This document shows positions 1 to 47,961 of a stretch of 47,961 nt of DNA, piece after piece. Position 1 is the first letter of the stretch. The number at the start of each line of letters is the position of its first letter. The position numbers and the translations under genes were made by a program. Source of the stretch: Actinomycetota bacterium. Its GTDB lineage: Bacteria; Actinomycetota; Thermoleophilia; Solirubrobacterales; Solirubrobacteraceae. Location of the stretch: assembly GCA_005798685.1 (NCBI GenBank), contig SYIT01000068.1, positions 1-47,961 of the forward strand. The letters are read 5' to 3'. The notes beneath the pieces were generated by a model that saw only the letters and a program-made list of their open reading frames with translations, did no database searches and was not told the origin of the DNA.

Positions 1-617
1 AGCATCGTCACGTGGTCGGCCTGGTCGGCCATCGCTGGCACCAGCGTGATGGCTGTCGCTCCGCTGCCGATGACCACGACCCGGCGACCGGTGTAGTCCA
101 GGTCGGCGGGCCAGTCCTGCGGGTGGATGATCTGCCCGGCGAAGCGTTCCTGAGCTTCGAAGTGGGGCTGGTAGCCGTGGTCGTATCGGAAGTAGCCGCT
201 GGCGCAGAAGAGCCAACGGCAGGTCATCGTGGTCTCGCTGCCACCGACCTTTGCTTCAACGGTCCAGAGCGCCTCGTCACTGCCCCAGTTCGCGCCGGTG
301 ACTTGGCAGCCGAAGCGAATATTGCGGTCAACGCCGTACTCGGCGGCCGTTTCGCGGATGTATTGGAGTACTTCGGGGCCGCGAACAAACGCGTTCTCAC
401 CGGTCCAAGGCCTGAACCGGTAGCCGAGCGTGTGAAGATCGGAATCGGAGCGAACGCCGGGGTAACGAAATAGATCCCAGGTGCCGCCGATTGCGTCACG
501 TGCCTCAAGGATTGCGTAGCTTTTCTGCGGCAGATCCTCGGTCAGGCGGCAGGCAGCGCCAATTCCCGAGATCCCGGCGCCAATGATCAGCACATCGACG
601 TGGCTGGGATGCTCCAT
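1..617 (-). CDS. Flavin-dependent (Baeyer-Villiger type) monooxygenase, N-terminal part
   Basis: The gene runs off the left edge; about 205 N-terminal residues are present. The ATG at 617 opens MEHPSHVDVLIIGAGISG, where GAGISG is the FAD-binding Rossmann loop. It continues with GGTWDLFRYPGVRSDSD, typical of class B flavoprotein monooxygenases. FAGQIIHPQDWP near residue 170 fits the Baeyer-Villiger fingerprint FxGxxxHxxxW(P/D), and the second, NADPH-binding Rossmann loop VVVIGSGATA follows. By family it would insert one oxygen atom into a ketone, or oxidise a heteroatom, using NADPH and O2 in the cytoplasm. The substrate cannot be read from the sequence. It lies downstream of the cold-shock gene on the same strand, but a strong hairpin at 648-675 separates the two, so it probably has its own promoter. 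Family call is firm; Baeyer-Villiger activity is likely, not certain. Confidence 0.88.
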   Translation of the reverse strand, partial: MEHPSHVDVLIIGAGISGIGAACRLTEDLPQKSYAILEARDAIGGTWDLFRYPGVRSDSDLHTLGYRFRPWTGENAFVRGPEVLQYIRETAAEYGVDRNIRFGCQVTGANWGSDEALWTVEAKVGGSETTMTCRWLFCASGYFRYDHGYQPHFEAQERFAGQIIHPQDWPADLDYTGRRVVVIGSGATAITLVPAMADQADHVTM

Positions 618-647
618 CGGGTAATCGTACTAGCGGCTCCGAAACGA

Positions 648-675
648 CAACGGGCCGCCCGAAGGCGACCCGTTG
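648..675 (-). terminator. Hairpin with UUCG tetraloop downstream of the cold-shock gene
   Basis: Read on the minus strand, CAACGGG and CCCGTTG form the outer stem. A T-G pair and CGCC/GGCG extend it to 12 pairs, closed by a TTCG tetraloop. It lies 39 bases after the stop of the minus-strand cold-shock gene. The bases after the stem (TCGTTTCGG) are only moderately T-rich. Very probably an RNA terminator or 3' stabiliser of the csp message; termination strength is inferred. Confidence 0.65.
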
Positions 676-713
676 CAAAGACTCCATCTGTGGCCGCTAG
701 GGCCACGGGGCCT

Positions 714-917
714 TTAGATCGTGCGCACGTCCTTGGCGCTCGGACCCTTTGGGCCCTCTTCTGATTCGAACTCCACCTTTGCGCCTTCGGCGAGGGACTT
801 GTATCCCTCACCCATGATCGCTGAGTGGTGCACGAACAGATCCTTGCCGGCTTCATCGGGCGTAATAAACCCGAAGCCCTTTTCATCACTGAACCACTTG
901 ACTGTTCCAGTCGCCAT
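714..917 (-). CDS. csp: Cold-shock domain protein (CspA family)
   Basis: This is a 67-residue single cold-shock domain, the usual length for CspA proteins. It starts [20 protein letters not shown] and carries both RNA-binding motifs: RNP1 (KGFGFI) and RNP2 (DLFVHH). It binds single-stranded RNA/DNA and acts as an RNA chaperone in the cytoplasm. A strong ribosome-binding site, GGAGG, lies about 8 bases before the ATG. The gene is monocistronic: the divergent lipoprotein gene begins 179 bases upstream, leaving room for the long leader that many csp genes have, and a tetraloop hairpin lies downstream. Whether it is cold-induced cannot be told from the sequence. Confidence 0.95.
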
Positions 918-1047
918 CGAAATAACCTCCGCGGCGTTATGTGCTGCTTACTCGCGGAGACGCTGTGAGGCAATCGTGCGGGCGCTGGCACTGCTTTCAT
1001 CGCGCTGTTGCGCGACATTGACCGTTTCAACGTTAGCAGGCGCGAGC

Positions 1048-1059
1048 CTTTGCGCAAAG
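1048..1059. promoter_or_regulatory. 12-base perfect palindrome between csp and the lipoprotein gene
   Basis: CTTTGCGCAAAG is a perfect palindrome in the 179-base region between the divergent csp and substrate-binding-protein genes. Its position suits a dimeric regulator acting on either gene. No regulator gene lies beside it, and a 12-base palindrome can occur by chance, so the assignment is tentative. Confidence 0.25.
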
Positions 1060-1096
1060 CACCATCATTCAGCGGCGTTATCGTCATGGCTCCTCA

Positions 1097-2116
1097 ATGA
1101 TCAGACCACTAGCCATCACCACAGTGATCTTTGCCGCAGCAACGCTGAGCGCCTGCGGCGCTAAGCAGGACGTCGTCACCAGCCCGACCCCACGCAGCGT
1201 CCGTGTAATTCTTGACCAGCCAGCAAACGCCGACCATATTGGCCTTTACATGGCGGAGCAGGAAGGCGAGTTCGCCAAGGTTGGACTCGATGTCAAGTTG
1301 ATCAACCCCTCCGACCCTTCGCAGCCACTTGAGCTGCTCCAGAGCGGCGGCGCTGACCTCGCGATCTCGTACGAGCCGGAGCTGCTGATCGAACGCGACA
1401 AGGGCGCGGCGATCCTTGCCGTCGGCGCGGTTGCGCAGCGGCCGCTGGCATCGATGATGAGCGTCGATGACAAGGTCGTTGACCCGCGCAAGCTTGAAGG
1501 CGCCGAGATCGGCACCTCCGGCCTCGCCTACGAGGACGCGTTTCTCGACCAGATCCTGTCCGCCGCAGGTGTCGACACAACCTCGGTGAAGAAGGTTGAC
1601 GTTGGCTTTGACCTAGCCCGCGCGATGACCTCAGGGCGCGTTGACGCGACGCTCGGAGCCTTCTGGAACATCGATGGCGTTGAGCTGCGCCTGGCGAAGA
1701 AGCGGCCGCGGATCATGCCGGTCGACCGCGCCGGGGTTCCCCCCTACGACGAGCTGGTGCTGGCAGCGCGGAACGAAACTGTCTCACGCAACGGCGCGAT
1801 GATCCGTCGCTTCGTCGGTGCGCTCCAGCGAGGGACGCGGGCAGCAAGAGCCGACCCGCCCGCCGCTATTGCCGCGCTGCGCGACGCTGCGCCCAAGCTG
1901 AAGGGGCGCGATGCGGCCGCAACGGCGCGGGTAACGCTGCCGCTGCTATTCCCAGCCGCGAGCAAACCGTTTGGCTGGCAGGAGCCGAGTCAGTGGCAAA
2001 CCTTCGCCGACTGGATGAAGCGCAACGAGCTGCTTGCAACATCGGTCGACAGTGCGCAGGCCTATACAAACGAGTTCTTGCCCGGAGAGGGCCTCGGCTC
2101 GGAGACAACTCCTTAG
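1097..2116 (+). CDS. ABC-type substrate-binding lipoprotein (NMT1/SsuA-like)
   Basis: A 339-residue secreted protein with a lipoprotein signal: a hydrophobic stretch ending LSAC, with the lipid-anchored Cys at residue 20. The mature part is a periplasmic-binding fold of the NMT1/THI5/SsuA group. It begins with a strand and helix like HIGLYMAEQEGEFAKVGL and contains the hinge-type segment MTSGRVDATLGAFWN. Relatives bind thiamine precursors, sulfonates, nitrate or similar small molecules and hand them to an ABC permease. No permease or ATPase gene lies beside it, so its partner is elsewhere or it acts as a sensor. No clear Shine-Dalgarno precedes the ATG. It is convergent with the small membrane protein at 2134-2424. 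Ligand unknown. Confidence 0.82.
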   Translation: MIRPLAITTVIFAAATLSACGAKQDVVTSPTPRSVRVILDQPANADHIGLYMAEQEGEFAKVGLDVKLINPSDPSQPLELLQSGGADLAISYEPELLIERDKGAAILAVGAVAQRPLASMMSVDDKVVDPRKLEGAEIGTSGLAYEDAFLDQILSAAGVDTTSVKKVDVGFDLARAMTSGRVDATLGAFWNIDGVELRLAKKRPRIMPVDRAGVPPYDELVLAARNETVSRNGAMIRRFVGALQRGTRAARADPPAAIAALRDAAPKLKGRDAAATARVTLPLLFPAASKPFGWQEPSQWQTFADWMKRNELLATSVDSAQAYTNEFLPGEGLGSETTP

Positions 2117-2117
2117 C

Positions 2118-2143
2118 GCAGCGAAGCTGACGGTCAGCGCTGC
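2118..2143. terminator. Nested inverted repeat between convergent genes
   Basis: GCAGC and GCTGC enclose GCTGA-CGG-TCAGC, with three unpaired bases (GAA) on one side. The structure sits exactly where the lipoprotein gene (stop at 2116) meets the convergent small membrane protein (stop at 2134). It could serve as a terminator for both strands, but no T-tract follows on either side, so this is a modest call. Confidence 0.35.
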
Positions 2144-2424
2144 AGCATGTGCACGTCGACGAGGAACGAACGCGAAGCAGAGATCGAAGTTTTCCCTGAA
2201 CGCTTGCGGCGACGCGCCGCCTTGCCGGCGCGCCGGCGCGATACAACAGCACAGACGACAGCGCCAGCGACGAATGAGCCACTGACGACCGCGGCCTGCG
2301 TGGACAACAGCTCAGCCGCCGTGCGGCGCACCGGCAGCGGCCGTAGCTCGTTGACGACAATGGCATCGACCTCTTCGTCGATTCGCCACTCCTCATTGCT
2401 GGCTGTGCCGGTGTCAAGCATCAT
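2134..2424 (-). CDS. Small single-pass membrane protein coupled to the GNAT gene
   Basis: A 96-residue protein starting MMLDTGTASNEEW. The second ATG, at 2421, is an equally good start. An acidic N-terminal half (WRIDEEVDAIVVNELRPL) is followed by one hydrophobic segment at about residues 55-72 (VVSGSFVAGAVVCAVV). A strongly basic tail of Arg/Lys (RRRAGKAARRRKRSGK) comes next and suggests a cytoplasmic C-terminus. Its start lies inside the end of the upstream GNAT gene (overlap 8-11 bases), so the two are probably translationally coupled and functionally linked. I do not recognise the family. It could be an accessory or anchoring subunit of the membrane-lipid enzyme pair next to it, which is inference from context only. 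Confidence 0.6.
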   Translation of the reverse strand: MMLDTGTASNEEWRIDEEVDAIVVNELRPLPVRRTAAELLSTQAAVVSGSFVAGAVVCAVVSRRRAGKAARRRKRSGKTSISASRSFLVDVHMLQR

Positions 2425-3652
2425 CAGTGGCAAGAGTAGCTTCGTTTGCGCTCGCGTGCGACGAATCGGTGCGCCAAGGGAACGCTTCCGCGTCGGGGAG
2501 CGATGGTTCGGCGCCCTCGGCGAGCAGGCGTTCATAGAAGCGGTAGCGGCGAACGATCGTGCCGCCCATCCCTTCCATTCCGCGGTTCATCGCCTTGTTG
2601 GTCTCCAAGATCCAGCCGGTCTCGCCGCCGGTCTGGGGCGTTGACTCAGCCGATTCGTAATGCATCTCATAGAGCCGCGCGGCAACGCCGGCATGCTGGT
2701 AATCGCGCTTCACGCCGAGCGCGAAGACGCGAACGCGGTCGATCTTCCGACGCGCGCGCAAAATCTTCAGCCAACCGAACGGCAGCAGGCGCCCGTTACC
2801 CGCGGCCTTGATCGCCTGGTTGAAGTCGGGCAGCGTCAAGGCGGCGCCGACGACCTCGCCGGTATCGGCCTTCTCGGCGATCATCGCCCAGTTCTCATCA
2901 AGCACAAACTTGAGATTGTCAGCGTAGGCACGGGCCTCTTTCTCATTCAGCGGCACGAAGCCCCAGTTGCGCTCCCAGGCCTCGTTGTAGACCTCAAGGA
3001 AGCGGCCGACTTCGGCTTGCAGCTCCTTCTTGCGCATCGGCCGGCAGATGATCCCGTGCTCGCTCTCAACCTTTCCCGCCATCTCCCAGATCGCCGGGTG
3101 GACGTCGGCCTTGCCGCTGATGTGCAGATCCCACATCAGAGTGTCCATCGCCTTGCGCAGCCCGCAGGCCTCTTCGAGCAACTTGCGGTAGTAAGGGAAG
3201 TGCCATTCGGTGAGGATGATTGGGGTCAGCTCGTAGCCTTCGATCAGCAGTCCGCACTCATCGTTGGTCGAGAAGCTCATCGGGCCAACGGTGCGGTCAC
3301 GCCCGCGCTCGCGGTTCCACTCGGCTGCGGCGTCGATCAACGCTGTCGCTGCCTCGGTGTCGTCCTCGCATTCAAAGAAGCCGAAAAGCCCCCACGTATT
3401 GCCCTGAAACTCGTTGAGGTTGTCGTCCACGTGGGCCGAGATGCGGCCGACGACGCGGCCTTCGCGGTAGGCGAGAAAGAGCTGAACCTCTGCGTGCTCG
3501 AAGAACGGGTTGTGTTTAGGGTCGATGTGCTGGGCACGTTCAAACTTCAGCGGCGCAACCCAGATAGACTCTTTGGCGTAAAGACGGTAGGGAAAGTTGA
3601 CAAACTGCTTCCGCTGGGCCGTCGTTTCCACCGGCCTGATCTCTACGCTCAT
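2414..3652 (-). CDS. GNAT-fold acyltransferase of the YghO/bacterial ceramide synthase type
   Basis: This 412-residue protein starts MSVEIRPVETTAQRKQFVNF. The N-terminal block combines FPYRLYAKESIWVAPL, PKHNPFFEHAEVQLF and the GNAT-like strand REGRVVGRISAHVDD. That is the pattern I associate with the YghO/BcerS-like group, to which the Caulobacter bacterial ceramide synthase belongs. A second GNAT-like half follows (FALGVKRDYQHAGVAARLY, the acyl-CoA-binding loop region). The group is thought to transfer an acyl chain to an amino group at the inner membrane. It is divergent from a serine palmitoyltransferase-like gene, which would supply a long-chain-base precursor. No Shine-Dalgarno precedes the ATG. 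Substrate and ceramide role are inferred; a generic N-acetyltransferase remains possible. Confidence 0.7.
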   Translation of the reverse strand: MSVEIRPVETTAQRKQFVNFPYRLYAKESIWVAPLKFERAQHIDPKHNPFFEHAEVQLFLAYREGRVVGRISAHVDDNLNEFQGNTWGLFGFFECEDDTEAATALIDAAAEWNRERGRDRTVGPMSFSTNDECGLLIEGYELTPIILTEWHFPYYRKLLEEACGLRKAMDTLMWDLHISGKADVHPAIWEMAGKVESEHGIICRPMRKKELQAEVGRFLEVYNEAWERNWGFVPLNEKEARAYADNLKFVLDENWAMIAEKADTGEVVGAALTLPDFNQAIKAAGNGRLLPFGWLKILRARRKIDRVRVFALGVKRDYQHAGVAARLYEMHYESAESTPQTGGETGWILETNKAMNRGMEGMGGTIVRRYRFYERLLAEGAEPSLPDAEAFPWRTDSSHASANEATLATDDA

Positions 3653-3666
3653 TGCCAGCAGCCTAT

Positions 3667-4971
3667 ATGTCCACCACTCGAGTTGATCTTTTCGCCAAAG
3701 TCCGCGGCTACGAGCGCGAGCAGCAGCTGCGCGCTGCGCGCGAAGCCGACCTGCTCCCCTACTTTCGCCTGCTTAACGGCCCGGCGCGGCCGGTCGTCAC
3801 GATGGAAGGCGCCGAGCGAATCATGCTCGGCTCCAACAACTACCTCGGCCTGACCGGCGACGAGCGCGTGCTCGACGGCGCCCGCGAGGCGCTCGAGACC
3901 TACGGCACCGGGCTGACCGGCTCGCGCCTACTGAACGGGACGATCCCGCTTCACATCGAGCTGGAGCGCGAGATTGCGCAATGGATCGGAACCGAGGATG
4001 CACTCGTCTTCACGACCGGCCACCAAGCCAACCTCGGCACGATCGGCACGATTCTGGGGCCTGGCGACACGGTGATCGTTGACTCCGGCGATCATGCGTC
4101 AATCCTCGACGGATGCATCCAATCAAAGGCCAAGATGCGGCCGTTCCGCCACAACCGAATCGACAAGCTCGAGCGCGCGCTGGAGCGAGCCAGCGGCGAT
4201 GGCGGCGGCGTCCTCGTGGCGGTCGACGGAGTCTTCTCGATGGAAGGCGACATCGCGCCGGTGCATCAGATCGCGGCGCTCTGTGAAGCCCACGGCGCGC
4301 GACTGCTGGTCGATGACGCGCACGGCACCGGCGTCGTTGGCGCGCGCGGGTCGGGAACGCCCGAGCTTCTAGGCGTTGAGGACCGAGTCGACCTGCGAAC
4401 CGGCACATTTTCGAAGTCGCTGGCCTCCTGCGGCGGCTTCGTCGCAGGAGATGCGGAGGTCATTGACTACCTGCGCGTTTCGGCGCGCGCCTATCTTTTC
4501 ACCGCTTCCGCGGTGCCAGCAGCGGTTGGCGCGACGCTCGCAGCGCTGCGGATCATTCGCTCCGAGGATGGTCCGCCGCTCTTCTCCGCCGTGCTCGAAA
4601 ACGCGCGCTACCTGCGCGACGGACTCGAGCAGCTCGGCTTCGCCGTCGTCGCCCCTCAGCAGCTCGACTCGCCGACCGCGCAGCTCGATGCGCCAGGCAT
4701 CGTTGGTGGCACGATCGTCACGCCGATCGTGCCTGTTTTGGTCGGCGACGACTGGAAGGCGGCGTTGCTCTGGCGCGCACTCTACGACGCCGGAGTCTTC
4801 GTAAATACCGCCCTCCACCCTGCCGTTCCGCCGAGCGGGGCGCTGCTGCGCACGAGCGTGATGGCAACCCACGATCGCGCCACGTTGGACCGCGCGCTCG
4901 CCGCCTTCGAGTCGGTCAAGGCGGGCTTCGAGGCCGAGCACGGCCCGCTTCCGGGGCCGGGCGAGCACTAG
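3667..4971 (+). CDS. spt: Serine palmitoyltransferase-like alpha-oxoamine synthase
   Basis: A 434-residue PLP enzyme of the alpha-oxoamine synthase family. Visible signatures are PYFRLL and GSNNYLGLTGDERV near the N-terminus, DSGDHASILDG (stacking His143), LLVDDAHGTGVVG (Asp217, His219) and GTFSKSLASCGGF, with Lys250 as the PLP lysine. The GTFSKSxAS form, PYFR and the ending PSGALLRTSVMATH resemble bacterial serine palmitoyltransferases more than glycine C-acetyltransferase (GTLGKA) or BioF. SPT condenses serine with palmitoyl-CoA to give 3-ketodihydrosphingosine. ATG 3667 is preferred; a TTG at 3652 is in frame but overlaps the divergent start codon. The divergent GNAT gene supports a sphingoid-lipid pathway. 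BioF- or Kbl-like activity is the main alternative. Confidence 0.75.
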   Translation: MSTTRVDLFAKVRGYEREQQLRAAREADLLPYFRLLNGPARPVVTMEGAERIMLGSNNYLGLTGDERVLDGAREALETYGTGLTGSRLLNGTIPLHIELEREIAQWIGTEDALVFTTGHQANLGTIGTILGPGDTVIVDSGDHASILDGCIQSKAKMRPFRHNRIDKLERALERASGDGGGVLVAVDGVFSMEGDIAPVHQIAALCEAHGARLLVDDAHGTGVVGARGSGTPELLGVEDRVDLRTGTFSKSLASCGGFVAGDAEVIDYLRVSARAYLFTASAVPAAVGATLAALRIIRSEDGPPLFSAVLENARYLRDGLEQLGFAVVAPQQLDSPTAQLDAPGIVGGTIVTPIVPVLVGDDWKAALLWRALYDAGVFVNTALHPAVPPSGALLRTSVMATHDRATLDRALAAFESVKAGFEAEHGPLPGPGEH

Positions 4972-5259
4972 TTGCGCTGAACGGTTCGATCGCGCGCTCG
5001 GCCAACACTATTTCACGCTCTGAGCGCGCATTTCGTTTACACCATGTTGACGATTGGCAGCTCTCTTTCGTAGGTTGTTTCGAGTTGGCTGCTTGGCGGC
5101 CGCGGAGGGGGAGTGAGAGGCGCAAGTCGGGCCCGTAGGGTGACCGGTCGAAGTCGTCGCAAATCCTCCACTACAACTTGATCGAGGCGGCTCCTGCGCC
5201 GCAACGAAAAGTCCTGACCAGAACTATTCGGCGCCCGACCGGAGCGCTAAGGAGTCCCT

Positions 5260-5577
5260 ATGACCCAGACGGCTAATACGGCTACAGCACCACAGCACCT
5301 GCGAGCACTCGAACGCGCCAACTCGGTGCGCCTTGCACGGGCCGAGCTCAAACGCCGCATCGCCGCCGGCGACACGCTCGCAGCCAAGGTCGTAGTCGAA
5401 TCCCCGTGGGAGGCGCAATCGATGACCGTCTCCGACCTGATCACCAGCCAGCGCCGCTGGGGCCGAGCCCGCTGCCGTCGCCTGCTTCAAAGCATTCCTA
5501 TCTCGGAGCAGAAGACGATCGGTTCGATGACCGAGCGTCAGCGCCAAGCGCTTGCAGCTGCGCTACCGAGCGCCTGA
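5260..5577 (+). CDS. mihF: Integration host factor, actinobacterial type (mIHF)
   Basis: A 105-residue basic protein with the mIHF layout. A long N-terminal helix (RALERANSVRLARAELKRRI) is followed by a helix-two-turn-helix DNA-binding domain around RWGRARCRRLLQSIPI, and the end TIGSMTERQRQALAAAL matches the family terminus. mIHF binds DNA with little sequence preference, bends it, and is an essential nucleoid protein in mycobacteria. It is unrelated to proteobacterial IHF. A good AAGGAG site lies 8 bases before the ATG. In many actinobacteria mihF sits beside gmk; here it stands alone, with a 288-base upstream region and a convergent VOC gene ending 7 bases after its stop. Confidence 0.88.
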   Translation: MTQTANTATAPQHLRALERANSVRLARAELKRRIAAGDTLAAKVVVESPWEAQSMTVSDLITSQRRWGRARCRRLLQSIPISEQKTIGSMTERQRQALAAALPSA

Positions 5578-5584
5578 GCGCGGC

Positions 5585-6058
5585 CTACGGGTTGGCTGCG
5601 GCGATCTCGATGATCTGACCGTCCGGATCACGCAGATAGATCGAGCGCAGCCCGTCGCGGCTGAAGCCCTCGGTCGTCGGAACCTCGCGCTGGCGAAGGT
5701 AGTCGCGCCAGGCGTCAACCTCGGTCGCTGAACCGACCGCAAGAGCTAGGTGGTGAACGCCGCCAACGCCCTGCGTAGCCTTCTCCATCTGCGGGTACTC
5801 AAGGAAGCTGATTCGCAGCGCAGGCTCGGCGCCGCCACCGAGCGGATCGCTCGAAAACCAGAAGTGGCGTGTCGCCGGGTCGTCGGCGTTGACAGATTCG
5901 TCAAGAAGCGCCAAGCCGAGGACGTCGCGGTAGAAGGCGGTAGTGCGCTCAAGGTCGCTGCAGATCATCGTTGCATGGTGAAGGCCAGTAATCCTCATCG
6001 GCTGAGCGGAACCAAGCGCGGCTGGCTCCGACGGCGCAGGGAACTGCGGTTCACTCAT
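5585..6058 (-). CDS. VOC-superfamily (glyoxalase/dioxygenase-fold) protein
   Basis: A 157-residue protein with two beta-alpha-beta-beta-beta modules. ITGLHHATMICSDLERTTAF opens the first and VGGVHHLALAVGS the second, and the end DPDGQIIEIAAANP provides the conserved metal-ligand Glu. Candidate metal ligands are therefore the two module-leading His residues and the final Glu. The VOC fold covers glyoxalases, extradiol dioxygenases, epimerases and resistance proteins; the reaction cannot be assigned. The ATG at 6058 overlaps the stop of the upstream membrane protein (ATGA), so it is the last gene of the long minus-strand run. An in-frame start at 6067 is less likely. Confidence 0.85.
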   Translation of the reverse strand: MSEPQFPAPSEPAALGSAQPMRITGLHHATMICSDLERTTAFYRDVLGLALLDESVNADDPATRHFWFSSDPLGGGAEPALRISFLEYPQMEKATQGVGGVHHLALAVGSATEVDAWRDYLRQREVPTTEGFSRDGLRSIYLRDPDGQIIEIAAANP

Positions 6059-6543
6059 GCTCGCCACGACATTCCTCCTGATCGACTACGGAATAGAGTA
6101 CGCAGAAGCCACCAAAGGACGCCAAAGACGACCGCTGCTGCGGCTAGCAGCAGAACCTTCGCGAGCCCCGTCAGCAGCACCAACGGCAGCACCAAGATCA
6201 CAGCTGAGCAGGCGGCAATCAGTACCGAGTGCGAGCGGTAGCCAGCAAAATGCTCACGCAAGCAGAGTTCCAAAGTGGCAATCAAGACCAAGGCCAGGCC
6301 GAAGCCAATCAGCAGCGCGCGCTGCGAGCCCCCAAGCAGCGCCACGCCGATCAGGATGATTCCAGCAAAGATGCAGATCTCAGTCAGCGGAACCGGCGCC
6401 CAGGGCGGTTTTGGCGCCTCATCGAGCCGCGCCCGTCGGCGTGCGGCAGCGTCCGGGCGAGCGTGCGCGGGCGCCGACGCTCGCTGCCCGCTACTGCCCG
6501 GCGGCTGCTCCGAAAGCCCGCGTTTGCGGCTTCGCCTTCCCAT
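6055..6543 (-). CDS. Uncharacterised four-helix membrane protein
   Basis: A 162-residue protein starting MGRRSRKRGLSEQPPG. The first 50 or so residues are basic and disordered in appearance, followed by a linker (PKPPWAPVPLTEI). Four hydrophobic segments follow: ICIFAGIILIGVALL, ALLIGFGLALVLIATLEL, VLIAACSAVILVLPLVLL and VLLLAAAAVVFGVLWWLL. The start lies 2 bases after the upstream stop and has no Shine-Dalgarno, so translation probably depends on coupling. The family is not recognised and no catalytic residues are visible. Its place at the tail of the mce-RND run suggests, but does not show, an envelope role. Confidence 0.68.
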   Translation of the reverse strand: MGRRSRKRGLSEQPPGSSGQRASAPAHARPDAAARRRARLDEAPKPPWAPVPLTEICIFAGIILIGVALLGGSQRALLIGFGLALVLIATLELCLREHFAGYRSHSVLIAACSAVILVLPLVLLTGLAKVLLLAAAAVVFGVLWWLLRTLFRSRSGGMSWRA

Positions 6544-6545
6544 TT

Positions 6546-7028
6546 TTAGGTGGCTAAGGGACAGCCGGAGGAGAGCTTTACGCGCCACCAACCCATCAGC
6601 CGCCCCATCGGGCCGAGCCTAGGCATCACGCTCCAGACGCCGCAGCCGCCAACGCCCAGCTCGCGCTGCGAGATCCGCACGCGACGATGCTTGGCCGGGT
6701 CAAGCAGCATCTGTTCAAGCAGCTCGCGAGCGGCGGCGCGTTCGAGTTCGCGCGCTGCCAGCGCGTCGCGCGCCTCGCGCAGCGACCCAATCAAGCCGTC
6801 ACGCAGCAGTTCTAGCTCGCCGAGGCTTTGAATCCGTGGCTCGCGGGCCGCTAATGCGGGAAGGTCAAGTCGGTCGGGGAAGGCCTCGCAGCTGGCCGCG
6901 CTAAGCAGGCGATCGAGCTGAGCGATCTGGGTTCGCAGCGTCCGCCGCGCCGCGCCCTCGCAGGGCTCCAACGCGAAGCTCGGTAGCATCTCGCTGCTGG
7001 CACTTTGATCGATTAGTAACGCTGCCAT
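6546..7028 (-). CDS. Uncharacterised 160-residue protein with a motif-rich C-terminus
   Basis: The ATG at 7028 gives MAALLIDQSASSEM; an in-frame TTG two codons earlier is less likely. The first two thirds are helical, Leu/Ala/Glu/Arg-rich and coiled-coil-like (LRDGLIGSLREARDALAARE). The last 40 residues change character: RISQRELGVGGCGVWSVMPR, then LGPMGRLMGWWRV and SSGCPLAT. This Gly/Trp/Cys-rich block, with two Cys, looks like the functional, conserved part. No transmembrane segment is evident. It sits between the B3/B4 protein and the four-helix membrane protein in the same minus-strand run. I do not recognise the family. Confidence 0.62.
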   Translation of the reverse strand: MAALLIDQSASSEMLPSFALEPCEGAARRTLRTQIAQLDRLLSAASCEAFPDRLDLPALAAREPRIQSLGELELLRDGLIGSLREARDALAARELERAAARELLEQMLLDPAKHRRVRISQRELGVGGCGVWSVMPRLGPMGRLMGWWRVKLSSGCPLAT

Positions 7029-7055
7029 TGGCAAAGTCTAGCGGCAGCGCAGCGA

Positions 7056-7661
7056 TCAGCCCCCGCTTATCGCTGCCGCAGCAATCGTTAGCGCCTCGTC
7101 GCCGACAATCGCGCTGACGTCGGGCACAATTATCGCCACCAGCAGCAACCGGTCGCTCTTCGCGCCAGCGGCAAGTGGCGGCTGCGGCGACGCGAACAGC
7201 TGGCAGAGCGGCTGGCGAGAATCGGTGAGGATCAGTGTGCCTTGTTCGACCCCAACCCCTGCCACAAGCTCATTGTCGGCGGCGCCACGAATCTCGATCG
7301 GCGGCGAAGTCAGCGCAGCGTCAAAGGCGACAACCGGCACCGATGTTTCAAGCAGCGCCAGCAGCAGCCCGTCGCTAATTCGGTCCTGCGGCAGATTGCC
7401 GCCGCTGAGCAGCCGCCCCAGCACCGCCTGCTCAATCGGCGTTGGTTGCTGATCTGGATCGATCCCGACCTGGCGCAGGAAGCTGCGGTAGGCGGCCGGA
7501 ACATGCTGCTGGCGCAGCTCGAGCGCCTGGCGACCATTGAGGCGGCTCGCCAGAAGCGCGAGCCGCTCGCCAACGCCGCGGTCGCAGCGGTGATCGACGC
7601 ACGCGCAGTCGATCCAGTCGGCGCGGAGCCCGGGAAACTCGGCGGCGACCTCGCTGCTCAA
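7056..7661 (-). CDS. Free-standing B3/B4 domain protein (PheT editing-domain-like)
   Basis: The 201-residue product matches the B3/B4 fold of the phenylalanyl-tRNA synthetase beta subunit, here without the rest of the synthetase. Typical features are AAYRSFLRQVGID, PTPIEQAVLGRLLSGG, a strand region around ISDGLLLALLETSVPVVAFD, and IRGAADNELVAG. In PheT this domain hydrolyses mis-charged Tyr-tRNAPhe; free-standing relatives are presumed to bind or deacylate small substrates or tRNAs. The TTG at 7661 is chosen because AGGAG lies 7 bases before it, inside the end of the upstream gene, and the upstream stop is one base away. The further TTG at 7679 lacks such a site. Function in this operon is unknown. 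Confidence 0.75.
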   Translation of the reverse strand: MSSEVAAEFPGLRADWIDCACVDHRCDRGVGERLALLASRLNGRQALELRQQHVPAAYRSFLRQVGIDPDQQPTPIEQAVLGRLLSGGNLPQDRISDGLLLALLETSVPVVAFDAALTSPPIEIRGAADNELVAGVGVEQGTLILTDSRQPLCQLFASPQPPLAAGAKSDRLLLVAIIVPDVSAIVGDEALTIAAAAISGG

Positions 7662-7662
7662 C

Positions 7663-8313
7663 TCAGCTCTCCTCTTCAAGCGCGCGCAGCCGCTCGTTCA
7701 GCTCGTCGGCGCCAACCTCGCCGACGCTAACGGCGTCAACGGTGCCGCCAGGCCTGAGATAGACGATCTGCGGGCAGACCGCAACGCCGTAAAGATTGGC
7801 CAGAGCACCGTCACGATCCTCGGCGACGGGAATCTTCCACGCGTGGCTGGCGACCAGCTCGCGAGCCGCCTGCCGGTCGCCGGCAATAACGACCGCAGCA
7901 ACACGCAGCTTGGGATACTCCGCCGCCGCGCCGATCAATTGGTCGAGCGTTGCGGCGCAGCGCCCCTCGCTGGAGTCGATGAAGACCAGCACGGCCGCTT
8001 GACTGCGGACGAGATCGCAGGAATTGAGGATCGCCGCCCCGCGAAGATCGCAGGCAGCTTTCGGCGTGCCGTCGGCGGCCGCCCTCTGCGTCACGTTAAC
8101 GTCGCCCTGCAGCGAGGAGTCAACCAGCGGTGCTGCGAACTGAGCCATCACCGTGCCGGCCGCAGGGCCAGTCGATGAGCCGCGCTCGCCGGTAGCGGTG
8201 TTGTAGGTGACATAGCCGACAAGCAGAACTAAAGCAACGACAACAATGATGCCGGGAATCCGCGTCTTGGCCCGCGCCGGCGGCGTTGGTTCAATCGGCG
8301 CTTGGCTGCTCAC
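7663..8313 (-). CDS. Membrane-anchored thioredoxin-fold protein lacking a CxxC motif
   Basis: This 216-residue protein has one N-terminal membrane anchor (GIIVVVALVLLVGYVTY, residues 21-37), putting the rest outside the membrane. The thioredoxin-like core begins SQAAVLVFIDSSEGRCAATL. Where TlpA/ResA proteins have CxxC there is only one Cys (C119). The cis-proline loop is VAVCPQIVYL, with Cys180 directly before Pro. Two more Cys, C88 and C99, lie in the linker. A peroxiredoxin-like or structural role is more likely than classical disulfide exchange. It starts with GTG overlapping the stop of the RND transporter (GTGA), and the B3/B4 gene follows directly, so the three are coupled. Confidence 0.72.
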   Translation of the reverse strand: MSSQAPIEPTPPARAKTRIPGIIVVVALVLLVGYVTYNTATGERGSSTGPAAGTVMAQFAAPLVDSSLQGDVNVTQRAAADGTPKAACDLRGAAILNSCDLVRSQAAVLVFIDSSEGRCAATLDQLIGAAAEYPKLRVAAVVIAGDRQAARELVASHAWKIPVAEDRDGALANLYGVAVCPQIVYLRPGGTVDAVSVGEVGADELNERLRALEEES

Positions 8314-10934
8314 GACGGTGACCGGCGCGGCGGCAGTTGGCGTTCGAACCAGCCGAGGCGGCGGCGCACTTCGCCTCGTTCGGCCAGCATTAGCACGGCC
8401 GGTAGGACGATCAGTACGCCTACCAGAGCGACACCGAGGTCGATCACCGTCACAAGGCCGAAGTCACGCAACATCCGAATCTCGGAGAGCACAAGCACGG
8501 CGAAGCCAGCGATCGCAGTGGTTCCCGAAGCGACGACCGCCGCGCCGGTCGAAGCGTAGGTTGCTCGCAGCGCCTCAGCCGGGCCGAGCCCGTCGTCGCG
8601 TTCGCGCCGATAGCGCTCGCTGAGGAGCACGCTGAACTCGGTTGCGATCGCCACCACGAGCGTGCCAAGAACAACGGAGAGCGGATTAAGTGGAATCCGT
8701 GTGGCAAACAGAATTAGCGCCGACCAGCCTGTTGCCAACGCAATTGGAACGAGCGGGATTAGCGCCCGGCGCCAACTGCGAAAGGCCAGCAGTAGCACGA
8801 GGCCAACGGCAACGAGGCTGACCAGCAATGAGAGCGCACGCCGCAGCGGTGAAGCGAGCCGATCGTTGGCCGCCGCCGTTAGAACCGGCAGCCCTGCGAG
8901 CCGGGCTCGAACCCCGGTCGGCGGGTTTAGTTCGCTCTCCATCAGGCGCAGCACCGCGAACTGGCGGTCGAGGCTCATCAGCCTGAGGCCAAATGCCAGC
9001 GTCGCCGTCTTGCGGTCCGGGGCGATCACGTTCTGCGTCAAGTAGGGAGGGACGGCGCCCAGCAGCGCGTTGACGCGCTGCTGCGAGGAGACCGACTCAG
9101 GCGTCGTGAAGAGATCGGGCAGGGAGAACGCCGGGCAAAGATCGGAGCCGCGGCAGCCGCGCTGGGGATCGTAGTTGAGTCGCTTCAGAACCCTCGCTTG
9201 GTAATCGGTCATCCAAGCGACGACGGCAGGGTCGGAAGCGTTCTGCGCCTCGACCACGACGTTTACCTCTCCCCCGACCCCGCTGACTTTCTGTAGCTGC
9301 TGCAGATCACGCAGTGCCGGCAGCGACGAGGGAACGAGCTTCTGAACATCGGATTCAACCTTGGCCTGTGTGTCGAGCCCCCAACCGATCAATGCGAAGG
9401 CCCCGGCGATCGCCAACACGCTTCCCGGCTTCGCCGTCGTAATTCCTAAGACAGCGGCGATCCAGCGGCGCGAACGTGTCGCGATCGCCCTCCAAAGAGC
9501 GGTCGCCGCGACTAGATCGCCGGCATCTTTCCAGGCCGCAGCGAAGAGGGCGACTGCCCGCGGCGGCGCGGGGCGCCGCTCCAGCAGAGCGGCGGCTGCG
9601 ACGCCAAGAGTAAGAGCGCAGATCAGCGCCAGCGCAATGCCAACCACCAGCAGCAGGCCGAAGCCGCGAATCATCGGAACCGGCGAAAGCACAAGCACGA
9701 GGAAGCCAGCCGCGGTTGCCGCCGCGGCAGCGAGAATCGTCGGCGCGCCGCGCGCCGAAACGGCGGCGATCGCGCTACTCAGCGGCGGCCCGTGCTCGTC
9801 GAAGCGCGACTGCAGCTGAATTGCGTAATCGACGGCCAATCCGATCAAGATCGGGACGATCGCGATTGAGGCCATCGTAAGCCCGATCCCACTGAGCGCC
9901 ATCACGCCAAAAGTCAACGCAACCGAGGCCAAGGCTATCGCCAACGGCAAAAGCCGAAGCCGCGAGCGGAAAACGATTCCAAGCACTAAGGCCATCACGA
10001 TCACGGCCGCGAGCAGCAGGATTAAGATCGACTTTGAGATCGAATCGCTCAGCTCGCCGATCAGCACCGGCGCGCCGGTCACCTGATAGGTGCCATCGGA
10101 GAGCGCCCACTGAGGCATCTCGGTTGCGTCGCGGATGTTGGCGATCGCCTGCTTGCGCTCTGCTTCGCTCAGATCGTTGCGAAGGCGAACTTGGATCAGC
10201 GCCCCCTCCGAGCTGGGGAAGATCGTCGCAAAACGGGCCTTTGGAGTTCCCGCGGCCCGCGTACTGTCGAAGATCAAGCGCGAGAGGAACTGGGGGTCGT
10301 CGAGCGCTGGCACCTTCGTTAGGCCGTAGCGCAGGGCCAGCCCGGCAAGCTGCTGGAAGTAATAGGCGTCAACCTTCTGGCGAGCCTTCGCGCGGGCAGC
10401 CTCAGCCGCTGCCGGGTCGGCGCCCTTAGCTAGCCCGGCGCGGTAGGCCTTGCGCCCAGCGACGGCGCTCTCGCTTTTCTGCGCGGCGGCAAAGCTGCGC
10501 AGCTGCTCGTTGATCTGACCGACTGCCTCGTTGATGAACGTTCCTGGGCCGAAAACCACCTTCGCTGGTCTCGTCGCCGCCAACCGCCCGCACGGCCCGG
10601 AGCTCCCGCCTGGCGGCGCCGCCCGATTGGAGGGATTGCCGGCGAGGCAGCCCTCGAGGCCGAAGACGCGGCCGAGATCCTCGCCAAGCGCGATCCGCAC
10701 CGCAGGCTCGCGCACAACCACATAGACGGCGTCGTCGCCAAAACGCTGGTGCAGCAAGTCGGTCGCCGCGTAGCCGGGAGTCGAGCGGCCAACAAGAGTC
10801 TCGGTCTCTGCGCTCGGCTCCAGCCGCAGCGCAAAGAAGGCTCCGACAACGGCAAGCGCCAGAACAGCCAGCGAAACCGCGACCGGCCGCCGCGCAGCGA
10901 ATCCCATTACTGCGGCAAGCAGGCGAGTGACCAT
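8310..10934 (-). CDS. RND-superfamily (MMPL-type) membrane transporter
   Basis: The product is about 874 residues with internally duplicated RND topology. TM1 is followed by a large extracytoplasmic loop (about 40-300) and five helices (about 303-460) that include IGLAVDYAIQLQSRFDEHG with an Asp-Tyr at about 370. TM7 (about 510), a second loop and five more helices with ATEFSVLLSERYRRERDDG make up the second half. These acidic residues match the proton-relay positions of MmpL/HpnN transporters, which move lipids or other hydrophobic molecules using the proton gradient. ATG 10934 is preferred over a TTG one codon earlier. It follows mceF by 52 bases on the same strand, suggesting cooperation with the Mce importer in lipid traffic. 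Loop 1 carries unusual Cys97/Cys116 in an insertion. Confidence 0.88.
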   Translation of the reverse strand: MVTRLLAAVMGFAARRPVAVSLAVLALAVVGAFFALRLEPSAETETLVGRSTPGYAATDLLHQRFGDDAVYVVVREPAVRIALGEDLGRVFGLEGCLAGNPSNRAAPPGGSSGPCGRLAATRPAKVVFGPGTFINEAVGQINEQLRSFAAAQKSESAVAGRKAYRAGLAKGADPAAAEAARAKARQKVDAYYFQQLAGLALRYGLTKVPALDDPQFLSRLIFDSTRAAGTPKARFATIFPSSEGALIQVRLRNDLSEAERKQAIANIRDATEMPQWALSDGTYQVTGAPVLIGELSDSISKSILILLLAAVIVMALVLGIVFRSRLRLLPLAIALASVALTFGVMALSGIGLTMASIAIVPILIGLAVDYAIQLQSRFDEHGPPLSSAIAAVSARGAPTILAAAAATAAGFLVLVLSPVPMIRGFGLLLVVGIALALICALTLGVAAAALLERRPAPPRAVALFAAAWKDAGDLVAATALWRAIATRSRRWIAAVLGITTAKPGSVLAIAGAFALIGWGLDTQAKVESDVQKLVPSSLPALRDLQQLQKVSGVGGEVNVVVEAQNASDPAVVAWMTDYQARVLKRLNYDPQRGCRGSDLCPAFSLPDLFTTPESVSSQQRVNALLGAVPPYLTQNVIAPDRKTATLAFGLRLMSLDRQFAVLRLMESELNPPTGVRARLAGLPVLTAAANDRLASPLRRALSLLVSLVAVGLVLLLAFRSWRRALIPLVPIALATGWSALILFATRIPLNPLSVVLGTLVVAIATEFSVLLSERYRRERDDGLGPAEALRATYASTGAAVVASGTTAIAGFAVLVLSEIRMLRDFGLVTVIDLGVALVGVLIVLPAVLMLAERGEVRRRLGWFERQLPPRRSPS

Positions 10935-10986
10935 CAAGCCAAATTACCGCCGCAGGCCGATTGCCGCGCCGGGCGGCCGGCGCAGA

Positions 10987-12510
10987 TCAGGGGACGAGCT
11001 TTGGTGTCACGACGCCGGCATTGACCTGCGGGAAGTAGAAGCCGCTGCCGAAGACCGGCCCCTGCAGCGTGCAGGCCGGCGCGGCGACGTTGGCAGAATC
11101 GCCAATGCCGTCGGGGCTGTTGACGTTGAAGGCGTAGCCCTTGACGCGCGCAGCGTACGTGGAGCCGAGCGCCGCCTCAGCGCTGGCCGAGAGCCCGGCC
11201 GTGATGCCGCTGGCGCACGGGGTCGTCTGGAAGACCGGCATGTTGGCGCTTGCGAGCTTGTCAAATGAGCGTGGCAGCGGATAGGGGTTCGACCTGCTCG
11301 ACCGGACACGCTGCGGATATGAAGCGAGTGAGCGCGGGCTGAGCGTGTTCGTGACACGCAGGTACCTAGCGGCCCTGCCGTTGAGGTCGGTACGCGCATT
11401 AGTCGCCGCCGCGGCGTTGGCTACAAACGCCGTCAGCTCGCTCGGATACTGACCGACGTACTGGAACAGCGGATTGAGGTTCGCCGCCAGAGGATCGATC
11501 GCCTGCAGCAGCGGCGGTGTTTCGGCGAGGAAGACGTTGGTTGCCGGCAGCCCCTTGTTCGCAGCGCTAATCGCTGGGCCAAGACCGATCATTAGATCGT
11601 TGAGCGCCGGTGCAGTCGCTTCAAGCGCGGCGGCCGTCGGCGCGAGCTGCTTGGCGACCGGCTGAAGCTGGGTGATCAGCGGGTTCGTCGTGTCGGCAAA
11701 GACGACAAGCCGATCCAGCGTGTCACGCGACTCGGCTTGGAAGGTGGGGAGCGCGACGAAGGTGTCGGCGAGCTGCTGATTGGCCGCGGCTGTAGTTGAA
11801 AAGACGCGGTTGGAATTGACGATCAGGCTGGCGAGCTGGTCGCCGCGCGCGCTCAATGCAGCAAAGACGACACCGGTGTCACGAACGAGGCCGCTGAGCG
11901 CAAGCTGGTTGCGGTTGAGCGCCTTGGCCAGGCTCGTGGCCTGCTCTTCAAGCGGGGCAAACTGCGCGAAAGCATCGTTGAGGTCACGGCCTTGGCCGGT
12001 ACCGGTGATCGCCAACTGTTGCTGCCAAGTACCGAACGCCTCGCGCGTCTTCGGGTCGAAGGCGCGGAAGATCTCGTCAAGCTCGACCGACGGTTTAATG
12101 TTGCCGCGCGGCAGCGTCCCGTTGTCGGCAACGAACGGGCCGTCAGGGTTCCCCGGCGTCAGTTCAAGGTAGGTCTCGCCGAGCAGCGACTTGGCGCGCA
12201 ACATCGCGCGCGAGTTGCTTGCCACCGGCGAATACTGCGGCAGCATCTCAATCGTCACATTCGAACTTCCACTCTTCGGGTCGGTGACGATCGCCTTGAC
12301 GGTGCCTACGCGCACGCCTGAAATACGGACATCGGCCTGCTGCGCGAGCTGGCCGGCCTCTTTGAATGGAACCGTGATCTGGTAGCCGTCGGGCCTCAGT
12401 GGCGTCGGCCCGCCGAAGGCAACCCAGAGGAAGACGAGCAGGCCAAAGCAAGAGAGCGCGAACAGGACCATCGTCAAGATGCGGGCGAAGCTTGGGGCCT
12501 GTTTATTCAT
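10987..12510 (-). CDS. mceF: Mce-family substrate-binding protein, sixth of six
   Basis: A 507-residue protein with an N-terminal membrane anchor (residues 11-33), an MCE/MlaD domain near 40-120 (EAGQLAQQADVRISGVRVG; LLGETYLELTPG) and a long helical region predicted to form the Mce tunnel. The C-terminus holds NPYPLPRSFDKLA and two further Cys (TTPCASG, PACTLQG). Mce proteins form hexameric tubes that carry lipids or sterols to YrbE permeases. The ATG overlaps the stop of the preceding mce gene (ATGA). The letter F is given by gene order, not by a proven orthology. Substrate unknown. Confidence 0.88.
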   Translation of the reverse strand: MNKQAPSFARILTMVLFALSCFGLLVFLWVAFGGPTPLRPDGYQITVPFKEAGQLAQQADVRISGVRVGTVKAIVTDPKSGSSNVTIEMLPQYSPVASNSRAMLRAKSLLGETYLELTPGNPDGPFVADNGTLPRGNIKPSVELDEIFRAFDPKTREAFGTWQQQLAITGTGQGRDLNDAFAQFAPLEEQATSLAKALNRNQLALSGLVRDTGVVFAALSARGDQLASLIVNSNRVFSTTAAANQQLADTFVALPTFQAESRDTLDRLVVFADTTNPLITQLQPVAKQLAPTAAALEATAPALNDLMIGLGPAISAANKGLPATNVFLAETPPLLQAIDPLAANLNPLFQYVGQYPSELTAFVANAAAATNARTDLNGRAARYLRVTNTLSPRSLASYPQRVRSSRSNPYPLPRSFDKLASANMPVFQTTPCASGITAGLSASAEAALGSTYAARVKGYAFNVNSPDGIGDSANVAAPACTLQGPVFGSGFYFPQVNAGVVTPKLVP

Positions 12511-13994
12511 CGACTCTCACCACCCTCAGCTCCTGGCGCCGCTGCCGGAGCCTGCTGCGCTTGAGCTGGCTGCCCGGCGTCGCTCGCCGAGCCGGTCTGT
12601 GCGCCAGGAGTGTTCGCGCGCTGTTGCTTGAGCGTTTGGCGGGCGATCTGCTTACCGCGGGCCACCTGCGCTGCGGCAGCCGACGTGGTGCAAACCTCGG
12701 CAACCTTCGGCGCGTTCAGCAGCTCAATCAAGGTTCCAAGCTCAGGGTTGCCCAAGCCAAGATCCTCATAGATTGTGAGCGCGTCACAGGAGCTGAAGAG
12801 CGTGCCGCGGCGAATCGGGCCATTGGCATCCTGCGCGCTGAGCATGTTGGCCGACAAATGGTTACCCCATGCCAGCCAGTAGAGATAGCCCTCCTGTGCT
12901 CCCGGCGGGTTGTAGGCCAGCTCGTTGGTCAGCTTGTTGAGCACCGAGAAGGTTGTGTCGAGCTGAGGCGCGGTTGCGGCGAGGTCGGCGGCGGCGGGCC
13001 GGAGCGCTGCCACCGTCGGGCCTGCTTCGGCGGTGAACGGGCGCAGCTGATCCTCAAAGACCGGCGTTGTCGCTTTGGCAAAGACCTGCAGCGACTCCAG
13101 CGAGGCAGCGGTCCCGACGGCGGCCGGCTGCAGCTTCTTCAGCGCCGGCCCCATCTGGCTGGTCAACGCATCGCTGTCAACGACTGCGTTGTTAGTGGCG
13201 TCAAGCGCGCCCGGCAAGAGCGACAGCGTCGAGCGCAAGTTAGTTTGCTGGGCGGCGAAGACGGCGAAGACGTCGTTTGACGAACGGACCCAGCGAGCGA
13301 GCTGCGTGTCCCGCGCGCCGAGCTCTTCGGCCAGAAGGCGGAAGTTGTGAATTCCTCGCTTGATGTAGGCCTGGCGGCGCCCCATCTCCTTGCCGATTTG
13401 CGCCAGATACACAGTGATCGGGTCGAAACGCTTGAGCGTCGCGGAAAGTGCTTTCGAGTTGTCGTAGAGAGCTTCGCCGCCACCGTTTACGAGCAGTTGC
13501 AGGTAGGCGCGCGTGTCGGCGTCGAGGCCGGCGAGAATCTGATCGGGATTCACGTTTGGCCGCGTCCTTGAAACCGGCAATGTGCCGCCGCGAGCAATCT
13601 CGCCGGAGCTCGGTGATCCCGGGTTCAGCTCAATCACCATGTCGTTGAGTCCGGTCTTCGGCCGCAGCAACGCGGTTGCATCTTTGTAGATGTGGGCGTA
13701 CTTCTCGCGGATCTTCATCTCGACCATCGCGGTGCCGTTCTCAAGCGTCACGCCGCCGATCTCGCCGATCGTCACGCCGGCAACAATCACCGTCTGCCCC
13801 TGCCCCGGCGTGACCGCCTGAGCGGTCGAGAACTGGGCGTAGTAGTCGACGAAGTCGCTGCCGACGATTGGCACCCAATTGGGCAGGTAGAAGCGCTGGT
13901 TGGATAGGATGTAGCCGCCGATCAGCACCGCCAGCAGCCCAATCACGCCGAGTGCGATGAGGTCGCGGGTGTGTTTTAGGATTGCGCGTTTCAT
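12507..13994 (-). CDS. mceE: Mce-family substrate-binding protein, fifth of six
   Basis: A 495-residue protein beginning MKRAILKHTRDLIALGVIGL, with the anchor at residues 12-31. The MCE domain is visible as TPGQGQTVIVAGVTIGEIGG and LRPKTGLNDMVIELNPG, followed by long amphipathic helices. The C-terminal part has CTTSAAAAQVARGKQIA and a low-complexity tail rich in Gln, Ala, Pro and Gly (about the last 35 residues), which probably extends beyond the tube. It begins 4 bases after the upstream stop. Gene letter by order only. Acts with the other five Mce proteins and the YrbE/ATPase module in envelope lipid transport. Confidence 0.87.
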   Translation of the reverse strand: MKRAILKHTRDLIALGVIGLLAVLIGGYILSNQRFYLPNWVPIVGSDFVDYYAQFSTAQAVTPGQGQTVIVAGVTIGEIGGVTLENGTAMVEMKIREKYAHIYKDATALLRPKTGLNDMVIELNPGSPSSGEIARGGTLPVSRTRPNVNPDQILAGLDADTRAYLQLLVNGGGEALYDNSKALSATLKRFDPITVYLAQIGKEMGRRQAYIKRGIHNFRLLAEELGARDTQLARWVRSSNDVFAVFAAQQTNLRSTLSLLPGALDATNNAVVDSDALTSQMGPALKKLQPAAVGTAASLESLQVFAKATTPVFEDQLRPFTAEAGPTVAALRPAAADLAATAPQLDTTFSVLNKLTNELAYNPPGAQEGYLYWLAWGNHLSANMLSAQDANGPIRRGTLFSSCDALTIYEDLGLGNPELGTLIELLNAPKVAEVCTTSAAAAQVARGKQIARQTLKQQRANTPGAQTGSASDAGQPAQAQQAPAAAPGAEGGESR

Positions 13995-13998
13995 CAGA

Positions 13999-15489
13999 TC
14001 AGTCCGCCGGCCCGGTCGGTGTGCTGTTGATATCCGGCAGCGTCTGCTTTGAGCAAAGCTCGTTCGGCTTGAACGGGATCTTCTGGCCGCTGGTCCAGGC
14101 TGGCTTGGTCCCTTGCGGCGAGCCGATGCTGTTGCCGTGGAGCGCTTCGCCGGCGTTGACGTTGCCGCCGGTGATCGTCACAGGGTTGGGGCCGCCACCG
14201 GCCTGCAGCGCGATCATCTGGCCGTTGCCGTCGAACGCTTGCGACTCCCCGTTGAAGCCGACGAGCGCGCTCCAAAACTCCTGCGAGTTGGGCTTGCCGG
14301 TCGTGAACGCTCCGTCAGGAACGACCATGTCGCCGGTTGGAATCAAGAGCTTGCTGACGCACTGCGAGAAGTTCAGCGTCTGAGTGAGCGTCGGGATCGA
14401 TGCTGCGCTCAGCTCTGCGAGGCTCTCGGTCGAGGGCTGCAGGTTGGCAGCGACGCCGCCCATTTCGGACGGCGACACGAACGGCGTCGCCTGTGCGATC
14501 CACGGCGTTACAGCATCGATCGTTGGCTGCGTCTGCTCAACGCCAGGCACGAAGTCGACCGAGAACTGCGCGAGGCTCGGCAGCGCCTCATTGAGCGAAC
14601 CGAGGCTGGCATAGGCGTTTTTGACGGTCGGGCCGAGCAGCGCTATTGACTCGCGAACGGCTTCCTGCTCCGAGGCGATTGCGCCCATCGTCGTGTTGAA
14701 GTTGACGACCAGATCGCCGAGCTGGGATTCACTGCCAACGAGCTTCGTTGAGGTCGCGGCGAGCCCACGGATCAGGCCGGGGAGATCGTCGGGCTCAACT
14801 CCCTGAAGCGCCTGGTTGACGAGCGCACTGTTCTTCAGCGCTGGCTCGGAGTACTTCAGCGCATTGTTCAGCGCCTCGGCCGCCGTCTTTCCCTGTGTCA
14901 GCGGCGGCTGCTCGGCGTCCTCGGCCAGTGTTGGCTCAGTGGTCAAGCCGGCTCCAAGCTCAATTAGCAGCACCTGCAGGTTCTTGCGCGTGCTCTGCTG
15001 TAGCGAGGTCAGCACCTGATCGAGCTGAACGGGAATCGCTGTCTGACTGGCTGGAATCGTGTCGCCCTCAGCAATATTCGGCGCCTGCGGCGTGCCTGGC
15101 TTGAGGTCAACGAAGAAGTTGCCTTCGAGGAAGATACGCGGCCTGATCTTCAGTTCCGCATCCTTGTGGATCGGCAGCCCTTCGTCCTGCATCTCCATCG
15201 TCACGATCGCGTTGTTAGTGCCCTCCTGCCCCTCGACCTTGACGACCTTGCCGACGTTGACGCCAGCGATCCTGACCGGTGAGCTAAGCCGGATCGAGTT
15301 TGCCGAGCTAAAGACGGCTTGGAACTGGAACGGCTGGGTGAACGGGTTGTTCTTTACGAAGCCGAAATAGCAGATCAGCCCAATCACAACGATTGCGATC
15401 AGCGCGACGGCAATCGGGCTCCTGCCGGTCCGGTCCTTGCGCAGCACGGTTGGGCGATCGCCCTTTGGTTTACGTCCGAGCGAGGCCAT
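13999..15489 (-). CDS. mceD: Mce-family substrate-binding protein, fourth of six
   Basis: A 496-residue protein with a basic cytoplasmic N-terminus (MASLGRKPKGDRPTVLRKDR), an anchor at about 25-43 and an MCE domain (SIRLSSPVRIAGVNVGKVVK; FLEGNFFVDLKPG). The helical needle region follows, and the end carries CVSKLLIPTG and PFKPNELCSKQTLPD, typical Mce C-terminal Cys positions. Its ATG shares one base with the stop of the upstream gene (TAATG). In this operon it should form one chain of the lipid-carrying Mce hexamer, anchored in the cytoplasmic membrane and extending outward. Letter assigned by order. Confidence 0.87.
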   Translation of the reverse strand: MASLGRKPKGDRPTVLRKDRTGRSPIAVALIAIVVIGLICYFGFVKNNPFTQPFQFQAVFSSANSIRLSSPVRIAGVNVGKVVKVEGQEGTNNAIVTMEMQDEGLPIHKDAELKIRPRIFLEGNFFVDLKPGTPQAPNIAEGDTIPASQTAIPVQLDQVLTSLQQSTRKNLQVLLIELGAGLTTEPTLAEDAEQPPLTQGKTAAEALNNALKYSEPALKNSALVNQALQGVEPDDLPGLIRGLAATSTKLVGSESQLGDLVVNFNTTMGAIASEQEAVRESIALLGPTVKNAYASLGSLNEALPSLAQFSVDFVPGVEQTQPTIDAVTPWIAQATPFVSPSEMGGVAANLQPSTESLAELSAASIPTLTQTLNFSQCVSKLLIPTGDMVVPDGAFTTGKPNSQEFWSALVGFNGESQAFDGNGQMIALQAGGGPNPVTITGGNVNAGEALHGNSIGSPQGTKPAWTSGQKIPFKPNELCSKQTLPDINSTPTGPAD

Positions 15490-16967
15490 TACCCGCTCCC
15501 CCCCGTCGACTCGAAGGCTCCGGCAGAGCCCTCATTACCGGGCGGATTGCCGATCACAACCTTCTCAACTTCATACTTCTCACGGCCGGCTTCACACTCA
15601 CCGGCTGGCTGCCCCGGAGCGGCCGTGTTTGGGTACGGATTGCTGTGCAGGTAGTTGGTGATGTCGGAGCCAGGAGGGCCGCCGTTTGCCGGGGCGCTGG
15701 AGGGGACCCCCTCGTTGTTTGGTGAGATCGGCGCCGACGTTGACGGGCTGGCAGGGTCGAACAGACCGCCAGGAGTCGCCATCACCATCACCCGCTGAGC
15801 CTGGCCGGTGCTGCCGCCCTCACTACCGATCTCGGCAACGTTGCGAAGCAGGATCGCCAGGTAGTTGCAGGTTGTCTGGGCCGGCGTGGCGAACGCCAGC
15901 GTCGGTTTAAGGATCTTCGCCGTTTCGGTTAGGTCGACGACCCCGAGTGTCGTGCTCGGATTGGTCGCAAAACCGGCAACAGCGGTGAAGGTTGTTGCGA
16001 GCTGCGCGTTGAAGGCCGGCGAGCTTTTAAACACCGGCGTGCCGACGGTGACGATGCTTGCAAGGTCAGGGGCCGCCCCGGTGAACGACTTGATCCCCGG
16101 CTGTAGCGCGCGCCAGAGCTTCGCGCTGTTGACGAGGAATGGGCGTAGGCGAGGAAGATTGACGGTCGCGTTTTGGAGCGTCTCGGGGCCTTCTGTGATC
16201 GACTCCTGAATGTACGGCCGCGCCACCGAAGCCAGCGCCTCGAAGGTTGTGTCGAGGTTTACGAACAACTGGGCCTGCGTTTCGGCGACCGGCGCAACGA
16301 CGGTTGAGCTTTGTGAGAGCCCGGTGATGAAGCCGGAGAGATCGGTTCGCTTACTCGAAAGGTTGCGCATCAGCGGAGTGATCTCTTCTGCGAACGGCTT
16401 CAAATCTTGAATCGCCAAGTTGAGATCGACTCCGCGACCGGAGATTGCGTTACCAAACCAAGCCAAGTTGGCCTGCGAGGACCGCCGCGTCGGCTCGTCG
16501 AACATGTCAAAGAACTCATCGATCTCAACCGGCTCGGGCCTTGCCTGTGCTATCTCCAGGGTGCCGCCGTTGGGCAGCCCCTGCTGCGATGGGCCTCGCG
16601 TCAACTGGACGTACTTGAGCCCCAACGCCGAGCGGGGGCGGATCATCACCGTGGTGTCGTCTGGAACCGGTTCGACGACGCTGTTGAGCTTCAACGTCAA
16701 TACCGCGATGACAGCGCCGTCAGGCTGAGTCTGCGGCTCGATCTTCGTGATCACACCAACGCGCGTGCCACCGACGCGAACCTCATTGCCTTTGACCAGC
16801 CCGGCAGCGTTCGGAACCTCAACTTTGATGTCGTAGGAGGGCACAAACGGGAGGCCGTTGTTGGCATTGTAGGCGAGGAAGACGAGCACGACGATGACGA
16901 GCGTCGTCACGGCACCGATTAGCACCGGGTTGGCAGCGATTGAGGTTTTTCTTCTGCCCGAGCTCAT
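15489..16967 (-). CDS. mceC: Mce-family substrate-binding protein, third of six
   Basis: A 492-residue protein. The N-terminal anchor (about 14-33) is followed by an MCE domain with AAGLVKGNEVRVGGTRVGVI and SALGLKYVQLTRG, then a helical region. The C-terminus includes TNYLHSNPYPNTAAPGQP and CEAGREKYEVEK, a combination often seen in actinobacterial Mce proteins, and a Gly/Ser-rich end. The ATG overlaps the upstream stop (ATGA). Role as one subunit of the Mce lipid-transport tube is by family; the cargo is not known. Confidence 0.88.
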   Translation of the reverse strand: MSSGRRKTSIAANPVLIGAVTTLVIVVLVFLAYNANNGLPFVPSYDIKVEVPNAAGLVKGNEVRVGGTRVGVITKIEPQTQPDGAVIAVLTLKLNSVVEPVPDDTTVMIRPRSALGLKYVQLTRGPSQQGLPNGGTLEIAQARPEPVEIDEFFDMFDEPTRRSSQANLAWFGNAISGRGVDLNLAIQDLKPFAEEITPLMRNLSSKRTDLSGFITGLSQSSTVVAPVAETQAQLFVNLDTTFEALASVARPYIQESITEGPETLQNATVNLPRLRPFLVNSAKLWRALQPGIKSFTGAAPDLASIVTVGTPVFKSSPAFNAQLATTFTAVAGFATNPSTTLGVVDLTETAKILKPTLAFATPAQTTCNYLAILLRNVAEIGSEGGSTGQAQRVMVMATPGGLFDPASPSTSAPISPNNEGVPSSAPANGGPPGSDITNYLHSNPYPNTAAPGQPAGECEAGREKYEVEKVVIGNPPGNEGSAGAFESTGGSG

Positions 16968-18400
16968 TTTCCAAGCAGGTAGTCGAGGAGGGCACGGGCG
17001 GACTGCGGATCGGCGGGCTGCTTCGTTGGCTTGCGCGGCTCAGCTGCGCCACTCGAAGGCTTGGTTGGAGATGGGGCGGGAACGGCGGGCTTCGGCGCTA
17101 CCGTGGGCGCCGGGCGCGGAACCTTGCGAGCCGCTGGCTGCTGAGCGGTCGAGGCGCTGCCACTTCCTGAGCCAAGCACGAAGTTGGCGTTGCAGTTGAT
17201 GTCGTTCGTAATCCTGAATGACTGGCAGCTTGTTGTCGTAAGCCGCGCCCGCAGGTAGTGGCCGTATTCGTCGTAACCGTTGAGCGAGCTAGTCGAGTTG
17301 TAGATCAGCGTCATCAGTTGCTCGATGCCGCCGTTCTTGCTGAGCGAGCTGAGCAGCGAGGCAAGATTGGTCACCGCCGGCTTGGCATTGGCCCCGAGCG
17401 GGCCGAGCTTCTGAACCAGCGGCAGTGAGCTGACCAGCGCCGGCCCACCGACGTCGGTCGTGTCACCGAGGCTCTCCAGCGCCGGTATCCCAGCCTCGTT
17501 GAAGCCCGGCGCGCCAAGCGTGAAGGTGTTGATCGAGTCGGCGGCGCGGTTGAGGTCGGTGAAGACCGGCGTTGCGTTGCGCGAGAAGCTCGCGAGGTCA
17601 TTCATCGTCGGCCGTAGCTGCTCAAGGAAGCCAGGGAACTTCTGCAGGTTTTCGCTGAACGAAGCGCTCTCTTCGGCTGTCGCCTCGGCGGTGTAACCGG
17701 AGGAGTTGATGAAGCCTGCGACGCTCGTGCGCTCACGCGCCAGCGACGTCACCACCTTGCTTCCGTTTTCAGCCAAAGCGCCAAGCTGCTTGTTCTGCCG
17801 GGCGAGAATTCCGAGCACGTCGCCAAACTCCTTCAGCGCCGGGTCGGTCACCTTCAAGGCCGCGTTGAGCTCCTCACCATTTCCCGCCAGCGCGGTCCCA
17901 AACTCGTTCAGAATGATCGTGAAGCGCTGGCGGAATGGCAGGCGCATCACGTTGTTGATCAGATCGATGTCAACCGACGTGGCGGTTCGGTTCGACGACA
18001 GTAGATACTCGCCCTTGCCAGTGCCCGACGCAATCGGCTCCAATAGCGGAGGCTGCGTCATCCCGACCGGCAGCGGCTCCTCTGGGCGGCAGTCAACGTA
18101 GCGCTCGCCAATCAGCGACTGTGGGCGGATCCGGCAGAAGGCGTTCTCGCGAAAGTCGTGGTAATCCGGGTTCTCGATATTCAGTACGACCGCCGCTTTG
18201 TTGTCGTCGGTGAGGTCTAGCGCCTCGATCGAGCCGACACGGACACCGGCAATCTTGACGTCCATCCCGGGGATAACGAAGGCCGCGTTATTGAAGATCG
18301 CGCGAACGCGGTAGGAACCATCGTCGCCCGAACCGGTCGCGACCACGATCAGCGCAAGACCGACGCAGCAGACGGCGAAGATTGCGATCAGCCGCTTCAC
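16964..18400 (-). CDS. mceB: Mce-family substrate-binding protein, second of six
   Basis: The start is the GTG at 18400, 2 bases after the upstream stop, giving VKRLIAIFAVCCVGLALIVV as anchor and a 478-residue product. The same frame is open further upstream, but that would overlap the previous mce gene by 157 bases and place the anchor internally. The MCE domain shows FVIPGMDVKIAGVRVGSIEA and SLIGERYVDCRPEEP. The last 65 or so residues are a Pro/Ala/Lys-rich linker (PRPAPTVAPKPAVPAPSP) that may span the cell wall. Part of the Mce hexamer by context. Confidence 0.87.
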   Translation of the reverse strand: MKRLIAIFAVCCVGLALIVVATGSGDDGSYRVRAIFNNAAFVIPGMDVKIAGVRVGSIEALDLTDDNKAAVVLNIENPDYHDFRENAFCRIRPQSLIGERYVDCRPEEPLPVGMTQPPLLEPIASGTGKGEYLLSSNRTATSVDIDLINNVMRLPFRQRFTIILNEFGTALAGNGEELNAALKVTDPALKEFGDVLGILARQNKQLGALAENGSKVVTSLARERTSVAGFINSSGYTAEATAEESASFSENLQKFPGFLEQLRPTMNDLASFSRNATPVFTDLNRAADSINTFTLGAPGFNEAGIPALESLGDTTDVGGPALVSSLPLVQKLGPLGANAKPAVTNLASLLSSLSKNGGIEQLMTLIYNSTSSLNGYDEYGHYLRARLTTTSCQSFRITNDINCNANFVLGSGSGSASTAQQPAARKVPRPAPTVAPKPAVPAPSPTKPSSGAAEPRKPTKQPADPQSARALLDYLLGK

Positions 18401-18402
18401 GG

Positions 18403-19755
18403 TTACCAGATCCCCGGTGGCGCGATCGCCGGGTTGCAGCCGATCAGGCTGGTTGTCGATGGGTAAAGCGGCGCCTGCCACGGTGCGCTGCCATCCGGCG
18501 GAGCCTGCGTTGCGGCGCCCGGGCAGCGCGGCACGACCGACGGTCCGTTCTGCTCCCAAGCGTCGCGGTTGTCGCCGAGATAATCGAGCGATGAACCGTT
18601 GTAGCCGAAGGCTCCAAAGGCTGGCGAGCCGCGGGCGTAGTGGCCGTTGGCGTCGTAATTGGAGGTGCTTTGGCCAAAGTCGCGCAGCAGCCCGACCAGA
18701 TCCGGCGCGTATGGCCGCGCGTAGGAGAGCGTTGGTAGCGAATCGTTGATCGCCGTGATCGACGCAGGGAACGATTTTTGCGCGCCGGTGCTGAGCGCCG
18801 GGGCGTCCTGCATCAGCGAAGTGAAGTCGTTGTCGGCGCCGGGCTTGCTGACCGTCAAAGCGAGGTTTGTCAGCGTTGGATCGGCCTCGGTCAGCAGCGG
18901 CTCAAGATCGGCCAGAAACGGCGCAAGGTTCTTCGTCGCTGGCTTTGATGCCGCTACAAGCTGGTCTACCGAGTTCAGCGTCGTGCGCAGATTGACAAAT
19001 GTCGTGCTGCCACGGCGCAGCGTCTGCGGCAGGTATTGAAGCGCTTCCGCTAACGACTCGTTTTCATCGCCGATCGCGCCAAGGCTGATGTTGGCGTTGG
19101 TGACGAGGTTGGTCAGCGTCGGCCCCTTCGCCGCCAAGGTGCCAACGACCGATGAGGTGCTCTGAAGCATCTGCTCGAGCGCCGGCTGGTCGCTGTTGAG
19201 CTTCTCAATCAGCCCGACCGTCGCATTGAGCGATGGAGAGAGGTACGGCAACCCCTTGCGTGCCTCGAGGCCGCGGCCGCGGTACCAAGTGCCAAAGCCC
19301 TGGATTACCTTGGCAAGCCCGTCTGTCGTCTCCGGGTCGAGCGTGTTGAAGAGCTGGTCGATGTCAACGATCGTCGTCGTCTGGTCGACTGGAATCGTCT
19401 CGCCTTCGGGCAGCAGCGGAGCGTTCTGGGGGCCGGGCGTCAGTGCGATGTAGCGATTGGCGACGCCGGAGAGCGAGGTTGCGCGCATGATCGCCGTCGT
19501 CCCCTCGTGCAGCGGCGCGTAAGGCTCCTCGACTTCGATCGTAACGTTGGCCTGGTTGTTGGCCGTCAGCTCAATGTTGCTGACCTTGCCAACGCGGCGG
19601 CCACCAACCTGAACGTCGTTGTCGTTGACCAGCTGCCCGGCCGTCTCGAAGGTCATCACGTAGGTCGGATTGGAGCCGCCGCCGAAGAGGACGATCGCTA
19701 CGAGCACGACGGCGACCACCGCTATGAGCAACGTCACTATGCGAGTCGGCTTCAT
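18403..19755 (-). CDS. mceA: Mce-family substrate-binding protein, first of six
   Basis: A 450-residue protein and the first mce gene after the ATPase gene (45-base gap). It has an N-terminal anchor (MKPTRIVTLLIAVVAVVLVA), an MCE domain with AGQLVNDNDVQVGGRRVGKV and TSLSGVANRYIALTPGP, then helices rich in Leu, Thr and Asn. Near the end are two Cys (VVPRCPGAA, SLIGCNPAIAPPG), likely a disulfide in the extracytoplasmic tip. It is expected to nucleate the Mce tube on the YrbE permeases. Letter assigned by order. No strong Shine-Dalgarno is visible. Confidence 0.88.
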   Translation of the reverse strand: MKPTRIVTLLIAVVAVVLVAIVLFGGGSNPTYVMTFETAGQLVNDNDVQVGGRRVGKVSNIELTANNQANVTIEVEEPYAPLHEGTTAIMRATSLSGVANRYIALTPGPQNAPLLPEGETIPVDQTTTIVDIDQLFNTLDPETTDGLAKVIQGFGTWYRGRGLEARKGLPYLSPSLNATVGLIEKLNSDQPALEQMLQSTSSVVGTLAAKGPTLTNLVTNANISLGAIGDENESLAEALQYLPQTLRRGSTTFVNLRTTLNSVDQLVAASKPATKNLAPFLADLEPLLTEADPTLTNLALTVSKPGADNDFTSLMQDAPALSTGAQKSFPASITAINDSLPTLSYARPYAPDLVGLLRDFGQSTSNYDANGHYARGSPAFGAFGYNGSSLDYLGDNRDAWEQNGPSVVPRCPGAATQAPPDGSAPWQAPLYPSTTSLIGCNPAIAPPGIW

Positions 19756-19800
19756 GCCCGTCCGCCTGCCGTCTTCCGTGTCGGCCGGCCGTTCATCGCG

Positions 19801-20685
19801 CTACTCCATCCCCAGAGGACCTTGGGCGGAGCCGGAAAGGAACTGGCGCACAAAGTCGTTGTCGGAGTTGAAAAGCTCCTCTGCCGGGCCGGCCTCAACG
19901 ATCCGCCCGCGCCAAAGCACGGCGATGTACTCGGCAACGCGGCGGGCGCTCATGATGTCGTGCGTAATCACCGTGTAGGCGCCGCCGTTCTCCTCGTGGA
20001 TCTCCTGAATAAGTTCGCAGAGCAGTGCCGTACGAACAGGGTCGAGCCCCGAATCAGGCTCATCGAAAAGCACGATGTCGGGGTCCAATACCAAGGCGCG
20101 AGCGAACCCGGCGCGCTTGCGCATGCCGCCTGAGAGCTCGATTGGCATCTTGTCGCCGGCGTCGCTGAGGCCAACCTCAGCGAGGCGAGCGTTGACGATT
20201 CCCATGATCTCGTCCTCGCTCCTGTCGGTGTGCTGACGCAGCGGGAAGGCGACATTGTCGAGCAGGTTCATCGAACCGAAGAGGGCGCCGTCTTGGAACA
20301 ATACGCCGAACTTCTTGCGCATCTCGAAGAGCTCTTCGTCGCGCAGGTTGGGGATCGACTCGCCATGGACGAGCACATCACCGTCGTCGGGGTAGAGCAG
20401 CCCAACCATGTGCTTGATGCAGACCGACTTTCCCGTTCCTGACGGCCCGAGGATCATCGAGATCTTTCCTTCGGGAAGGCCAAGATTGAGGCCCTTGAGG
20501 ATCTTGTTGCGGCCGAAGGCCTTGTGAACATCGATGAATTCAATCGCATCTGGCACGCCGGTGGGCCGGTTTAGCCCAGTGTGCCAGCGGTACTCCTCTT
20601 CGCGGCCTGGCGCGGCCTCCTGAACGACCCTGACGCGCTCGGCCGGCTCGATTGGCTGGTCATCCTTTTTTTCTTGCTCTGACAT
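19801..20685 (-). CDS. mkl: ABC ATPase of the Mce/MlaF (Mkl) type
   Basis: A 294-residue ATPase with a 45-residue charged N-terminal extension. Walker A is GPSGTGKS (80-87), the signature is LSGGM (184-188), Walker B is IVLFDEP (204-210) and the switch His is H242 in VITHD. The sequence FQDGALFGSMNLLDNVAFPL is typical of MlaF/Mkl proteins that energise Mce lipid transporters. In mycobacteria mkl lies away from the mce operons; here it lies between yrbEB and mceA. GGAGG lies 7 bases before the ATG, and the upstream stop is 3 bases away. It should work in the cytoplasm on the YrbE pair. Confidence 0.94.
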   Translation of the reverse strand: MSEQEKKDDQPIEPAERVRVVQEAAPGREEEYRWHTGLNRPTGVPDAIEFIDVHKAFGRNKILKGLNLGLPEGKISMILGPSGTGKSVCIKHMVGLLYPDDGDVLVHGESIPNLRDEELFEMRKKFGVLFQDGALFGSMNLLDNVAFPLRQHTDRSEDEIMGIVNARLAEVGLSDAGDKMPIELSGGMRKRAGFARALVLDPDIVLFDEPDSGLDPVRTALLCELIQEIHEENGGAYTVITHDIMSARRVAEYIAVLWRGRIVEAGPAEELFNSDNDFVRQFLSGSAQGPLGME

Positions 20686-20688
20686 TGC

Positions 20689-21492
20689 TTAGCCTCCGAT
20701 TGGCGCTCGCGGATTTTGGCCCCAGAAGACCTGCGTACCGAGCATTCCGATCAGATGCACGAGCACGATGTTGAGAACCATTGACTTCGCCGTTGCCGTA
20801 CCGACGCCGACCGGGCCGCCGCTTGCCGTGTAGCCGTAATAACAACCAACGAGAACGATTACGGTCGCCATCGCCATCGCCTTTAGCGCGCTGAATAAGA
20901 GGTCAGGGGGGTTTTGGAACTGCCAGAAAATAAGCGAATAGCCGCCCTGCGACACCTCTCCAATCTGAATCACGACGGCGAGGTAGCTGGCGGCGAAACC
21001 GGCGCCAACGGCCGAGATATAGAGGAACGGCAGCACCATCCAAGCGGCCAGCAGCCGCGTCGCGCAGAGGAAGGTCATCGAGTCGATCCCCATCACTTCG
21101 AGCGCGTCGATCTCCTCGGTGATTCGCATCGAGCCGATCTCAGCGACGATTCCGGTGCCGACCTTGGCCGCCATCATGTAGCCGAAGGCATAAGGAACAA
21201 GCTCGCGCAGGTCGCACCAAGCGGCGAAGACGCCTGCGTAGGCCGGCGAGCCAACCGAGCGGTTGAAGTAGGCGCCCTCAATCCCGCACTGCAGGCCGAT
21301 GATGAAGACGAGGCCCCAGATCACGAGCGCCGAGGAGACGATCAAAATTCCCGACTGGCGCAGCGCCTCGCCGAAGAACTTCATCACCTTGAGGCCGACA
21401 ACCTCAACGACGATCGTGCTGCAGAACTTAGTGATTTCGCCGAACGAGACGAGCAGATCACGAGGGACGGCGAGCCAGCTGTTTGGATTCAT
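20689..21492 (-). CDS. yrbEB: MlaE/YrbE-type ABC permease, second of two
   Basis: A 267-residue integral membrane protein of the MlaE family. It shows the family coupling motif EEIDALEVMGID, an N-terminal amphipathic helix before TM1, and about five transmembrane helices. The segment SGGPVGVGTATAKSMVL near the end is characteristic of the family. YrbE proteins form a permease dimer through which lipids pass between the Mce tube and the membrane. AGGAG lies about 12 bases before the ATG, 15 bases after the end of yrbEA. Two different YrbE proteins probably form a heterodimer. Confidence 0.93.
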   Translation of the reverse strand: MNPNSWLAVPRDLLVSFGEITKFCSTIVVEVVGLKVMKFFGEALRQSGILIVSSALVIWGLVFIIGLQCGIEGAYFNRSVGSPAYAGVFAAWCDLRELVPYAFGYMMAAKVGTGIVAEIGSMRITEEIDALEVMGIDSMTFLCATRLLAAWMVLPFLYISAVGAGFAASYLAVVIQIGEVSQGGYSLIFWQFQNPPDLLFSALKAMAMATVIVLVGCYYGYTASGGPVGVGTATAKSMVLNIVLVHLIGMLGTQVFWGQNPRAPIGG

Positions 21493-21507
21493 CGCTCGCT
21501 CAGCTCC

Positions 21508-22314
21508 TTAGCGGATGACGTTGATTTCGGGGTGGGTCGCGAGCAGCGTCTGCGTGAAGACGTAGTTGAAAGCGAAGATCCCAAGGAACGAGATCACGAC
21601 CGCTTGGTTGACCGCCCGCCCGACGCCGGCGGCGCCACCGGACGCAGTCATCCCCTTGTAGCAACAGACGATCGCGATGATCGCCCCGTAACAGGTGCAT
21701 TTGAGGATCGAGCCCCAGAGGTCGGTGACTGAGGCGTTGGTGAAGAATGTCGCCCAGAAAGGCCCCAGCGGCGCGTCGTAGACGAGCGTCGCGAGAATTC
21801 CACCGAAGATTCCGAACAGCAGCGCGTAAATGTCGAACAGGCCGGTTACCAGCATCAGCGCCAAGAAGCGCGGCACGACGAGGTTCTTGACTGGGTCGAC
21901 GCCGAGCACCTGAAGCGCGTCGAGCTCCTCGCGGATTTTGCGTGCGCCGAGGTCGGCGGTGATCGCTGTACCGGCAACTCCGGCCAGCACAATCGCCGTC
22001 ACCAGAGGCGCAAATTCGCGGATTGAGGCGAGCACGAAGAAGCCGCCGAGGCGGTCCAAAGCGCCGAAAAGAACGAGGAAATTGGCGGCCTGGAGCCCCG
22101 GCGCGCCGTAGCCGAAGGCGACCGTTGAGATCAACAGCGGAAACCAGCAGAGCCGCAGCGCGAAGAGGAACTGGAGGATAAACTCGCCGCCGTAAGGGAA
22201 TGGCGGGCGCACGGCAGAGATGATCGTCTTGCCGGTCAGGATCATCACGTCCCCGATCTGCTCGAAGAAGTCGCGTGCTGGAGCGATTGTCCGATCGGCG
22301 GCGCTGCGTGCCAT
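21508..22314 (-). CDS. yrbEA: MlaE/YrbE-type ABC permease, first of two
   Basis: The ATG at 22314 is chosen because a very strong site, GGGGGAG, lies just before it. An in-frame ATG at 22359 would put that site inside the gene. The 268-residue product has MlaE features: the coupling motif EELDALQVLGVDPVK, about five membrane helices and the late segment SGGAAGVGRAVNQAVV. It forms the lipid permease with yrbEB. It is the first gene of the minus-strand mce operon; a promoter-like pair lies at 22376-22405. The 5' leader would be about 55 bases. Confidence 0.93.
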   Translation of the reverse strand: MARSAADRTIAPARDFFEQIGDVMILTGKTIISAVRPPFPYGGEFILQFLFALRLCWFPLLISTVAFGYGAPGLQAANFLVLFGALDRLGGFFVLASIREFAPLVTAIVLAGVAGTAITADLGARKIREELDALQVLGVDPVKNLVVPRFLALMLVTGLFDIYALLFGIFGGILATLVYDAPLGPFWATFFTNASVTDLWGSILKCTCYGAIIAIVCCYKGMTASGGAAGVGRAVNQAVVISFLGIFAFNYVFTQTLLATHPEINVIR

Positions 22315-22375
22315 CTCTCCCCCTTTCTGGACTTTAAGCTGAACAAGAAAAGCAAGCAAATACGCTACTGACGTG

Positions 22376-22405
22376 ATCTTAGGGCAGCCAGCGGGATAGT
22401 GACAA
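22376..22405 (-). promoter_or_regulatory. Candidate promoter of the mce operon
   Basis: On the minus strand TTGTCA (5 of 6 matches to the -35 consensus) is followed after 18 bases by TAAGAT (4 of 6 matches to -10). The -10 box ends about 60 bases before the yrbEA start. The spacing and position fit a vegetative promoter, but the boxes are imperfect and nothing here has been tested. Confidence 0.4.
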
Positions 22406-22483
22406 CCTCAACCGTCCCTTCCGCCAATCGGGCGCCCGAAAGCTCGCCCTGAAGCAGGCCTCGCTGTGCTAGCGTCGCCACTC

Positions 22484-23080
22484 GTGAGCAGGTCAGCTTT
22501 GCCAAAGATCACGCTCGGCTGCATCGCCGCGGCCGCCCTGCTGGCTGCCAGCGTCGGCGGCTGCGGCGGTTCGGGAGAGATGCAGGACGCGAACGAGGCG
22601 GCCAGCGATTATGAGGTCGCGATCTCACAGGCCTCGTTCCCACGCAGACAGGGCTTAGGCGAGACCTCAAAGCTTAAGATCACGGTTCAAAACGTCGGCG
22701 CGCGCGAGATTCCCAACGTCACGATGACCGTCAACGGACTCAATTACCGCACCACCGAGCCAAGCGTCGCGGACCCTGAGCGCCCCTTTTGGGTCGTGAA
22801 TGTGGGTCCGGTCGGCGGCGTCACCGCATACGTCAACACGTGGGCTCTCGGGCCGCTTGCGGCAGGTGACGAACGCCAGTTCGTCTGGTCGCTGAGCGCG
22901 ACCCAGTCCGGCACGCGGACGCTCGAGTATCGCGCCGGCGCAGGGCTAAACGGCAAGGCGCGGGCGGTGACTACGGACGGTGGCGTGCCATCCGGAACGC
23001 TCACCGTCAACGTAACGCGACGCCCGCAAGATTCCAGCGTAGACCCGGCCACCGGGCAGGTCGTACAGAAGGGTGAGTAG
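22484..23080 (+). CDS. Secreted lipoprotein with one beta-sandwich (CARDB-like) domain
   Basis: The GTG at 22484 gives MSRSALPKITLGC and a 198-residue protein; a GTG at 22466 is also possible. A hydrophobic signal is followed by VGGC, a plausible lipobox with Cys about residue 27. The mature protein begins acidic (QDANEAASDYEVA), then has alternating strands: LKITVQNVGAREIPNVTMTV looks like a CARDB/DUF11-type beta-sandwich. No catalytic motif is seen. The gene is divergent from yrbEA across about 170 bases and may be co-regulated with the mce operon. An extracytoplasmic binding or adaptor role is a guess from fold and location. Confidence 0.68.
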   Translation: MSRSALPKITLGCIAAAALLAASVGGCGGSGEMQDANEAASDYEVAISQASFPRRQGLGETSKLKITVQNVGAREIPNVTMTVNGLNYRTTEPSVADPERPFWVVNVGPVGGVTAYVNTWALGPLAAGDERQFVWSLSATQSGTRTLEYRAGAGLNGKARAVTTDGGVPSGTLTVNVTRRPQDSSVDPATGQVVQKGE

Positions 23081-23092
23081 CCGACCGGCCGG

Positions 23093-23464
23093 TTACTTCA
23101 GCTCATCCGCCGCTTCGGGGTGAGCCTGAAGAACCTCTTCGCCGGATTCTCCGGTGCGGACGCGGTAGGCGTCATCGACCGGCATGATGAAGACCTTGCC
23201 GTCGCCAACCGCGCCGGTGCGGCCGTGTTTGAGGATCGACTCGACGACGGCTTCGACGTCGGCGTCTGAAACGACGCAGTTGATCTGCACCTTCGGCCTC
23301 AAGTAGTTGGTCAGTTCGGCTCCGCGGTAGGTCTCGACGATTCCCTTCTGACGGCCCGAACCCTTCACCTCGAGGACCGTCATCGATGGGAACCCCAGCT
23401 CAAGCAGCTCAAGCCGGATCGGCTCGAATGCCTCGTGACGGATGATTGCTTCGATCTTCTTCAT
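23093..23464 (-). CDS. glnB: PII nitrogen-signalling protein without Tyr51
   Basis: The start is set at 23464 by AAAGGAG upstream of MKKIEAIIRHEAFEPIRLEL. The 123-residue product is slightly longer than the usual 112. It carries PII hallmarks: VKGSGRQKGIVETYRGAEL (T-loop), the B-loop TGAVGDGKVFIMPV, and VRTGESGEEVL. Counting from Met1, the residue at position 51, normally the uridylylated or adenylylated Tyr, is Leu. Tyr46 and a Tyr at 54 remain. The protein should bind ATP/ADP and 2-oxoglutarate and control the adjacent ammonium channel by direct contact, probably without covalent modification. It follows amt by 22 bases and is surely co-transcribed. Confidence 0.93.
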   Translation of the reverse strand: MKKIEAIIRHEAFEPIRLELLELGFPSMTVLEVKGSGRQKGIVETYRGAELTNYLRPKVQINCVVSDADVEAVVESILKHGRTGAVGDGKVFIMPVDDAYRVRTGESGEEVLQAHPEAADELK

Positions 23465-23486
23465 TACGCAAGCTCCTTTTAGCTGC

Positions 23487-24920
23487 TTATGAGGATACGC
23501 CCGGAGAACCGAGCTGGGGTGCCGCACCGTAGCCAACAAGCTCCGGCGCCGGGATGAACTGTTCCGGGTAGCCATACATGCCGTGCTCGGAGATGTCGAG
23601 CCCAGCGTCTTCTTCGGCCTCAGTTACGCGCAGGCCGTAGGTTTTCTTGACTGCCCAGAAGGTTGCGTAGCTCGTGATGAAGACAAAGGCGAAGACGACG
23701 ACGACGCCGATTACCTGGTCGCTGAGCTGGCCAAACGAGCCGGTGTAGAAAAGGCCGCCCTTGCCGACAGCGTTGTACTCGGCCAGCACCGGCAGCGTGA
23801 AGAGGCCACAGGAGAGCGTGCCCCAGACGCCGCAAAGACCGTGGGCGGTTAGCGCACCGACAGGATCGTCGAGCCGCTTGTCGATTGCGTAAACGCCGAG
23901 CGGGACGATGAAACCGGCGATCAGCCCGATCACGACGCCGGCCCAAGGCGCCACGTAACCCGAAGGTGCGGTAACTGCCACGAGCGCGCCGATCATGCCG
24001 TTGCCGGCCATGCCGATGTCGATCGTGCGCGTCTTCAGCCAGCTGACCAGCAGCGCGCCGACCGTGCCAGCGCCCCCGGCCAACAGTGTCACCAGCGCCA
24101 CCTCGGTAAAGCGGCCGTCCATCGCGCCGAGCGTTGAGCCCGGGTTGAAGCCGAACCAGCCGAGCAGCAGGATGATCACGCCAAGGCCGAAGAGCGGCAT
24201 GTTGTGGCCGGGGATCGCCCGCGGTCGCCCCTGCGCGTCGTATTTGCCTTTGCGCGCGCCGAGCAGCAGCAGTACCGCGAGGCCGGCTGTTGCGCCGACG
24301 AGATGGACGGCGGTCGAACCGGCGAAGTCCTGCATGCCGAGGTTGGCCTGCAGCCAGCCGCCGCCGAAAACCCAGCCGGAGGCGACCGGGTAGATCAGGC
24401 CGGCGAAGATCACGGCGAAGATCACGTAGACGCCGAACTTGATCCGCTCCAGCGTCGTTCCCCAGACGATCGCCAGCGAGACGGCGCAGAAGACGAACTG
24501 GAAGAACCACTTTGATTCGACCGTCGCGTCAGAGAAGCCCATCACCGGGAATGCGGTCGTCGGGTCGCCGTAGTCGCGCAGGAAGAAGCCTTCGGTTCCG
24601 ATGATCTTGCCACTAGCACCACCGAAAGCGAGCGCGAAGCCAACCGCCCAGTAAACGATTGCCGCGATCGAGAAGTTGGTCAGAATCTTGGCGACGACCG
24701 TGCCGGCATTCTTTCCGCGCGAGAAACCGATCTCGAGGAGCGCAAAGCCGGCCTGCATGAAGAGCACCAGACAGGCGGCTACAAATACCCACATCGAGTT
24801 GATGCCGACCGTGTCGGGGACGCCAACGGCGTCGAAAACGTCGGCCGAGGCGACGGCCGGCGCCGCCAGCAACGTCACGGCGCTGGTGATTGCGGTGGTG
24901 AGCAGTACAGAGCGCTTCAT
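23487..24920 (-). CDS. amt: Ammonium transporter (Amt/AmtB)
   Basis: The ATG at 24920 has GGAGG 6 bases upstream and gives a 477-residue protein; a longer open frame begins at 24974 without such a site. The first 27 residues (MKRSVLLTTAITSAVTLLAA) are a cleavable signal, as in E. coli AmtB. Eleven membrane helices follow, with QAGFALLEIGFSRGKNA near the gate. Pore His residues lie in DFAGSTAVHLVGATAG and LTAHGLCGVWGT. The C-terminal tail has GLDISEHGMYGYPEQF, the region that contacts PII. It imports ammonium for glutamine synthetase. glnB follows and glnN is divergent. Confidence 0.95.
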   Translation of the reverse strand: MKRSVLLTTAITSAVTLLAAPAVASADVFDAVGVPDTVGINSMWVFVAACLVLFMQAGFALLEIGFSRGKNAGTVVAKILTNFSIAAIVYWAVGFALAFGGASGKIIGTEGFFLRDYGDPTTAFPVMGFSDATVESKWFFQFVFCAVSLAIVWGTTLERIKFGVYVIFAVIFAGLIYPVASGWVFGGGWLQANLGMQDFAGSTAVHLVGATAGLAVLLLLGARKGKYDAQGRPRAIPGHNMPLFGLGVIILLLGWFGFNPGSTLGAMDGRFTEVALVTLLAGGAGTVGALLVSWLKTRTIDIGMAGNGMIGALVAVTAPSGYVAPWAGVVIGLIAGFIVPLGVYAIDKRLDDPVGALTAHGLCGVWGTLSCGLFTLPVLAEYNAVGKGGLFYTGSFGQLSDQVIGVVVVFAFVFITSYATFWAVKKTYGLRVTEAEEDAGLDISEHGMYGYPEQFIPAPELVGYGAAPQLGSPGVSS

Positions 24921-25171
24921 CGGACCTCCAGATCGATTTGATCGGAAGTGTTGCGGCGCATCGGCGCCGCGCAATTAGCCGCAGGTAGAAAGATCTAACG
25001 CCGGCGCTCTCCAATCTGGACAACGGGGGCGCGGCCAGCCCGCCCCGCTTGGGCGCACCGCGCGGCACTCGATTTAGACATCGGGATAACGTGCGCGAAC
25101 GAGATCGCTTCTAATCTCGACATTCGTCACTCGCGCGTAGAGCGCAAAAACCAACAAATCTGGAGATCAAG

Positions 25172-27322
25172 ATGGCTTCGAAAACCCGTCAGCAGAACGT
25201 AATCGCGGCTCAGTGGGCAGCAGCCGGGGACGGCAGCGGCCAGTCCGACATCACCGATTCGGCGGCCGCCATCTACGGCGAGAACGTCTTCAACCTGGCC
25301 GCCCAGAAAGCGCGGCTGCCGAAGACCGTCTTCGCCAAGCTGCAGAAGACGCTCGCCGACGGCGCGCCGCTCGACCCGGCCCTAGCCGACGCCGTCGCCG
25401 ACGCGATGCGCTCTTGGGCGATGGAGCACGGCGCAACGCACTTCACGCACTGGTTCCAGCCGCTGACGAACATGACGGCCGAGAAGCACGACTCGTTCTT
25501 TGAGCCGGTTGCCGACGGCACCGCAATCGCCAAGTTCTCAGGCAAGGAGCTGATTCAGGGCGAGCCTGACGCATCCTCGTTCCCAACCGGCGGCATCCGC
25601 GCCACCTTTGAGGCCCGCGGATACACGGCTTGGGACCCAACATCGCCGGCCTTCATCCTTGAGAACCCGAATGGTTCGGTGCTCTGTATCCCGACCGCAT
25701 TCGTCTCCTGGACCGGCGAGGCGCTCGACCACAAGACGCCGCTGCTGCGCTCGATGGACTCGCTCTCAAGCGTTGCCCTGAGGGCACTGAAGCTGTTTGG
25801 CGACAAGGCCGCTGGCCGCGTCTTCACGACAGTCGGCCCGGAGCAGGAGTACTTCCTGATTGACGAGCAGTATTTCTACGAGCGGCCCGATCTCTACACG
25901 ACCGGCCGCACGCTATTCGGCGCCAAGCCGCCGAAGGGCCATGAGCTCGACGAGCACTACTTCGGAACGATTCCAGAGCGCGTATTGGCCTGCATGCTCG
26001 AAACCGAGCGCGAGCTGCAGCGGCTCGGCGTGCCAGTGAAGACGCGCCACAACGAGGTTGCCCCATCGCAGTACGAACTGGCGCCGATCTTCGAGAACTC
26101 GAACGTCGGTTCCGACCACCAGCAGCTGACAATGCAGGTGCTCGAGAATGTCGCTCGTCGCTATGGCCTTGTCTGCCTGATGCACGAGAAGCCATTCGCC
26201 GGTGTCAACGGCTCCGGCAAGCACAACAACTGGTCGATGGGCACCGACAGCGGCCAGAACCTGCTTGAGCCAGGCGACACGCCGGCCGAAAACATTCAGT
26301 TCCTCTTCTTCTGCGTCGCCGTTATCGCCGCCGTTGACCGCCACCAGGAGATGCTCCGCGCCAGCGTTGCCAACGTCGGCCAGGATCACCGCCTTGGCGC
26401 CAATGAGGCGCCGCCGGCGATCGTCTCGATCTTCCTTGGCAGCGAGCTCGAGCGAGCCTTCAACGCCGTTGCCTCGGGGAAGGCCGCCGACAGCGCGGCC
26501 GGCAACTTCCTCGGCCTTGGCACACCGGTGCTGCCGCCGCTGCCGCTCCACGGTGGCGACCGCAACCGCACCTCGCCATTCGCATTTACCGGCAATAAGT
26601 TTGAGTTCCGCGCGCTTGGCTCGAGCATGTCGCTCGGTTTTGTCAACACGGCGCTGAACACAATCGTCGCTGAGTCGATCGACATCATGGTTGACGAGGT
26701 TGAGGCGGCGAAGAAGAAGGGTAAGAAGCGCCCCGAAGCGATCCTCGAGACGATCAAGAAGAACTGGAGGGCACACAAGCGGATCGTCTTTGACGGTGAC
26801 GGCTACGCCGACGCATGGCAGAAGGAGGCGGCCAAGCGCGGCCTGGCAAACCTGCGCACGACTCCCGACGCGCTGCCTTGGCTGGTTGCGAAGTCGACGA
26901 TTCAGGTATTTGAGCGCTACGACGTTCTCAACGAGCGCGAGCTCGAGGCCCGCTTTGAGGTTGCCGTTGAGCAGTATTCAACAAAGCTGAACATCGAAGC
27001 TGAAACCGCCGCTTCGATCGCCCGGACGATGATCCTTCCAGCTGCCGTGCGCTACCTCGCCGAGTGCAAGGAGGCCGGGGTGACGGCGCTGGCCAGCGAG
27101 CTAAAAGCCTCGACCGACGAGCTGGTCAAGCGGCTGAAGGTGCTGGAGAAGGCCAACGCGAGCCACCCGGCCGCTGATGGGCTCAAAGAGGCCGAGTACA
27201 TGCGCGATAAGGTGATTCCCGCGATGGACAAGGCGCGCGATACGGCCGACAAGCTCGAAGGGCTGGTCGCCGACGATCTTTGGCCGCTCCCGAAGTACTC
27301 GGAGATGCTCTTCATCAAGTAG
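25172..27322 (+). CDS. glnN: Type III glutamine synthetase
   Basis: A 716-residue protein, the size of GSIII and much larger than GSI (about 470). Characteristic blocks are [18 protein letters not shown] (GSIII N-terminal domain), [10 protein letters not shown] (metal-binding Glu), [38 protein letters not shown] and the nucleotide-site region [18 protein letters not shown]-terminal helical extension follows. It makes glutamine from glutamate, ammonia and ATP and forms dodecamers. No adenylylation loop like that of GSI-beta is seen. GGAGATCAAG precedes the ATG. It is divergent from amt-glnB across a 251-base region that must hold the promoters of both. Confidence 0.95.
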
Positions 27323-27391
27323 CAGTGAGGTTTTTGGGCCTCGGTGGTCGAAAAGGAGCGGCTTTGTTGCGGCTCATTTGCGCGGCTAGGG

Positions 27392-28036
27392 CTACGACGT
27401 AAATAGTTGAAGGAAGATCAAGAGACAGCCACCGATTATTCCCAAAATCGCCGCCGCCACGCCGATCGTTGTGGCGGGCGGAAGCGGCTTAATCGGCAGC
27501 AGCCAGCCTCCAAGCAGCTTCGAGAGTTGCGGCAGCCAGATCAGCATCACCAGCGACATCGCGATCGCATTGGTCAGCAGTGTCGACAGCGCGAAAGGCA
27601 CTGTCACCAACTGACCCAGAATCTCATGGGCGATAATCACGGTTGGGTAGAGCGCCATGATCCCCGTGATCAGCTGCTTCCACTTTGTCGGTGCACCAGG
27701 TCCGGGCTTGGTGCTCAAGCCGAAATTGAGCCAGTCCTGCTGGCCGATTCGGACCGACGAGAGTTCTGAATCCCGCGTGTATGGCTCGATCTCGGCGAGC
27801 AGTTCAGCGAGCTGCGAGGAGCGCGCCCAATCCTCCGATGCCTCTTTGCTGTCGAACTTGACGATCTGGGTCCAGAAATCCTGCTGGCCCTGCACTGCTG
27901 GGAGCTGTTCATGGGCGACGAAGCCCGGGGTACGCGACAGTTGCGCGCCGACCTTCTCGCTCCACTGCAGATACTGCGGCTCATGATCGGGCTGAACCCA
28001 TCGCGTCGAAACGAAAGCAACACCATCTGTACTCAT
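27392..28036 (-). CDS. Antibiotic-biosynthesis-monooxygenase (ABM) domain membrane protein
   Basis: This 214-residue protein has a dimeric alpha-beta barrel of the ABM type in the N-terminal half (VAFVSTRWVQPDHEPQYLQW; SRTPGFVAHEQLPAVQG; FWTQIVKFDSKEASEDWARS). A membrane part with three helices follows: GIMALYPTVIIAHEILGQLV, AIAMSLVMLIWLPQL and GVAAAILGIIGGCLLIFL. This ABM-plus-membrane form occurs in various bacteria and has no settled function; heme- or quinone-related chemistry is one idea for ABM folds. It is monocistronic, convergent with glnN (69-base gap). Confidence 0.8.
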   Translation of the reverse strand: MSTDGVAFVSTRWVQPDHEPQYLQWSEKVGAQLSRTPGFVAHEQLPAVQGQQDFWTQIVKFDSKEASEDWARSSQLAELLAEIEPYTRDSELSSVRIGQQDWLNFGLSTKPGPGAPTKWKQLITGIMALYPTVIIAHEILGQLVTVPFALSTLLTNAIAMSLVMLIWLPQLSKLLGGWLLPIKPLPPATTIGVAAAILGIIGGCLLIFLQLFTS

Positions 28037-28214
28037 GCGATCCCGGCCTCCGGCTTGAGTAGGTTACACGTCGGTAAACTACCTAAGCGCTAACCACGAG
28101 GCCCGCGTAGCCCTCGCAACCTTGCTCCTAATGCCGGCTGGAGCTTCGGCTTCGCAGCTTCAAGATTGCTTCAGCGCGGCGATCAGAGGTGCGTCAGCGC
28201 TGGGCGACTAGGTT

Positions 28215-28799
28215 TTAGTGGTGCTCTGAAGGCATTGGCGCATCGACGCCTAAGCTGCTGCGCATCTTTAAGATCTCTTTTTCTTGTGCAACCAGAATCG
28301 CCTGGGCAACGGCCTTTAGTTCGGGATCCTGACCCTTCGCGAGTAAAACCTTGCTCATCGCGACCGCCCCTTCGTGGTGAGGAATCATCAACTTCAAGAA
28401 TGCCTCATCAAAGCGATCCGCGGTCTTTAGCGAATCTGTCTCACCGCTCATGCCGGCCATGTGGTCCGCGAGCCCCAGCGAGCCACGCTCGGCGCCTGCA
28501 TTGGCGAGCCGCGTTTCGGCGGCTGTGAGTGTTTCGATCTCGTCGGCCTGACTTTTGACGATATTTGCCGCTAGCTCACGCACAAAAGCACTCTCGCCGC
28601 GATCCTGAGCAATCTCCGCCATCTCAATTGCCGACTCGTGGTGGGGAATCATCTCCGCCGCGAAGGCCCGGTCGAGAGCCAGCCCCGAGCTTGCCGTCGC
28701 TGCGCCGGTCTCGTGATCGCCGTCGTGCCCAGCGCAACCAGCCAGAGTCAGCAATCCTAAAGCCGCGCATGCGACGAGACTCAAAATCTTGGTTCTCAT
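28215..28799 (-). CDS. DUF305 lipoprotein
   Basis: A 194-residue lipoprotein with a signal ending LAGC (Cys22), then His/Asp-rich HDGDHETG. The DUF305 four-helix, ferritin-like domain carries two diagnostic repeats, MIPHHESAIEMA and MIPHHEGAVAMS, each with a His pair that could bind metal. The end SEHH adds further His. DUF305 proteins are often found with copper genes, and a periplasmic metal-binding or stress role is suspected. No copper gene is next to it here. The divergent neighbour is metH. Confidence 0.9.
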   Translation of the reverse strand: MRTKILSLVACAALGLLTLAGCAGHDGDHETGAATASSGLALDRAFAAEMIPHHESAIEMAEIAQDRGESAFVRELAANIVKSQADEIETLTAAETRLANAGAERGSLGLADHMAGMSGETDSLKTADRFDEAFLKLMIPHHEGAVAMSKVLLAKGQDPELKAVAQAILVAQEKEILKMRSSLGVDAPMPSEHH

Positions 28800-28875
28800 T
28801 CGAACTCAGACTAGCGTGCCGTAGCGGGCATCGGTTGGACCCAAAGACTCCCACGCTGCAGCCTCAGAAGGTGCA

Positions 28876-28916
28876 CGCGAGACCTTGACACAGTTATGTC
28901 AAGGTTTCGCGTTTTT
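28876..28916 (+). promoter_or_regulatory. 15-base-pair hairpin followed by five T in the metH leader
   Basis: Arms 28876-28890 and 28897-28911 pair over 15 positions (CGCGAGACCTTGACA with TGTCAAGGTTTCGCG, one G-T pair). The loop is the six bases CAGTTA, and TTTTT follows at 28912-28916. This is the form of an intrinsic terminator, yet it ends 18 bases before the metH start and no plus-strand gene ends nearby. It may be an attenuator, a processing signal, or as DNA a dimeric operator covering a TTGACA box. Which of these applies is undecided. Confidence 0.6.
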
Positions 28917-28934
28917 CTGCTAATCTTGGTGGTA

Positions 28935-31900
28935 ATGAGGGATTACCTGGCCGCAATCAACCGGCGCGTCGTCGTCTTCGACGGCGGCATGGGCGCGACG
29001 CTCGAGCAGTTCGACCTCACATCCGAGGATTTCGGCGGTCTTGCGGGCAAGTGCCATGAGGTGCTGATCCTCAACCGTCCTGACGTAATCGAGGGTGTGC
29101 ACACTTCGATGGTTGAGGCGGGAGCAGAGGTCGTTGAGACCGACACCTTCCAGGCCAGCCGACTGAAGCTCGAAGAGTGGGGTCTTGCCGATCACACGTT
29201 GGAGATAAACCGGCGCGCCGGCGAGATCGCCCGCGCCGCAGTTGGTGAGGATCGCTTCGTCGCCGGCTCGATCGGTCCTACCGGGCAGCTCCCCTGCTCC
29301 GATGATCCAACGCTCGGCGCAATCAGCTTCCGCGAACTGGTGACGATCTTCGAAGAGCAGGCGCGCGGACTGCTCGAAGGCGGCGTTGACCTGCTGCTGA
29401 TCGAAACAGCGCAGGACATCTTGGAAGTGAAGGCGGCGATCTTCGGCGCCCGCGAAGCGTTCGTAACGGCCGGGCGCAGCGTGCCGATCCAAACATCGGT
29501 CTCGCTGCTGCCAAATGGCGGCAAGATGCTGCTCGGCACCGACATCGACGCTGTACTGACGACGCTTGAGTCGCTGAAGGTTGACGCGATCGGCCTCAAC
29601 TGCTCAACCGGCCCCGAGGACATGCGCGACGCGATCCGCTTCCTTGGCGAGTTCTCACCGGTGCCGATCCAGTGCATTCCCAACGCTGGCCTGCCGCTTC
29701 AGGGCCCCGATGGCGAGACGATCTTCCCTGAAACGCCTGAGGCGCTGGCCGAGATCCTCGGCGAGTTCGTTGAGCGCTACGGCGTTGGCATTGTTGGCGG
29801 CTGCTGCGGCGCAACCCCCGCTCACATCGCCGCGATCGCTGAGCGCTGCGGCGGACGGCCGGTAACGCCCCGCCCTGCCCCGCGCGCGCCGCGCGTCAGC
29901 TCGATGATGACGGCGACCTCACTGGTGCAGGACCCAACGCCGACGATCGTCGGAGAGCGCGTCAACTCGCAAGGTTCGCGCAAAGCTAAGGAGATGCTGC
30001 TGGGCGACGACTACGACGGGCTTGTCCAGATCGCCGAGGATCAGGTTGAAGGCGGCGCCCACGTGCTCGACCTTTGCGTCGCGCTGACCGAGCGTGAGGA
30101 CGAGGACGAGCAGATGCGCCAAGTCGCAAAGCGCGTCTCGCTGACGCAGCCATCGCCGCTTCAGATCGACTCGACCGAGCCATCGGTGATTGCCGCCGCG
30201 CTCGACCAGATTCCCGGCCGAGCGATCGTCAACTCAATCAACCTTGAGGCCGGCCGCGACAAGCTCGACACCGTTGTGCCAATGGCCGTCCAGCACGGCG
30301 CCGCCGTGATCGCTCTGACGATCGACGAGGTCGGGATGGCTAAGACCTCCGAACGCAAGGTCGAGATCGCGCGGCGACTGAAAGAACTCTGCTGCGACGA
30401 GCACGGCCTCGACCCAGAGCTGCTGATTTTTGACGCGCTGACCTTTACGCTGACGACCGGCGACGAAGAATGGCGCCCGTCGGCAGTTGAAACGATCGAG
30501 GGAATCCGCCGGATCAAGGCTGAAATCCCGGGCGTCAAGACCTCGCTGGGCGTCTCGAACGTCTCCTTCGGCGTCTCCTCCAGCGCCCGCGCCGTACTGA
30601 ACTCGGTCTTCCTTCACCACTGCGTCGACGCCGGCCTTGACCTAGCGATGGTCAACCCCAACCACATCACTCCTTACGGCGAGATCTCCGACGAGGAGCG
30701 CGCGCTGGCCGATGACCTCGTCTTCAATCGCCGCGACGACGCGCTGGAACTATTCATCAACCACTTCGAGTCGCGCAGCGGCGAAGATGAGGAAGCCGAG
30801 AAGGCCAACCCTACCGAAGGAATGGAGCCCGAGGAAGCGCTCCACTTCCACATTCTGCGCCGCCGCAAGGAGGGCGTTGAGGACTGGATCGACCTGTCGG
30901 TCGAGAAGATCGGCGCCGTACCGACGCTCAACGATGTTCTGCTGCCAGCGATGAAGGAGGTCGGCGACAAGTTCGGCGCCGGCGAGCTGATCCTCCCCTT
31001 CGTGCTGCAGTCGGCAGAGGTAATGAAGCGCGCCGTTGCCCGGCTCGAGAACTTCCTTGACCGGATTGAGGGCTACACGAAGGGCACGGTCGTTCTGGCA
31101 ACCGTCTTCGGCGACGTCCACGACATCGGCAAGTCGCTCGTCAACACGATCCTGACCAACAACGGCTACACCGTGATTGACCTCGGCAAGCAGGTGCCGA
31201 TTCAAGCGATCCTCGAAGCGGCAAAGGAGCACGAGGCGACCGCGATCGGCCTCAGCGCACTGCTCGTCTCGACTTCGAAGCAAATGCCGCTCTGCATCCA
31301 AGAACTTCAGGCCCAAGGGCTCGACTACCCGGTCTTGATCGGCGGCGCGGCGATCAACAAGGACTTCGGTCTGCGCACGCTCTACCCCGGCGGCCGCGAG
31401 TCAGACGAGGTCTACGAGCCCGGCGTCTTCTTCTGCAAGGACGCCTTCGAGGGCCTCGCGAAGATGGACGCACTGGTTGAGCCTGAGCAGCGTGAAGTGC
31501 TCGTCGCCGAGCTGCGCGCCGACGCGCTGGCGCTGCGCGAGAAGGGCCCCGAGCCGGAGGCGCTGCCAACGGATGACGACAGCGTCCGTTCAGCCGCCAG
31601 CACCGACGTGCCTGTGCCAACGCCGCCATGGTGGGGAGTACAGGAAGTGCCGATCGAGATGGATCAGCTCTTCCACCACCTCGACACCCACGTCCTTTTC
31701 AAACTCCATTGGGGTGGCCGCGGCGTCAAAGGTGATGCTTGGACCGAGCTGCTCGACAACGATTTCCGGCCGCGCCTAGAGCGGATGTGGGCCGAGCAGG
31801 ATTACCTGCGCCCACGCGCGCTGCTCGGCTACTTCCCCTGCTATTCAGAGGGCAACGAGATCGTCGTACTCGACCCAGACGATCGAGAGACCATTCTGAC

Positions 31901-32498
31901 CCGCTTTGTCTGCCCGCGCCAACCGGGCCACGACCGCATCTGCGTAGCCGACTTCTACCGCCCAAAGGACTCGGGGGAGCTCGATCTAGTTGCGCTTCAG
32001 GCTGTAACGGCGGGCTCCGAAGTTACAGATCTGATGGCCAAGCTCGAAGACGATGGCGAGTACGCCGAGCAGCTCTTCGTCCACGGTCTAGGTGTACAGA
32101 CGGCCGAAGGGCTGGCAGAGCTCGTCCATGCTCAGGTGCGCGAGGATCTCGGCATCGGCGAGGCGCAAGGCCGCCGATACTCATGGGGCTATCCGGCCGT
32201 GCCCGACCAATCCGAGCACGAGAAGCTCGACCAGCTGCTCGACCTCAGCCAGATCGGAATGACGCTCACCGACGGCTTCGCGCCCGAGCCTGAACAGTCA
32301 ACGCTGGCAATCATCGCCCACCACCCCGACGCGACCTACTTCGGAATGAAGTCCGGCAAGCTGCCTAGCAACGACCGCCAGCGCGCCGATGACGTGATCG
32401 CCGGCAGCGACCGTGACCCGACGCGACTCGGCAAGATTCCTGACGAAGATCCGCCGCAGCTCAGTGAAGAGCCCGAAGAAGCGCCGGTCGCCAGTTAA
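28935..32498 (+). CDS. metH: Cobalamin-dependent methionine synthase
   Basis: A 1187-residue protein with all MetH modules in order. The homocysteine-binding barrel (1-310) has zinc ligands Cys223 in LNCSTG and Cys290/Cys291 in VGGCCGATP. The methyltetrahydrofolate domain is at about 330-610 (PTIVGERVNSQGSRKAKEM). The cobalamin cap and Rossmann domains are at about 660-880, with DVHDIGKSLVN, His729 being the cobalt ligand. The C-terminal reactivation domain contains ALLGYFPCYSEGNEI and SWGYPAVPDQSEHEK. It transfers a methyl group from methyl-tetrahydrofolate to homocysteine and is repaired by AdoMet. ATG 28935 is preferred; an earlier in-frame ATG at 28896 lies in the hairpin loop. Its stop overlaps the convergent GIY-YIG stop. 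Confidence 0.96.
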   Translation: MRDYLAAINRRVVVFDGGMGATLEQFDLTSEDFGGLAGKCHEVLILNRPDVIEGVHTSMVEAGAEVVETDTFQASRLKLEEWGLADHTLEINRRAGEIARAAVGEDRFVAGSIGPTGQLPCSDDPTLGAISFRELVTIFEEQARGLLEGGVDLLLIETAQDILEVKAAIFGAREAFVTAGRSVPIQTSVSLLPNGGKMLLGTDIDAVLTTLESLKVDAIGLNCSTGPEDMRDAIRFLGEFSPVPIQCIPNAGLPLQGPDGETIFPETPEALAEILGEFVERYGVGIVGGCCGATPAHIAAIAERCGGRPVTPRPAPRAPRVSSMMTATSLVQDPTPTIVGERVNSQGSRKAKEMLLGDDYDGLVQIAEDQVEGGAHVLDLCVALTEREDEDEQMRQVAKRVSLTQPSPLQIDSTEPSVIAAALDQIPGRAIVNSINLEAGRDKLDTVVPMAVQHGAAVIALTIDEVGMAKTSERKVEIARRLKELCCDEHGLDPELLIFDALTFTLTTGDEEWRPSAVETIEGIRRIKAEIPGVKTSLGVSNVSFGVSSSARAVLNSVFLHHCVDAGLDLAMVNPNHITPYGEISDEERALADDLVFNRRDDALELFINHFESRSGEDEEAEKANPTEGMEPEEALHFHILRRRKEGVEDWIDLSVEKIGAVPTLNDVLLPAMKEVGDKFGAGELILPFVLQSAEVMKRAVARLENFLDRIEGYTKGTVVLATVFGDVHDIGKSLVNTILTNNGYTVIDLGKQVPIQAILEAAKEHEATAIGLSALLVSTSKQMPLCIQELQAQGLDYPVLIGGAAINKDFGLRTLYPGGRESDEVYEPGVFFCKDAFEGLAKMDALVEPEQREVLVAELRADALALREKGPEPEALPTDDDSVRSAASTDVPVPTPPWWGVQEVPIEMDQLFHHLDTHVLFKLHWGGRGVKGDAWTELLDNDFRPRLERMWAEQDYLRPRALLGYFPCYSEGNEIVVLDPDDRETILTRFVCPRQPGHDRICVADFYRPKDSGELDLVALQAVTAGSEVTDLMAKLEDDGEYAEQLFVHGLGVQTAEGLAELVHAQVREDLGIGEAQGRRYSWGYPAVPDQSEHEKLDQLLDLSQIGMTLTDGFAPEPEQSTLAIIAHHPDATYFGMKSGKLPSNDRQRADDVIAGSDRDPTRLGKIPDEDPPQLSEEPEEAPVAS

Positions 32499-32737
32499 GC
32501 GATCAGTGCCAGCTTGTCGGCCCGCGAAAGCCGCTTAATTCGAACCTCTTCGCGCTGAGCGGCAGAGCGATCTTCCATCTCGAAGGAGGCCACCAGCTCA
32601 ACCGGCAGGCGGCTGCGCGTGTAGCGGCTCGCCGTGCCGGCGCTGTGCGCCTCAAGCCGCTTTTCAAGGTCATTGGTCCAGCCGGTGTAGAGGCTGCCAT
32701 CGGCGCAGAGCAGCATGTAAACCCAAGCATCGGCCAC
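32495..32737 (-). CDS. GIY-YIG domain protein (YhbQ/UPF0213-like)
   Basis: Starting from the GTG at 32737, this is an 80-residue single GIY-YIG domain: VYMLLCADGSLYTGWTNDLE (GIY and YIG strands), a conserved Arg in KRLEAH, and the metal-binding Glu in REEVRIKRL. The family contains small nuclease-like proteins with poorly known cellular roles. An upstream extension in the same frame is open to 32866 but would overlap the preceding gene, and its sequence is not family-like. The stop shares bases with the metH stop (TTAA), so the two convergent genes meet exactly. Confidence 0.85.
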   Translation of the reverse strand: MADAWVYMLLCADGSLYTGWTNDLEKRLEAHSAGTASRYTRSRLPVELVASFEMEDRSAAQREEVRIKRLSRADKLALIA

Positions 32738-32768
32738 CGAGAGAAGTTCGCCGCCCGCCGCTCGCTTC

Positions 32769-35096
32769 CTACGCGCTGGCTGAGCTGCGGTCGGCAACCG
32801 GCCCGAGGCGAACCGGCGTTGAGTGCAGCGCGCGAAGCCGCACGTCACGCCAGCTAAGCCCTTCACCGAGCAGCGCCGGAACCCCCATCAGCACGGCGGT
32901 CGCGACCTCAACTGCTTGCAACACAATTCCGTAGCCGAGCGCGTCGGCTGCGCTAACGCCATAGGCGCCGCTCAAGACGGCAACGCAGGCGGCTTGGAAG
33001 ACGCCAACGTTGGCCGGCGTCGCTGGCACTAGCGCCGTCACGTTGACGGCCAGCAGCACGGCAGCGGCGGCACCGATCCCTGTGCTCCCGTCGAGGCCAA
33101 TTGCCAGCAGCAGCAGGTAACAGGCCAGTGCCTGCAGCGCCCAGGCGCTGAGCTGCGCGACGAGCGCAACCGAACCGTCGCGTAGATCGGTGAAGACGCG
33201 CAGGCCGCTGCGGACTTGGCGAGCCGCCTTCAGCAGTGGACGGATTACGGCTCGCGTGCGGCCGAAGCTCTCACTTCCGCTGGCAGCGAGTACGGCGGGG
33301 ACTACTAAGACGATCGCCAGCAGTGCGACGGGAACCAGAACAACGACGATTAAGGGGCCGTAGCGCTGATTGAAGATCGGCACACTGGAAAGTGCGACCC
33401 CGGCGAGGATTAGCAGAGCGATTACGTTCAGCGCGGTTTGCGATACGAGCGTGCCCACGACAGTTGGCATTGTCTCGCGCGGGCGCCCCGCGCGGCGTGA
33501 GATCACGATCGCACGGGCCGGCTCACCGAGCCGTGCGGGCAACGTTGACGACATCAATACGCCGATCGCCGTAGCGCGCAGCGTGTCGAGCTGTGTTAGC
33601 GGTCGCTCCGGTAATGCGGCGCGCAGGATTGCGTGCCAAGAGACCGAGCGCAGCACCATCGAGAGGCCCATCGCGGCGATTGCTGCCAGCACCCACGCCG
33701 GGCTCGACTGCAGCAGGCTGGCGATCACGCGGTCGACGCCGATCTTCTCGAGCGCGACGACCGCGAGGCCGATCGTGAGAGTGGCTGCGACCAATAGCGC
33801 GAAGCGGCGGGCAGCGCTGCGCAGGCGCGCACGGCGCCAGCCGCCAACCGGCTCGGGCTCAATCGTCGCTAGGCGCTGCGCCGGAACAGACCGCAGACCG
33901 TCGGCGTCGAGTTTGACCGCGGGCGCCAGCTGAGGCTGCTGCGCAGCCGCGTGCTGCGCCGCGTGCGCCGCGATCGCCTGTTCGTAAGTTTCAACTGTTT
34001 GGGCGCTGATCAGCGACCAGCTGTATTGCGCTGCACTAGCGCCAGCACCGACGCTGAGCGCAGCACGTCGCGCGGGCTCAAGCGCAAGCTCACGCAGCGC
34101 CTCTGCGAGCGCAACCGGATCGCCATGTGGCACGAGCACGCCGTTGATTCCGTCATCAACAACGTCGCGGTAGCCGGCTATCTCGCTGGCAACCACCGGC
34201 GTGCCGGCCGCGAAGGCTTCGGTAAGAACCATGCCGAAGCTCTCCCCACCCAATGAAGGGGCGACGAGCAGATCGGCCGCAGCGAGCAGTCGCTGCTTCT
34301 CAGCCTCATCCACCAGTCCCGCGACGGTGACTGCGCGCGGCTCGATCAAGAGCGGCTCGACGTCATCGGCGGTTGCGCCAATGATCATCAGCTCAGCATC
34401 GACGTAATCGCGCAGCCCTTCGAAGGCCGAGAGCAGCACCGGCAGACCCTTGCGATCGACGGCCTGACCAACAAAGACAAGCTTCAATTTCCCGGCCACA
34501 CCAGCCGGCTTGACCGGCGGGCCTGCGGCTGACACCTCAACGCCGTTGGCAATCACGCTGTAGCGGCCGCCGTAGAAGCGGCGGGCGGTCCACGAGGCGG
34601 CCTCGGAGACGGCGATCCGCGCGTGCAGGCGGCGCATCCGTCGGCTCGCCCCGAGCAGGTTCGCGCATCCGTGCGTGAGCCGATTGGTTGAGTAGGTGTG
34701 GTAAGTCGCGACGAGCGCGGTTGACTTGCAGTTGAGCGCCATCCAACTGATCAGCGGCACTACCGGCTCGTGGATATGGACTATGTCGAAGTCACCTGCG
34801 GCGAGCGTCTGGCCTAAGCGCTGAACCGCTGCTGGTGAGAGCGAGAGGTTTGATACCGCTCCGTTGGCCGGAATTCCCACCGTGCGGCCAAGGTCAACGA
34901 TGTGGCCGTCGAGCTGACGCTTCTGCGGCGCAGTGCCGCCGTGCAGGCGCGTGCTTCGCTGATCGAACGGGTCAACCGGAGTGATGATCCGAACCTCGTG
35001 GCCTGCTTCGCGATGGGAGGCAGCCAGCGCCTCAATGTGGCGCGCAACTCCCCCTGGATAGCTCCACGAGTACGGCGAGAGAATGGCGATCCGCAT
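32769..35096 (-). CDS. Fusion of a GT4 glycosyltransferase and a UPF0104 flippase-like domain
   Basis: A 775-residue two-domain protein from the ATG at 35096 (MRIAILSPYSWSYPGGVARH). Residues 1 to about 375 are a GT-B enzyme of family GT4, similar to PimA/PimB-type mannosyltransferases. They contain HIHEPVVPLISW and LVFVGQAVDRKGLPVLLSAF, and the EX7E motif lies in SLGGESFGMVLTEAFAAGTP. After a linker, residues about 430-745 form a multi-helix membrane domain of the UPF0104/YbhN (lysylphosphatidylglycerol synthase N-terminal) type, with SSTLPARLGEPARAIVISRR and VPATPANVGVFQAACVAVL. A glycolipid could be made and moved by one polypeptide. It follows the large membrane protein by 13 bases, probably in an operon. 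Confidence 0.88.
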   Translation of the reverse strand: MRIAILSPYSWSYPGGVARHIEALAASHREAGHEVRIITPVDPFDQRSTRLHGGTAPQKRQLDGHIVDLGRTVGIPANGAVSNLSLSPAAVQRLGQTLAAGDFDIVHIHEPVVPLISWMALNCKSTALVATYHTYSTNRLTHGCANLLGASRRMRRLHARIAVSEAASWTARRFYGGRYSVIANGVEVSAAGPPVKPAGVAGKLKLVFVGQAVDRKGLPVLLSAFEGLRDYVDAELMIIGATADDVEPLLIEPRAVTVAGLVDEAEKQRLLAAADLLVAPSLGGESFGMVLTEAFAAGTPVVASEIAGYRDVVDDGINGVLVPHGDPVALAEALRELALEPARRAALSVGAGASAAQYSWSLISAQTVETYEQAIAAHAAQHAAAQQPQLAPAVKLDADGLRSVPAQRLATIEPEPVGGWRRARLRSAARRFALLVAATLTIGLAVVALEKIGVDRVIASLLQSSPAWVLAAIAAMGLSMVLRSVSWHAILRAALPERPLTQLDTLRATAIGVLMSSTLPARLGEPARAIVISRRAGRPRETMPTVVGTLVSQTALNVIALLILAGVALSSVPIFNQRYGPLIVVVLVPVALLAIVLVVPAVLAASGSESFGRTRAVIRPLLKAARQVRSGLRVFTDLRDGSVALVAQLSAWALQALACYLLLLAIGLDGSTGIGAAAAVLLAVNVTALVPATPANVGVFQAACVAVLSGAYGVSAADALGYGIVLQAVEVATAVLMGVPALLGEGLSWRDVRLRALHSTPVRLGPVADRSSASA

Positions 35097-35109
35097 CGGA
35101 CGACCGATG

Positions 35110-37137
35110 TTAGCGCGAGCGACCGTCAGCTTGGCGCGGATCGCCGCGCAGATAGATCGCGCCGCAGAGCGCAATAAACACAGCAAACAGCAACAGCATC
35201 GGCCCTGAATCGTTGAAGAGAGCGCCAAAGACGCCAACCGCTGCTGCGCCTGCCATTCCAGCACGCCAGCCGGGGTCGTCGGAAACCGGCGCCAACAGAC
35301 GGTCGCGCCGAACAATCCCGAGTGCAACGGTTAGCAGCGCGATCAGCGCCGCGACCGGCATCAAGCCTCGGATCAGTCCGCGGCCAGCGAGCTCGAAGCG
35401 GCGCACAAAGATCTCCCACCAAGCGCCAGAACCGTCGGCGCGCAGCACTGTGCGCGTGAAGTGCGAATCACCACCGCTAACAAGATCAACTACTGCCAGT
35501 AGCGCGAGCGCGGCGAAGGGCGCAATCACCACAAGCGCGATCGTCTGCTTCGAAAGACGGCCAGGCAGCATCAGCAGCACGGCGACGCCAAAGCCAGCCG
35601 CAACAGTCATCACGCCGCCGACGTCGGCGCCGAGCTGCGCTGCGCCGAGCGCGACGCCGAGCACGAGGCCACAGCCCGCGAAGACCGCAGCCGCCTGGCG
35701 CGAGCAGCCGCGCCCGAACCAGAGCGCGCCGAGGCCAATCAACAGGATTGCCGGTAGCGCCGACTCAAGCTCATTACCGACCCCGTAAAAACGCGAGCCA
35801 AAGAGCGGGTTAGGGCCAATCAGCGAACGGATGATCAGCGGCGAACCGAAAGCTAGGTCGGCGATGTAAGCGCCGACGGACACAAAGGCTGGCAGCGCTG
35901 GTGCCCGCGGCCAAGCAACGAGTTGGTCGCTCGCGACGCCCAGCGCGATTGAACCGAGTGCAACGATCAGCACTTCAACGAAGATCGAGGGAGCGAGCGC
36001 AGCAGTCAGCAAGAGAACCGATGGCAGCCAGAAGATCGCCAGCGCGCCGCAGCGCATCGCCCAGCGCATTCCACTGCGATCGGCGATCAGCATCGCCGCC
36101 AGCGTCAGAATTAGCCAGCCGCCGAGCAAACTCCAGAGCGCAATAAATCGCCGGTCGCTGACGACCTGAAGGCGGCCCTTCAGCGTCAATAGCTGCTCTG
36201 CGCTGCGGCCAGGCACTAGCTCTACCGGCTGGCCGCTGACAGCGCCGGGAACCTTGACCTTGAGCCAGTCCAGCGCCGTCGGCAGTAGGTCGATCCCCGC
36301 GATCACTCCGTCGAGCTGCGTCGTCGATGAGGTCAGAGTTCCTGGCGCGCCGAGCCCGGCGATCCCGATCGGAAGCAGCTGCGCTCCACTCTTGTTCGGT
36401 GGCGAGCGCATCACGATCAGAAGTTCGTTCGAGCCGCGCTCGGCCAGCAGCCGACTTAGCTGCCGATCACCAACGCCGTCGCCGGCGAGCGTCGCCACCA
36501 CCAGCCGCCGTTCGCTCAGCAGCGCCTGGACGCGGGCCGGAAGCGTCGCCGCTGGCCCGATTGAGAGCCGCTCAATTCGCCCAGCCCGATCGGCGGCGAC
36601 AATCGCATCCTGCTGCAACTGCCCGTCAACACCAGCATAGGCCGCGCCGCCATCGATCGAAGCGGCGAGCAACCCAGGTACAAGCTCAGCGGGGGCGTCC
36701 CGGGCGCGCCTGTCGACCGCCATCCAGCCGCGAAAGTAGGCGCCGCGCTGGTCCGGCACGAGCAGCAGCGGCGGCGGCAGCTCGGGGTTATAGCTGGAGA
36801 GTGAGACCCGCGTTCCTTGCGTGATGTCAAGTAGCGCCTGGGCCGCGCGGTAGCGCCCTTGCACTGGGCTGCTGAGGCCAATCGAGAGCTGGCTGTGGGC
36901 GGCGAGCTGCTCGGTCACGGTCCGCTCCGCTCTGCGCTTGGGTGCCGCACCGATCGCGCCGGGCGCTGGCGCCTCGTTGAGCTGCCCCGGAAGGAAGACG
37001 ATCAAGACGCGCCGCGCGCCCGGCTCACCGGCCACTGCGTTTGCCGACCCGGTCAGCATGAACGAGTAGGCAGCGGCGACCAGAAGCGCAGCGGCGGCCA
37101 CCGTGCTGCGCGCGAATCGTGCGGTTGGGAAACGCAT
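35110..37137 (-). CDS. Large membrane protein with an alkaline-phosphatase-like ectodomain
   Basis: A 675-residue protein from the ATG at 37137. An N-terminal membrane segment (TVAAAALLVAAAYSFML) leads into an extracytoplasmic domain of about 300 residues. Its core resembles the alkaline phosphatase/sulfatase fold: ARRVLIVFLPGQL at the start, NELLIVMRSP and GVIAGIDLLPTALDWL at the end. The usual metal-ligand Asp/His motifs are missing, so it is probably a degenerate or non-hydrolytic member. About ten membrane helices follow (from residue 350), with FGSRFYGVGNELESALPAIL in one loop. Adjacent to the GT4-UPF0104 gene on the same strand, it may belong to the same surface-glycolipid pathway. Function not established. 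Confidence 0.72.
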   Translation of the reverse strand: MRFPTARFARSTVAAAALLVAAAYSFMLTGSANAVAGEPGARRVLIVFLPGQLNEAPAPGAIGAAPKRRAERTVTEQLAAHSQLSIGLSSPVQGRYRAAQALLDITQGTRVSLSSYNPELPPPLLLVPDQRGAYFRGWMAVDRRARDAPAELVPGLLAASIDGGAAYAGVDGQLQQDAIVAADRAGRIERLSIGPAATLPARVQALLSERRLVVATLAGDGVGDRQLSRLLAERGSNELLIVMRSPPNKSGAQLLPIGIAGLGAPGTLTSSTTQLDGVIAGIDLLPTALDWLKVKVPGAVSGQPVELVPGRSAEQLLTLKGRLQVVSDRRFIALWSLLGGWLILTLAAMLIADRSGMRWAMRCGALAIFWLPSVLLLTAALAPSIFVEVLIVALGSIALGVASDQLVAWPRAPALPAFVSVGAYIADLAFGSPLIIRSLIGPNPLFGSRFYGVGNELESALPAILLIGLGALWFGRGCSRQAAAVFAGCGLVLGVALGAAQLGADVGGVMTVAAGFGVAVLLMLPGRLSKQTIALVVIAPFAALALLAVVDLVSGGDSHFTRTVLRADGSGAWWEIFVRRFELAGRGLIRGLMPVAALIALLTVALGIVRRDRLLAPVSDDPGWRAGMAGAAAVGVFGALFNDSGPMLLLFAVFIALCGAIYLRGDPRQADGRSR

Positions 37138-37216
37138 CGGCTCTATTCTGACCACTGCGCGGGCGGTCTCGACGAATCGATAGCCCGTACCCTTACCGAG
37201 AGAGTCATTCCAAGCA

Positions 37217-37906
37217 ATGCGCCACTTTGTCAAATACACCTTTCTTAGCGTCGATCCAGCCTGGATGCGGCTCGACCCGGCGCAGCGTTTGGCCGACAAA
37301 GAAGAGTTCCTCGCGGCCTGCGAGGATTTCGGCTCCGACCACCTGCTGCAGGCCTTCTCGCTCGTCGGCATTCGCGGCGACTGCGACCTGATGATTTCGG
37401 TGGAGTGCGAGAACCTTGACCGCATCCACGAATTCGGCGTCGTGCTCGGCCAGAGCGGGCTGATGAAATGGTGCACCACCCCCTACGCCTACCTCGGCAT
37501 GCGCAAGGGCTCGGAGTACTCCGACGACGTTCGTTTTGTCGCCCGCCCGTTCAAAGGCAAATACGTCTTCGTCTACCCGTTCGTCAAACGTCGCGATTGG
37601 TACATGCTGCCGGCCGAGCAGCGCTGGGAAGTGATGCAGGAGCACATCAAGATCGGCAAGGAAACTAAAGGCGTCGATAACCACACGGCCTATTCGTTTG
37701 GCCTCGATGACCAGGAGTTCATCGTCGCTTTCGATACCGATGACGCCGGCCTCTTCATGGATCTCGTTCACAAACTGCGCGCAACCGAAGCCTCGGCCTA
37801 CACCGAGCGCGACACGCCGAGCTTCACCTGTTTGCGAACCTCTGTCGAGCGGGCCTTGATCGCGCTCGATGGCGCACCAATCTCGGCCGACGCCCTTTCG
37901 GCTTGA
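37217..37906 (+). CDS. Chlorite dismutase/HemQ-family heme protein
   Basis: A 229-residue protein with two ferredoxin-like halves, as in the Cld superfamily. The second half has YPFVKRRDWYMLPAEQRWEV, HIKIGKETKGVDNHTAYSFG and LDDQEFIVAFDTDD, where the His in VDNHT is a likely heme-region residue. Family members either decarboxylate coproheme to heme b (HemQ, essential in many actinobacteria) or decompose chlorite or peroxide. No hem genes are beside it here. The sequence is closest, from memory, to the VDNHTxYxFGLDDQEF subgroup rather than classical HemQ. An AlkA-like gene overlaps its stop (TTGA), and the large membrane protein is divergent. Confidence 0.85.
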   Translation: MRHFVKYTFLSVDPAWMRLDPAQRLADKEEFLAACEDFGSDHLLQAFSLVGIRGDCDLMISVECENLDRIHEFGVVLGQSGLMKWCTTPYAYLGMRKGSEYSDDVRFVARPFKGKYVFVYPFVKRRDWYMLPAEQRWEVMQEHIKIGKETKGVDNHTAYSFGLDDQEFIVAFDTDDAGLFMDLVHKLRATEASAYTERDTPSFTCLRTSVERALIALDGAPISADALSA

Positions 37907-38535
37907 ACACCGCTCACGACGACGCGGCAGTACGCGCCCATCTGGCCGACTGCGACCCTGTTCTAGCGCAGCTGCTGGAGCGCTACGACGTGCTGCTGGT
38001 CGAGGAGAACGACCAAGAACGCGAGCACTACGCAGCGCTGATTCGAACAATCGTGGGCCAGCAGCTTTCAAACCATGTCGTGGCAATTCTTTGGCGCCGA
38101 CTGCTGGAGCGCTTCGGCGGCCAGCCGCCGACTCCAGCTGAGATCCTTGCCGACGACCCCGAGGAGCTGCGCGCCGCCGTCGGCCTCTCGAACGCGAAAG
38201 TCTCCTATCTGCGTTCGCTGGCCGAGCAGGTTGAGTCCGGGGCGCTCGACCTAGAAAAGATCAGCGAGCTGCCCGACGACGAGGTCGTTGCCGAGCTGAC
38301 GGCGGTGCGGGGGATCGGCGAGTGGTCGGCGCACATGTTCCTGATGTTCCAGCTCGGCCGTCAAGACGTTCTGCCATGGGGCGACCTTGCCATCTGCAAG
38401 GGAGTCGAGCAGGCTTATGGCCTGAGCGAAACGCCAAAGCGCGCTGCACTTGAAGAGCTGGCAGAGCGCTGGCGTCCGCACCGCTCTGCTGCCTGCCGCG
38501 TGATCTGGTGGACGATCGATCGTGCGGACGACTAA
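37903..38535 (+). CDS. alkA: DNA-3-methyladenine glycosylase, AlkA type (HhH-GPD)
   Basis: This 210-residue protein has the helix-hairpin-helix at residues 132-144 (LTAVRGIGEWSAH) and the catalytic Asp161 in VLPWGDLAICKG, the AlkA arrangement. IVGQQLS at about 51-57 is the usual early motif. It removes alkylated bases from DNA in base-excision repair. No iron-sulfur Cys cluster is present, and no N-terminal AlkA domain (about 80 residues shorter than E. coli AlkA). The TTG start overlaps the TGA of the Cld-family gene (TTGA), indicating translational coupling. Its stop overlaps the stop of the convergent A-type carrier gene. Confidence 0.92.
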   Translation: MNTAHDDAAVRAHLADCDPVLAQLLERYDVLLVEENDQEREHYAALIRTIVGQQLSNHVVAILWRRLLERFGGQPPTPAEILADDPEELRAAVGLSNAKVSYLRSLAEQVESGALDLEKISELPDDEVVAELTAVRGIGEWSAHMFLMFQLGRQDVLPWGDLAICKGVEQAYGLSETPKRAALEELAERWRPHRSAACRVIWWTIDRADD

Positions 38536-38924
38536 AGCGCGCTTACTGCTTCTTCTTCTTCGTCCTTGACTTGGAACGAAGAGCCGCAGCCGCAGGCAGC
38601 GACAACGTTGGGGTTGTTAACTTGGAAGCCAGCTCCCTGAAGCGATTCCACGAAGTCGATCTCTGACCCATCAACGTAGGCGAGGTGCTGCGGATCGACG
38701 AGCAGTTTGAGGCCGTGATCCTCAAAGACAACGTCGTTCTCGCGCTGCTGATCGAAGGCGAGCTGGTACTGGAAACCTGAGCAGCCGCCACCTTTAACTC
38801 CTACGCGGAGGCCGGCAACCTCAACGTCGGCTCCTTGCGCGTCGAGATACTCGCGCGCTTTGGTCGCGCCGATCTCGCTGAGGACGATCCCCTTAGCCTT
38901 GAATGTGACTTCCTTTGAACCCAT
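38532..38924 (-). CDS. erpA: A-type iron-sulfur carrier (ErpA/IscA/HesB)
   Basis: A 130-residue protein with the three cluster-binding Cys: C48 in GGGCSGF, and C111/C113 in ACGCGSSF. The end EEEEAVSAL is acidic. It accepts Fe-S clusters and delivers them to target enzymes. ATG 38924 is preferred; a GTG one codon before is possible. A TATACT sequence at 38935-38940 (minus strand) lies only 10 bases before the start, so the transcript may be leaderless. The divergent BolA-glutaredoxin pair, 39 bases away, makes this a compact Fe-S trafficking locus. Confidence 0.93.
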   Translation of the reverse strand: MGSKEVTFKAKGIVLSEIGATKAREYLDAQGADVEVAGLRVGVKGGGCSGFQYQLAFDQQRENDVVFEDHGLKLLVDPQHLAYVDGSEIDFVESLQGAGFQVNNPNVVAACGCGSSFQVKDEEEEAVSAL

Positions 38925-38963
38925 CACTTCACGAAGTATAGCGGTGCTCTACCCTCTCTTCTG

Positions 38964-39188
38964 ATGCCAACTGCCGCCGAAGTAAAAAAGCGAATCGAGA
39001 CTGCGATTCCCGGCTCCGAGGCCGACGTGACGAGCGATGACAACGTTCACTTCAGCGCCTGTGTTGCGGCAGCCGAGTTCGCCGGCCTCAGCTTGGTCGA
39101 GCAGCATCGCCTTGTTTACGCGATCTTTGAGGAGGGCGAACTCGGCGGCAGCATTCATGCTCTAGCCTTAACGACGGAGCCCCGATGA
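38964..39188 (+). CDS. bolA: BolA-family protein
   Basis: A 74-residue BolA protein: VHFSACVAAAEFAGLSLVEQ is followed by HRLVYAIFEEGE, with the conserved QHR-x-VY, and the end HALALTTEPR is canonical. It partners monothiol CGFS glutaredoxins to hold [2Fe-2S] clusters, and the next gene is such a glutaredoxin, overlapping by 4 bases (ATGA). No Shine-Dalgarno precedes the ATG; the preceding bases are pyrimidine-rich. Confidence 0.93.
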   Translation: MPTAAEVKKRIETAIPGSEADVTSDDNVHFSACVAAAEFAGLSLVEQHRLVYAIFEEGELGGSIHALALTTEPR

Positions 39189-39592
39189 CAGACCAGCCTG
39201 AAAACCCACTTCGCGAATCACTCGCCGAGGCGATCTCTTCAAATGAAGTGATCCTTTTTATGAAGGGAACGCCCGAGCAGCCGATGTGCGGTTTCTCTGC
39301 GCGGACCTGCGCGGCCTTGGCTGCGACCGAAACCGAGTTCGCCGCCGTTGACGTGCTGGCCGACCCGCGGATCCGTCAGGAGCTCTCCTCGCTTTCGAAC
39401 TGGCCAACGATCCCCCAGCTCTTCGTTAAGGGCGAGTTGGTCGGCGGCGCCGACATCGTCGGGCAGATGTACGAGAGTGGCGAGCTGGCCGCGGTGCTTG
39501 GCGCTCCCGCACCGGATGGCATTGACCCGCTGCCTGAGACGGCCGAGCCAAGCTCCGCGCCGCCGCTGCAGATCGAAAACCGACTGAGCTAG
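39185..39592 (+). CDS. grxD: Monothiol glutaredoxin, CGFS type (Grx4 family)
   Basis: A 135-residue protein with VILFMKGTPEQPMCGFSART (cluster-binding Cys35 in CGFS), NWPTIPQLFVKGELVGG with the cis-Pro loop, and GGADIV for glutathione contact. It carries a glutathione-ligated [2Fe-2S] cluster and acts with BolA and the A-type carrier. Note that actinobacteria mostly use mycothiol; the low-molecular-weight thiol of this organism is not evident here. The C-terminal 25 residues (PETAEPSSAPPLQ) are an extra acidic/Pro tail. It overlaps bolA. Confidence 0.94.
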   Translation: MTDQPENPLRESLAEAISSNEVILFMKGTPEQPMCGFSARTCAALAATETEFAAVDVLADPRIRQELSSLSNWPTIPQLFVKGELVGGADIVGQMYESGELAAVLGAPAPDGIDPLPETAEPSSAPPLQIENRLS

Positions 39593-39658
39593 CTGCGCTT
39601 GTCGTCATCTGCCGTGACCGACCCGAACGTCGGTAGCCCTCACCACGCCCACCGTTAG

Positions 39659-40237
39659 TTTGTACTCGCCGTAGCCGGGGCCGCACAGCCGATGGTTGTG
39701 CTCGGCTTCTCGAAGTCTGAAACGGCTGGCTGGGGCGCGCCGATCACGCTAGCGATCCTCGGCGTCTTCCTCTTCCCCACCTACTTCATGCAGCAGAACC
39801 TCGCCGTCAGCCCGATCCAAACCGGCTTCGCCTTCCTGCCGATGGTCGTCTCCACCGTGATCGCTTCGCTCAGCGCTCAAACCAGAATCCTGCCGCGCAG
39901 TGGGCCGCGGCCGCTCGTCGTCAGCGGAATGATCCTCGCCGCACTCGGAACGATCACCCTGATCGAGCTCGACTTCAGCTCCACCTACCTGCTCAACGTC
40001 TTCCCCGGCCTGCTGCTGGCCGGGCTCGGCTTCGGCAGCATCTTCGCTACGGCAATCAACACCGCCAGCTTCCTCGTCGGCGAGGCCACCACGCCGACGC
40101 TCGCTGCCGAGGCCGAGATCCACGGCTGCACCGTCGCCTTCTAAGCTTCCGCCGCGATCTTCGTCAGCGGCGCGATCCGCGGGCGCATCTTGCTGCGCGA
40201 CGGCCCCCTCCTCACGCTCGCCGACAGCGCCACCTAG
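39659..40237 (+). pseudogene. Decayed MFS (DHA2/EmrB-type) transporter
   Basis: Homologous sequence runs from about 39659 to the stop at 40237. It is cut down in three ways. The N-terminal half (about helices 1-7) is absent. In the middle, GWGAPITLAILG joins directly to VFLFPTYFMQQNLAVSPIQT, skipping the roughly 50 residues that normally separate these blocks. In-frame TAA at 40142-40144 then interrupts the C-terminus: the frame continues after it with ASAAIFVSGAIRGR and LLRDGPLLTLADSAT, as in intact EmrB-type proteins, where a Trp would be expected at the stop. The longest intact piece (39692-40144, 150 residues) could be translated but cannot be a working transporter. Confidence 0.82.
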
Positions 40238-40513
40238 GTGCTGAAGGATCCTGCGTGAATCGCAGATCGCCTCCCCTTCTTCGGTGACGAGCAGTGGCAC
40301 GACGTTCTGGCCGCTGAGCGCCTCTACTTCGCTGCGAGCGCTCTTGCGCCAGGGAACACTCAGCTGCTCATTTTCAATTCCCAGCGCTTCAAGCCGGCGC
40401 GCAACGCGGCCACAGGCGCAGAGGTAGTTAGTTGGCGCTGGGCAGCGGTAAAGCGTGACCACAGCCCGAGGGTAACGCGGGTTGTAATAGGGTCGCTTTG
40501 TGCCTGTTGCCAT
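39749..40513 (-). CDS. GST/glutaredoxin-like N-terminal domain protein with an antisense 3' extension
   Basis: Only the first 95 or so residues look like a protein: a thioredoxin-fold GST N-terminal domain with VVTLYRCPAPTNYLCACGRV (Cys-rich active region), VVPLLVTEEGEAICDS (cis-Pro) and RRILQHLG. Related free-standing domains are about 80 residues long and end there. Beyond about position 40230 the frame stays open for another 160 residues, but this part is acidic, repetitive and exactly antisense to the decayed transporter, so it is probably not ancestral coding sequence. The start is uncertain: ATG 40513 overlaps the divergent degV start, and GTG 40462 is an alternative. The original stop seems to have been lost by a rearrangement. 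Confidence 0.5.
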   Translation of the reverse strand: MATGTKRPYYNPRYPRAVVTLYRCPAPTNYLCACGRVARRLEALGIENEQLSVPWRKSARSEVEALSGQNVVPLLVTEEGEAICDSRRILQHLGGAVGEREEGAVAQQDAPADRAADEDRGGSLEGDGAAVDLGLGSERRRGGLADEEAGGVDCRSEDAAEAEPGQQQAGEDVEQVGGAEVELDQGDRSECGEDHSADDERPRPTARQDSGLSAERSDHGGDDHRQEGEAGLDRADGEVLLHEVGGEEEDAEDR

Positions 40514-41363
40514 CGTAACCGACTCAACCCATTACCTGCCGCGCGAGATCATCGCCGACTACGACATTCATCAGGTCAGCCTCTACGTCAACGACGGTGG
40601 AACGCTGACGCGCGAATCGGAGATGCCGAACTTTCGCGCCTTCTATGAGGACCTGCGCACGCGCAGTGACCTTCCGACGACCTCGCAGCCTTCTCCCGGC
40701 GATTTCATCGCTGTCTACGAACCGCTGATCGAGGCGGGCTACGACATCGTCTCCGTTCACCTTGGCGCCGGCATCTCAGGAACCTGCGAAAGCGCGCGCC
40801 AAGCGGCTGCGGAGCTCACTGGCGACGGTTCGCATCGCCGGATCGAAGTTGTTGACTCGGCCAGCGCCGCAGGTGGACTGGCGCTGATCGTCCTCGCCGC
40901 CGCCAGCGCGGCGCGCGGCGGCCGCGACGTCGAAGCGGTCAAGCAGCGCACATTGGCCGCGGTCGACGACGTAAAGATCTGGTTTTCGGTTGACACGCTC
41001 GAATACCTACGTCGCGGCGGCCGCATCGGCGCCGCGCAGGCGTGGCTTGGAAGCGCCTTGAAAATCAAGCCGATCCTCAGCTTCGACGAGGTGATCACGC
41101 CGGTCGAGCGCGTCCGCACCAACCGTCGCGCCTTCGAGCGGATGGTCGAGCTGCTCGAGGAGCGCAAGGAAGCCGGGGCATCGGCTTGGGTGGTTCAGTA
41201 CATCGAAGTGCCCGAACTTGCCGAGCAGATAGTTCAGCGCGGCCGCGAGATCTTCGGCACCGACCCGATCTTCTGCACCGAGATCGGCCCCGTGATCGGC
41301 ACCCACGCCGGCCCGGGCGTGCTTGGCGTATCGGGAATAAACCCCGCGCTGCTTGAGCCTTAG
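40500..41363 (+). CDS. DegV-family fatty-acid-binding protein
   Basis: A 287-residue DegV protein from a GTG start: VAIVTDSTHYLP is the N-terminal motif, TSQPSPGDF and VHLGAGISGTCESARQAA bracket the fatty-acid carboxylate site, and SVDTLEYLRRGGRIGAAQAW is the family signature. DegV/FakB proteins hold a fatty acid for phosphorylation by FakA or act in related lipid handling. No fakA is visible here. The end GTHAGPGVLGVSG is typical. It is convergent with the DUF3618 gene (4-base gap). Confidence 0.94.
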   Translation: MPVAIVTDSTHYLPREIIADYDIHQVSLYVNDGGTLTRESEMPNFRAFYEDLRTRSDLPTTSQPSPGDFIAVYEPLIEAGYDIVSVHLGAGISGTCESARQAAAELTGDGSHRRIEVVDSASAAGGLALIVLAAASAARGGRDVEAVKQRTLAAVDDVKIWFSVDTLEYLRRGGRIGAAQAWLGSALKIKPILSFDEVITPVERVRTNRRAFERMVELLEERKEAGASAWVVQYIEVPELAEQIVQRGREIFGTDPIFCTEIGPVIGTHAGPGVLGVSGINPALLEP

Positions 41364-41367
41364 GCGA

Positions 41368-41592
41368 CTAGGAGCGGCGCCTGCGGCCGATCAGCGCGGC
41401 GATGCCGCCGCCGATCACAAAGCCGGCGACCGCTGCGCCGGCGAGCACCTTTGGCCGGTGACGATTGACTTGCGTGCGCCAGTCGGCGACGGCAACGACT
41501 TCGCCGCGCAGCTGGGTCAGTGACTGAGCTAGCTCGCTCTGGCGCTCAGCAATTGACGCTCGAAGTTGATCCTGGGTGCGTGCCGGGCTCAT
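41368..41592 (-). CDS. DUF3618 small membrane protein
   Basis: A 74-residue protein: an N-terminal helix RASIAERQSELAQSLTQLRG (the DUF3618 pattern), a linker, then one membrane segment VLAGAAVAGFVIGGGIAALI ending in basic RRRRS. Function unknown; the family occurs with Holin-X and similar genes in actinobacterial envelope clusters. Its start overlaps the stop of the Holin-X gene by one base. Confidence 0.88.
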   Translation of the reverse strand: MSPARTQDQLRASIAERQSELAQSLTQLRGEVVAVADWRTQVNRHRPKVLAGAAVAGFVIGGGIAALIGRRRRS

Positions 41593-42053
41593 CAGCGGTC
41601 TTCCTCCCCCAGCACGACAGCTTCGCGAACCTGCTCGCTCATCAGGTGCGCTTCTTCGCTAATCGTCTCCTGCGTTTGACGCGCGGCGGCGATCGCTTGG
41701 TCGGGGATCGGCTTCACCTTCTTCAGCAGCTTGGCGGCAATCAGGGCGGCGATAATCGCGCAGATGATTAGCAAAAAGGCGACGAGGAAGAAGCCCCAGA
41801 AGTATGTCTGGCCCGGGAACAGCAGGTACCAGGCGAGCCAGCTTGCACCTTGGATGGTTAGCAGCAGCGCGCCAACGAGGAAGACGCCGGCGGCAACGGC
41901 GATAACGGTGCCGCGGCCGAAAACGGCTGCCTTCTGCTGCAACTCAACCTTGGCAAGCTCTATATGGTCTTCAATGAGGCCGCGTGTGTCAGCGGTAACG
42001 CGCTGGATTGCAGCGGCTAGGGCGCTCTCATTCGGGCCGGGGGCGTTGGTCAT
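41592..42053 (-). CDS. Actinobacterial Holin-X/phage-holin-family membrane protein
   Basis: A 153-residue protein with an amphipathic N-terminal helix (DHIELAKVELQQKAAVFGRG) and two membrane segments (TVIAVAAGVFLVGALLLTI; YFWGFFLVAFLLIICAIIAA). A charged C-terminal helix (DQAIAAARQTQETISEEAHL) follows. This is the Holin-X layout, an actinobacterial family named after phage holins but generally chromosomal and non-lytic. It lies in a four-gene set of small membrane proteins. No phage genes are nearby. Confidence 0.87.
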   Translation of the reverse strand: MTNAPGPNESALAAAIQRVTADTRGLIEDHIELAKVELQQKAAVFGRGTVIAVAAGVFLVGALLLTIQGASWLAWYLLFPGQTYFWGFFLVAFLLIICAIIAALIAAKLLKKVKPIPDQAIAAARQTQETISEEAHLMSEQVREAVVLGEEDR

Positions 42054-42056
42054 CGG

Positions 42057-42311
42057 CTAACGGCCCCGCATCCGGCCGAGGATCTGCGCGGCTACAAAGC
42101 CGCCTGCCGTAGCGAGACCGATCAAAATTTCAGGGCGCTGCTCAAAAATTGAACGTTCGGCCGAAGCTGGCTCGAAGGCAGGCGGTTCGAACGCCGTTGG
42201 CGCGGGCTGCTGCTGCGCGGGCGCCGGAGCGCTGTAGGCTGGCGCAGCGCCTGGCTGGCCGGGCTCGCGTGGGCCTAGAACCACAGGTGGCCGGGGCGGG
42301 TCGCTGCTCAC
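42057..42311 (-). CDS. Pro/Ala-rich single-pass membrane protein
   Basis: An 84-residue protein from a GTG start overlapping the stop of the 44-residue gene (GTGA). Two thirds are low-complexity Pro, Ala and Gln (PAYSAPAPAQQQPAPTAFEP), followed by EQRPEILIGLATAGGFVAAQ, one membrane segment, and a basic end (GRMRGR). No family recognised. Its position inside a coupled set supports it being real; it begins 3 bases after, and reads into, the Holin-X gene. Confidence 0.7.
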   Translation of the reverse strand: MSSDPPRPPVVLGPREPGQPGAAPAYSAPAPAQQQPAPTAFEPPAFEPASAERSIFEQRPEILIGLATAGGFVAAQILGRMRGR

Positions 42312-42442
42312 GACGGTGGATCTTCGTCGAGGAAGCGCTGCCAGACGAAGGCCGCGAGGCGCAGCGCAGCGATACTGGCGAGCGCCTCAAGCCCGGCGAC
42401 GAAGCCCATCCATGCGAGCCGCTTAATTATTTCATTGTCCAT
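42308..42442 (-). CDS. 44-residue membrane protein, DUF4235-like
   Basis: The ATG at 42442 opens MDNEIIKRLAWMGFVAGLEA, continues LASIAALRLAAFVWQRFLD and ends EDPPS. One membrane helix is followed by a VWQRFLDEDPP end, which resembles the C-terminus of DUF4235 proteins that accompany DUF3618 and Holin-X genes. The stop overlaps the next gene start by 4 bases (GTGA), which argues for real translation. No Shine-Dalgarno is visible. Easily missed because of its size. Confidence 0.65.
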   Translation of the reverse strand: MDNEIIKRLAWMGFVAGLEALASIAALRLAAFVWQRFLDEDPPS

Positions 42443-42505
42443 CGGGGCGGACGTTAGCGCACCGCAAGCGCTGGGCCGCAAGCGCCCTGCCCACTTTGGC
42501 GCGCT

Positions 42506-43114
42506 CTAGCGCCGCTCGAGGCCGTCGCAGATCGTGCCAACGATGAACTCCTTCGCCTGCTCGTAGTCTTCGGCGGCCTCGGGAAGGATGTCGAAGATCC
42601 AGCCGGTGAGCACCTGCTCGACGGTGCCGTAGAAGGCCATCGCGGCGAAGCTCGGCGTGATGTCGGTGCGCAGCTCGCCGCTCTGCTGCGCCGACTCAAC
42701 GAGTCCGCCGATCAGCTCGTAGGCCTCGCGGATCTTCTCTAAATGACTGCGGCCGAAAGAGTTCGCGGCGCGCGTCACGTCAACGATGATCACCTTCATC
42801 AGGTCGGGGTCGTGGCGATAGGAACCGATGATGAAGCCGGCAACCGCGGCCAGCTTCTCGCGCGCTGGCGCCGGCTCAGCGTCGACGAGGGCGATCTCCT
42901 CGAGCATCAGGTTCCAGCGCTCAAGGAAGAGCGTGTCGAGGATCTCGTCCTTGGAGCGGAAGTAGTGGTAGACGAGGCCATAGGCGACGTTGGCCTCGTC
43001 AGCGATGTCAGCCACGCGGCAGCCGTGAAAGCCTTCACGCGCGAAAACCTTGACCGCCGCGTCGAGAATCATCCGCCGCTTGTCGGTTGCCTGCTCTTGG
43101 CTGGAGATTGTCAT
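42506..43114 (-). CDS. TetR/AcrR-family transcriptional regulator
   Basis: A 202-residue regulator. The N-terminal helix-turn-helix spans ATDKRRMILDAAVKVFAREG and CRVADIADEANVAYGLVYHY, ending FRSKDEILDTLF as usual. The ligand domain shows KVIIVDVTRAANSFGRS and FAAMAFYGTVEQVLTGWIFD, reminiscent of FadR-type TetR proteins of fatty-acid metabolism, though the ligand is not provable. Its ATG shares a base with the stop of the nitrilase gene (TGATG), so the two are co-translated. Targets unknown; it may control its own operon. Confidence 0.92.
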   Translation of the reverse strand: MTISSQEQATDKRRMILDAAVKVFAREGFHGCRVADIADEANVAYGLVYHYFRSKDEILDTLFLERWNLMLEEIALVDAEPAPAREKLAAVAGFIIGSYRHDPDLMKVIIVDVTRAANSFGRSHLEKIREAYELIGGLVESAQQSGELRTDITPSFAAMAFYGTVEQVLTGWIFDILPEAAEDYEQAKEFIVGTICDGLERR

Positions 43115-43947
43115 CAGAGGAGGCCCCGCTGAACGCTTCCGTAGATGTGCGGCTGGCGCGAGGCGAGCGAGGGAAGCTCGCTGCGAATTCTCTCCAACCC
43201 GCTGAAATCCAGTTCGGCGCCAATGACCACCTCGCTTGTTGTGTCGGCCTGCGCCAGCGCCGTGCCCCAGGGGTCGAGAATCATTGACTGGCCACCGGCC
43301 TGCATCCCCGGCGCAATCTCACCGACCTGATTGGCGGCGATCACAAAGCCCTGGTTCTCGATCGCCCTGGCGAGCAGCAGGTTCTGCCAGTGCGCCTCAG
43401 TTGTTTTACGCGTGAAGCAGGCGGGCACGAGCAAAATCTTCGCGCCGTCAACGGCCTGCAGTCGATAGAGCTCGGGAAAGCGAAGGTCATAACAGATGCT
43501 GAGACCCAAAATGGTTCCATCGGCGGCCTCGCTGCTGACTATCCGATCGCCCGGAAGCTGATGATCGGACTCACGGAAGCTCGCCCCTTCGAGCTCATTG
43601 TCGAAGAGGTGGATCTTGCGGTAGATCGCCTTGCGCACCCCATCAGGACCAAGATGGACGCAGGTGTTGTGGAGCTTTTCCTCGCCGTCGATCAGCTCCG
43701 TGACCGAGCCGGCAACCAGATCGATTTTCAGCTCGGCCGCGGTCACCGCCGCCCACGAGAGCGCGTCACCGTCAAGGCTCTGCGCCGAGGCGCGCTTCTG
43801 CGCCGCCGTTCCACCGGATGCCCACCACTCCGGCAGTAGCACCAGCGCAGCGCCACCTGCCACCGCTTCTCGCACGAAGCGATCGGCCTTCGCGATGTTG
43901 GTCGCAAGGTCGGGCGTGGCCGTCAGCTGGATCGCGGCAACTCGCAA
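43114..43947 (-). CDS. Carbon-nitrogen hydrolase (nitrilase superfamily)
   Basis: A 277-residue amidase-type protein with the catalytic triad Glu40 (LVLLPEWW), Lys111 (YRKIHLFD) and Cys152 (GLSICYDLRFPELYR). The sequences KIHLFD and YDLRFPELYR fit the Nit2/omega-amidase and Nit1/deaminated-glutathione amidase branch. It hydrolyses a small amide in the cytoplasm; the substrate is not determined. It is divergent from the DUF2804 gene (40-base gap) and coupled to the TetR gene. Confidence 0.93.
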   Translation of the reverse strand: MRVAAIQLTATPDLATNIAKADRFVREAVAGGAALVLLPEWWASGGTAAQKRASAQSLDGDALSWAAVTAAELKIDLVAGSVTELIDGEEKLHNTCVHLGPDGVRKAIYRKIHLFDNELEGASFRESDHQLPGDRIVSSEAADGTILGLSICYDLRFPELYRLQAVDGAKILLVPACFTRKTTEAHWQNLLLARAIENQGFVIAANQVGEIAPGMQAGGQSMILDPWGTALAQADTTSEVVIGAELDFSGLERIRSELPSLASRQPHIYGSVQRGLL

Positions 43948-43987
43948 GGTTGCGGCAAGGATAACCCGGTCGGGTAGCGTACTTGTC

Positions 43988-44833
43988 GTGACCCTCGACC
44001 AACTCCCGGTCCGCAGCGATGGCAGCCTGCGGCCCGCCGGGCTAGCGCTGCCACCGTCGAGGATGCCGCTACTTCACGGTCGGCGCCCGCTGAAGCGCTG
44101 GGTTTACGCAGGGATCTACGGCGAGGAGTTGATGCTCTGCGCGGCTTCGGTGCGGGTCGCTGGCTTACCCCAGTGCTTTTGGGCGGTGCTTGACAGAGCC
44201 AGCGGTGAGCTCCACCAGCAGACAGCTTTTGGCCGCTCACTGGTCTCGATCGACGACGGCCACCTCAGCGTCAGCGGCCGCGAGGCGAGGGTCGAACTGG
44301 CGCTGCGGCCAAGCGGCGAGCCGGTTGAAGTTGTTAGCCGCCACGGGGCCTCATACATCTGGACGCGCAAGCTGCCGGTGATCGCCAGCGGCAGCGTCGC
44401 GGTCGCAGGGCGCCCGCAGCGGATCCAGTCCGCTGGCCTGATCGACGCCACGGCCGGCTACCACGCCCGCGAAACCGCGTGGAGCTGGTCGGCCGGCGTT
44501 GGAACCAGCAGCAACGACACCGCGCTGGCTTGGAACATTGTCAGCGGCGTACACGACGCGCCGAGCGCGAGCGAGCGAACCGTCTGGCAGGACGGCGTGG
44601 CCAGCGAGCTACCAGCCGCCGAGTTTCCAGCCGATCTCAGCGCTGTCAACTTCCCCGGCCACGCTGAATCATTCAGTTTCAGCGCCGAGGCCGAGCGCGC
44701 GAGCAGCAAGGACCTGAAGATCTTCGCCAGCGATTACCGCCAGCCGTTTGGCACCTTCACCGGCACGCTCCCCGGCGGCGCCGAGCTGGCAAGCGGCTTC
44801 GGCGTGATCGAACGCCACAGCGCGCGCTGGTAG
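43988..44833 (+). CDS. DUF2804 family protein
   Basis: The GTG at 43988 gives VTLDQLPVRSDGSLRPAG and 281 residues. The open frame extends further left, but that part is antisense to the nitrilase gene. DUF2804 features are RRPLKRWVYAGIYGEELMLC near the start, YHARETAWSWSAGVGTS in the middle and FASDYRQPFGTFTGTLPGG at the end. It is an all-beta, lipocalin/AttH-like fold by appearance. The function of the family is unknown. It is convergent with the CoA-transferase gene (7-base gap). Confidence 0.83.
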   Translation: MTLDQLPVRSDGSLRPAGLALPPSRMPLLHGRRPLKRWVYAGIYGEELMLCAASVRVAGLPQCFWAVLDRASGELHQQTAFGRSLVSIDDGHLSVSGREARVELALRPSGEPVEVVSRHGASYIWTRKLPVIASGSVAVAGRPQRIQSAGLIDATAGYHARETAWSWSAGVGTSSNDTALAWNIVSGVHDAPSASERTVWQDGVASELPAAEFPADLSAVNFPGHAESFSFSAEAERASSKDLKIFASDYRQPFGTFTGTLPGGAELASGFGVIERHSARW

Positions 44834-44840
44834 AGGCCGC

Positions 44841-46067
44841 TTAGCGAAGGAACGAACCGCTGGCGTCGTCAAGCCCGCCGATCGCGCCGCTGGCCTCCAG
44901 CGCTGCGATCTGTTCGGCGTTGTAACCGGCGGCGGCGAGCACTTCGTGGGTGTGCTCGCCGAGCGACGGCGCCGGCAAGCGGTCGTTGTCAACGGGGGTG
45001 CGTGAGAAGGCGAGCGGGCTGGCCACTACGCGAACCGGGTTGGTCGCCCCCGGCTGGGTGAGGCCGGTGACCATCCCCCGAGCCCTAAAGAGCTCCGACT
45101 CAAGCGCTTCCTCAACCTCCAGCAGCGGCTCGACGCAGCAGTCATACTGCTCCGCAAACTCAGCCCACTGCGCCCGCGTCCGCTCCATGAACACCGCCTC
45201 GGCGGCCTTGTGCGCTTCGCTGCCTGGGCGTTGGAACTGCTGCTCGATCAGCTCCTCGTGGCCGGTTCCCTCGCACCAGAGCTGCCAGAACTTCGGCTCC
45301 AGCGCGCCCAGAGAAATCCAGCCGTCTTGGCACTGGTAGGGGCGGTAACAGATCAGCCCACCGGCCAGCTCGCCTTCGCCACGCCGCGGCGGCTTGCCGC
45401 CGGCCAGCGCCACCGCCGAAGGCATCACCATCCAGGCCAGCGCTCCATCGGTCATCGAGATGTCGACCGACTGCCCTTCGCCGGAGCGGTCGCGCTCGCG
45501 GATCGCTGCGAGGATCGCGAACGCGGCCATCAGCGAGCCGGCGCCGATGTCTGCGATCTGCGCAGCCGACTGAACCGGCGGGCCGCCAGCCTCGCCGGTT
45601 AGCCCGAGCAGACCGGCATTGGCCAGATAGTTCATGTCGTGGCCCGCGCGCTGGGCATAAGGGCCGTCCTGGCCGTAGCCGCTGATCGCGCAGTAGACGA
45701 TCCCCGGATTGACGGCCTTCAACGCTTCGTAACCAACACCGAGCCGCTCAAGCACGCCGGGCCGGAATGATTCGAGCAGGATGTCGGCGTCCTGCGCCAG
45801 CTTCAGCAGCAGCTCGCGGCCCTCGTCACTCTTGAGGTTGACGCGGATCGAGCGCTTGTTGCGGTTCAGCGCCAGAAAGAGCGCCCCGCCCGCCGACTTC
45901 TCAACGCCCTCATGGAACGGCGGCGACCAGCGCGCGTAGTCGCCCATCCCGGTGTCCTCAACCTTGATTACGTCGGCGCCGCAGTCGGCCAGCAGCAGCG
46001 AGCAGAACGGCCCCGGCAGTAGCCGCGAGAGGTCTAGAACGCGGAGATCTTCAAGCGGAAGCGCCAT
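44841..46067 (-). CDS. CaiB/BaiF family CoA-transferase or alpha-methylacyl-CoA racemase
   Basis: A 408-residue class III CoA-transferase-fold protein. VLDLSRLLPGPFCSLLLADC and GADVIKVED form the N-terminal CoA-binding part. The active-site candidates are His143 in AGHDMNYLANAG and Asp173 in IADIGAGSL. The His of the GHDxNYL motif is characteristic of alpha-methylacyl-CoA racemases; in CoA-transferases the equivalent Asp alone carries the acyl group. Racemase is therefore favoured, CoA-transferase possible. It is the last gene of an operon with a beta-keto acid cleavage enzyme (9-base gap) and a semialdehyde dehydrogenase. Confidence 0.88.
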   Translation of the reverse strand: MALPLEDLRVLDLSRLLPGPFCSLLLADCGADVIKVEDTGMGDYARWSPPFHEGVEKSAGGALFLALNRNKRSIRVNLKSDEGRELLLKLAQDADILLESFRPGVLERLGVGYEALKAVNPGIVYCAISGYGQDGPYAQRAGHDMNYLANAGLLGLTGEAGGPPVQSAAQIADIGAGSLMAAFAILAAIRERDRSGEGQSVDISMTDGALAWMVMPSAVALAGGKPPRRGEGELAGGLICYRPYQCQDGWISLGALEPKFWQLWCEGTGHEELIEQQFQRPGSEAHKAAEAVFMERTRAQWAEFAEQYDCCVEPLLEVEEALESELFRARGMVTGLTQPGATNPVRVVASPLAFSRTPVDNDRLPAPSLGEHTHEVLAAAGYNAEQIAALEASGAIGGLDDASGSFLR

Positions 46068-46076
46068 CGCTTAAGC

Positions 46077-46946
46077 CTACGCGCCAGGGGTTGGAATGCC
46101 GAGCAGCCCGCGAGCCTGCGCAACCGTCGCCGGCCGGCGACCCGCGGCCTCGGTCATCTGGCGCGCAACGGCCACCAGCTCGCCGTTTGAGCCGGCCATC
46201 TCGCCGCTCGGCAGGTAGAGGTTGTCCTCAAGGCCAACGCGGATCGAGCCGCCAAGCTCCAGCGCCGCCTCGATCAGCATCCACTGGTCGCGTGAAATCC
46301 CAACCACGCCCCAGTGGCTCCCCGCCGGCATGTTGTCGACCATCGCCGCCATGTTGCGCTTGCTGGCCGGGATTCCGCCAAGCACGCCCATCACGCAGTC
46401 GATATGGAGCGGATTCTTCAAGAGGCCCATGTCAACGAGCGGGTGGAGGCTGCCGATGTGGCCAATGTCGAAGCATTCGTGCTCCGGCTTGATCCCGTTG
46501 TCGTTGAGCGCTTTAAGCAGTTCGATGATCTCGTCGAACGAGTTCTCGAAGACGGTTTTGAAGACGAACTCCTTGCGCGACTTGGAGTACTTCGCGTAGT
46601 TCATCGAACCCATGTTGAGCGCTGCTACTTCCGGCCTGAGCGCCTCAAGGTAGGCGACGCGCTTCTCGATTGAAACACCCACGGTGCCGGTCGAGTAGTT
46701 GATGATCACGTCGTCGACGCTGGCGCGGATCGCCTCCGTGATCGCAGCAAAGTCCTCGATCTCGTAGGAGGGAACGCCCTCCGGGTTGCGGGCGTGGATG
46801 TGAATCATCACGCCACCTTCGTCAACAATCCGCTTGGCCTCCGCGCCGTACTCCTCGGGCGCGTAGGGAATCGCCGGGCACTGCTCTCGGTTTGCGATCG
46901 CGCCGGAGATCGCGCATGTAATTACAACTGGATCTTCTTTTGACAT
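46077..46946 (-). CDS. Beta-keto acid cleavage enzyme (BKACE, DUF849)
   Basis: The ATG at 46946 with AGAGGTC upstream gives MSKEDPVVITCAISGAIANR and 289 residues. Zinc ligands are in VMIHIHARNPEG (two His) and VGLEDN (Glu), and PAGSHWGVVGISRDQWMLIE is a substrate-region segment. BKACE enzymes use acetyl-CoA to cleave a beta-keto acid, giving acetoacetate and an acyl-CoA; the first known member acts on 3-keto-5-aminohexanoate in lysine fermentation. The actual substrate here is unknown. The neighbours are a semialdehyde dehydrogenase and a CaiB-type enzyme. Confidence 0.9.
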   Translation of the reverse strand: MSKEDPVVITCAISGAIANREQCPAIPYAPEEYGAEAKRIVDEGGVMIHIHARNPEGVPSYEIEDFAAITEAIRASVDDVIINYSTGTVGVSIEKRVAYLEALRPEVAALNMGSMNYAKYSKSRKEFVFKTVFENSFDEIIELLKALNDNGIKPEHECFDIGHIGSLHPLVDMGLLKNPLHIDCVMGVLGGIPASKRNMAAMVDNMPAGSHWGVVGISRDQWMLIEAALELGGSIRVGLEDNLYLPSGEMAGSNGELVAVARQMTEAAGRRPATVAQARGLLGIPTPGA

Positions 46947-46953
46947 CTGACCT

Positions 46954-47961
46954 CTAGGACTGGGTTGGGAATCCGTAATCAACGCCCTGCGCGCGCTGTG
47001 GCCAGCGCTCCGTAACTACCTTGCCACGGGTGTAGAAGAGCACACCTTCGCGGCCGTGAACATGAAGGTCGCCGAACAGCGAATCCTTCCAGCCACCGAA
47101 CGAGAAGTAAGCCATCGGCACCGGGATCGGAACATTCACGCCGACCATTCCGGCCTGCACGCGACTGCGGAACTCGCGCGCTGCGCCGCCGTCTGCCGTG
47201 AAGATTGCGGCACCGTTGCCGTAAGGGTTGGCGTTGATCAAGTCGAGCCCGGCCTCGAACGAGTCGGCCTTCAGCATCACCAGCAGCGGCCCGAAGACCT
47301 CGTCGCGGTAGACGCTCATCTCGGTCGTAACCGAATCAATCACACTCGGCCCGATGAAGAAGCCCTCCCCGTCAACACTAAGCTCGCGGCCGTCAACGAC
47401 CACCTCAGCCCCTTCACCGGCGGCGGCGTCAATGTAAGCGGCGACGCGCTCGCGCGCCTGCGCTGTGATCACGGGCCCCATCTCGGTGCCCGCGGCGTTC
47501 CCCGGGCCAACCTTCAGCGCGCGGGCGCGCTCGGCGACCGCCGCGCTGAGCGCCGCCGCAGTCTCTTCGCCAACGCTCACGGCTGCTGAAATTGCCATGC
47601 AGCGCTGGCCAGCGCTGCCAAAGGCGGCTGAGGCGATCGCGTCGGCGGCAACCTCAATATTCGCGTCGGGCAGCACCAGCGCGTGGTTCTTGGCGCCGCC
47701 GAGCGCCTGTACGCGCTTACCGTGAGCGGTCGCCGTCTCGTAGATGTGGCGCGCAATCGGCGTTGAACCGACGAACGAGATTGCATCTACTTCCGGATGG
47801 ACGAGCAGCGCGTTTACGGCGTCCTTGTCGCCTTGAACGACGCTGAAGACGCCTTCGGGAAGCCCGGCCTCTGCCAGTAGCTCGGCCAGCAGCAATGACG
47901 CGGAAGGGTCGCGGTCGCTTGGCTTGAGGATGAACGAGTTGCCGCAGGCCAGTGCAATCGG
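46954..47961 (-). CDS. mmsA: Methylmalonate-semialdehyde dehydrogenase, C-terminal part
   Basis: The gene runs off the right edge; 335 residues of the C-terminal two thirds are present, starting PIALACGNSFILKPSDRDPS. SFVGSTPIARHIYETA, QALGGAKNHALVLPDA and the catalytic Cys in AGQRCMAIS identify the CoA-acylating MmsA branch of aldehyde dehydrogenases, as does FSFGGWKDSLFGD near the end. It oxidises methylmalonate or malonate semialdehyde to propionyl-CoA or acetyl-CoA with NAD and CoA. The BKACE gene follows 7 bases downstream. Confidence 0.94.
   Translation of the reverse strand, partial: PIALACGNSFILKPSDRDPSASLLLAELLAEAGLPEGVFSVVQGDKDAVNALLVHPEVDAISFVGSTPIARHIYETATAHGKRVQALGGAKNHALVLPDANIEVAADAIASAAFGSAGQRCMAISAAVSVGEETAAALSAAVAERARALKVGPGNAAGTEMGPVITAQARERVAAYIDAAAGEGAEVVVDGRELSVDGEGFFIGPSVIDSVTTEMSVYRDEVFGPLLVMLKADSFEAGLDLINANPYGNGAAIFTADGGAAREFRSRVQAGMVGVNVPIPVPMAYFSFGGWKDSLFGDLHVHGREGVLFYTRGKVVTERWPQRAQGVDYGFPTQS

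What the first reader, a model, noticed from the sequence alone, without database searches (positions are those of the whole stretch)
28876..28934. Terminator-like hairpin directly before metH
A 15-pair stem with a six-base loop and five T ends 18 bases before the metH ATG, on the coding strand, with no upstream gene to terminate. It also contains TTGACA inside a perfect 24-base inverted repeat. Upstream, AGCGTG (28813) can pair with CACGCT to form another helix. Together these suggest attenuation by an unrecognised RNA element, or a dimeric repressor site.
Basis: partly seen in the sequence, partly recalled or inferred. Interest (0 to 1): 0.55.

Follow-up and report, generated by a model that had tools for sequence, protein, structure and literature searches.

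The report
MerR operator at a leaderless metH promoter
The hairpin-like sequence before this methionine synthase gene is most likely not an RNA switch but a DNA docking site for a small, apparently undescribed MerR-type regulator that also sits in front of its own gene and the next gene in the methyl cycle (SAH hydrolase), so one protein probably controls methyl-group recycling in a whole group of soil and freshwater Actinobacteria.

Summary
The inverted repeat is real (16-bp arms, 28875-28912, one G-T pair) and exceeds chance. It is very unlikely to be an attenuator. Across 45 operator-bearing metH promoters (of 77 examined) only the inner 24-bp palindrome ACCTTGACA-N6-TGTCAAGGT is conserved, letter for letter, with no compensatory change. 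The outer stem and T-run are not conserved, and every site is followed by a TAnnnT -10 box 6-12 nt before the start codon. The mRNA is therefore probably leaderless and starts downstream of the hairpin. The same palindrome lies directly upstream of a small (about 126 aa) MerR-family gene followed by ahcY (SAH hydrolase): 43 of 44 relatives, and 77 of 80 genome-contig loci. Genomes without this MerR nearly always lack the metH palindrome (12 of 13). Six of nine examined metH leaders in a sister family carry a SAM-I riboswitch instead. Best explanation: an autoregulated MerR-family repressor of the S-adenosylmethionine cycle, doing the job of the ArsR-family SahR of Proteobacteria with an unrelated protein. 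Binding, repression and effector (SAH favoured) are inferred, not shown. The paper searches listed found no published description. New variant of a known kind.

The parts
28875..28912 (.). Only the inner part is conserved.
   Evidence: conservation
28882..28905 (.). Operator core ACCTTGACA-CAGTTA-TGTCAAGGT, predicted binding site of a dimer of the MerR-ahcY regulator; overlaps the -35 region of metH
28912..28916 (+). T-run. At least 5 T in 8 nt after the core occurs at only 11 of 45 metH sites; not a conserved terminator feature
28918..28926 (+). Predicted extended -10 element TGC-TAATCT (TGnTAnnnT) of the metH promoter; start of transcription inferred at or within a few nt of 28935
   Evidence: 45 of 45 metH sites; mycobacterial TANNNT rule from PMC3898074
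28935..32498 (+). metH, cobalamin-dependent methionine synthase (1187 aa); probably leaderless
28215..28799 (-). Divergent DUF305 gene upstream; not thought part of the regulon

Best explanation
The palindrome is a DNA operator. A dimer of a small, sensor-domain-less MerR-family protein, encoded in the same genome directly in front of ahcY (G000:C55, locus L002:414-800 on the minus strand), binds ACCTTGACA-N6-TGTCAAGGT at the metH promoter and at its own merR-ahcY promoter, and in two relatives at metF. At metH the operator covers the -35 region of a leaderless, extended -10 promoter. At merR-ahcY its right half is itself the -10 box (TGnTAAGGT). Bound protein would therefore block RNA polymerase at both and be autoregulated. 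When SAH accumulates (methyl groups spent), repression is lifted; AhcY then clears SAH to homocysteine and MetH remethylates it. Shown by sequence: the operator, its genes, its promoter geometry, its co-occurrence with the MerR gene. Inferred: that this MerR binds it, that binding represses, and that SAH is the signal (SAM as co-repressor is the main alternative).
For: (1) Second site in the same genome, 2 mismatches, just upstream of a MerR gene followed by ahcY. (2) Operator next to merR in 43 of 44 relatives with the gene and 77 of 80 loci from genome contigs (the two sets overlap); ahcY starts within 800 nt downstream in 74 of 80. (3) metH operator in 36 of 54 relatives' metH upstream regions plus 9 of 23 more, scores 15-18 of 18, against at most 13 in 290 coding chunks. 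(4) Co-occurrence: 35 genomes have both, 12 neither, 5 MerR without metH site, 1 site without MerR found (G002, 84% complete); Fisher p 2.7e-7 ignoring phylogeny (G051, partial gene, left out). (5) DNA-level conservation: no double change at the ten core pairs over 45 sites. (6) -10 box in 45 of 45 sites, 6-12 nt before the start, chance 10%. (7) Operator-to-(-10) spacing is bimodal, 18-21 or 29-31, one helical turn apart; at merR the site lies about one turn further down, 70 of 77 having TGnTAnnnT as right half. In five merR sites (all of them in or near Solirubrobacter) whose -10 lies downstream (TACACT), the right half is TGTCARGGT again. (8) Where merR and ahcY were parted (G036), the operator stayed with ahcY. 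(9) MerR-fold model, pLDDT 90.7. (10) In sister family f3, 6 of 9 metH leaders carry a SAM-I riboswitch instead.
Against: No binding, expression or ligand data. A TF other than the neighbouring MerR could bind the site. MerR proteins are often activators, and in the short-spacer class the operator lies between a TTGACA-like -35 and the -10 with 18-21 nt, as in MerR activation, so activation there is not excluded. Five genomes with the MerR lack a metH site (G033 and four of family f4), and distant class members keep the merR-ahcY operator in the two f8 loci read (L097, L098) while the nine f5 and f8 metH upstream regions read show no site. metF is a target in only two genomes (0 of 29 others tested). 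G727 has both a MerR gene and a SAM riboswitch at metH.
Confidence: 0.82

Rival explanations
1. Transcription attenuator or riboswitch: the leader is transcribed and the hairpin with its T-run ends transcription unless an alternative helix forms in response to methionine, SAM, SAH or cobalamin.
For: Terminator-like shape in the window; fold more stable than shuffles; metH leaders of family f3 do carry SAM-I riboswitches.
Against: No Rfam match in the window; at E up to 10 only sub-threshold chance hits. No compensatory changes in the ten core pairs, uninterrupted stem of 5 bp or less in 25 of 45 sites, T-run in 11 of 45. -10 box downstream of the hairpin in 45 of 45. Same palindrome upstream of merR-ahcY, where it is imperfect and lies within the promoter.
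Confidence: 0.04
2. Same operator and same MerR protein, but the protein is an activator that realigns a long-spaced promoter in the classical MerR way.
For: 14 of 45 metH sites have 18-21 nt between the left TTGACA-like half and the -10, close to the 19-20 nt of MerR-activated promoters (recalled); the fold is MerR.
Against: 31 of 45 metH sites have 29-31 nt, and at merR-ahcY the operator overlaps the -10 itself in 72 of 77; a classical MerR activator would not be expected to tolerate positions one turn apart. Extended -10 boxes (31 of 45) lessen the need for a -35.
Confidence: 0.12
3. The palindrome is bound by a different dimeric factor (for example HspR or another global regulator), and the neighbouring MerR is coincidental.
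For: Operator resembles the HspR HAIR motif CTTGAGT-N7-ACTCAAG (PMC6102357 passages).
Against: Site and MerR-ahcY gene co-occur and are missing together; NCBIfam HspR cut-off not reached by the first member of the alignment (43.7 against 105 bits) nor by the window genome's own protein (48.6); spacing and half-sites differ from HAIR; perfect third sites are at metF and none was seen at chaperone genes among the sites read.
Confidence: 0.05
4. Rho-independent terminator guarding metH against read-through from the codirectional glutamine-synthetase-like gene found upstream in several relatives.
For: Several genus members have that gene ending just upstream, and ten genus members keep a T-rich stretch.
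Against: The repeat is equally conserved where no such gene is upstream, as in the window, and also upstream of merR-ahcY; T-run hardly found outside the genus.
Confidence: 0.02

Closest known systems
SahR (ArsR family, Proteobacteria; PMC4239095)
   Same: SAM-cycle regulon: regulator itself, ahcY, metH, sometimes metF; palindromic operator of about 20-24 bp; regulator linked to its targets
   Different: Protein is MerR-family, not ArsR; operator ACCTTGACA-N6-TGTCAAGGT; no metK site was seen; effector unknown here; found only in one class among the phylum sample searched
HspR (MerR-family repressor of chaperone genes; HAIR CTTGAGT-N7-ACTCAAG; PMC6102357)
   Same: Short MerR protein without a separate sensor domain (HspR part recalled); nearest NCBIfam model; operator half-site CTTGA; acts on its own promoter
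   Different: Far below the HspR cut-off; half-site CTTGACA with N6; operon partner is ahcY, not dnaK
SAM-I riboswitch (RF00162)
   Same: Precedes metH in a sister family of the same order
   Different: RNA aptamer; absent from the window; appears where the operator is missing
MerR-type activators (CueR, CadR, NmlR)
   Same: HTH and fold; dyad near the promoter core
   Different: Position relative to the -10 varies by whole helical turns; no conserved cysteine for metal or redox sensing

Membership tests
MerR superfamily of transcription factors | N-terminal MerR winged HTH | tested here: met
   Pfam MerR_1 50.4 bits (cut-off 21.6), MerR 44.1 (28.2); model aligned over residues 1-85 with many MerR structures
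MerR superfamily of transcription factors | Operator dyad in a 19-20 bp promoter spacer (activator geometry, recalled) | tested here: inconclusive
   18-21 nt at 14 of 45 metH sites, 29-31 nt at 31; overlaps -10 at merR
SahR | ArsR-family HTH | tested here: not met
   Only MerR families matched in Pfam
SahR | Core regulon regulator + ahcY + metH + metF + metK | tested here: inconclusive
   Regulator, ahcY, metH met; metF in two genomes only; metK not tested by itself
SahR | Responds to SAH | not testable with these tools
   needs binding or expression assay
HspR | NCBIfam NF047375 equivalog score | tested here: not met
   48.6 bits for the window genome's protein against cut-off 105; 43.7 for L193
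HspR | HAIR operator CTTGAGT-N7-ACTCAAG | tested here: not met
   CTTGACA-N6-TGTCAAG
Rho-independent attenuator / riboswitch | Conserved pairing with covariation and U-tract downstream of the start of transcription | tested here: not met
   no double changes in core pairs, T-run in 11 of 45; -10 downstream of hairpin; start site itself not mapped
SAM-I riboswitch RF00162 | Covariance-model match upstream of metH | tested here: not met
   none in window; present in six f3 leaders

The most novel reading that the evidence does not exclude
The MerR protein has no sensor domain (about 126 aa, only HTH plus helices with a conserved W-x3-EQxKH patch), and its nearest named relative HspR works with DnaK as a partner (recalled; paper titles point the same way). 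The most novel reading is that AhcY, the enzyme made from the same operon, is itself the sensor: free or SAH-loaded AhcY binds the MerR dimer and sets its grip on metH and ahcY, so enzyme occupancy rather than a small-molecule pocket in the regulator reports the SAM:SAH ratio.
Probability: 0.1. Interest if true: 0.8.

Novelty: new variant of a known kind. Interest (0 to 1): 0.56.

Why it matters
It gives a testable regulator, operator and target set for methyl-cycle control in Thermoleophilia, for which my paper searches showed none. It would be a second, unrelated protein family doing SahR's job. It also shows, within one order, a protein operator and a SAM-I riboswitch taking each other's place at metH. 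And it shows a case where an apparent terminator hairpin before a gene is a DNA operator at a leaderless promoter, a trap for automated attenuator prediction in Actinobacteria.

Tried and rejected
RNA attenuator: rejected on conservation pattern, promoter position and Rfam. Second helix AGCGTG/CACGCT: not kept in G010 (by eye). Weak third sites in the genus (G000:C11:15982 and apparent orthologues, 2-3 mismatches): in G000 inside a Rieske-type coding sequence, taken as chance. L040 and other 3-mismatch sites: taken as chance. A 3-mismatch site before a purU-like gene in G059, a genome without the MerR: not counted. metF as a general target: not supported, 0 of 29 (34 of 37 genomes had metF, and those whose loci were not returned or lacked the start were not examined). 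Metal or redox sensing: no invariant or nearly invariant cysteine in 48 members. In the structure search the C-terminal helices (about residues 86-118) were barely covered by matches, and I did not predict them apart. Rows dropped before counts: G051 (partial MerR) from the co-occurrence table; G602 and G533 (partial metH); relatives whose metH start was not available (G001, G005, G016, G019, G030, G050, G058). Some record titles (Bifidobacterium breve, Chlamydiae, Chloroflexi) look mislabelled and were not used as taxonomy.

Full report
WHAT IS THERE. The repeat is as described: arms 28875-28890 and 28897-28912, loop CAGTTA, one G-T pair, T-run 28912-28916, ATG of metH at 28935. It is the only 16-bp near-perfect short-loop repeat in the window, and ten Markov windows had none. 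MetH is a full cobalamin-dependent methionine synthase by its domains, slightly under NCBIfam's metH cut-off (982.9 against 1010.85). Rfam finds nothing in the window at gathering thresholds and only sub-threshold chance matches to the leader at E up to 10.

CONSERVATION. A metH match was listed for 61 of 61 relatives, though in several only a partial or weak one. In 54 of them the region upstream of the metH start could be read; a further 23 came from 26 class members searched. Of these 77, 45 carry ACCTTGACA-N6-TGTCAAGGT (score 15-18 of 18; 290 coding chunks reached at most 13). Over the 45, the ten core pairs show no double change: the letters are kept, not the pairing. Position 7 often differs from A (26 of 45 keep it), which breaks the pair. 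The outer pairs of the hairpin are formed in about half of the sites, the uninterrupted stem is 5 bp or less in 25 of 45, and a T-rich stretch follows in 11 of 45, ten of them in the window's genus. This is how a protein-binding site behaves, not how an RNA hairpin behaves.

PROMOTER. Every one of the 45 sites is followed by TAnnnT ending 6-12 nt (42 of 45: 6-9 nt) before the start codon, against 10% expected after shuffling. In 31 of 45 it is an extended TGnTAnnnT. TANNNT centred 7-12 bp before the start of transcription holds for 73% of primary starts in M. tuberculosis (PMC3898074, passages seen), so these messages are probably leaderless and begin after the palindrome. That is inferred; no start site was mapped. 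The gap from the left half-site to the -10 is 18-21 nt in 14 sites and 29-31 nt in 31, one helical turn apart.

THE SECOND SITE AND THE PROTEIN. A pattern search of the window's own genome gave a second site with two mismatches at G000:C55:805-826. It lies just before a 128-aa MerR-family gene followed by the start of ahcY. A pattern search of 61 relatives found matches in 54 genomes, while the reversed pattern found fewer (some 3-mismatch matches there are chance). An alignment of this MerR family finds strong matches (E below 1e-50) in 44 of 61 relatives, matches in 166 of 399 genomes of the class and 11 of 396 of the phylum sample, all within the class. Next to merR the operator is present in 43 of 44 and in 77 of 80 loci from genome contigs, which include Solirubrobacter, Conexibacter and Patulibacter species. 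ahcY starts within 800 nt downstream in 74 of those 80; two of the other six are contig ends. The exception G036 is instructive: a collagen-like gene lies between merR and ahcY, and the operator is found in front of ahcY, not merR. Two distant loci of another family (L097, L098) still have merR-ahcY with the operator.

OPERATOR GEOMETRY AT merR-ahcY. In 70 of 77 sites the right half-site reads TGnTAnnnT (mostly TGGTAAGGT), so it is operator and extended -10 at once; two more have TAnnnT without the TG. In the remaining five (L202, L203, L208, L213, L229) the -10 (TACACT) lies downstream and the right half is TGTCAAGGT or TGTCAGGGT. The operator thus sits at three positions, each about one turn apart, always touching the core promoter. 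A blocking repressor fits this better than a classical MerR activator, but the short-spacer class would also suit activation.

CO-OCCURRENCE AND REPLACEMENT. Of 53 relatives with both a readable metH upstream region and a clear MerR status (G051 left out), 35 have both, 12 neither, 5 the MerR without a metH site, and 1 (G002, 84% complete) a site without a detected MerR; Fisher p 2.7e-7, not corrected for phylogeny. In family f3 of the same order, six of the nine metH leaders read carry a SAM-I riboswitch (five above the Rfam threshold, L110 just under: 43.9 against 44.4); G727 among them also has a MerR hit, so the exclusion is not strict. The nine f5 and f8 metH upstream regions read have neither. 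Perfect third sites stand before metF in G024 and G027, but 29 other metF upstream regions have none.

THE PROTEIN'S FOLD. AlphaFold2 on 48 family members gives a confident model (mean pLDDT 90.7): MerR winged helix, two further helices and a long C-terminal helix. It matches MerR structures over residues 1-85, including HiNmlR, described as lacking the sensor domain (Z 10.3, rmsd 5.1, 82 aligned) and CvkR (Z 10.4, rmsd 4.5, 75 aligned; the two are tied). No cysteine is invariant or nearly so. Invariant residues outside the HTH include W85, P93, W101, E105 and K108.

WHAT IT MOST LIKELY DOES. The linked genes, ahcY and metH and occasionally metF, are the recycling half of the SAM cycle. The core regulon of SahR, an SAH-responsive ArsR-family regulator of Proteobacteria, is sahR, ahcY, metH, metF and metK (PMC4239095, passages and section 8 read). 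By that analogy the favoured signal here is SAH; SAM as co-repressor is the alternative, supported by the SAM riboswitch that stands in its place in f3. My rough split (judgement, not computed): this MerR binds the site 0.9; it represses 0.8; SAH is the signal 0.5, SAM 0.25. The protein is not a SahR (wrong family) and not an HspR (far below cut-off, different operator), but it works like a SahR built on an HspR-like body.

LITERATURE. Searches for MerR with ahcY, sahH, adenosylhomocysteinase or SAH hydrolase, MerR with methionine terms, and Solirubrobacter with methionine synthase (listings and abstract starts only) showed no description. The library lacks most subscription papers, so this is not proof of absence.

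Noticed in passing
L107, L110, L111, L114, L171, L031 (metH leaders of family f3): SAM-I riboswitch (RF00162) upstream of metH in six of nine f3 genomes read, a sister family of the same order; stands where the operator is in f1 and f2.
   Followed up: partly
L162:5203-5229 (upstream of metH, genome G677, genus g14, no MerR): A different perfect palindrome ACCGAAGGAT-N7-ATCCTTCGGT precedes metH; no inverted repeat was found in two other g14 leaders (L020, L174). Possibly another regulator's operator.
   Followed up: partly
L047 and L051 (G024, G027): Perfect copies of the operator directly before metF in two genomes: recruitment of a further SAM-cycle gene into the regulon.
   Followed up: yes
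L158 (G036): A collagen-like gene on the opposite strand lies between merR and ahcY, and the operator stayed with ahcY.
   Followed up: yes
window 28896-32498: metH has an upstream in-frame ATG inside the hairpin loop giving a 1200-aa frame; the leaderless start at 28935 makes it unlikely to be used.
   Followed up: partly
window 23487-27322: An ammonium-transporter-like gene (named by eye) and a 716-aa glutamine-synthetase-like protein that reaches no NCBIfam glutamine synthetase cut-off; in several relatives that synthetase gene sits immediately before metH on the same strand.
   Followed up: no
records L189, L193, L194, L230, L240, L254, L258: Public records titled Bifidobacterium breve, Chlamydiae or Chloroflexi carry merR-ahcY loci of the Solirubrobacterales type; probably mislabelled or misbinned.
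   Followed up: no
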